Shown: in pieces, positions 1 to 35,906 of the stretch
Layout of the letters: each line of letters begins with the position of its first letter
How positions within the stretch are numbered: position 1 is the stretch's first letter
Assembly: GCA_019894955.1 (NCBI GenBank)
Contig: JAGXNQ010000012.1
Location: forward strand, 1-35,906
From: Promethearchaeota archaeon
GTDB taxonomy: Archaea; Asgardarchaeota; Lokiarchaeia; Sigyniarchaeales; SOKP01
DNA: 35,906 nucleotides
Reading direction: 5' to 3'
Made by a program: the position numbers and the translations under genes
Notes under the pieces: generated by a model
Databases searched by the model: none
Seen by the model: the letters and a program-made list of their open reading frames with translations, nothing else
Told to the model about the DNA's origin: nothing

Positions 1-111
1 TGTTAAAGCACCATCAAAACAATTATTAAAAAATTTCCGACGAACTATTATACCCAAATTTGACATGGTTGAGTATTTTTTCCATTTTTTCCTTGTATCT
101 TTAAATCCCAT
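1..111 (-). CDS. VIT1/CCC1-family transporter, N-terminal fragment (runs off the window)
   Basis: Reading the minus strand from an ATG at 111 gives 37 uninterrupted codons to the window edge, ending R-R-K-F-F-N-N-C-F-D-G-A-L-T. The pattern RR-x-F-x(3)-FDGALT matches the start of the first membrane helix of VIT1/CCC1-type iron/manganese transporters, preceded here by a basic, lysine-rich leader. Family members move Fe2+ or Mn2+ out of the cytoplasm. A GGGTG sequence about 13 bases upstream may be its ribosome-binding site. It is divergent from the DUF47 gene at 305. The family call rests on one short motif; the rest lies outside the window. Confidence 0.55.
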   Translation of the reverse strand, partial: MGFKDTRKKWKKYSTMSNLGIIVRRKFFNNCFDGALT

Positions 112-280
112 TATTTTAATTAACACCCTATTCTTGCAGAAAAATTAAATGAAACTTTTACTGCTAAATTAACAAAATCATATCAATTTATATTTTTTTT
201 TAAAATAAAATACTTTATTTTGAAAACTGATTATTTTTATTTGCTTAATCATATATTAATCATAGATATTATTCATTGAT

Positions 281-288
281 TATAAAAG
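281..288 (+). promoter_or_regulatory. TATA box of the DUF47 gene
   Basis: TATAAAAG lies 17-24 bases upstream of the ATG at 305. With the usual archaeal TATA-to-start distance of about 25 bases, transcription would begin almost at the start codon, so the mRNA is probably leaderless or nearly so. The preceding stretch (111-280) is very AT-rich and shows no gene. Confidence 0.45.
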
Positions 289-304
289 TGTAGGGAATCT
301 ATAA

Positions 305-940
305 ATGGCACAAAATAGGAAAATAAAAGAAGAAATAATTTCTTTACTCATTGAACATTCTCGCATTATATATAATGTAATTAGCGATATGGCGGTATAT
401 TATAATTTTTGGGCTGAAGATCAAGATAAGTCCCTTGAAAAGAAAAGGAATAAAATGCAGATACTTGAAGAAGAAGCAGATGAAATAAAAATTCAAATTT
501 TGCAAGGATATTCTGAAGTTGGAGCAGGCTATGGTGATTATATCGCCCTAACTCTTCAAATGGATAATGTGATTAACTATCCTTTAGAATTTGTAGATAT
601 GTTACCAAAAATAGAGTTAGACAAAAAAATAAAGAAAGAAGTAAGTGAGAAGTATCATAAACTCATTAACATCATAATTCATATGACCGAAGTCTTAAAA
701 ACTACCATCAAGAATTTAAGGGATAATAAAAGTGCAGTATTTAACGATACAACAGAGATACATGAGTTGGAAAATGAAACTGATTCAATATATAGACAAT
801 TCTTAGAATATTTGTATTCAAATGAAGAAATTAAGATTCGATCATTGCTAAGGTTGAGGGATAGTATCGTGTTAATGGAACAACTAGCAGACCGAATACA
901 TGATATAGCAGATCTCATTCGTGTAATTAATTTTTCTTAA
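305..940 (+). CDS. DUF47 / PhoU-like protein
   Basis: This 211-residue, all-helical, highly charged protein contains two PhoU-type repeats. Each has the acidic helix pattern typical of DUF47 (TIGR00153-like) proteins: one around residues 48-62 (E-E-E-A-D-E-I-K) and one around 150-160 (H-E-L-E-N-E-T-D). The C-terminal helix with A-D-R-I-H-D-I-A-D-L-I is the usual family ending. DUF47 proteins are cytoplasmic helical bundles that bind metal clusters and are often paired with PitA-type phosphate transporters. No phosphate transporter is visible here; the divergent neighbour looks like a metal transporter instead. The family call is good; the partner and role are unknown. Confidence 0.8.
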   Translation: MAQNRKIKEEIISLLIEHSRIIYNVISDMAVYYNFWAEDQDKSLEKKRNKMQILEEEADEIKIQILQGYSEVGAGYGDYIALTLQMDNVINYPLEFVDMLPKIELDKKIKKEVSEKYHKLINIIIHMTEVLKTTIKNLRDNKSAVFNDTTEIHELENETDSIYRQFLEYLYSNEEIKIRSLLRLRDSIVLMEQLADRIHDIADLIRVINFS

Positions 941-1053
941 TTTCGCGGAGTACGAATAATAACTGAAAAATTGATTACTATATTAGTTAAATTTTTACGT
1001 AATTCATCCTTCTTCTTTTTTATATCTAATAATTTAATATACGTGATAATTTA

Positions 1054-1416
1054 ATGAATGGCAAGAAAAGATTTTATACACTACTGGGATTATTGCAAAT
1101 CGTATTAATATTAACAGTATTTTTTTCTGTCGATGGTTTGGTAAGTTTTGTGTCAGCACAGACAACAAATTTTGATTACTACGATTCGATGACAACTGTG
1201 GTTTTATCAATTTCAGCAGCTATTTCCGTATCAGCTTCTGTATTAGGAAGTGCTTGGGCGATAAAAACTGTTGGAACTGCTGCTATCTCTTCACTCTCGG
1301 AACGAGAAGAATCCTTCTTTAAAGCATTTTTAGTTGTTGCATTAGCTGAAGCTTTAGCAGTTTACGGTTTGATAGTGGCGATCCTCATGTGGACTAAAAT
1401 CCCCAGTCCTGCGTAA
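1054..1416 (+). CDS. atpK: A/V-type ATPase subunit c (proteolipid, K)
   Basis: This is the ring subunit of the membrane rotor, 120 residues. Helix 1 (about 10-34) looks like a signal peptide ending S-V-S-A before Q36, as in several archaeal c subunits. Helices 2 (about 48-73) and 3 (about 88-113) form one proteolipid hairpin. E99, in L-A-E-A-L-A-V-Y-G, is the ion-carrying carboxylate. The neighbour of E99 is Ala, and helix 2 lacks the Gln seen in Na+-binding rings, so proton coupling is more likely (inference). The start is supported by GTGAT at 1043-1047. It is the first gene of the ATPase cluster. Confidence 0.9.
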   Translation: MNGKKRFYTLLGLLQIVLILTVFFSVDGLVSFVSAQTTNFDYYDSMTTVVLSISAAISVSASVLGSAWAIKTVGTAAISSLSEREESFFKAFLVVALAEALAVYGLIVAILMWTKIPSPA

Positions 1417-1449
1417 ATTTAATATATTTTATTTATTATAAGGAATTTT

Positions 1450-1455
1450 GGTGAT
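1450..1455 (+). promoter_or_regulatory. Ribosome-binding site that places an ACG start for atpC
   Basis: GGTGAT matches the motif preceding atpD (AGGTGAT, 7089-7095) and atpI (GGGTGAT, 7748-7754), complementary to an archaeal 16S 3' end. Counting eight bases after its second G of GTG reaches ACG at 1462, the same spacing as between GTGAT and ATG in subunit c. No ATG, GTG or TTG exists in this frame between the stop at 1420-1422 and position 1690. An out-of-frame GTG at 1451 would need one extra T in the T6 run 1455-1460. Confidence 0.45.
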
Positions 1456-1461
1456 TTTTTC

Positions 1462-2529
1462 ACGAGTATAATTATACCCTCCTACGCATATACCTATATC
1501 AAAATAGGTTTTTTAAATCAATTAATCATTGATGATGTTTCACTTGCTAAATTAAAAACATTTTCAAATATTCAGGAATTCATAGAATTCATTCGACCTT
1601 ATTATCCGGAGATAATTATTAAGAAATATAGTATAATTGAAATTGAACAGTCTTTATTTCATACTTTAATTAAACTCATTGGAAAGATCTTGTTTTATTC
1701 ACCTGAAAGTATGAGGCGATTTTTGTCTGATTATCTCTTGAAATTTGAAATTGCAAACATAAAACAAGTGATTATGGGTGTGATTACAGGATTAAATATT
1801 AAAGAAATAACAAAACAAATTAATTTTTCCGTTGAAGAGTACCTCGAACATAAGGAATTTATGAATAATTTACTTGAAATAACCTCATTGGATGAGATAC
1901 AACTATTCATGTCTAAAACTCGATATAATAAAGCAATTCGAGAGGGAATTCTTTATTTTAGGAATAATAATGAGATATTTGTAATGCAGGCTTTTTTGGA
2001 TCAATATTATTATAATAATTTACTTGAGCAAGAAAAATCCTATGATAAAAAAGAAAGAGCTATGATCAGCTCGTATATATACCAATTAATTGAAGTTTAT
2101 AATTTACGAATGATCTCACGAGGAATCACCAATAATATTGATAAAGACCTACTAAAACAATTCTTAGTTAAAGGTTATTTCTTTTTAGATGAAAATATAA
2201 TAAATACCCTAATGAATCTTAATAATATTGAGGATTTCTATCAACAAATCGAAAATTACTTAAAGAAATCACCGAAATTACAAACAGCACAAATCCCTAT
2301 TGTAATTAACAAAAGACATTTGATTTGGTCGCTTGGTGCAATCTATCAAAATTATTTTTTTAAAATAAATAAACTAAAAATTGATGATATTGAAAATTCA
2401 ACAATATATCGAATTTTAGAACTTATGATTAAGAAAGATAAAGAAATCAAATTTAATATTATGCCAAATATAATACGAATTATCCACGAAAAGTTCGAGA
2501 GGTTAGAGAATAAGTATGGAAATCTTTAA
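1462..2529 (+). CDS. atpC: A/V-type ATPase subunit C (V-ATPase d homologue)
   Basis: Subunit C is the funnel-shaped socket linking the central stalk to the c ring. The frame is open from 1423. The conserved N-terminus P-S-Y-A-Y-T-Y-I-K-I-G and the F-Y-S-P-E-S-M-R-R-F segment (repeated in related form in the family) match subunit C/d. The first canonical start, TTG at 1690, would remove about 76 residues including the conserved YAY motif, so I place the start at ACG 1462 behind GGTGAT. That gives 355 residues, normal for the family. Start near 1451 with a T-run indel is the alternative. The end overlaps the next gene by 14 bases. Function is well supported; the exact start is not. Confidence 0.8.
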   Translation, partial: TSIIIPSYAYTYIKIGFLNQLIIDDVSLAKLKTFSNIQEFIEFIRPYYPEIIIKKYSIIEIEQSLFHTLIKLIGKILFYSPESMRRFLSDYLLKFEIANIKQVIMGVITGLNIKEITKQINFSVEEYLEHKEFMNNLLEITSLDEIQLFMSKTRYNKAIREGILYFRNNNEIFVMQAFLDQYYYNNLLEQEKSYDKKERAMISSYIYQLIEVYNLRMISRGITNNIDKDLLKQFLVKGYFFLDENIINTLMNLNNIEDFYQQIENYLKKSPKLQTAQIPIVINKRHLIWSLGAIYQNYFFKINKLKIDDIENSTIYRILELMIKKDKEIKFNIMPNIIRIIHEKFERLENKYGNL

Positions 2530-2833
2530 ATGGGCTAAAGACATAGAAAAAATATATGTAGAATTAATAGAAAAAACTAAAAAAGAAAATTTGGAAGAAA
2601 TTCAATTGTTTCGAATTGAACAAGAGGGAAATTTAACGGAATCAAATAAAAAAAGACAAAGTCTTGTGAAAGATGTATTACAAAATCTTTCTACCGATAT
2701 AGAGAAAGAAATATCTTTATTTAAAGATAAAATCTCCACAAGTGTAGACACTATCGTGAAAAACTATGAAGTTGTTAAACCACACATTATTGAAAAAGTA
2801 ATTCAACAATTAGGTCTTGATCTAAATGCCTGA
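2516..2833 (+). CDS. atpH: A/V-type ATPase peripheral stalk subunit G/H
   Basis: A 105-residue, almost entirely charged helical protein, rich in K and E with heptad-like spacing, ending I-I-E-K-V-I-Q-Q-L-G-L-D. Length, composition and position identify it as the small peripheral-stalk subunit (AhaH/NtpF type) that pairs with subunit E to form the stator. It overlaps subunit C by 14 bases and subunit F by 8, indicating translational coupling. Sequence conservation in this family is low, so the call relies heavily on context. Confidence 0.75.
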   Translation: MEIFKWAKDIEKIYVELIEKTKKENLEEIQLFRIEQEGNLTESNKKRQSLVKDVLQNLSTDIEKEISLFKDKISTSVDTIVKNYEVVKPHIIEKVIQQLGLDLNA

Positions 2834-3152
2834 GCAAAAAATATTTGTAATAGGAGATGAAGAAATTGTAATCCTTCTAGGATTATTTGGTATAGAAGGA
2901 ATTTCTATGGAAGATGACAGAGAATTTTTGAAAATATTTGACTTTCTTACTCTTAATAATTCAATTGGCATGATAATTATTGCTCTTGACTTATCGGAAG
3001 ACAATTCACGTTATTTGATTGATTTTAAAACAAATAAACGTTCTCCATTTATTTTACATTTACCAGATCTTTTTAGAGATGATCCCGATAGAGATGTATT
3101 ATTTAAAGGATTATTTAAAACCATAAATAAAATTACGAGTAAGGGTGAATGA
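2826..3152 (+). CDS. atpF: A/V-type ATPase central stalk subunit F
   Basis: 108 residues. The N-terminal K-I-F-V-I-G-D-E-E-I-V-I-L-L-G-L-F-G-I pattern (beta strand, Gly-Asp turn, helix) is the hallmark of subunit F, and a second strand M-I-I-I-A-L-D follows near residue 53. Subunit F sits on the D shaft and modulates rotation. It overlaps both neighbours (8 bases upstream, 4 downstream). Confidence 0.85.
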   Translation: MPEQKIFVIGDEEIVILLGLFGIEGISMEDDREFLKIFDFLTLNNSIGMIIIALDLSEDNSRYLIDFKTNKRSPFILHLPDLFRDDPDRDVLFKGLFKTINKITSKGE

Positions 3153-3880
3153 GTATTTCTGAGCACAAGGAGCTGAAGGAACAATTTGGTAGTTTAGGAT
3201 TAGATTTGATTAAAAAAGCTGAAAAAGAAATAAAGGAAATGAATCAAAATACACTTTTTCAGAAATCTCAAATTAAAAAAAACCTCCTTAAAAGGAGTAA
3301 TGAAAACTCCTTAAGGATAAAGACACATTTTATTGAAACCCATAATCAATTATTAAATAATGCATTATCATCTTCTTTATTGAAAATCAAACAGGATGTT
3401 CTCGAAATAAAAAATAACCTCTTAAAAGAAATACGTTTTGTTCTACTAAAACGAATTGAATCAAATATCACTAATGATTATGAAAAATACGTTGCGTATT
3501 TAATAAATAAATTAACATCATTTTCTCAAACGATAAAAAATTCCAGTAAATTCTCCATAGCTTTAAATAAGAGAGATTACAAGTTTTTTTCTGAGAATTC
3601 TCGAAAAATAAACAACATTTTTAAATCTCAAATTCCCTTAAAAATTGCGAGTGATTCTTTTATTGGTGGATTTAAAGTATATATAGAAAGTGAAAATATT
3701 TCCTATGATATATCGATTGAAAATTATATTTTAAAACAATCCGTATTAATTGAAAGTGCGTTTTCTGAGCAATTTTCTGAAAAGAACATCAATGAATTGA
3801 CTCAAAAATTTGAAAATTTCATAACTAACAAAAAACAAACTATTATGGAGCATTTAAAAGAATATGACAGAATTGGATGA
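3149..3880 (+). CDS. atpE: A/V-type ATPase peripheral stalk subunit E
   Basis: 243 residues: a long charged N-terminal helix (to about 105) followed by a globular C-terminal domain. The segment D-S-F-I-G-G-F-K-V-Y-I-E-S near residue 170, then D-I-S-I-E-N, is the strand-Gly-Gly-strand pattern found in subunit E, which caps the A3B3 head and pairs with G/H. The ATG at 3149 overlaps the F stop in an ATGA arrangement, and its end overlaps subunit A by 17 bases. It lies after F, not before C as in the usual archaeal order. Confidence 0.8.
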   Translation: MSISEHKELKEQFGSLGLDLIKKAEKEIKEMNQNTLFQKSQIKKNLLKRSNENSLRIKTHFIETHNQLLNNALSSSLLKIKQDVLEIKNNLLKEIRFVLLKRIESNITNDYEKYVAYLINKLTSFSQTIKNSSKFSIALNKRDYKFFSENSRKINNIFKSQIPLKIASDSFIGGFKVYIESENISYDISIENYILKQSVLIESAFSEQFSEKNINELTQKFENFITNKKQTIMEHLKEYDRIG

Positions 3881-5705
3881 GAACTTTCAAACAGGATATA
3901 TTTCTGCTATTAACGGAACACTAATTGAGGTAAAAGGATTAGAAAAGAGTGTTAAATTACATGAACTGATCAAGATCTTTAATTACAATATCCTTGGTGA
4001 AGTAATACAAATATATTCTGATCATGTAGTAGTACAATGTTTTGAAAATACGAATAATTTGCAATTAAACGAAAACGTGGTAAGCTTACAAGAAGCTTTA
4101 TCAATGGAATTAGCTCCAGGATTATTATCCAATATTTTTGATGGTATTCAGAGACCATTAAAAGAGATATATGAAGGAATTAAACAGTCTGGTTTTTTAC
4201 AACGTGGTATTGAAGCTCCTTCATTATCTAGAACAAAGAAGTGGCATTTTAAACCGCAAAAAAAAGTAGGTGATAAAATTTTTCCTGGAGATGTGATTGG
4301 TGAAGTTCAAGAAACCCATTTAATCTCTCACAAGATAATGGTACCTCACCATATTTCAGGAGAAGTTGTAAGTATTGTCAAAGAAGGGGAATATACAATT
4401 ACTGATGAGATCTATTTCTTAAAAACTAAAGATAAAGAGGAAAGCATGATGATGCTTCAAAAATGGCCAGTGACAAAAAGTCGACCATTCAGAACAAGAC
4501 TCAAACCCCAAAGACCATTAATAACAGGATTAAGAGTTATAGATCTTCTCTTTCCAATCGCTAAAGGAGGAACTGTTGCTGTGCCTGGTGGATTTGGCAC
4601 GGGTAAAACAGTAATTCAGCAATCCATAGCTAAATGGTGTAATGCTGATATTATCGTATTTATTGGATGTGGTGAGAGAGGTAATGAAATTGCTGATGTT
4701 TTAAAAGAATTTGGGACCCTTATTGATCCTCAAAGCGGGAGACCCTTATTAGAACGAATTGTTTTAATAGCTAATACTTCTAATATGCCTGTATCGGCTA
4801 GAGAAGCAAGTATATTCTCAGGTGTAACGATTGCTGAATATTATAGAGATATGGGATATGATGTAGCAGTATTGGCAGACAGTACTTCACGATGGGCTGA
4901 ATCCTTGAGAGAAATCTCTGGATTATTAGAAGAAATGCCCGCAGAAGAGGGTTATCCCGCATATCTTCCTTCAAAGTTATCAAAATTTTACGAACGTGCA
5001 GGATGTGTAAAAACTGTTGGTTTAACTAAGGATGGAGAAGAAAAGATAGGGACAATTTCAATAATAGGATCTGTAAGCCCTCCTTCAGGAGATTTTTCGG
5101 AACCAGTAACTTCGACAACTAAACGTTTTGTTCAAGCTTTTTGGGCATTAGATGCAAATTTAGCATATTCTAAGCATTATCCTGCCCTAAATTGGTTTGA
5201 TTCTTATTCAAATTATCCTGAATACCTTACTGAATGGTGGATTGAAAGAGATATTGATTGGCCAGAGATTGGTTATAACTGGTATCAATGTAGAAGAGAA
5301 GTAAATGAAATACTTTCCAAAGAAAATGAATTACTTAACATTATTCAATTAATCGGAGAGGAAAACCTTCCTGAAATGGAAAAACTAGATATTTTTATTG
5401 GTAAAATCATTAGAGAGAGCTTTTTAATTCAAAATGCATTTGATCCTATTGATGCATTTACTGCTGTTAAAAAGCTTCTTTCTCAAATTAAATTAATCTT
5501 ATTATTATATGCTGAAAGTAAGGAATTAATACAACAGGGATTCGTTATTGAGGATATAAAATCGTTAACTATTATAAATGAAATTATGAAACTCAATATA
5601 ACCATTCCAAACCAAGAATTTTTGAAAATTCTTAACATCAAGAATCAACTAATAAGAGAAATTGAATCTTTAAAATTAATCTCTGGAGTTCGAAAAAAAG
5701 TTTGA
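3864..5705 (+). CDS. atpA: A/V-type ATPase catalytic subunit A
   Basis: 613 residues, full length. The Walker A loop at 242-249 reads GGFGTGKT; the catalytic loop [13 protein letters not shown], the ADSTSRWAE block and [10 protein letters not shown] follow in the expected order, and the non-homologous insertion typical of A subunits lies between residues 110 and 200. It hydrolyses or makes ATP at the A/B interface. The GG-F-G-T form of the loop differs from the GPFGSGKT common in archaea and, as I recall, resembles some bacterial V-type ATPases. The stop overlaps the TTG start of subunit B. Confidence 0.97.
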
Positions 5706-7090
5706 GTGTCATATATAAGAAAATTCAGCAAATTGTCGGCCCTCTTTTGTTTCTAAAAAATAATCATAATGTACAGTATGGAGAAATTGTAAAAATACGA
5801 ACAAGTGAAGCCGATGAAAAAATTGGACAAGTAATCAAAATGAATGAAGAAAGCATTATTATCGAAGTATTTGAAAGCACTCAGGGGATATCTTCAGAAA
5901 ATGCTCAAATTTTATTTACTGAGGACACATTTAAAATCAAAATTTCTGATACTGATATGTTTGGTCATACATTTAACTCTTTAGGTATTCCAATTGATAT
6001 TGAAACGAAAAAAATTTCAGATTTAGATATTGTTACTAATGTTGAAAGACATATTTATGGATCACCGATTAATCCTTTTGCGAGAGAATATCCTTCAGAT
6101 GTCATTCAAACGGGAGTTTCTGTTATTGATGGGTTATTCACTCTCATTCGCGGTCAAAAACTTCCGATTTTTAGTGGACAAGGACTTCCTCATAATAAAT
6201 TAGCTTCGCAAATCGTTTCTCAAGCTCGAGTATTAACAGGTGAACCTTTTTTAATAATTTTCTGTGGAATTGGAATTATTGAGGATGAAGCGATAAGTTT
6301 TATTAATAATTTCCAAAAAAGTGGAAATATTCAGAACATCATTTCTTTCATTAACTTCGCTTCTGATCCCATTATGGAAAGACTTATAATACCCCGAGTA
6401 GCATTAACAACTGCAGAATACTTCGCTTTTGAAAAAGATATGCATGTATTGGTGATTTTGATCGATATGACTAATTATGCAGAAGCATTAAGAGAATTAA
6501 GCTCTGCTAAAGAAGAAATTCCTAGTAGAAAAGGATATCCTGGATATCTTTATTCAGATTTTGCATCTCTATATGAGCGTACCGGTAAATTAAAAGGGAA
6601 AAAAGGATCAATCACTCAAATCCCGATTTTAACGATGCCGAATGATGATATTTCACATCCAATTCCAGATACAACTGGTTATATAACTGAAGGACAGTTA
6701 GTCTTAAGCAGGAAGTTACATAAAATGGGGATCTATCCCCCATTTGAAGTATTATCTTCTATTTCACGTTTAATGAAAGATGCAATAGGGGAAGATACCA
6801 CAAGAGAAGATCATGCTGATGTTAGTTCTCAATTACTTTCAAGTTATTCAAGTGCTCTTGAAACAAGAGATCTGCTTTCAATCGTAGGGGAAGATGGTTT
6901 AAATTTCGATCAAAAGAACCTCTTGAAATTTGGAGATGGTTTTGAACAGAGATTTTTAAACCAAAATATAGATGAAAATCGAGAATATTTGAAAACTTTC
7001 ACTATTGGCTGGGACATTCTTAGTATCCTACCCCGAAACCAACTTTTCCGAATTCATCAAAAATACTTGGATAAATACTATATTGAATAG
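5702..7090 (+). CDS. atpB: A/V-type ATPase regulatory subunit B
   Basis: 462 residues. It has the A/B nucleotide-binding fold but a degenerate P loop (S-G-Q-G-L-P-H-N-K around 158-166), as expected for the non-catalytic subunit. [25 protein letters not shown] and [10 protein letters not shown] are family blocks; the Arg in S-R-L-M is the arginine finger supplied to the A site. The TTG start at 5702 overlaps the subunit A stop by four bases, and a GGAG at 5685-5688 lies somewhat far upstream. Confidence 0.96.
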
Positions 7091-7099
7091 GTGATATGT

Positions 7100-7753
7100 A
7101 TGAGCTTTAGAGCTATTAAACCCACAAAAACGAATTTGATGAATTTACAAAAGAAATTAAACTTTGCGATTAAAGGAGCAAAATTTTTAGAATTGAAAAG
7201 GGAACAATTAATGGATCAAATAAAAAATCATTGGAAAAATTATATACGGTCTAGAGATATCTATTACCAACTATATCGCGAGTCATTGATTAAATTACAC
7301 GAATCTTACAAAGAAATGGGAAAGAGAGATCTGGTATTAATCAGTGAAATGAGCCGTATTCAATATAAACCTGTAGTTAATATTCGACAAGTGAAAAAGC
7401 TTGGTATGACAACATCAGAAATTAAATTTAATTTAGACACTACTCAAAAGCTACCTGCTTATAGCTTTGAGAATTCAAGTCATTTTCTTGATTCATTAGT
7501 TTTAAAAAGACGTGAATTTTTTGATGCTCTAATAATATTTGCTGAACAAGAAGACATTTTGATAAATTATGCATTAAATTTAAAAAAAATAAATCGAAGG
7601 ATAAATGGATTAAAAAATAACATTATACCTTCCTTTACGTTAGACATTAAACTAATTCGGGGGATGATTGAAGAAATCGACCGAGAAAACTTTGTAAGAT
7701 TAAAAAAAACTAAAGATTTGATAAAAAAAAAACAAAACAAAATAGTTGGGTGA
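7100..7753 (+). CDS. atpD: A/V-type ATPase central shaft subunit D
   Basis: About 217 residues. The N-terminus F-R-A-I-K-P-T-K-T-N-L and the long N- and C-terminal helices flanking a middle region with I-S-E-M are typical of the D shaft, which rotates within A3B3. I choose ATG 7100 over an upstream GTG at 7091 because AGGTGAT at 7089-7095 is then a well-spaced ribosome-binding site and the GTG would lie within it. Confidence 0.88.
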   Translation: MSFRAIKPTKTNLMNLQKKLNFAIKGAKFLELKREQLMDQIKNHWKNYIRSRDIYYQLYRESLIKLHESYKEMGKRDLVLISEMSRIQYKPVVNIRQVKKLGMTTSEIKFNLDTTQKLPAYSFENSSHFLDSLVLKRREFFDALIIFAEQEDILINYALNLKKINRRINGLKNNIIPSFTLDIKLIRGMIEEIDRENFVRLKKTKDLIKKKQNKIVG

Positions 7754-7757
7754 TAAT

Positions 7758-10100
7758 ATGACTCGCAAAACTGAAATGTCTCTGCTTAATGTAATAATCA
7801 ATTCAAATTATAAAGATAGATTACTGAATCAACTTTCTATCTTGAATAATGTACATATCAAGACTAAAGAAGGATCACAAATGAAGAAATTATCAAAGGA
7901 AAAAGATCCTTTAATGAACATTATTAAGACTTTAAGGCAAAACTTGGATACATTATTCAAAAAGCTAAATATAAACGACTCCGATTTTCAGGAATTAAAA
8001 ATTAAAAAAGACCAAAGAATAAAATTTGTTGCGCGTGATTTAAATGATTTGATCAATCAAGTATATGATGAAATTAATTTTTACCTCAATAGAATTAATG
8101 AGTTGGAGAGATATTCATCAAACGCCCAAATTAAGTTAGAAAACCTGAAGATTATCAAATCCAGCTATGTTTTTCTTGAACAATACCAATTAAATCGTGA
8201 AAGTTTATCGAATCTAGAGCAGTTAAACTTTAAAGTTTTTACAACGTTCTCAAAAAACCTAGAGAACATTGAATCTATTCTCCAATTTTCCGCATTTCCT
8301 AATGTACATCAAACTGATGAGAATTCACCAAATATTTATCAGTTGAAAGACAGAAGCGTATTTTACATTTTTTATCCAAAAGATCAAGATAATGAATTAA
8401 AGGAAAGGATAAATATTATCCATGCTGAAGAAGTACCAATATTAAAGAAGTATTTGACTAATGAGGGCATTAACTTTACTCGTATTATTAATGAAATCAA
8501 TATCATTAATAACACGATTATCAAATACTCAAAAGAGAAAAAAAAAATTCGAGACCAAAATTTAGCTAAATATTCTGCGATCAATGAAGTAGTGCAAAAC
8601 ATCGAAGAATATAATTGGGCAGAGCATCAATTCGAGGAAGTATCTGGTGATAAATCCTATATTAAACTCTATATTCCTACAAAAAATGTGAAAAAAGCTA
8701 GACAAACTCTAATAGAAAATTTAAAAGAAAGAATCCACATTGAAATTACAGATGTACCTAAATATCATTCCACTGATAAAAATGAAGATGAAGGGGTTCA
8801 ACTCGAACAACTCAACCAACTTCAAATGAAACCGAAAGTAGGGGATGAAATTAAAAAATTTGATTCAAAAAATCCTAAAGAAAATGATTTCAGGGAAGCT
8901 GCACCAACAGTCATGAAAAACTCGTTTTTTATTAGACCATTTGAATCATTAACAAAGATGTATGGTGTACCGTCATATTCTGAAATTGATCCAACACCAT
9001 TTCTTGCAATAACTTTCCCTCTCTTATTTGGGCTAATGTTTGGCGATATTGGTCATGGAATGAGCTTGATAATTGCGGGTATTATAGGAGGGATATTGTT
9101 CCGTAAAAAGCAAGGAATGCGTAATATTAGTTGGGTTATTTTCTATTGTGGTATTGGAGCTCTATTGTGTGGTTTTTTATATGGAGAATTCTTTGGCTCT
9201 AATGAATTCTTTGGTTATGAACTGCAAGTAGTAAAAATTCCTATCCCCTTATTAGGAACTATTACACTACATAATCCCTTAGATAATATCATGTCAGTAT
9301 TCAAATTTACCTTATTCGTAGGAGTAGTTCACGTTAATATAGGTTGGTTTATTCAATTTATGAATTTTTGGAAACAATCGAAAAAATACATGTCAATGAC
9401 CGATTCATTTATGAAAATGTGTTTATTGACAGGGGGAACTATTTTAATCTTCACTTATGGGATCAATCTAAATGAATGGCTTTCTTATCCATTTCCTATT
9501 TTATTAGTACTTGTTCCTGGTATTTTACTTATAGTTTTAAAACCAATAGGAGGATTAATAGGTATCTCCTACTTAAAAAAAGAATCATTTGGTTCTTTAT
9601 TAGGAGAGGGAACAATCGAAACGTTTGAAACAGCGCTTTCTATTTTGAGTAATATCGCTTCATATATTAGATTACTTGCTTTATCTCTAGCTCATATTGC
9701 ATTAATGATCGCAGTTGGGGCTTTAATAGATTTAGTCCCAATTCCAAGTGCGATTACTCCAGGTATGGATCCTTTAGCCATTACGGGCATTATTCTGCTT
9801 GAAGTATTAAGATTATTTGGTATAATCTTGGGCAATGCTTTCGTGATAGTTTTAGAAGGGATACTTGTGTTTATTAATGCATTGAGGTTACACTTCTATG
9901 AATTTTTCTTCAAGTTCTATCAAGGTAGTGGTACTGAATTCTTTCCTTTTTATTTAGATGATTCTTATTCAATTATTCAATTTTGGGTGGATTATGATAT
10001 AGACTTAATTTCAGAAGAAATTGAAAAGGAGATAGATACTAAAAAGACCAAAGAAGATCTTGAAGAGGCGTTACAAATCATCAAGGATAAATTCTTTTAA
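7758..10100 (+). CDS. atpI: A/V-type ATPase membrane subunit I (V-ATPase a)
   Basis: About 780 residues: a cytoplasmic, coiled-coil-rich half (to about 390) and a polytopic membrane half. The stretch A-S-Y-I-R-L-L-A-L-S-L-A-H around 634-646 carries R638, equivalent to the essential Arg of yeast Vph1 helix 7, which faces the c-ring carboxylate. F-G-D-I-G-H-G near 430 and the closing N-A-L-R-L-H-F-Y-E-F-F-F-K-F-Y are family signatures. ATG 7758 is preferred to TTG 7746 because GGGTGAT at 7748-7754 precedes it. It is the last ATPase gene; in most archaeal operons it is near the front. Confidence 0.93.
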   Translation: MTRKTEMSLLNVIINSNYKDRLLNQLSILNNVHIKTKEGSQMKKLSKEKDPLMNIIKTLRQNLDTLFKKLNINDSDFQELKIKKDQRIKFVARDLNDLINQVYDEINFYLNRINELERYSSNAQIKLENLKIIKSSYVFLEQYQLNRESLSNLEQLNFKVFTTFSKNLENIESILQFSAFPNVHQTDENSPNIYQLKDRSVFYIFYPKDQDNELKERINIIHAEEVPILKKYLTNEGINFTRIINEINIINNTIIKYSKEKKKIRDQNLAKYSAINEVVQNIEEYNWAEHQFEEVSGDKSYIKLYIPTKNVKKARQTLIENLKERIHIEITDVPKYHSTDKNEDEGVQLEQLNQLQMKPKVGDEIKKFDSKNPKENDFREAAPTVMKNSFFIRPFESLTKMYGVPSYSEIDPTPFLAITFPLLFGLMFGDIGHGMSLIIAGIIGGILFRKKQGMRNISWVIFYCGIGALLCGFLYGEFFGSNEFFGYELQVVKIPIPLLGTITLHNPLDNIMSVFKFTLFVGVVHVNIGWFIQFMNFWKQSKKYMSMTDSFMKMCLLTGGTILIFTYGINLNEWLSYPFPILLVLVPGILLIVLKPIGGLIGISYLKKESFGSLLGEGTIETFETALSILSNIASYIRLLALSLAHIALMIAVGALIDLVPIPSAITPGMDPLAITGIILLEVLRLFGIILGNAFVIVLEGILVFINALRLHFYEFFFKFYQGSGTEFFPFYLDDSYSIIQFWVDYDIDLISEEIEKEIDTKKTKEDLEEALQIIKDKFF

Positions 10101-10126
10101 ACAAAATAATCACCATTAGTAGTCTT

Positions 10127-10564
10127 ATGATTGAATCAAACGAGAGGGATGATAAATCTCCAAAAAAAAAACCGCTCATTAGGATTACTCTTTTGATTTT
10201 ATTCATATCAACTTTGGTTGTATTCTTTTTTATTTTAATTCACTTTGGAACCACACACCTAATCTCATTCTTAATTGTTTTATTTATTTTTTTAGTTGGG
10301 TTAGGTCCTATTATAAACTATGGACGAAAAATTAGCCGAAGTCAATTTAGTCGTTTTAAAAAGAGAAATCAAGCGAAAGAATATAAAAGGAATAAGGATA
10401 CATTTAAAATCAAAAGTACTCCCATACCAGACGCACCTAATCTCGAGAGTAGAGTAAAATTAGATTTCACATATAAAAAACCTCTCATTCGTAAGTGTCC
10501 TAAATGTGGATTTATGTTAACAAGTTTCATGAAAAAATGCCCAAATTGTGGGAAACCGATTTAA
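10127..10564 (+). CDS. Small membrane protein with C-terminal zinc ribbon
   Basis: 145 residues of unknown function. A basic N-terminus (K-K-K-P) is followed by two closely spaced hydrophobic helices (about 20-40 and 45-65), a strongly basic stretch (67-95), and a C-terminal zinc ribbon with C124-x2-C127 and C138-x2-C141. The ribbon should face the cytoplasm together with the basic segment. It lies 26 bases downstream of atpI and may be cotranscribed with the ATPase, but nothing in the sequence ties it to that complex. Small membrane-anchored zinc ribbons are common in Asgard genomes. Confidence 0.6.
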   Translation: MIESNERDDKSPKKKPLIRITLLILFISTLVVFFFILIHFGTTHLISFLIVLFIFLVGLGPIINYGRKISRSQFSRFKKRNQAKEYKRNKDTFKIKSTPIPDAPNLESRVKLDFTYKKPLIRKCPKCGFMLTSFMKKCPNCGKPI

Positions 10565-10588
10565 ATTAAAAAATTTAAACCCATTTAA

Positions 10589-11212
10589 CTATGGTTTAAA
10601 CCATTCAAAGAAGTAATAACTGATTGTTAGAGGATTAGCTATGACAAACTTTTTCCTCACGGATGTGGCGAGTCTACCAGCCCTGACCATATCTATTGCT
10701 GTAATTTTAGAATCCTGGGGGAGAACATGAACTATGAATGGAGAATGTTCTAATCCCGGACCTTTCTTGTATACAACAAAATCAGCTCCAAATTTAAGTC
10801 CTGGGCGAGGAATATAACCTTTTTCTCTAAGATCCTCATATATTATGAGTTTTTCTTCAAATTTATGGTGGATTTGTTTTCCAATTTTAAAAAACTCTTC
10901 TAAATTTAAAAATTTATCTTTTAGAGGGTCAAAAATCGTAATTTTTTCCTTTTTTAGCAAGTAATATGCTTCTATAATAGATAACTCACTAGGTTTGGAG
11001 AAATATTCTAAACGAGGTTTACTTATTCCTAAAGGAGCCCCATAGAAATTATATTTAACATATAAGTAGGATGCGAATAGTGGATTAAACACGATCACTC
11101 TTGAATTAATGAATTTAGTGGGTATTTTAGCGGGTATATCTTCTTCCTTAATATCATCTAATGAAATTGGGGTGATCTTTTCCTCACTCATCAAGATAGA
11201 ACTATTAACCAT
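10589..11212 (-). CDS. endA: tRNA-splicing endonuclease EndA
   Basis: 207 residues. The C-terminal catalytic domain has the conserved G-L-K-F-G-A-D-F-V-V-Y block with Y148, H156 in E-H-S-P-F, and K188 in V-R-K-K-F, the Tyr/His/Lys triad that cuts at bulge-helix-bulge junctions in pre-tRNAs. The N-terminal part (about 30-110) fits the smaller EndA N-domain. Length corresponds to a single-catalytic-domain enzyme. The start could also be M8. It converges with the preceding zinc-ribbon gene, with a short AT-rich gap between. Confidence 0.85.
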   Translation of the reverse strand: MVNSSILMSEEKITPISLDDIKEEDIPAKIPTKFINSRVIVFNPLFASYLYVKYNFYGAPLGISKPRLEYFSKPSELSIIEAYYLLKKEKITIFDPLKDKFLNLEEFFKIGKQIHHKFEEKLIIYEDLREKGYIPRPGLKFGADFVVYKKGPGLEHSPFIVHVLPQDSKITAIDMVRAGRLATSVRKKFVIANPLTISYYFFEWFKP

Positions 11213-11459
11213 AACTTAATAATTCTTTTAATTCACAATAATTTGATTAAAATAACAGTAATGCTGTTCTGTAAGATTTATATTATAGATTTCTGTAAAA
11301 AAATACACAATTTGCTAGTTAAAAAAAAAGTGAGAGTAATCGGCTTCGCAAGTACACTGTAAGATATTTATCGGGAAATATTATAAAAGATGAGTTAACT
11401 TAAAATTGTATTGATGACATGTTTATAATTAGAATACAAAATGTTTTAATGAGATATTC

Positions 11460-12335
11460 ATGAATGTTATTCGACGAATGGCTTTGGCTGGAAGCTGGTA
11501 TCCTTATACTGGAGAAGCAATTCAAAAAAAAATGAATAAATTTCTGAATGATAACAAGTTCGGTCCTGCTGAAAGATATGACTCCTCAAAAATGTCTGAG
11601 AGATCTATCATTGGAGGGGTATCACCTCATGCTGGAATGGATTATTCAGGACCTTGTGCTATTCACACTTATCTAAATATATTTAAAGAAAAAATTCCCG
11701 ATACTTTTATCATCTTAGGATTTGATCATCGTCAAATTGTTAAAGATTCGTTATTAGAGGAAGGAGAATGGGAAACCCCTTTAGGAAACTTACCTATAGA
11801 TAATGAATTAGCAGATAAAATATTAAAAATCAGTAATGTAATAGTAGCAGATAAATCTGCGTTCATTGGAAGAGATGAAAACAGTTTAGAGCTACAAATG
11901 CCTTTTATAAAATTTTTTGCAGGGAAAAACAATGTAAAAATTGTTCCTGTTAAAATATCTTCACATGATTATAAAACGATTGATTTGATTTCTGGGGATA
12001 TTGCTCAAGTAATTAAATCTTCAAAGAAAGATATTATTGTTGTAGCATCCTCGGATCTGTACCATGAAAACGTTAATGATAAAGAAGATTTAAGAAAATT
12101 CAAGGAAAAAGATGAAAAAGTTATAGAGGATTTTGTAAATCTAAAACCCGAAAATATACTTAGTCTTGGACGGAGAGCTTCAGTATGTGGACAGCACACG
12201 ATTTCAACTTTGCTTCAAATAAGTAATAAATTAGGTGCTAAAGAGGGAAAATTGTTGAAACACTACACAAGTGCCGAAATCACTCAGAAATTTGGGTATT
12301 GTGTAGGATATTTTTCAGGAATCATTTATAAATAA
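11460..12335 (+). CDS. MEMO1 family protein
   Basis: 291 residues covering the whole MEMO fold (AmmeMemoRadiSam system protein B; human MEMO1). The metal-binding residues are all present: H57 in S-P-H-A-G-M, H90 in G-F-D-H, D199 and H202 in S-S-D-L-Y-H, and C243 in S-V-C-G-Q-H, corresponding to human H49, H81, D189, H192 and C244. The fold is related to extradiol dioxygenases; human MEMO1 binds iron and copper and acts in cell motility. The archaeal role is unknown. The AMMECR1 and radical-SAM partners often found with it are not in this window. A coiled-coil gene starts 30 bases later. Confidence 0.9.
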   Translation: MNVIRRMALAGSWYPYTGEAIQKKMNKFLNDNKFGPAERYDSSKMSERSIIGGVSPHAGMDYSGPCAIHTYLNIFKEKIPDTFIILGFDHRQIVKDSLLEEGEWETPLGNLPIDNELADKILKISNVIVADKSAFIGRDENSLELQMPFIKFFAGKNNVKIVPVKISSHDYKTIDLISGDIAQVIKSSKKDIIVVASSDLYHENVNDKEDLRKFKEKDEKVIEDFVNLKPENILSLGRRASVCGQHTISTLLQISNKLGAKEGKLLKHYTSAEITQKFGYCVGYFSGIIYK

Positions 12336-12365
12336 ATCTTAAATTAAAACTATAATTGAAAAACC

Positions 12366-13445
12366 ATGCCGGAAGATAATGAAAGAATTGAAGATTTTAT
12401 GACTTTATGGAAACAAAAAAATGAACAACAAGATACTCCTTCAGTTATTGGTGATACCATAAACCAGATGGAAGTTTTGAGAAAAGAAAACCAAGATTTA
12501 CGGAATAAAATCTCCGAAAACATTGTTTTAATAAGTAAAACAGAAGAAATCTTTAGAAACTGGTCAACTGAAAAAGAGAGATTGAGAGTTGAGAAAGAAG
12601 AAGCATTAATGGATTTAACAATGCGTGTAAGTAGTTTAGAAAATGACAATTTAGAACTTAGTAATAAAGTTGGAAGCATGGTTAAATTATTGCTTGAAAG
12701 AGATGAGGAGATAAAAAGATTAAACTCCATTGGAGTAAAAGTAATAATTCCTCCTACGGTTAATAATAATGAAACAGATGAACTAGTTTCACAATTAAAT
12801 CAGAGGAATTTGCATATACTTTCATTAGAAAAACACATTTCTGAGCTAACATCAAAAAACGAAGAATTAAATGCTCAAATAGTAGAAAAAATTAAAACTA
12901 TGACTATTGATCATGTAGCTCCTGTAAGTTATTCAGGAGAAGCAAGAATCAATCCGTTACCTTCTAAAGGACCGTCAATGCCATTGGAATCCTTATGCCA
13001 AGACTTACAAGCAGATTTAAATAAATATAAAAAAATAATTGACCAGCTTACTCAAGATAAATCTCAATTAATTGGTTTAATGGAGAATCAAGGCGTTGAA
13101 TTAGATCTTTCAGAGATTAAGGTATTAAAAAGTGAAAATGAAAATCTAAAACGTGATGTACTTGAATTACAGAATTCATTAAAATTCCAATCAAAAGAAT
13201 CTATTCAGGAATTAGCAAATGCTGAAGCAGAGAATAAGATAAAAGAACTTCAATCCAAAATTCAAGAAAAGGAAAACTTTATTGCAGATATGAAATTATC
13301 TCAAATAACACCAACTAACCAGTCAACAGGTCCAATGTCAGGCTTAGTTGATGAACTACAAAAGAGTATTAATAAATTAAAGATTACTTTAAAGGAAAAA
13401 GACCAAGAAATTCAAAACTTAACTAGAATGTTAACTTCATCTTAA
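12366..13445 (+). CDS. Coiled-coil protein of unknown function
   Basis: 359 residues. Coiled coils of heptad-rich Leu/Ile/Glu/Lys sequence run at about 30-125, 135-180, 210-300 and 325-355, separated by short Pro/Gly/Ser linkers. A linker-plus-helix unit appears twice: G-P-S-M-P-L-E-S-L-C-Q-D-L-Q near 204 and G-P-M-S-G-L-V-D-E-L-Q-K-S near 320, each starting a new helix. There is no membrane segment or enzyme motif. The gene sits between MEMO1 and the PfkB gene with gaps of 30 and 43 bases, consistent with an operon. It could be a cytoskeletal or scaffold protein; this is not shown. Confidence 0.6.
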   Translation: MPEDNERIEDFMTLWKQKNEQQDTPSVIGDTINQMEVLRKENQDLRNKISENIVLISKTEEIFRNWSTEKERLRVEKEEALMDLTMRVSSLENDNLELSNKVGSMVKLLLERDEEIKRLNSIGVKVIIPPTVNNNETDELVSQLNQRNLHILSLEKHISELTSKNEELNAQIVEKIKTMTIDHVAPVSYSGEARINPLPSKGPSMPLESLCQDLQADLNKYKKIIDQLTQDKSQLIGLMENQGVELDLSEIKVLKSENENLKRDVLELQNSLKFQSKESIQELANAEAENKIKELQSKIQEKENFIADMKLSQITPTNQSTGPMSGLVDELQKSINKLKITLKEKDQEIQNLTRMLTSS

Positions 13446-13488
13446 TGATTTTTTTAATTCATACCCTATTCTTTTAAAGGTCAAATTT

Positions 13489-14496
13489 TTGAAGAATAAG
13501 ACATTATCTAAAGAAAATATGTTTTATCAAACTAATATTTTATATATTGGACATTTCGCAATTGACACCATCATTAGGTTTAAGGAAAAAAGAAAACCAA
13601 GCTTGGGAGGAAGTGTCTCATTTGGATCATTAGCTTTAAAGAAATATACGAAAAATGTTTATGTTAGAATAGTTTCTAGCATTGGAAAACAGAACTTTGA
13701 TCCATTTCTATTAAACCCTCTAAAAAAAAATAAAATTAATTTATCAATCAAATATTATGATGCACTAAATACTAATTTCATTCTTAATTACGTAGATCAT
13801 TCAAGATCTCTCATCCTTAAATCTAGAAGTCCGAATCTTGAAATAATCGATATTCCTATTAATATTAGGGAAAATCCCCCTGAGATTATTGTATTAGTAC
13901 CATTGTGTAATGAGATATCAATGGAATACGTAAAAGATATTCTAAAGATGTTTCCCGAGGCTTATATAGGAATAGACTTACAGGGATTTATACGCAAGAT
14001 TGATCTTGAAAGTGGGATTGTCTCTTATTTATATGAAGAGAAGATATTATCTAATGTCAAACAGATGATTACTTTAATAGGGGATAAGTTAATTCTTAAG
14101 GGTTCAGAAAATGAGATGAAATTACTCTCTGGAAAAGAAGATCTATTTGAAGTTATGGAATTTTTTAATGGTTTTGATAACAATGGAATTTACATAATGA
14201 CTTTAGGAGAAGCCGGATCAATGATTACGAAAAAAGGAGAAACCCTAATAAAAATTCCTGCTTTTACACCAGAAACAGTTATCGATGAAACTGGTGCGGG
14301 AGATGTATATCTCGCAATCTTTCTTTATGAATTTTATAATTCAGATTTTTCTTGGAGATCAGTTGAAAACGCAGCGCTATATGCCTCTTCAGCAGCATCC
14401 TTTTTAGTAGAGAAGAAAGGTATAAACGGATGTAAATCAATGAAAAAAGTATTTAGCAGATTATGTCAAAAAAAATATATTACAGAATGTGGATGA
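13489..14496 (+). CDS. PfkB-family carbohydrate kinase
   Basis: 335 residues. The C-terminal signature D-E-T-G-A-G-D-V-Y (266-274) supplies the anion hole and catalytic base D272, and G-G-S-V-S-F-G near 40 corresponds to the N-terminal PfkB glycine motif that contacts the sugar. Family members phosphorylate sugars or nucleosides with ATP in the cytoplasm. The substrate cannot be read from the sequence. The usual A-F after GAGD is replaced by V-Y. TTG at 13489 is used, with AAAGG at 13476-13480 as ribosome-binding site; no ATG occurs until residue 11. The stop is immediately followed by the DUF457 gene. Confidence 0.8.
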   Translation: MKNKTLSKENMFYQTNILYIGHFAIDTIIRFKEKRKPSLGGSVSFGSLALKKYTKNVYVRIVSSIGKQNFDPFLLNPLKKNKINLSIKYYDALNTNFILNYVDHSRSLILKSRSPNLEIIDIPINIRENPPEIIVLVPLCNEISMEYVKDILKMFPEAYIGIDLQGFIRKIDLESGIVSYLYEEKILSNVKQMITLIGDKLILKGSENEMKLLSGKEDLFEVMEFFNGFDNNGIYIMTLGEAGSMITKKGETLIKIPAFTPETVIDETGAGDVYLAIFLYEFYNSDFSWRSVENAALYASSAASFLVEKKGINGCKSMKKVFSRLCQKKYITECG

Positions 14497-14502
14497 AGAC
14501 TT

Positions 14503-15093
14503 ATACATATAAATAGTCATGTCGCAGTTGGATTATCTATAGCTTCGATATTGAATTTCTTCTACTCATTTTCATTCTTTGATTTTCTTTTAATAGTGAC
14601 ATTTTCATTTATCTGTGATTTTGATGTATTTTTCTCTAGATATGCAAAAGATCATAATCACAGAATGTTGATAACTCACTCGCTAATTCCAGGTATTATC
14701 ATAATATTATTTGGATTGATTTTTAATTGGTATGGGTTAATTTTCAGTGGTATATTATACTTAATTCACATTCTAATTGATACATTTGATTGGGGTACAA
14801 ATCTATTTTATTTCCCTAAAAAACCAGTTGGTGTCAAAATATTGATTTCAAAGGAAGAGTTAGAAAATTTACCCAAATACCTCGCTAACTACAAGAATAA
14901 TGAATCTTTTTTTGATGAAAAATACTATACCAATAAGATTTGGTTAATAATAGAAGTAATCGCTTTCGTAACTATGATGTTTACCCTCATTTTTTTTGCA
15001 TTAGAATATATATATTTCATCATATTGTATTTCATGGGGCTGTATTTTCATTTAGCACGGCACTATCATCTAAAAAAATTAGAAAGACGATAA
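14503..15093 (+). CDS. YdjM/DUF457-like membrane-bound metal-dependent hydrolase
   Basis: The family pattern is clear: N-S-H-V-A-V-G-L at the N-terminus, D-F-D in helix 2, D-H-N-H-R-M-L-I-T-H-S in the middle, and H-I-L-I-D-T-F-D-W-G after helix 4. These His/Asp residues are the presumed metal ligands of DUF457 (YdjM-like) integral membrane proteins. The first canonical start, TTG 14551, would cut off S-H-V-A-V-G-L. Upstream codons in frame offer only ATA (14503 or 14509). An ATG at 14493 overlaps the PfkB stop as ATGA, but reaches this frame only if one A of AAA near 14510 is removed. Coordinates use ATA 14503; the true start is uncertain. Confidence 0.65.
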   Translation: MHINSHVAVGLSIASILNFFYSFSFFDFLLIVTFSFICDFDVFFSRYAKDHNHRMLITHSLIPGIIIILFGLIFNWYGLIFSGILYLIHILIDTFDWGTNLFYFPKKPVGVKILISKEELENLPKYLANYKNNESFFDEKYYTNKIWLIIEVIAFVTMMFTLIFFALEYIYFIILYFMGLYFHLARHYHLKKLERR

Positions 15094-15180
15094 AATGAAA
15101 TGAGCTTATATTTTAAATAAGAAATTTTTAAGAATAAAAGCCGTAATGCAATTATTACTAAGATTTTTATTTCAAATTCT

Positions 15181-15186
15181 AAGGTG
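15181..15186 (+). promoter_or_regulatory. Ribosome-binding site that places an ATT start for OsmC
   Basis: AAGGTG ends six bases before ATT 15193. The same GGTG-plus-six spacing precedes ATG in atpD. The only GTG codons nearby either are followed at once by TGA in frame or lie in another frame with a stop four codons on. Confidence 0.5.
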
Positions 15187-15192
15187 TGAAAA

Positions 15193-15630
15193 ATTTCTGA
15201 AGAAATAACAACTAAAGTCGGACTCTCCTTATATGAAGAAAGGATATTTAAATGTGATCTTGGAGATATGAACGTGAAAGATTGTTTCATTGATGATACT
15301 CATGAATCTGAGGTTGATATGCTTGGACCTAATCCTTCAAGGCTCTTGGGTTTAGCTCTTCTAGGTTGTTTAAGTGCGAGTTTCATTTTTTGTTTGAAAA
15401 AAAAAGAACTTACATTGAAAGATTTAAGAGCTGATGCAAATATACATATTGGAAGAAATAAAAGAGGATTTCTAAGGGTTCTTAAAATTGATGTAAATAT
15501 CAAGACAATCATAAATGATCTGGATACTAGGAAGAGAGCAGAACAATGTAGGAAAATGTTTGAACAATATTGCACTGTAACTCAAGCAGTGAGAGAAGGA
15601 ATAGACGTAAATGTAATTGTTGAGTTTTAA
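15193..15630 (+). CDS. OsmC/Ohr family protein
   Basis: 145 residues when started at ATT 15193. The first strands (T-K-V-G-L-S-L-Y-E-E-R-I-F-K-C-D-L) and L-G-P-N-P-S-R-L-L-G-L-A-L-L-G-C-L are typical of OsmC proteins; the second reactive Cys is in E-Q-Y-C-T-V-T-Q-A-V. These proteins reduce organic peroxides or hydroperoxides through a Cys pair in the cytoplasm. The first ATG (15268) would delete the first 25 residues, including the opening beta hairpin, so an upstream start is required. It converges with radA, whose stop lies 22 bases away. Confidence 0.75.
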   Translation: MSEEITTKVGLSLYEERIFKCDLGDMNVKDCFIDDTHESEVDMLGPNPSRLLGLALLGCLSASFIFCLKKKELTLKDLRADANIHIGRNKRGFLRVLKIDVNIKTIINDLDTRKRAEQCRKMFEQYCTVTQAVREGIDVNVIVEF

Positions 15631-15652
15631 GTTTTTTTCTTTTATTTTTGAT

Positions 15653-16654
15653 CTAATCAGTAATACCATCCTCAGTAATAGAGAAGATGGCGTCTTCTTC
15701 TGGTAAATTTGGTGCATCGATAATTTTAGCTACACGTTGTTCTCCTTTACCTTTTCGTAAGAAAATACGTATAGTTGCACCATGAGCAACAATATTTCCT
15801 CCTGTGGCTGTTATTGGATTACCATAGAATACATCGGGCTTTGAAGAAACTTGATTTGTAACTAGTACAGCCATTTCATCGTACATCTCACTAATACGTA
15901 AAAGATCATGGATATGCGTGTTTAAAGTCTGTTGACGAACAGCTAGAGTTCCTCTTCCGACGTATTCAGCTCTAAAATGTCCAATTAAAGAATCTACAAT
16001 CACTAATTTAATGTTTTTTTCTTCAATTATTTTTGAAGCTTCCTTGACTAGAAGAATTTGATGATCACTATTATATGCCCTACCAACAACAATATTCTGA
16101 AGTGTATTTTGGTAATCCATATCTTTAGCACTAGCCATTTGAATAATACGTTCAGGTCTAAAAGTACCTTCTGTATCAATGTATAATGCACCTCCTTCAA
16201 GTCCTCCGTCTTCATGAGATCGTTGGACATTTACACATAATTGATGAGCTAATTGCGTTTTACCAGTTCTAAATTCTCCAAAGAGTTCAGTAACTGCTCC
16301 AGGTTCCAAACCTCCGCCAAGTAAATCATCTAGGTTTTGCCCTCCAGTTGAAATTCTTCGCATCACTCTTCTTTTTTCCCAAATCTTATCTGCTGATTTG
16401 AAACCCATCTGTTCAATATCTTGAGCGGCTTTTATGAGCTTTTTTGCAGTTTTTTCACCAATGCCTGCATCTTCCATCAAGCTTGAAAGAGGATACATTG
16501 CTAACAAACGAATAGACATGATACCAGAAGTCTTCAATTTTTTTAGTGTTATTTCCCCTACTCCAGGTAAATCATTCAGTTCATATATTGGATCTGAAGA
16601 TAAGTCCTCATCTTCTTCCTCTTCTTCATTGATTGGAGCTTTTTTCTTAGCCAT
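15653..16654 (-). CDS. radA: RadA recombinase
   Basis: 333 residues, full length. An acidic leader (residues 9-18) precedes a helix-hairpin-helix domain (about 28-80, with L-P-G-V-G and A-G-I-G). Walker A is G-E-F-R-T-G-K-T (126-133) and Walker B is L-V-I-V-D-S-L; the L2 region S-S-K-P-D-V-F-Y-G and G-G-N-I-V-A-H-G follow. It forms ATP-dependent filaments on single-stranded DNA for strand exchange and is the archaeal Rad51/RecA homologue. The ATG start with M-A-K-K-K is the only sensible one. It lies downstream of a membrane-protein gene on the same strand. Confidence 0.97.
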   Translation of the reverse strand: MAKKKAPINEEEEEDEDLSSDPIYELNDLPGVGEITLKKLKTSGIMSIRLLAMYPLSSLMEDAGIGEKTAKKLIKAAQDIEQMGFKSADKIWEKRRVMRRISTGGQNLDDLLGGGLEPGAVTELFGEFRTGKTQLAHQLCVNVQRSHEDGGLEGGALYIDTEGTFRPERIIQMASAKDMDYQNTLQNIVVGRAYNSDHQILLVKEASKIIEEKNIKLVIVDSLIGHFRAEYVGRGTLAVRQQTLNTHIHDLLRISEMYDEMAVLVTNQVSSKPDVFYGNPITATGGNIVAHGATIRIFLRKGKGEQRVAKIIDAPNLPEEDAIFSITEDGITD

Positions 16655-16755
16655 GATTAATCAACTATTTTAAAAAATCGTTTTCTTGATATTATATCTT
16701 CATAATCATATAAAAATAATGCCCAAATATTAATAAAAGAATAAAAAAATTGAAT

Positions 16756-17445
16756 TTATTTTTTTTGTTGAAGCTCCTCCTTGCCACTACGAGTAATGAG
16801 TAATAGTACAATAAATAACATGACACTCATTAGGAGTGTTAGTACTGCCGTTGCCTGAGGCAACCATAAATGGCTCAAATATAGGAATGGCAATATAAAC
16901 AACGCAATTATGATAATAAACATTGGTAAAGGAACTTCTTCATCCTTGATATCTAGTATCAAGGGGATAATAACTAAAATGATCATTATAGTTGCAGTTA
17001 GTCTAAATGCCAATAAAAGTTCTAAATTTACCCAAGTTTCAGGAGTAAAAGCTTCAGTGTAAATATCAGGTAAATTGAATACAAACCAAGGAGTTGTGTT
17101 TGTGAGTAGCGTAGGAATGGATACTGGAAGAACTGCAGTTAATATTAATTGAACGAGAATAGCGAGTGCTAGGTACATGAGTATATCATTAATTTCTTTT
17201 TTATCTTTTTTTACACCCCATAGGTCCCTGATTAAGGAAGCGCACCAAAGGATGAATAGTAATAGATATACTCCAAGAATATCGAAATTGATTAACCACA
17301 TGAAATTAACAGGTAGTAAAGCGACAATGTAAACTAAGTAAGCATATTTTTCATTTCTTTGGAACAAGTCAAATGCTAAAAAAACCGCAAAAATAATGAC
17401 AAATGTTATTAATACTATGATGGAATTAATGTCGAATAATGCCAC
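16756..17445 (-). CDS. Polytopic membrane protein of unknown function
   Basis: 229 residues with about seven hydrophobic helices (roughly 8-28, 34-52, 54-72, 87-108, 142-166, 172-191, 195-220) and short charged loops (Q-R-N-E-K, K-K-D-K-K-E, D-I-K-D-E-E). The C-terminus is short and polar (S-G-K-E-E-L-Q-Q-K-K). I recognise no family motif. It sits between the phosphomutase-like gene and radA, all on the minus strand, separated by about 100 bases on each side. Confidence 0.5.
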   Translation of the reverse strand: MALFDINSIIVLITFVIIFAVFLAFDLFQRNEKYAYLVYIVALLPVNFMWLINFDILGVYLLLFILWCASLIRDLWGVKKDKKEINDILMYLALAILVQLILTAVLPVSIPTLLTNTTPWFVFNLPDIYTEAFTPETWVNLELLLAFRLTATIMIILVIIPLILDIKDEEVPLPMFIIIIALFILPFLYLSHLWLPQATAVLTLLMSVMLFIVLLLITRSGKEELQQKK

Positions 17446-17562
17446 GATTATACCATCTTTTATTTTTAATATATGAATTATTTAATATTATTATAATAAC
17501 ACTATTGTATTAAATCTTTAACTGAATTAAACGAGATTGTAAAAAAAATATTGCCTATATTT

Positions 17563-18942
17563 CTATGATAAATTAGTTATTAATAGTGATAATTCTTCCA
17601 TCATCTTCTTGGATTTCTTCGGGTCGCTTGATTCAGACGATATTAGGATTGAATCTCGATTTAACGCGACTTTAATGGTTGAACTAACGTCTTTGCTAAT
17701 GATTTTTAATTCATTGATTATATCATGGTATTTAAAAGAATGGCTTTCAGCAAATTCAATTAATCTATTATGGATTGATTGAATTATATCTGATGATACC
17801 GGAATAGTTTTATTCACCTTAATACCTTTAGGAAATCCTCTTGTTAATGAACTTAACATATCATTTTCTTTTGCCATTATTTCCAAAATTTTTAACAAGA
17901 TAAAATTCCCGTCTGAAAATGGTGCATATTGTGGAAAGTAAAATTTCAAAGTATCTGCAGCCGCAAAACAAGCTCTTTCTTCCCTAATCTGTCTGGAAAT
18001 CTCTCCAGGATCATTATCAACTTGTTTGATAGGATATCCATTATCTTCTACGTATTTAATGATAACTGGAGAAATAGATTGAGTAGTAATGATAGTATTT
18101 GACTTGGACTTCTTTATTCGGTCATCGTAAGTGATAAAAAGCATGAGTAAATCTTCATAATTTACTTCTAAACCATTTTCATCCAACACTAGAATTCTTG
18201 AGCCATCAACATCAAAGCATACTCCCAAATGACTATTTGAAGCTTTAACTATGTCTGCAGTATTTCTTATAGTGTTGATACTCGGTACAGGAATTACTGA
18301 TCGTTCTCTATAATGGGTATTGAGAGCTATAACTTCAACACCAACATCATTAACTAATAAAGGCGTTATCTTTCCCGTAGGTCCATAGGAACAGTCAACT
18401 ACAATTTTTAATTCCGCTGCTTTAATTAATTTTTTATCAACAAACTGTTGTAAGGACTTAATATAAACATCTTGTGTTTGTGGAATTGCTGAAATTTGAC
18501 CAATTTTACTTGGTTCGACTCTTCTTACTGTATTGGGATAAGTGTTGTATGCTTCGATAATTTTTTGTATATCTGGCTTTGAAAACTCGATCCCTCCCGC
18601 ATCAACAAACCTAATACCAACATCTTCACTATATAAATGCCCTCCCGAGAAAAATACTCCTCCACTAGCTCCAAATCTTCGAATAGTAAATTGAAGAAGT
18701 GGATAGGTACAATCACTTAAATTCAAGACGTTAACACCGGTACTCATGACCCCAGACGTGTAGGCTCGCTTCAACATGCGACTATCATTATGATAATCAC
18801 GTCCTATAACTATGGTTTCATCCACATTAAACAAACTACCGTGAATTGATCCAATTGAGCTTGAAATTTCGGGCGTGAAGACATAATTTGCTCTTCCAAT
18901 TATTCTACCATTTTTATTTAGCTCGCTTAGATTTTGAACCAT
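17563..18942 (-). CDS. Phosphohexomutase-family protein lacking catalytic motifs (probable pseudoenzyme)
   Basis: 459 residues aligning along the whole alpha-D-phosphohexomutase fold (phosphoglucomutase/phosphomannomutase/GlmM), but every active loop is altered. The phosphoserine loop, normally T/S-A-S-H-N-P, reads S-G-G-H-L-Y (99-104), so the phosphorylated Ser is Gly. The metal loop D-G-D-x-D-R reads D-V-D-G-S-R (244-249), losing one Asp. The sugar loop G-G-E-x-S-G-H reads A-A-A-D-T-L-K (327-333). The phosphate-binding R-x-S-G-T-E-P is absent from the C-terminus. It is intact as an ORF, so it is probably maintained for binding or regulation. It is divergent from the GH13 gene. Confidence 0.8.
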   Translation of the reverse strand: MVQNLSELNKNGRIIGRANYVFTPEISSSIGSIHGSLFNVDETIVIGRDYHNDSRMLKRAYTSGVMSTGVNVLNLSDCTYPLLQFTIRRFGASGGVFFSGGHLYSEDVGIRFVDAGGIEFSKPDIQKIIEAYNTYPNTVRRVEPSKIGQISAIPQTQDVYIKSLQQFVDKKLIKAAELKIVVDCSYGPTGKITPLLVNDVGVEVIALNTHYRERSVIPVPSINTIRNTADIVKASNSHLGVCFDVDGSRILVLDENGLEVNYEDLLMLFITYDDRIKKSKSNTIITTQSISPVIIKYVEDNGYPIKQVDNDPGEISRQIREERACFAAADTLKFYFPQYAPFSDGNFILLKILEIMAKENDMLSSLTRGFPKGIKVNKTIPVSSDIIQSIHNRLIEFAESHSFKYHDIINELKIISKDVSSTIKVALNRDSILISSESSDPKKSKKMMEELSLLITNLS

Positions 18943-19113
18943 TTTCTTCGGAATTTGTGTGCGTTATTGAATTGGATCTTATAGTTATTAGAAACTAATT
19001 TGGGATTTATATTTTTACGTTTAAGTAGGCTCAAATTCGATTTTTATATAAAATTTCCCTTGCATACAACTATTCATTTTGCATTAAAAATTAATGGAAT
19101 ATATGACTTACCG

Positions 19114-19131
19114 AATATTATTAATAATATT
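19114..19131. repeat. 18-bp perfect palindrome upstream of the GH13 gene
   Basis: AATATTATT followed directly by AATAATATT, extended by C-C on the left and G-G on the right after one mismatch. It lies 55 bases before the GH13 ATG, in the 243-base space between that gene and the divergent phosphomutase-like gene. It could be an operator; the AT-rich background makes chance possible. Confidence 0.4.
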
Positions 19132-19185
19132 GGGTCAATCATTTACAAATAAAGAAGAATTAATAATCAAAGTGTTTATTTAGAA

Positions 19186-22100
19186 ATGAAATTATCAAAA
19201 CAAGCAAGGAACCAATATAAACTTGAAGAGTTTTCATTTACTCCGAGTGGTAATGTACTTTTTGCTGGAGATATTTATACTGTTAGAAAATTTATCCAAA
19301 AAATTAATCAGAAAAAGGATCTTATTAGATTTCCGGAATTAGCATTTAAAACCGGTAATTTTAACGGAATGGCTTTAATTTATAAGATTCAAGAACATAT
19401 ACTTGAGTTATATAAAAATCAGACAGAATCTCCTGTTTTAATAAAAGATCTCTTTAATCATTTAAATGATAAATTTAATGAAAAAGAAATTGAAGATACT
19501 TTTAAGACTTTTATTGAAGAATTCCCTCCTGAGAGTGTATATAACAAGGACCTAAGTATAACTGAATTTATTAATAATCTTACCGGAGAAACTGATAATA
19601 GTGTTTTGATTTTGGAAGAATTTATTCCACTTTGGTTGGGAAATAACAATCCATCATTTACTCCATATTTAGAACTCTTTAACGATGAAAAACTTGAAAA
19701 AGAAACTAAATATGTAGAAATCGTTGACGAGATATATCAATTTTTTGAAGAAAGACCAAAGTTTGGTCCTAAAAATCAAAATTTACTGGATATGCTAGAA
19801 GATCCAATAAAAAACCATCCATATTCAATTCGTGAACAGTTAGAATATCTCCATGAGAATTGGGGTGAAATATTAGGCGAATATTCTCATGCTATTTTAG
19901 TAGCTTTAGACCTCATTCGTGAAGAAGAAACATTCAGAGGATTGGGTCCGGGTAAATCTAAAGCATACTCGTATGATATGCTTGAATTAGAAAATTTTAC
20001 ACCAGATAAAGATTGGATGCCTAAAGTTATTATGATTGCAAAAAACACCTATGTTTGGCTAGATCAATTATCCAAAAAATATCACAAATCAATTACTAAA
20101 CTTAATGAAATACCTGACGAAGAGCTTGATCAATTAAAGAATTGGGGTTTCAACGCATTATGGCTGATTGGTTTATGGGAAAGAAGTCAAGCTTCAAAGA
20201 CCATAAAAAATTGGTGTGGTAATCCAGAAGCAGAAGCAAGTGCATATTCATTATTTGATTATGTTATTGCTTACGATTTAGGTGGTCAAGATGCATATGA
20301 AAATTTAAAAAAACGCGCCCTTTACAGGGGTATGCGGCTTGCTAGTGATATGGTGCCTAATCATACGGGCATAGTATCTAAATTGATGAATGAACATTCA
20401 GATTGGTTCGTCTCTCTTCCTCATCCTCCTTTTCCTTCATATACTTATACTGGTAAAAGCTTATCGAATGATCCCAATTACGGTATTTTTTTAGAAGATA
20501 AGTATTTTGATCGAACAGACGCGGCAGTTACATTTAAACACGTGGATTACAGTACGGGAGAAACAAAATATATATACCATGGTAATGATGGAACGAGTTT
20601 TCCATGGAATGACACTGCTCAATTGAATTTCTTAATGAAAGAAGTAAGAGAATCCGTAATACAAACGATTCTCCATGTGTCTAAAATGTTTCCAATAATT
20701 AGATTTGATGCAGCGATGACTTTAACAAAAAAGCATTATCAAAGATTATGGTTTCCCGAACCTGGGACTGGAGGTGCAATTCCTTCTAGAGCAGAGCATG
20801 GGATCCCAAAGGAGGTCTTTCATGATGCAATGCCAGAAGAATTTTGGAGAGAAGTAGTCAATAGAATAAATGAAGATAATCCTGATACCTTACTTTTAGC
20901 TGAAGCTTTTTGGTTACTTGAAGGTTATTTTGTTCGTTCATTAGGAATGCACCGTGTTTATAATTCAGCATTTATGAACATGTTGAGAGATGAAGATAAT
21001 TCGATGTATCGATTGGTCATAAAACATACTCTTGAATTCGATCCAGAAATTCTCAAACGATTTGTTAATTTTATGAATAATCCCGATGAAGAAACAGCAA
21101 TTAAACAATACGGAGATGGCGCTAAATACTTTGGGATATGTACAATGATGATTACCATGCCTGGTCTGCCAATGTTTGGTCACGGTCAGGTTGAAGGTTT
21201 TTATGAGAAGTATGGAATGGAATATCGACGATCTTATTGGAATGAAGAAGTAAATTTAGGTTTATTACGGCATCACGAGAAAATTATCTTTCCTTTAATG
21301 AAAAAAAGATATTTATTTGCTGAAGTAAATAACTTCTTGTTATATGACTTTTTCACGGGAGATTCGGTTAATGAAGATGTTTTTGCTTATTCAAACAGGG
21401 TTGGAAACGAAAAAGCTCTCGTGATTTTTCATAATAGGTATGCTGAAACTAAGGGATTTATAAAGAATTCTGTAGCTTTTGTTCTAAAAGATAATGAAGA
21501 TAAAAAATTACAGCAAAAAACTATTAGTGAAGGACTTTCTTTACCAAAAGAGGGATATTGTATTTTTAAAGATTCAATAATGAATTTAGAATATATTCGA
21601 CGAAATATTGATCTTCTTCAACAAGGCTTATATGTGGAACTACATGCTTATCAAACTCTTGTATTTATGGACTTTAGAATAGTTCAAGATAATGAGTTTT
21701 TCCATTATGCTCAGCTCTATGACTTCTTAAATGGAAAAGGAGTACACAATATAGATGAAACATTCACAAACATTATCTATGGACCATTGCATTCACCAAT
21801 TGAAGAATTAGTAAACGAAGAAATCTTACTCAAAATAATTAATCATGAATTGAAAGATTCTGAACAAGAAAAATATCGTGATATACTCAATAGCTTCTTG
21901 GTCGAAGTGAAAAAGTATTCAAATAGTAGTAAAAATGTCAAACCACTCCTTAATGAAATTTTAAATGATATGAAATCTGCTTCAAAATTAGAGGAGAATG
22001 TTAAAAATTATCTGAAAGATGATAAAATTAGGATTTTGATGGAAGAATTATTTCCATTAAATACGATTGATTGGGGGATCCTGTATTCGTGGATTGTGAT

Positions 22101-22578
22101 CCATCCACTTGGAAAAATCGTTTTAGAGGAAGATTACGAGTTAAGGAGCCGCAGCTGGATAGATGAATGGTATTTATCAAAATATATTCACTTGATTCTT
22201 CAACAATTACAGAAGGATGACGTAGAGGATATATCAGAATCAATAGTTTTAATTAAATTGCTTATAATTCACCAAAATTGGTATGATAAAATTAAAAATA
22301 AAGAATTTGATGAAGCGTCAATCATTAATGTATTTTTCAAAGATCCCGAAGTACAACAGTATCTACGGTTTAACAGATTTCAAGAAATTTTATGGTTCAA
22401 TGCAGAATATTTTGAAGTTTTCACTAGGTGGCTCTTAAGAATAACTATTATTAATCTTTTAAGTAAAGGAGAAGATTTAACTAAACCACTACAAACATTA
22501 ACAGATTTATTGTTAAAATGGAGGAAAACAGCGAAAACTTCGAAATTTCAAGTAACTAGTTTTCTAGATAATCTGTAA
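19186..22578 (+). CDS. GH13 (alpha-amylase family) glycosidase/transglycosidase, 1130 residues
   Basis: The GH13 barrel occupies about residues 290-740. Region I is D388-M-V-P-N-H393; region II R506-F-D508-A with the nucleophile D508; region III A-E573-A with the acid/base; region IV M-N-N-P-D634, where the His before the transition-state Asp is replaced by Pro. N-N-W-style sugar-enzyme blocks such as G-N-P-E-A-E-A-S-A-Y-S are also present. A helical domain of about 280 residues precedes the barrel and about 350 mostly helical residues follow it; I recognise neither. No signal peptide, so it is cytoplasmic, likely acting on alpha-glucans or maltodextrin-type sugars. The exact reaction is not readable. 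Confidence 0.8.
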   Translation: MKLSKQARNQYKLEEFSFTPSGNVLFAGDIYTVRKFIQKINQKKDLIRFPELAFKTGNFNGMALIYKIQEHILELYKNQTESPVLIKDLFNHLNDKFNEKEIEDTFKTFIEEFPPESVYNKDLSITEFINNLTGETDNSVLILEEFIPLWLGNNNPSFTPYLELFNDEKLEKETKYVEIVDEIYQFFEERPKFGPKNQNLLDMLEDPIKNHPYSIREQLEYLHENWGEILGEYSHAILVALDLIREEETFRGLGPGKSKAYSYDMLELENFTPDKDWMPKVIMIAKNTYVWLDQLSKKYHKSITKLNEIPDEELDQLKNWGFNALWLIGLWERSQASKTIKNWCGNPEAEASAYSLFDYVIAYDLGGQDAYENLKKRALYRGMRLASDMVPNHTGIVSKLMNEHSDWFVSLPHPPFPSYTYTGKSLSNDPNYGIFLEDKYFDRTDAAVTFKHVDYSTGETKYIYHGNDGTSFPWNDTAQLNFLMKEVRESVIQTILHVSKMFPIIRFDAAMTLTKKHYQRLWFPEPGTGGAIPSRAEHGIPKEVFHDAMPEEFWREVVNRINEDNPDTLLLAEAFWLLEGYFVRSLGMHRVYNSAFMNMLRDEDNSMYRLVIKHTLEFDPEILKRFVNFMNNPDEETAIKQYGDGAKYFGICTMMITMPGLPMFGHGQVEGFYEKYGMEYRRSYWNEEVNLGLLRHHEKIIFPLMKKRYLFAEVNNFLLYDFFTGDSVNEDVFAYSNRVGNEKALVIFHNRYAETKGFIKNSVAFVLKDNEDKKLQQKTISEGLSLPKEGYCIFKDSIMNLEYIRRNIDLLQQGLYVELHAYQTLVFMDFRIVQDNEFFHYAQLYDFLNGKGVHNIDETFTNIIYGPLHSPIEELVNEEILLKIINHELKDSEQEKYRDILNSFLVEVKKYSNSSKNVKPLLNEILNDMKSASKLEENVKNYLKDDKIRILMEELFPLNTIDWGILYSWIVIHPLGKIVLEEDYELRSRSWIDEWYLSKYIHLILQQLQKDDVEDISESIVLIKLLIIHQNWYDKIKNKEFDEASIINVFFKDPEVQQYLRFNRFQEILWFNAEYFEVFTRWLLRITIINLLSKGEDLTKPLQTLTDLLLKWRKTAKTSKFQVTSFLDNL

Positions 22579-22612
22579 AGTGTGTTATGGCAGTTTTTGC
22601 TTAATTAAATTT

Positions 22613-23065
22613 CTAGAACGGGGTAAACAGATAAAAACCTTCGGTTAAAAATTGTCCAAAGAAAATATAGATGCATACGTTTATAATTAACATTATTGCT
22701 CTTTCACTTATCACCATAATAATCGATACTACTAAAGAACCCCAAAATTCTTTCTTGTAAAAAGAATGCACAATAAACGTTCCAATTATTACATTTATTA
22801 TGAAAATTGAAAAACTGATTATTAGATAAATTGAGTTTATTTCATCCACGATCAAACCAAATTCTATAAATATTGGAGGAGTGATGAAAATAATTAACAA
22901 ACTTATAACAACTAATATTATAATCCATACTAAATTAACTAGAAACCCCCTTCTAAATGAGCTTTCCCATTTTAGCTTTATTGCAAGCCAGTTAGTATAT
23001 AATGCTCTTAAAATTAATATTATTATTAAAATTGCAATATCTACAAGAATAATAGTAGGATCCAT
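22613..23065 (-). CDS. Four-helix membrane protein, paralogue of the next gene
   Basis: 150 residues with four hydrophobic segments (about 5-26, 42-66, 78-102, 111-138). A basic patch W-E-S-S-F-R-R-G precedes helix 2, and H-S-F-Y-K-K-E-F precedes helix 4. The same landmarks occur in the gene at 23112-23573 (R-K-P-Y-R-A before L-V-N-V-I-W, and R-V-F-Y-K-I-G-F), so the two are tandem duplicates that have diverged strongly. AGGT eight bases upstream supports the ATG. No known family was recognised. It converges with the GH13 gene. Confidence 0.55.
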   Translation of the reverse strand: MDPTIILVDIAILIIILILRALYTNWLAIKLKWESSFRRGFLVNLVWIIILVVISLLIIFITPPIFIEFGLIVDEINSIYLIISFSIFIINVIIGTFIVHSFYKKEFWGSLVVSIIMVISERAIMLIINVCIYIFFGQFLTEGFYLFTPF

Positions 23066-23111
23066 AATCTCATACCTTGATTGATTTTTGTTTAGTTTTA
23101 TTTATTTGAAG

Positions 23112-23573
23112 TTACAAATATTGAAAAGGATACAATAAAATAGTTCCCCCTGTTGTTAAATTAAAAATTATGCTTAATACGTTAGCCACTACGATTCGAA
23201 AGAAAACCTGGACTGAAATTAGAGCTAAACTTATAAAAATTGAGTCTTTAAATCCAATTTTGTAAAAAACCCTGATTAGCAGTGCGATAACTATCATATT
23301 TATGAGTAATATTATTACAGAATTGATTATGCTAACAAATGTAATTAAATCTGGAGCTACGCCATTAGTAATTAAATAATTTGTTATCAAACTATTTATA
23401 TAATTTAAAACAAAGAACATAATTAAAAACCAGATCACGTTAACCAATATAGCAGCTCTATATGGTTTACGACACTCTGATTTATCTGTAAAAAATTTAG
23501 TTAAAAAAATACCTCCAAATTGGATTATATAACCAAAAATAACATAAATAGTAACAAAAGTTATGCTTGACAT
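23112..23573 (-). CDS. Four-helix membrane protein, paralogue of the previous gene
   Basis: 153 residues, four hydrophobic segments (about 5-27, 41-65, 78-104, 112-140) laid out as in the neighbour 46 bases downstream. Shared features are a basic patch before helix 2, the L-V-N-x-x-W start of that helix, and an aromatic-basic F-Y-K motif before the last helix. The function is unknown; two related small subunits often assemble together, but this is only a guess. Confidence 0.55.
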   Translation of the reverse strand: MSSITFVTIYVIFGYIIQFGGIFLTKFFTDKSECRKPYRAAILVNVIWFLIMFFVLNYINSLITNYLITNGVAPDLITFVSIINSVIILLINMIVIALLIRVFYKIGFKDSIFISLALISVQVFFRIVVANVLSIIFNLTTGGTILLYPFQYL

Positions 23574-23750
23574 AATTTATGAATATCTTTTATCATCTAA
23601 TTAAACTCTCTTCTTAAAATAAATTTAAAATTATTAATAAAGATTACCTTGATCATATCACATAAATAATCCCATTAAATTCCCAATTACATTTTACTGT
23701 ATTAGGTTTAAGTTCTCATTCATATATCAGAAAATTTGGAATACTTTTGA

Positions 23751-24965
23751 TTATAGAATTGTACCGAGTTCAAGAGTTTTATCTCGAATCTGTGAATTAT
23801 CACTGATTTGACAATTAGGGGCAATCACACCACCCACCACCACTACATTGTCTCCTATTGTACAATCATTACATATAATAGAATCTGCAATGATACATCC
23901 AGCTCCAATATTGACATTATCCCAAATAACACTTTTCTCAATCACCGTGTCTTCACCAACTTTAACTTGACTTCCAATTGAAGTTAATTCCTTGATTTTA
24001 ACTCTATTTGAGAGATGCACCAATTCTCCAAAACAAGTAGGCTTTTCTATTATTGTGTTTTGACCTGAATTAATTACTCCCATAACATAAATATTATCAT
24101 ATTCATCTCCGTTAGGTGTGATAGGCCAACCATACTTTCGCAATAAATCCCAGTTCGCCCATTTATATGTTTGAGCATTTCCACAATCCAACCAGTAGTA
24201 ATCCCTGACAAACCCATATAGATCGTAACTATTTTCAAGTAAGTAAGGAAAAACCTCTCCTCCAAAATCCATTAGCCTTGTATTATCAAGAACATCTCCA
24301 ATTTTATTTTTAAAACAGTAAATACCCGTATTTATGATATTTGTATGAAGAAATAAATCTGCTCTTTGTGCCATGCTACTCAAATATAACTCCATTGGTT
24401 CTGGTTTTTCTAAAAATAAGTAGATTTTTCGATTATTATCCAATAATACTACACCATACTGACTCGTATGACTTTCACTCTTTTTCATTGAAATAGTTGC
24501 TATCCCTTCTTTTTCAGAATGAAAATTCATGAAATCTTTCACTGGAAGATTCGTAACTATATCTGCCATACTCACTACAATATTTTCAGAATCAATTTTA
24601 TCTTCCAACATTCTATAGGCATCAGCAGTCCCCTTACTTTCTTGAATTTCACACTCCAATTCCACATCTCCCAGTTTTTCAGCAGTCCATTCTTTTTCAA
24701 TATAATCTTTCATTTTCCGACCCTTATGGGCTAATGCAAGTATTATATGTTTTATATCTGCATAAATCAAATGTGCAATTGAATAATCAACCATTGGTTT
24801 ATTCGTGACCTTTACTAATGGTTTTGGTATCTGGGATGTTAATGGCATGAGTCTTGAACCTTTACCACCAGCAAGGATTATCGCTGACCATTCACTCAAC
24901 TTGAATCTCTCAAATAATTTCTCATTATTTATATGTTTATCAGTAGTTATAAATCTAATTTTCAT
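23751..24965 (-). CDS. NDP-sugar pyrophosphorylase with left-handed beta-helix domain
   Basis: 404 residues. After an unusual N-terminal extension of about 27 residues, the nucleotidyltransferase signature L-A-G-G-K-G-S-R-L-M-P-L-T with I-P-K-P-L-V follows (31-51), as in glucose-1-phosphate thymidylyl/uridylyl- and mannose-1-phosphate guanylyltransferases. V-S-M-A-D near 133 is the metal-binding site. The C-terminal 100 residues consist of hexapeptide repeats (I-x-G-x-x-V type), forming a left-handed beta helix. It activates a sugar phosphate to a nucleotide sugar in the cytoplasm. Base specificity is not readable. It lies downstream of a GalT-like gene on the same strand. Confidence 0.85.
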   Translation of the reverse strand: MKIRFITTDKHINNEKLFERFKLSEWSAIILAGGKGSRLMPLTSQIPKPLVKVTNKPMVDYSIAHLIYADIKHIILALAHKGRKMKDYIEKEWTAEKLGDVELECEIQESKGTADAYRMLEDKIDSENIVVSMADIVTNLPVKDFMNFHSEKEGIATISMKKSESHTSQYGVVLLDNNRKIYLFLEKPEPMELYLSSMAQRADLFLHTNIINTGIYCFKNKIGDVLDNTRLMDFGGEVFPYLLENSYDLYGFVRDYYWLDCGNAQTYKWANWDLLRKYGWPITPNGDEYDNIYVMGVINSGQNTIIEKPTCFGELVHLSNRVKIKELTSIGSQVKVGEDTVIEKSVIWDNVNIGAGCIIADSIICNDCTIGDNVVVVGGVIAPNCQISDNSQIRDKTLELGTIL

Positions 24966-25056
24966 TGAAATTTAAAAATTGTCAATATAAATGTTAATAT
25001 AAACTTTGTAATTATATCATAAAGAAGCTTTGAGTAATATTATCAAATCACAGAGA

Positions 25057-26289
25057 TTAGTTAATTGATATATTATTTTCTAAAGATTCTCTAATTTCAG
25101 CAGCAGCTTTATGAGGTAATTTTCGTGCTACACGCATATCATCAGCCATTTCTGCTCCCCCTATAACTTCATGTGGTATGATATCGCCAAACATGTGAAA
25201 ATTAGCATCATACCCATAAGGACAACAATTGAATAATATGTTGCGATTCTCATCTATCTCGATAGTATCAAGAGCTTTAAAGATTTTTTTCATTGATTTA
25301 GCTAAATCTTTTATCTGGTTGATATTTAATTGGGTGAAGCGTCGTAAATGTTCATTTGGATGGAATCGAATATGATAATTTCTTATAGGGCTTCCAGTGG
25401 TATAATATGTCCAAAAGTTTGTTTTTAATACAATCCGATCAGTATCTCCATGTGTTGTTTTGCATAAATGACAATCATCACCCATTTGTTTGAAAGCTTG
25501 TAGATGTCCCTCCAGCCGTGAACCGTGACCATCGCCATTTAGGTCAATATATACTTGACTATGGATTCTAGGTTGACTTCCCCCCACTTGGCTTCCGATG
25601 TTAAAAAATGGATTCACTGGAATATCGTAATAATCTTGTTCGATAGCTTCTAATATACAATAGAGTATTGCTTCTTTCATTGATAAAAAGATTCCTGTTA
25701 ATACATCATCAGGTACTAAATCCAAACATAAAGAAGGATAGAAATTTCGTGATATTGTTACTAAATTAATGCCTCGTGCCAATTTTAAGTGTGTAGGTAA
25801 ATTCTTCTCAATATAAACATTAATTTCTGGATCGATCACGCGAGCCATTGATGGATAACGATTAATTAATGTTAGAGCTTTTGTTCTTTCTGAAATCTTT
25901 TCTATTTTAGAGGGAGATGAAGAAAAGGGATTTTGCTTCCTTTTTTCATCTTCAGTAATGATTAGAGTATAACTTTCACCATTATCGTTATCATCATCTC
26001 CATTTAATGGCGTTCCTTCTGTAATTGCCATGAAGATATCTTTATAATCCTTCCAATATGTTTTAGAACATTTTTGAATGGAACTCTTCTTCTCGATTGA
26101 CTCAAAACCCATAGGTCGTTGCCCTCGAATGGGAGATAGATACGCATAATGTCCATGGTATCGTTCTTTCTTTTTGTGTAATCCAAATTCATCAAATGCG
26201 ATTGTAGTTGTGGATAAAGGATCCCATCTTTTAATTGGTACATCATAAATATCCTTGAAATTTTCTTTAGAGATTATCCCCCACTCCAT
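25057..26289 (-). CDS. GalT-like HIT-superfamily nucleotidylyltransferase
   Basis: 410 residues from ATG 26289. F-N-I-G-S-x(2)-G-G-S-Q-P-R-I-H243-S-Q corresponds to the galactose-1-phosphate uridylyltransferase active site H-P-H-G-Q, with the nucleophile His kept and the preceding His replaced by Arg. N-F-H365-M-F and H-E-V-I-G-G-A-E-M match the C-terminal HIT half. C273-x2-C276 may bind metal, though in GalT the Cys pair is N-terminal. An acidic, low-complexity insert (N-G-D-D-D-N-D-N) lies near 97. In-frame sequence continues upstream to 26343, and AGGT six to seven bases before ATT 26340 hints at a longer protein. It probably transfers a nucleotide between sugar phosphates, alongside the adjacent pyrophosphorylase. 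Confidence 0.65.
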   Translation of the reverse strand: MEWGIISKENFKDIYDVPIKRWDPLSTTTIAFDEFGLHKKKERYHGHYAYLSPIRGQRPMGFESIEKKSSIQKCSKTYWKDYKDIFMAITEGTPLNGDDDNDNGESYTLIITEDEKRKQNPFSSSPSKIEKISERTKALTLINRYPSMARVIDPEINVYIEKNLPTHLKLARGINLVTISRNFYPSLCLDLVPDDVLTGIFLSMKEAILYCILEAIEQDYYDIPVNPFFNIGSQVGGSQPRIHSQVYIDLNGDGHGSRLEGHLQAFKQMGDDCHLCKTTHGDTDRIVLKTNFWTYYTTGSPIRNYHIRFHPNEHLRRFTQLNINQIKDLAKSMKKIFKALDTIEIDENRNILFNCCPYGYDANFHMFGDIIPHEVIGGAEMADDMRVARKLPHKAAAEIRESLENNISIN

Positions 26290-26462
26290 AAATCTTGGTT
26301 CATAGGGAAAATATTCTTTTTTATCTGATTTGGCTGGAATAATTCATACCTCGTTAGATTAATTAATAACCAATCAGAAAACAAATTTTATATATTTAAT
26401 GAATTTAGATATGTGTAAAAAAAATTAAAAAATGAAATAGATTTTATTTATTTTATATTTAA

Positions 26463-26500
26463 CGATTTTTAATAAAATCGAAAATTTTTGAACAAAAATT
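26463..26500. repeat. Two adjacent short hairpins
   Basis: CGATTTT/AAAATCG with a four-base loop (26463-26480) is followed by AATTTTTG/CAAAAATT with a two-base loop (26483-26500). They lie in the 240-base gap between the RHH regulator gene and the GalT-like gene, both minus strand. They could end the RHH transcript or act as an operator. In such AT-rich DNA some of this is expected by chance. Confidence 0.35.
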
Positions 26501-26583
26501 CAAAATGGCTTATCTGACTTTTTAGTATAAAATAAAGATATATTTAGATTCTTAATAGAAAAAAAAAAATAGAAATAAAAAGC

Positions 26584-26883
26584 TTAAGACTTAATATCTA
26601 ATCTCTTCACAATTTTATAGGTTTTGAATGTTTGTATAGGTTCAGAATTTTCATTAATACTCGTATTTGGAACACGAACAAAATTCTCATCATCGAAATC
26701 ATCCAAATTACTAAGATCGCCGATTTTTGCCATCTTGTTAGCGGCAGACAATTCTCTAATTAAAAATTGTCGTACCGCACATCGAATAAGCTCGGATCGT
26801 GAAGGATATAGGCCATTCTCTCCAATTAACTTGTTAATGGCGTCTATATAACTTTCTGGTACGTTAACTGTTACGATTTTCAT
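26584..26883 (-). CDS. Ribbon-helix-helix (CopG/NikR-type) transcriptional regulator
   Basis: About 99 residues from ATG 26883 (an in-frame ATG at 26898 would add five). K-I-V-T-V-N-V-P is the DNA-contacting beta strand; S-Y-I-D-A-I-N-K-L-I and Y-P-S-R-S-E-L-I-R-C-A-V-R-Q-F-L-I are the two helices of the RHH fold. An acidic linker (D-D-F-D-D-E-N) and a tail of about 30 residues without NikR metal ligands follow. RHH dimers bind short inverted repeats; candidate sites lie on either side of the gene (26463-26500 and 27231-27265). Confidence 0.8.
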   Translation of the reverse strand: MKIVTVNVPESYIDAINKLIGENGLYPSRSELIRCAVRQFLIRELSAANKMAKIGDLSNLDDFDDENFVRVPNTSINENSEPIQTFKTYKIVKRLDIKS

Positions 26884-26898
26884 GATCTCACAATCCAT

Positions 26899-27328
26899 CT
26901 TTTATGAATTAAGTCAGATTGATCTTATGGAGAAATCCTTCGGATTTCATTTAATTTAAACTGCCTTAACCTTTAATATTTACTTGTTTAGTGATATTAT
27001 AATTTATGGTAAAATTCTATTTAAATCTTTTTTTTTAACCGATTAATATGTTTTAAAAATTAAATTTTTTCCCAATTGAAGAAATCTAATATTTAATAAG
27101 AGAGATTGCGATTGGAGATGAAATTTTAAAAGTTTTTCTCTTTTATAGCTATATAACCAATTTTGTTTTATCAAGTATAAAAAGTGATCAGCAATTGTTA
27201 ATTATAATATATATAAAAATTTAATCTTTGTTCAGTTAACTGAAATTATTTCAAAAATAATTTCAATTGTATATTTTTCTTGTGAATTGTTGGATTATTA
27301 AGACATGACAATTCTGTGATAGTTGTAT
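26899..27328. other. 430-base AT-rich intergenic region
   Basis: No ORF with coding character on either strand and no RNA gene recognised. It lies upstream of the RHH gene and downstream of the dehydrogenase, both on the minus strand, so it should hold the RHH promoter and the dehydrogenase terminator. The only clear structure is the palindrome pair at 27231-27265. Confidence 0.6.
27231..27265. repeat. Overlapping palindrome and hairpin
   Basis: TTCAGTTAACTGAA (27231-27244) is a perfect 14-bp palindrome. Overlapping it, TGAAATTATTT (27241-27251) and AAATAATTTCA (27255-27265) form a perfect 11-bp stem with a CAA loop. It is located about 65 bases past the dehydrogenase stop and about 350 bases upstream of the RHH gene, so it could be a terminator hairpin or a regulator-binding site. 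Confidence 0.45.
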
Positions 27329-28378
27329 TTAATATTCTTCTGTTAGATTGACTTGATTAATAAATTGATTTTTTTGCTCAGATAATCGAGACAAATTTTC
27401 TATAACTTCGTCCCATCTCAGCAAGTCACTAAAGGGAGAATAACCTCTATGGGGTGAAAGTATAATATTATCAAGCTCATGAAAAGGATAATTGTATGGG
27501 TATTTTTTACCATTGGGATCCTCATCAGGTGAATATTTATACCATACATCAATTGCAGCTCCAGTAATTATCTTATCTCTTAAAGCATTGTAAAGAGCTA
27601 GCTCATTGATAATCTCTCCTCGTCCAACATTAATTAATATTCCCTTTTTTCCTAATAGGTTTAGTTGTTTCTTTCCAATCAAATCCTTTGTTGTTGAAGT
27701 ATGAGGTACAGCAACTATTAAGATATCTATTTCTTCACAGAATTCATTAACTTGAAGATGAGAAAATTTATTGACAGGAGTAATCAATTTATCAGTTTGT
27801 TTATCCCAATGTTTTCGAAGGATAGAAAATTCGATGTTGAAACCATGCAACATTTTATGGATTTTTTTGTTAATAGCTCCATAACCTAATAATCCTATTT
27901 TTCTAAAACGCAAGGGTATAGAAGCAGCCTCCTTATCACCAGTCCTCCATTTTCCTTGTTCCATCCATTGATGATGCAAAATTGTTTTATTCATGAATGT
28001 CAATAGCAAGGCAACGGCATGTTGTGCCACAAAATAGGAGTTTCCGTGTCCATTGATAAGTATTATTTTTCTTTCTTGGTTAACTTCTCTAAATAAATCA
28101 ATTAAGTGGGTTACACCGGCTCCAGGATTAATAAACAATTTTAATTTCAAAGCATTTTCCAAAATTTCTTGTGTTGGGTGCCACCCTATTAATGCGCTGG
28201 CATCTTGAACAAGAGATAAAATATTATCATTCGAAGTATCAGAAGGGAATACTAATTCTAGGTTTTTAAATTCTTTTAAATTTGATACCAAATGTTCCTG
28301 TATCGGTTGAGTTATTTGGGAAATGAATACTACTTTTATATTATCAGATCTATTTGACATGAATTTGATCAGATCCAC
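27329..28378 (-). CDS. D-2-hydroxyacid dehydrogenase family protein
   Basis: 349 residues from GTG 28378 (ATG 28360 is an alternative). The NAD-binding loop G-L-L-G-Y-G-A-I-N has Asn in place of the third Gly of G-x-G-x-x-G. The catalytic Arg is in V-G-R-G-E, the Glu is probably in P-D-E-D-P, and the His is in S-P-H-R-G-Y, in the expected order. Family members reduce 2-oxo acids with NAD(P)H in the cytoplasm (glycerate, phosphoglycerate, lactate types). The substrate is not determined. There is no ACT domain, so it is not the long regulated type of SerA. Confidence 0.8.
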   Translation of the reverse strand: MDLIKFMSNRSDNIKVVFISQITQPIQEHLVSNLKEFKNLELVFPSDTSNDNILSLVQDASALIGWHPTQEILENALKLKLFINPGAGVTHLIDLFREVNQERKIILINGHGNSYFVAQHAVALLLTFMNKTILHHQWMEQGKWRTGDKEAASIPLRFRKIGLLGYGAINKKIHKMLHGFNIEFSILRKHWDKQTDKLITPVNKFSHLQVNEFCEEIDILIVAVPHTSTTKDLIGKKQLNLLGKKGILINVGRGEIINELALYNALRDKIITGAAIDVWYKYSPDEDPNGKKYPYNYPFHELDNIILSPHRGYSPFSDLLRWDEVIENLSRLSEQKNQFINQVNLTEEY

Positions 28379-28591
28379 TTGAGATGATTTTTATGTTAAC
28401 TCATAGGAATGAAAATAAATATATCTAATTTATGTCCTAAGATAAGTGAAACACATATTATATACATAAAACGCGAGTAAATTTGGAAATATTATTATCA
28501 CTTTTATCTGTCGGTCTCAATTAAATTTTTATATTTATAATTTTGATATATTTATAATTAAAACATTTTAAAAACAATTAGGTAATTGTTA

Positions 28592-29926
28592 TTGTCTGAA
28601 GTAAAATTATTTTCTATGTTTGTTGAGAGCATCCAATTAAATATCGATGATTTTTTAGTTGATGAGCTTACAGAAATGCAAAAGGAAATTATTGATGAAG
28701 CCACGTTTATTTTCAAGGAAAATATCATTGGAGATATTAAGCCCTTTGGAGGAAATATCAAAAAAAACGAGGAAAAATATAATGAACTATTGAAACTCGC
28801 TGAAGAGGAACTTAAATTAGAAAAATATAAGGATATCAAGAAGCAATTAAAGGATTATCTTAGTAAATTACCAGAATTAATCATAAAAACATGCGGAGCA
28901 AAAATTCCCGTAAAAGAACTTCCATGGGTAGATATTATATTTCGGACTGTACCTCGCATTGTCTACGATGAAAAAGTAAAACTTTTAGACAAACCAATTG
29001 CTTATTATGGCGAAATCAAGTGTTTCATTGGTAGGACTACGCTCTATGGGAAAATCAAGAATCAAGAACCTCTTTTTGCACCTTTTACGGGAAATCTTGA
29101 TTTAGGAGGATATAAACTTGATAGTTCTGTAAATATACCTAAATCTGAAATATTCTCATATGTCAATGCTATAATAAATTCATTTGATTCAGCTATCACA
29201 AAAAGTCAATTAGCTAAATATCATGAAGAATTCTCTCGACATGGAGATCCAGTCTGTGACTTTTTTATGAAGGAAGAAGAATTAAAAGAGTCATTATCGA
29301 ACCTAACCTCTGCTTATGAAAGCGGTAGAACAAAATCCGATACTGTTGTATGTGGTATCGCGGTACCAATACCTTCAGATAAAACGACATTGATAATCAC
29401 TATTGATGAAAGTGAAGATAGTAATAGATATTCAAAATGTTTTGAAGCTCAATTAAAATTCTCTGCAGCATCATGTAACGCACCTGTTCCATCGATGGGC
29501 TCTGCTCCTGTTCAAGGACAACAAACTCCCGGAACTGTAAGTACACCAGGAGGTCAAGAACTTAAAGTATGGTCTGCTGAGGAATTGGCAGAACAAGCTC
29601 AATCAAGAATGAACGCTCAACCTGAAATGCCTATTTGGACTGAAGAAGAATTAGCTAAGCAACAATCTGAAAGAGGAACTGGACTTCCTGATGGAATAGA
29701 GATGTGGACTGAAGAAGAATTGCTAGATTTAGCAAAACAAAGAAGTGGCGGGGGATTAAATATACCAGAATGGGAAGATCAAGACCTACCTGAATGCAAG
29801 AACTGTGGATATGCCCTAAGATCGGGATGGGAAAAATGTCCCGTTTGTGAGACACCTGTAGGAGAATCAGCTCCTGAAAAAGAGGAAGAAAATCCCGAAG
29901 AACCATCTGAAGATTCAGAAGAGTGA
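28592..29926 (+). CDS. Zinc-ribbon protein with tandem W-x-x-E-E-L repeats, unknown function
   Basis: About 444 residues from TTG 28592, with AGGT at 28580-28583 as ribosome-binding site (TTG 28586 is also in frame). Residues 1-300 form an unrecognised region, helical at first (to about 100) and then mixed. A Gly/Pro/Gln-rich linker (about 300-320) leads to three short repeats: V-W-S-A-E-E-L, I-W-T-E-E-E-L and M-W-T-E-E-E-L, spaced about 23 residues apart, and a weaker E-W-E-D-Q-D-L. A zinc ribbon (C-K-N-C ... C-P-V-C, about 401-420) and a strongly acidic tail follow. The repeats look like binding motifs for a partner. It is upstream of the GTPase gene on the same strand. Confidence 0.55.
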   Translation: MSEVKLFSMFVESIQLNIDDFLVDELTEMQKEIIDEATFIFKENIIGDIKPFGGNIKKNEEKYNELLKLAEEELKLEKYKDIKKQLKDYLSKLPELIIKTCGAKIPVKELPWVDIIFRTVPRIVYDEKVKLLDKPIAYYGEIKCFIGRTTLYGKIKNQEPLFAPFTGNLDLGGYKLDSSVNIPKSEIFSYVNAIINSFDSAITKSQLAKYHEEFSRHGDPVCDFFMKEEELKESLSNLTSAYESGRTKSDTVVCGIAVPIPSDKTTLIITIDESEDSNRYSKCFEAQLKFSAASCNAPVPSMGSAPVQGQQTPGTVSTPGGQELKVWSAEELAEQAQSRMNAQPEMPIWTEEELAKQQSERGTGLPDGIEMWTEEELLDLAKQRSGGGLNIPEWEDQDLPECKNCGYALRSGWEKCPVCETPVGESAPEKEEENPEEPSEDSEE

Positions 29927-30093
29927 AATTAATACTGTTCTTTCCATAATTTGAATAAATCTACAAAATCATCTTACTTAAAAAATCAAAAACTATTAAA
30001 ATTGGATATTTATCCTCCATTCATAACTTTTTTTAACGAGATTTTATTTACATCCTTAAAGGTATCAAGAAATTAAAGAATTAGGACGACTAA

Positions 30094-31128
30094 TTGCTAT
30101 CCAATATTTTTTTACTAAAAGGTAAAAATTTTCATGATTTGAATTCTCTAGATATCTATAGCTATCCAGATGATATCTTGAAGAATGGCGATAACGATTT
30201 TATAAGGAAAGTTATTTTTGGTCACGATCATGGTGCCATCGTAGAGAACTATCGTAACGATACTATGAATGAACATCACTCTTCAAATCAAAAAAAAAAT
30301 CTTGAATTGAATCAATTTGATCTAGATTGTCCTGTTCCTCAAGTTATTGACGGTCAAAATATTTATACATCTTGCATTAATTCAAAAATGATAATTGGAT
30401 TAATATTAGAAAAAGATGATAACCCTTATGATTATAAAGAGATTTTTCAAGATTTATCAAATGAAATGCTTAATAATGAAAGATGCTGCCAGTTTGAAGA
30501 TGAAATGGAGATTGAAAACTTTTTAATAACTCTTTTTATAGATATAAGGAGATATGGAGATGAATTTGTAGAAAGACCTGCTGAAATATCTTTCAAACCA
30601 ACAGGGATCTTTATAAAAGTTTTCTTATTCGGTATTGATGATGTTGGTAAAACATCTTTTGCACACCGAATTAAAACTGGAGAATTTATAGATAATTCTT
30701 TCACTCCAACCCGAAAATTTAATATTGAGTATATCCAAAAACAAAAAGGGTACTTAGCAATCTGGGATATGCCCGGACAACGTGCATTTAGAGAAAAATG
30801 GTTTAAAGGCATCCAAGATGCAAATATTATTATTTACATGATAGATGTTGCAAATCAATTGCGATTTGAAGAATCTAAGAGAGAATTTTGGAACTTTATA
30901 AATAAGCACGATTCTTCTGGAATCCCATTAATAATACTTGGAAATAAAACAGATCTTGTTAAAAAACCAGAAGAACAAGACAGTACTCTTATTAGGACAA
31001 AACAAGAAATTATGGATTTTTTTGAGCTTGATAAAATTAACGATCGAGAATATTTTTTCTTTTTTACGTCAGTAAAAACTAACTATAATATGAATGAGGT
31101 AATGAACACTCTTTTTAACACGATATAA
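30094..31128 (+). CDS. Arf/Ras-like small GTPase with N-terminal longin-like region
   Basis: 344 residues. GTPase motifs: G1 G180-I-D-D-V-G-K-T-S; G2 Thr in S-F-T-P-T-R; G3 W-D225-M-P-G-Q229; G4 N284-K-T-D; G5 T-S-V-K. The W-D-x-P-G-Q form is close to Arf/Rag-type enzymes, with the catalytic Gln kept. Residues 1-170 precede the G domain and include M-I-I-G-L-I-L-E followed by a long amphipathic helix (about 112-128), resembling a longin or roadblock alpha/beta module; the identity is tentative. TTG 30094 follows AGGA at 30083-30086. Such fusions fit Asgard eukaryote-like signalling or trafficking proteins. No lipidation motif is seen. Confidence 0.8.
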   Translation: MLSNIFLLKGKNFHDLNSLDIYSYPDDILKNGDNDFIRKVIFGHDHGAIVENYRNDTMNEHHSSNQKKNLELNQFDLDCPVPQVIDGQNIYTSCINSKMIIGLILEKDDNPYDYKEIFQDLSNEMLNNERCCQFEDEMEIENFLITLFIDIRRYGDEFVERPAEISFKPTGIFIKVFLFGIDDVGKTSFAHRIKTGEFIDNSFTPTRKFNIEYIQKQKGYLAIWDMPGQRAFREKWFKGIQDANIIIYMIDVANQLRFEESKREFWNFINKHDSSGIPLIILGNKTDLVKKPEEQDSTLIRTKQEIMDFFELDKINDREYFFFFTSVKTNYNMNEVMNTLFNTI

Positions 31129-31163
31129 AAAATTCGTGATAGGATTTTTCAATTTCATTCCTC

Positions 31164-31198
31164 AAAGATTAAATTTATAAATCTAAAAGATTAAATTT
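31164..31198. repeat. 13-bp direct repeats 22 bp apart upstream of the V4R gene
   Basis: AAAGATTAAATTT occurs at 31164-31176 and again at 31186-31198, identical, with a 22-base period, about two helical turns. A TATA-like TTATAATAA follows at 31202-31210, so the repeats would place two bound proteins on the same face of the DNA just upstream of the promoter. Confidence 0.5.
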
Positions 31199-31237
31199 CT
31201 ATTATAATAAATGAGATAAACCGAGTAAGTGCTCACA

Positions 31238-31834
31238 ATGTATAAAAGATTAAAAAAAGATATGAATATCAACATTGAAGAAAAGGATGGACAATTATTC
31301 TTAGGGGATAAAAAAAACGATATGCGCTTAGTAATGCTCCGACCCAATGAAATTATGGAATTTTGCGAATTCACTGGTACAAATGCAGAAGATATTCTGA
31401 GTTGGGTCGGAAAAACTCTCGGAAAGAGTTTAATGGAACAATTCTTCCATAATAAGGATTGGAGTACTGAAACCCTAGCTGTAAGGAAAGAAGTGGTTCT
31501 TGGAACATTGGAAGCATTGATGCTCATGGGTTACGGTGCGTTGACCGGTCTCTTCAAAAAAGATCATATATTGATTAACGTTTATGGATCCTTAGCCCAA
31601 GAAGAAAAAGAAAATATCATGGCTAAAAATTTATGCGTTCTATATCTTGGAATATTCACGGGATTTTTAAGCGTGCTTGGAATTGAGACGGATGGAAAAG
31701 AAATTGAGTGCGTTTTAACGGGTGGCGAAAAATGTTCCTTTAAATTAGATTTTATCGGAGAAGAAATTGAAGATGGTTTAGTTGACCAAGATCCTTCAGA
31801 GGAAACGGTCGCTGAATTTTTAGCATCACTCTGA
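31238..31834 (+). CDS. V4R-domain protein (Bet3/TRAPP-related fold)
   Basis: About 198 residues from ATG 31238; GTG 31229 is an in-frame alternative, but the TATA element puts transcription start near 31230. The segment from about 90 to the end has V4R features: G-T-L-E-A-L-M-L-M-G-Y-G, Y-L-G-I-F-T-G-F-L-S-V-L-G, then E-C-V-L-T-G-G-E-K-C-S-F-K-L-D-F, whose C-x(8)-C-x-F spacing is characteristic. V4R domains share the fold of the TRAPP subunit Bet3 and in prokaryotes bind small ligands or metals. The location directly after the longin-like GTPase suggests a shared task; this is inference. Confidence 0.75.
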   Translation: MYKRLKKDMNINIEEKDGQLFLGDKKNDMRLVMLRPNEIMEFCEFTGTNAEDILSWVGKTLGKSLMEQFFHNKDWSTETLAVRKEVVLGTLEALMLMGYGALTGLFKKDHILINVYGSLAQEEKENIMAKNLCVLYLGIFTGFLSVLGIETDGKEIECVLTGGEKCSFKLDFIGEEIEDGLVDQDPSEETVAEFLASL

Positions 31835-31892
31835 ATTAAATATTCTGAACTTTCTTTCTCACCACTTTAATAGGGTTTACAAACGCCTTTCC

Positions 31893-31912
31893 CTTATAAA
31901 AAGTTTTATAAG
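31893..31912 (+). promoter_or_regulatory. Promoter of the leu operon (TATA inside a 9-bp inverted repeat)
   Basis: CTTATAAAA and TTTTATAAG form a perfect inverted repeat around AG, and contain a strong archaeal TATA sequence (31895-31902). A start about 25 bases downstream falls near 31925-31935, leaving roughly 30 bases before the leader ORF at 31961. The symmetry may itself be an operator. The 317-base space between the V4R gene and leuA is filled by this promoter, the leader ORF and the structure at 32065-32114. Confidence 0.5.
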
Positions 31913-31960
31913 TGTACTTAAATTCACTTTTTAATACATAATATTAAAAGGATTTTAATT

Positions 31961-32062
31961 TTGCTGATTCAAAAAACTACGAAAACTGAATCTTGGAATT
32001 CATTTATGCAATTTTATCCCTTTTTATTATTATTGTTGAATCTACTCTTGTTATTGCGATAA
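31961..32062 (+). CDS. leuL: Leucine-rich leader peptide upstream of leuA
   Basis: A 33-codon ORF starting with TTG 31961, preceded by AAAAGGAT (31946-31953, eight bases from GGA to the start). An internal ATG at 32006 would give 18 codons with the same end. The C-terminal part reads P-F-L-L-L-L-L-N-L-L-L-L-L-R-stop: ten Leu codons among eleven, using TTA, TTG, CTA and CTC, so it is not a simple base repeat. The stop (32060-32062) lies 89 bases before leuA. This is the layout of a bacterial leu leader (E. coli leuL has four Leu codons), in which a ribosome short of Leu-tRNA stalls. No function in archaea is established. The gene symbol is by analogy. Confidence 0.65.
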   Translation: MLIQKTTKTESWNSFMQFYPFLLLLLNLLLLLR

Positions 32063-32064
32063 TC

Positions 32065-32114
32065 ACCCCTCTTTTACTGAAAAGAAGGAGATTTTTTCTC
32101 TTTGGGGGGGTTTT
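32065..32114 (+). terminator. Attenuator-like structure between the leader peptide and leuA
   Basis: ACCCCTCT (32065-32072), beginning three bases after the leader stop, can pair with the G7-T at 32104-32111 to make eight pairs (two G-U), followed by TTT. Inside it, AAGGAGA (32085-32091) can pair with TCTCTTT (32097-32103), one G-U, around a T-rich loop. A T6 run (32092-32097) is the kind of tract that ends archaeal transcription. A G7 run is very rare in this AT-rich window. Folding energies were not computed. Confidence 0.4.
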
Positions 32115-32151
32115 GTATAAAAATTAATGAATCAAATATAGGTAGGAAAAA

Positions 32152-33768
32152 ATGGAAAAAAACAGCAATATAAATGTTTCACAAATAATGGCGGAAATTC
32201 GAGACTCACTTACTCTTCCAGATAAAGCATATTTTTTTGATACAACACTCCGTGACGGTGAACAAACCCCTGGTATAAGCTTTACTCACGAAGAGAAAAA
32301 ATCTATTGCACAAACGCTAAATGAGATGAAAATTGATGTAATTGAAGCAGGATTTCCAGTTACTTCCAAAGGCGATTTTGAAGCATGTAAATCCATCTCT
32401 AAATTAGGATTAAATTCTGAAGTAATGGGATTAGCAAGAATGGCAAAACTTGATATAGATAAAGTGATTGAAGCCGATATGGATAGCATTCATCTTTTTA
32501 TCGCAACTTCAGATATACATCTTAAATCGAAACTTCAAATGAGCCAAGAAGAGGTAATACAACAAATTCAGAGGCATATTTCTTATGCAAAAGAACATTT
32601 TTCTACGATTTTGTTCTCAGCTGAAGACGCAACTCGTTCTGAAATTAATTACTTAATAAGAGCAAATATAACTGCAATTGAAAACGGAGCAACAAGGATA
32701 AATATTCCCGATACTGTAGGAACCATCTCACCAAAGGCATTTGGATACATGGTAAATAAAGTGTATAAAGCGATTCCAAAAGAAATTAGGATTGCAGTAC
32801 ATTGTCATAATGATTTTGGTCTAGCTGTTGCGAACACCATTGCGGGGTTCGAAAATGGCGCCTCTGAAGCGCAAACTACTATAATGGGATTAGGTGAACG
32901 CGCGGGGAATGCATCTTTCGAAGAAACAGCGATGTCATTATATGCGCTATATCAAATACCAATGAATATCATAACAACAAAGATATTTCCTACTGCTAAA
33001 CTTATTGAGAGTTATTGTGGTGGAAAGATTAAAATAGGACGACTCCAACCACTAATCGGACAGAATGCCTTTGCTCATGAAGCAGGAATTCATGCTCATG
33101 CGATGATAAGAAACGCGCGAACATACGAGCCAATTACTCCACAATTAATAGGAATAAACAGATCCGATAATGTTATAGATATCATTGAACAATCCATTAA
33201 ATTTGGGAAACATAGCGGAGGTCATGCGTTAAAAGCAAAATTAGAAGACTTAGGAATTAATTCTAACGAACATCAATTTGGTAAAATCATGACCCACATT
33301 AAAGAATTTGGTGATAAAGGACACGAAGTTTCCGAAGAAGATTTTTTAGCGATCGTTAAAGATGTGATGGGAGAAATTCCTGAAGAAGAACAACATGTAA
33401 TCCTTGAAGAATTAACAGTTTTAACGGGTTCTATAACTCCTACTTCAACCGTGCGCTTGAAAATAAGAAATGGAGATTTCATTGAAAAAGTTGCTTCTTC
33501 GGTGGGCGTTGGCGCAGTTGATGCATCAGTAAAAGCAATTGTAAAATGTTTTAAACCTATGAGCAACATCAAGCTTTTGAATTTCCAACTTGATGCGATC
33601 ACTGGAGGAACTGAAGCTTTAGGACATGTGACCATCGAAATTTTAGATATTGAAAGTAAAACCATAGTTAAAACAAGCGCCACTCATGAAGATATTGTGA
33701 TGTGTTCGGTTTTAGCTCTGATAAAAGGATTGAATCTTATAGCTAAGAAAATTAAAAATATTGACTGA
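32152..33768 (+). CDS. leuA: 2-isopropylmalate synthase (LeuA type)
   Basis: 538 residues. The DRE-TIM barrel has D30-T-T-L-R-D-G-E-Q-T-P-G, the metal-binding H-C-H-N-D-F-G and G-L-G-E-R-A-G-N-A-S. A C-terminal regulatory domain of about 140 residues (T-S-T-V-R-L-K ... G-G-T-E-A-L-G-H-V-T-I-E-I) is the LeuA-type feedback domain, absent from homocitrate synthases of the short type. It condenses acetyl-CoA with 2-oxoisovalerate as the first step of leucine synthesis. Citramalate synthase (isoleucine) is the main alternative from sequence alone; the Leu-rich leader favours LeuA. GGTAGG at 32141-32146 is the ribosome-binding site. Confidence 0.85.
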   Translation: MEKNSNINVSQIMAEIRDSLTLPDKAYFFDTTLRDGEQTPGISFTHEEKKSIAQTLNEMKIDVIEAGFPVTSKGDFEACKSISKLGLNSEVMGLARMAKLDIDKVIEADMDSIHLFIATSDIHLKSKLQMSQEEVIQQIQRHISYAKEHFSTILFSAEDATRSEINYLIRANITAIENGATRINIPDTVGTISPKAFGYMVNKVYKAIPKEIRIAVHCHNDFGLAVANTIAGFENGASEAQTTIMGLGERAGNASFEETAMSLYALYQIPMNIITTKIFPTAKLIESYCGGKIKIGRLQPLIGQNAFAHEAGIHAHAMIRNARTYEPITPQLIGINRSDNVIDIIEQSIKFGKHSGGHALKAKLEDLGINSNEHQFGKIMTHIKEFGDKGHEVSEEDFLAIVKDVMGEIPEEEQHVILEELTVLTGSITPTSTVRLKIRNGDFIEKVASSVGVGAVDASVKAIVKCFKPMSNIKLLNFQLDAITGGTEALGHVTIEILDIESKTIVKTSATHEDIVMCSVLALIKGLNLIAKKIKNID

Positions 33769-35051
33769 TGAAAAGTATGGGTTTAACAATTACAGAGAAA
33801 ATTTTAAGAGACCATTGTCAGAATAAAAAAGCCGTCGCTGGGGATTTTATCATGCCAAAAGTCGATAAATGTTTGGCTAACGATATTACTGCTCCCATAG
33901 CCATAGAAGTATTTGAAAATGTTATTGAAGGTTCTGGAGTTGGAGTTTTTGACCCCTCTAAAATCATATTAATCCCTGACCATTTTACTCCAAATAAAGA
34001 TGTAGCTTCTGCTATTCAGTGCAAAATCCTCAGAGATTTTTCATCCAAATACAATATTATTAACTATTTTGAAGTTGGAAGAGGAGGCATTGAACATTGC
34101 CTAGTACCAGAACAAGGATTAGTGAAACCTGGAGAAGTTTTTATAGGGGCTGATTCTCATACGTGCACATATGGTGCACTTGGGGCGTTTTCAATAGGTG
34201 TTGGATCTACAGATTTAGGTGTTGCTATGGCGTTAGGAAAATGTTGGCTTAAAATCCCAGAATCTATTAAGTTCGTTTATTCTGGTAGATTAAATAAATG
34301 GGTTTCTGGAAAAGACTTGATATTATATACAATAGGGAAGATTGGAGTAGATGGCGCCACATATAAAGCAATGGAATTTGCTGGTGATGCAATTAAAGTT
34401 TTACCGATGGCAGATCGTTTTACCATGTGTAATATGGCTATAGAAGCTGGCGGAAAATGTGGAATAATAGAACCAGATGAGATCACCAAATCATATTTGG
34501 ATTCTTTTAAAAATTTGAATGATGGTTTCTATTGTAGTGATAAAGATGCTGAATATTCTGATATTATAGATTTTGAATGTGCTAATATAGAACCACAGAT
34601 TGCTCTTCCTCATTCTCCGGATAATGTTAAATCAATTTCAGAAGTACACAACATGAAAATTGAATTAGATCAAGTAGTCATAGGTTCATGCACAAATGGT
34701 CGGCTTGTAGATTTAAAAAATGTGGCTGAAATTCTTAATAATCATAAAATTAATAAAAAGTTGAGATGCATAATAATCCCAGGAACTCAAAATATATACC
34801 TTAAAGCAATGAAAAGCGGATATATTGAGAGTTTCATTAACGCGGGTGCAATAGTATCAACTCCTACTTGCGGACCTTGTCTAGGGGGTCATATGGGAGT
34901 CTTAGCTGAAGGAGAGAAAGCGTTATCCACGACGAATAGAAACTTCCAAGGGAGAATGGGACACATTACAAGCGAGATTTATTTATCCAGTCCCATAGTG
35001 GCAGCTGCTTCAGCGATAAAAGGGTATATAACCTCCCCAGAGTATTTATAA
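33768..35051 (+). CDS. leuC: 3-isopropylmalate dehydratase large subunit
   Basis: 427 residues, archaeal-size LeuC. The three 4Fe-4S cysteines are in G-S-C-T-N-G and T-C-G-P-C-L-G-G; G-A-D-S-H-T-C-T-Y-G-A-L-G and the C-terminal G-R-M-G-H are aconitase-family blocks. With LeuD it isomerises 2- to 3-isopropylmalate. The ATG shares its A with the leuA stop (TGATG), indicating tight coupling. Homoaconitase or citraconate-type activity is possible in this family; operon context favours leucine. Confidence 0.9.
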   Translation: MKSMGLTITEKILRDHCQNKKAVAGDFIMPKVDKCLANDITAPIAIEVFENVIEGSGVGVFDPSKIILIPDHFTPNKDVASAIQCKILRDFSSKYNIINYFEVGRGGIEHCLVPEQGLVKPGEVFIGADSHTCTYGALGAFSIGVGSTDLGVAMALGKCWLKIPESIKFVYSGRLNKWVSGKDLILYTIGKIGVDGATYKAMEFAGDAIKVLPMADRFTMCNMAIEAGGKCGIIEPDEITKSYLDSFKNLNDGFYCSDKDAEYSDIIDFECANIEPQIALPHSPDNVKSISEVHNMKIELDQVVIGSCTNGRLVDLKNVAEILNNHKINKKLRCIIIPGTQNIYLKAMKSGYIESFINAGAIVSTPTCGPCLGGHMGVLAEGEKALSTTNRNFQGRMGHITSEIYLSSPIVAAASAIKGYITSPEYL

Positions 35052-35059
35052 AATAAAAA

Positions 35060-35563
35060 ATGAGATTGAAAATGATTGGAAAAGTAATTAAATATAACTT
35101 GAAAAATATTAATACTGATTTAATTATTCCTGCTAGATATCTAATTAATTCAGATGAACAGTTTTTAGCAGCGCACTGCATGGAGGATTTAGATCGCGAT
35201 TTTGTAGAAAAAGTCAAAAAAGAAAATTTTCAAATCCTAGTCACGGACTCTAATTTTGGATGTGGTTCAAGTAGAGAGCAAGCCCCTTCTGCGATAAAAG
35301 CTTCAGGAATAGCATGTATCATCGCACCTTCTTTTGCAAGGATATTTTTTAGAAATGCTATCAATATTGGTTTGCCGATAATCGAATTTCCCGAGATTGA
35401 AAGGATAAGAACAGGTGATATTTTAAATATCCAATTTGAGGAAGGAATAATTAAAAATACCTCCAATGATGAAGAATTTCAAATTAAAAAACAATCCGAC
35501 TTTCTACAGCAAATAATTTCTGCTGGAGGTTTGATTAATTTTGCTCGAAAGCAAATAAAGTAG
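35060..35563 (+). CDS. leuD: 3-isopropylmalate dehydratase small subunit
   Basis: 167 residues, the swivelling domain of the aconitase family: N-T-D-L-I-I-P-A-R-Y-L-I-N at the N-terminus, then F-G-C-G-S-S-R-E-Q-A-P, and I-I-A-P-S-F-A-R-I-F-F-R-N-A. The substrate loop reads Y-L-I-N; from memory, homoaconitase-type small subunits carry Arg in this loop (Y-L-R-T), so the hydrophobic Ile fits isopropylmalate. It starts eight bases after leuC; an ATG at 35072 is an alternative. leuB is not in the window. Confidence 0.88.
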   Translation: MRLKMIGKVIKYNLKNINTDLIIPARYLINSDEQFLAAHCMEDLDRDFVEKVKKENFQILVTDSNFGCGSSREQAPSAIKASGIACIIAPSFARIFFRNAINIGLPIIEFPEIERIRTGDILNIQFEEGIIKNTSNDEEFQIKKQSDFLQQIISAGGLINFARKQIK

Positions 35564-35639
35564 AAAATTAAATTTGGATTAAGACAAATCTAATATAACA
35601 TTTTTGATTAAATCCCGCATTTCCCTCACGTTTAGACTG

Positions 35640-35686
35640 ATACTTCTCTTTATGAAGTATTTACTTGGTGTGAAAGTTCACACTAA
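35640..35686. repeat. Two consecutive hairpins after leuD
   Basis: ATACTTC/GAAGTAT with a seven-base loop (35640-35660) is followed by TTGGTGTGAA/TTCACACTAA with an AG loop (35665-35686, one G-U). They lie about 80-120 bases past the leuD stop and before the next ORF. They may mark the 3' end of the operon or regulate the next gene; no T-run follows immediately. Confidence 0.45.
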
Positions 35687-35823
35687 TATTCTAAAAACAA
35701 CCACGCTTTCGGGCTATTAAAAGTAATTATAAAATTTAAAATATAAGCATTAATAATTTCACTTATAGTAATTTAAAATTATGAATATTAATCAATTATC
35801 AACTAAAAAATGTGATAAAAAAA

Positions 35824-35906
35824 ATGAATGAAAAGGGCGTCAAACTAAAGTTGACTCTTATTCAGGTCCACTAGGAAAAGTCAAGGGATTCGAGTTCACT
35901 GCTGGC
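35824..35906 (+). CDS. Possible start of a new gene with a broken frame (partial)
   Basis: ATG 35824 follows GTGAT at 35812-35816, the ribosome-binding motif used elsewhere here, but its frame stops at 35872-35874 after 16 codons. The overlapping frame from about 35848 is open to the window edge and looks protein-like (K-V-D-S-Y-S-G-P-L-G-K-V-K-G-F-E-F). One additional A in an A-run (35841-35849 or 35831-35834) would join them. It may be a small indel or a chance ORF; the family is not recognised. Confidence 0.3.

Follow-up and report, generated by a model that had tools for sequence, protein, structure and literature searches.

A conserved leucine-codon leader ORF upstream of leuACD in Lokiarchaea as a likely ribosome-mediated attenuator

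The bacterial leuL, trpL and hisL attenuators are the closest described counterparts of the locus considered here, sharing with it a short ORF supplied with a Shine-Dalgarno (SD) sequence, a run of codons for the cognate amino acid, the position in the leader of the matching operon, hairpins beside this leader and the occurrence of the scheme for three amino acids within one lineage. The archaeal locus differs from them in its host, in the Leu and His control codons running up to the stop, in a post-stop hairpin devoid of a U-tract (Leu leaders) and of a supported antiterminator, and in one more hairpin closing over the SD of the leader itself. Polycysteine leader ORFs of mycobacteria (Canestrari et al., 2020, cited in PMC9094748 and PMC9031893; these leaders and the missing terminators are described in PMC1262725) likewise carry cognate codons near the uORF stop without a conserved intrinsic terminator (PMC9094748, PMC9031893, PMC1262725), but they are bacterial, reported to be leaderless and Cys-specific, while post-stop and SD-closing hairpins are undescribed for them in the literature searched. 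Translational attenuators of the ermC/cat type also rely on a leader ORF whose ribosome position would alter mRNA structure; there, however, the downstream SD is sequestered, whereas here pairing of the leuA SD is unsupported. Finally, the actinobacterial LEU element (PMC1262725), likewise a structured RNA that includes Leu codons and lies upstream of leuA, contains a conserved pseudoknot involving the leuA SD, and its leucine codons are reportedly irrelevant; in our case it is the Leu codons that are conserved, and the leuA SD is free. For archaea, no amino-acid leader attenuator was found in the literature searched, though most subscription papers lay outside this search and the absence is unproven; a 2021 paper stated that none was known by then, and a paper of 2023 describing a software tool remarks broadly that attenuation of genes by uORFs extends to archaea, with no example found (PMC10219788). 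Rho is not known to occur in archaea, and archaea use FttA. The kind of system is thus familiar from bacteria, and its likely novelty lies in the archaeal host, the gate hairpin, the hairpin abutting the stop and the missing terminator.

The window, by which we mean the whole analysed stretch of 35,906 nucleotides, contains leuA followed by leuC and a gene of leuD type (Table 1), and its leuA is 88-90% identical to the best outside matches, which are 'Candidatus Lokiarchaeota' contigs; the host is a lokiarchaeon. The distance from the stop codon of the leader to the leuA ATG at 32152 is 89 nt. Codons of the Leu run, in order TTA TTA TTA TTG TTG AAT CTA CTC TTG TTA TTG, specify leucine at 10 of 11 positions by mixed synonymous triplets. 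Within the run, Leu codons are used much as in the genes of the window (mostly TTA), so the run is not made of rare codons. When the 317-nt upstream region was shuffled, 10 Leu in 12 codons were reached in 1 of 20,000 trials, and on this basis, together with the mixing of codons, chance or a slippage repeat was rejected as the source of the run.

Table 1. Features of the leader-leuACD locus (positions in the window)
Feature	Position	Strand	Basis and remarks
TATA-like promoter element TTTTATAAG of the leader-leuACD transcript	31904-31912	+	Conserved in relatives
Hairpin A	31930-32040	+	5'UTR and leader SD (31930-31951) pair with 32020-32040, leader SD with 32020-32026; fold, arm-swap test, covariation map
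Leader Shine-Dalgarno AAAAGGA	31946-31952	+	Sequence; same place in relatives; 8 nt before TTG
Leader peptide ORF	31961-32062	+	TTG start, 33 codons and TAA stop (32060-32062); product MLIQKTTKTESWNSFMQFYPFLLLLLNLLLLLR
Leucine codon run (proposed stall sites)	32024-32056	+	Codons 22-32 of the leader
Hairpin B	32065-32111	+	-17.8 kcal/mol; begins 2 nt past the stop of the leader; 5' arm rich in pyrimidines, 3' arm in purines
leuA Shine-Dalgarno region AGGTAGGA	32140-32147	+	No covariation-supported pairing with the leader
leuA, 2-isopropylmalate synthase	32152-33768	+	NF002085 above cut-off, LeuA_dimer domain
leuC, 3-isopropylmalate dehydratase large subunit	33768-35051	+	TIGR02083 above cut-off
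leuD-type small subunit	35060-35563	+	TIGR02087 above cut-off

Conservation was assessed using LeuA orthologues gathered from 58 relatives, from the entire family, from the order and from GTDB contigs. Restricted to LeuA identity above 60%, this set provided 34 distinct leuA upstream regions, belonging to the same family or to a single neighbouring one. The leader is kept at the same place in 33 of these 34 regions, comprising 32-39 codons with 6-12 Leu among the last 14 (median 10); it starts approximately 190-207 nt and stops approximately 90-107 nt before leuA, a few spacers being longer, and its SD takes the form of AAGGGAT or AAGGAAT among relatives. The TTG start of the window aligns with ATG in four close relatives (L004, L007, L009 and L010). 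No frameshift within the Leu run was detected among relatives, the only event of this sort being a whole-codon deletion (L008/L010). All nine genera of family f1 having this leuA possess the leader, as do two of the three genomes of family f2 with readable upstreams, while no Leu leader was found in leuA upstreams of families f3 and f4, of other orders of the class or of other Asgard classes. The Leu-rich leader is thereby confirmed, and much more strongly than the single window suggests. The sole close LeuA relative without it is L023 (G048, family f2, genus g16), for which no replacement was found.

Pairwise changes among five aligned leaders within the genus were used for dN/dS-like ratios. 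The N-terminal part of the peptide accumulated 35 synonymous and 132 nonsynonymous changes (ratio 0.87), whereas the Leu run accumulated 42 and 10, respectively (0.07). Over the last 12 codons of all leaders, leucine makes up 94% of L+I+V+M+F, compared with 22% in LeuA itself. Since the ratios diverge to such an extent and leucine is so strongly preferred to other hydrophobic residues, selection acts on the Leu codons and not on hydrophobicity or the rest of the peptide; within the genus only Leu codons are held at the amino-acid level. Such confined selection is what one would predict for a run read out through the supply of Leu-tRNA, which is an inference from sequence.

In most relatives a TATA-like box is placed 52-59 nt before the leader. 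In 28 of 33 relatives, as opposed to 6.9 expected from shuffles, the motif TTTWWAA precedes the leader start by 38-64 nt, and the BRE+TATA-like form occupies the same position in 19 (1.0 expected), whereas in the matching region before leuA, taken as a control, the numbers are 4 and 0. Because the conserved TATA-like element is upstream of the leader, the leader and leuA belong to one transcript, for which a start near 31932-31936 is predicted from standard archaeal spacing, no 5'-end data being at hand. Another candidate promoter, TATAAAAA near 32116 between the leader and leuA, was rejected as it is not conserved among relatives.

RNAalifold, given a MAFFT alignment, found no structure in the post-stop hairpin, since divergence is too high for the sequences to be aligned as such; for this reason an alignment-free arm-swap test was adopted, in which the duplex energy of the species' own two arms is compared with that of arms exchanged between species. 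It was complemented by a covariation map that covers the entire leader by 400 window pairs and assumes no structure; this map yields two hairpins only, A and B. In hairpin A the 3' side reaches up to and includes the first Leu codons; the 5'UTR and SD against codons 17-29 gave -14.4 kcal/mol for own arms and -9.1 for swapped ones (p=0.0002, the floor of the test), compared with p=0.51 for a control segment lying just upstream. The map assigns z -6.2 to the pairing of UTR/SD with the first Leu codons and z -5.3 to an inner helix formed by codons 1-6 and 13-21. Hairpin B occurs in 33 of 33 relatives; it begins 0-5 nt (median 2) downstream of the leader stop, has a median span of 54 nt and ends at a median of 38 nt before leuA. 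Compared with dinucleotide shuffles it has a mean z of -3.3 (-0.12 for control segments), its arms pair at -14.3 kcal/mol if own and -9.5 if swapped (p=0.0005, again the floor), and its values in the map are z -8.7 and -8.1. Taken singly, the folds of the window are not significant (z -1.8 for A and -1.4 for B), and it is the comparative evidence that carries both hairpins. As a separate observation, the arm polarity of hairpin B (pyrimidine-rich 5', purine-rich and SD-like 3') recurs in 32 of 33 cases, and a plain terminator stem needs none.

In Leu leaders the longest T-run after hairpin B is 2-5 nt and is not conserved, so an intrinsic U-tract terminator was rejected although the hairpin itself is present. 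A classical 2:3 antiterminator reached p=0.03 in one arm-swap test and z -3.3 in the map; the best alternative pairings scored z -3.3 and -3.2, the largest positive value among 289 such tests was +3.6, and we judged this candidate to lie within the noise. Neither arm-swap tests of leuA SD pairing (R3:SD, p=0.79; R4:SD, p=0.79) nor the map windows at leuA, which show no covariation with any leader segment, support sequestration of this SD by the leader, though weak static pairing with the invariant AGGT remains possible. No match near the gathering score was obtained in 31800-32300 for Rfam leader or riboswitch families, T-box included.

A preliminary description of this locus, made before any comparison, had claimed a Leu-rich ORF with an SD before leuA, with synonymous codons varied too much for a slippage repeat and a C-rich/G7 stem beyond the stop. 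All this held, every coordinate checked was correct, and the stem (32065-32111) proved significant by comparison and not from the window alone; the leuA assignment held as well. It had proposed to verify whether the ORF is kept in relatives with leuA, which is the case (33/34), and named frameshifts in it or a transcription start downstream of 32062 as grounds for refutation: the former are absent from the Leu run (one whole-codon deletion), and the latter is unsupported given the conserved promoter upstream of the leader, with the reservation that 5'-end data are lacking. What did not hold concerns the likeness to the bacterial layout, as the T-rich tracts exist in the window but failed the conservation test and no terminator/antiterminator pair of bacterial type was found.

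Leaders for other amino acids were revealed in the same lineage. Trp leaders with the ending W-x-W-x-W-x-W-H-(A/V/E)-stop (TWFWAWRWHA-stop, for example) were recognized in eight genomes of the same family, mostly before trp operons (loci L151-L158, respectively in G061, G035, G027, G062, G026, G063, G084 and G085), with 6 of 8 adjoining trpE or trpA-trpE. The reversed-pattern control of the Trp pattern search gave about as many matches, and the 8 of 16 matches located outside f1 were discarded as chance, judging by context. In most of the eight, a stem CGUUG GCACG / CGUGC CAAUG overlaps the final part of the Trp leader together with its stop codon, and a T6-T8 tract precedes the next gene in 7 of 8, which is suggestive only. 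The second ORF downstream of the leader in L151 possibly encodes TrpD, as judged from sequence. In L158 (G085), on the minus strand past position 1527, a Trp leader is followed by no ORF of at least 70 codons in the 1.5 kb downstream and may be an orphan or the remnant of a decayed operon.

His leaders are situated just before hisIE-hisG in five genomes (L115, L116, L117, L120 and L121), approximately 1.02-1.04 kb upstream of hisG, and end with LHHWLHHE, VHHWLHH, HFHHHQHHE, HHWHYHL or HHLHHK before the stop; the identity of HisIE is backed by a family search for L115. Their stop is immediately followed by a covarying stem such as TTCCGATGAAT/ATTCATCGGAA, whose version in L120 is altered yet complementary, and their His codons pair with an upstream segment. 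Among minor observations, a second stem and a GGGGG SD come after the first stem in His leaders, and the first stem of L120 has a 5' arm seemingly able to pair with the SD of hisIE. Neither cognate leaders nor comparable features were found in the upstreams of ilvC, ilvD and pheA, so the Trp and His leaders are no by-product of AT-rich intergenic DNA. The preliminary forecast of Trp- and His-type leaders in this lineage was fulfilled, while of the Ile-rich leaders it suggested before ilv none was seen upstream of ilvC and ilvD. Among the arguments for sensing by translation, none is stronger than the agreement between amino acid and pathway in three cases, inferred from sequence alone.

We consider it likely that leuACD in Lokiarchaea is controlled by a leucine-responsive ribosome-mediated attenuator. 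Sequence comparison establishes the conserved ORF, selection on its Leu codons, the position of the promoter and hairpins A and B, whereas translation of the leader, stalling, the direction of the response and the output are inferred in the absence of expression data. In the proposed scheme a leader-leuA transcript would originate from the single upstream promoter, and a ribosome would begin the leader before hairpin A closes over its SD. With ample Leu-tRNA it would cross the Leu run, mask the 5' arm of hairpin B at the stop and depart, upon which hairpin A would close and preclude another round of leader translation; the RNA ahead of leuA would then be ribosome-free and leuACD expression low. 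With Leu-tRNA scarce, the ribosome would stall on the Leu codons at the end of the 3' arm of hairpin A, holding A open because the first Leu codons belong to this arm and keeping ribosomes on the leader; B would be left free to fold since the leader stop is not yet reached, and leuACD would be expressed. It is possible that B also folds after ribosome release, and in that event B alone could not tell the two states apart.

As the output we prefer that archaeal FttA terminates transcription prematurely on leader RNA free of ribosomes, an inference that may with comparable chances prove right or wrong. FttA/aCPSF1 is held responsible for polarity in archaea (PMC12548453), is encoded in the genome of the window and in 12 of 12 relatives tested, and would be the natural archaeal reader of ribosome-free RNA. 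The preliminary description had left the mechanism unsettled, pointing to the masked 5' arm and to either blocking of FttA or changed access to leuA; attenuation as such is now supported and the output is undecided. A bolder reading, more doubtful than not in our opinion, assumes general Asgard ribosome-mediated attenuation for Leu, Trp and His with an architecture unknown in bacteria, in which a gate hairpin over the leader SD would be opened by the stalled ribosome, another hairpin would abut the leader stop, and the CPSF73-like termination factor FttA would provide the readout in place of a hairpin terminator or Rho.

The main alternative to FttA-dependent output, somewhat less likely than not, is an effect of the leader on leuA translation or on the stability of the mRNA, with the ribosome position altering how readily ribosomes or RNases reach the leuA start region. 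The absence of a conserved terminator U-tract from Leu leaders, the placement of hairpin B between the leader stop and leuA, and its purine-rich SD-like 3' arm (32/33), which could serve as a standby site, speak in its favour. Against it stand the lack of covariation-supported pairing of the leuA SD or start with any leader segment and the spacing: in E. coli and H. volcanii termination-reinitiation coupling weakens once the distance exceeds 30-40 nt (PMC12548453), which makes such a transfer from the leader to leuA unlikely over a gap of approximately 90 nt.

The remaining explanations dispense with leucine sensing by translation. If the RNA structure itself were the regulator, as a protein- or ligand-binding element with an incidental ORF, the two covarying hairpins would be accounted for; this is highly improbable in view of codon-level selection confined to Leu codons, the excess of Leu over I, V, M and F in the last 12 codons (94%), cognate Trp and His runs at trp and his operons, and no match to an Rfam family. 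Hydrophobicity of the Leu-rich stretch might point to a functional small membrane peptide, an even more remote prospect, as the N-terminal part drifts neutrally (0.87), Leu is hardly ever replaced by Ile, Val, Phe or Met, the run is interrupted by Asp, Asn, Glu, Ser and Arg, and the Trp and His leaders form no hydrophobic helices. A chance Leu run, or a leuA promoter downstream of the leader at the TATA-like string near 32116, could be invoked given the AT-rich upstream region and the presence of this string before leuA in the window, but both are practically eliminated by the shuffling result (1/20,000), by conservation of the leader across two families and by a TATA-like element conserved before the leader and not before leuA.

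If leader peptides are indeed fitted to three biosynthetic pathways within one archaeal lineage, archaeal ribosomes and the eukaryote-like RNA polymerase would be coupled closely enough for control by amino-acid supply, or else the ribosome position on the leader would be read in some other way, and both archaeal transcription-translation coupling and FttA-dependent control would become directly testable at defined loci in Lokiarchaea, the archaeal relatives of the eukaryotic lineage. The SD sequences carried by both the leader and leuA deserve attention, since Lokiarchaea reportedly seldom possess such sequences (PMC12993045).

Two further observations concern the surroundings of leuA. In other families of the class (L024, L027, L030 and L032) a distinct short element, GGAT..GTTCTC, lies approximately 110-160 nt before leuA and is readable as the tiny ORFs MDRVLCYS, MWDCVLCPGSTK, MRDSVLKVR and MGYRVLNN, each ending with a stop; possibly it represents another type of leader. 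In the window itself, the genes preceding leuA on the same strand encode a protein with weak V4R-domain or MsvR-like similarity (31229-31834) and an Arf/Ras-like small GTPase (30094-31128), typical of Asgard genomes.
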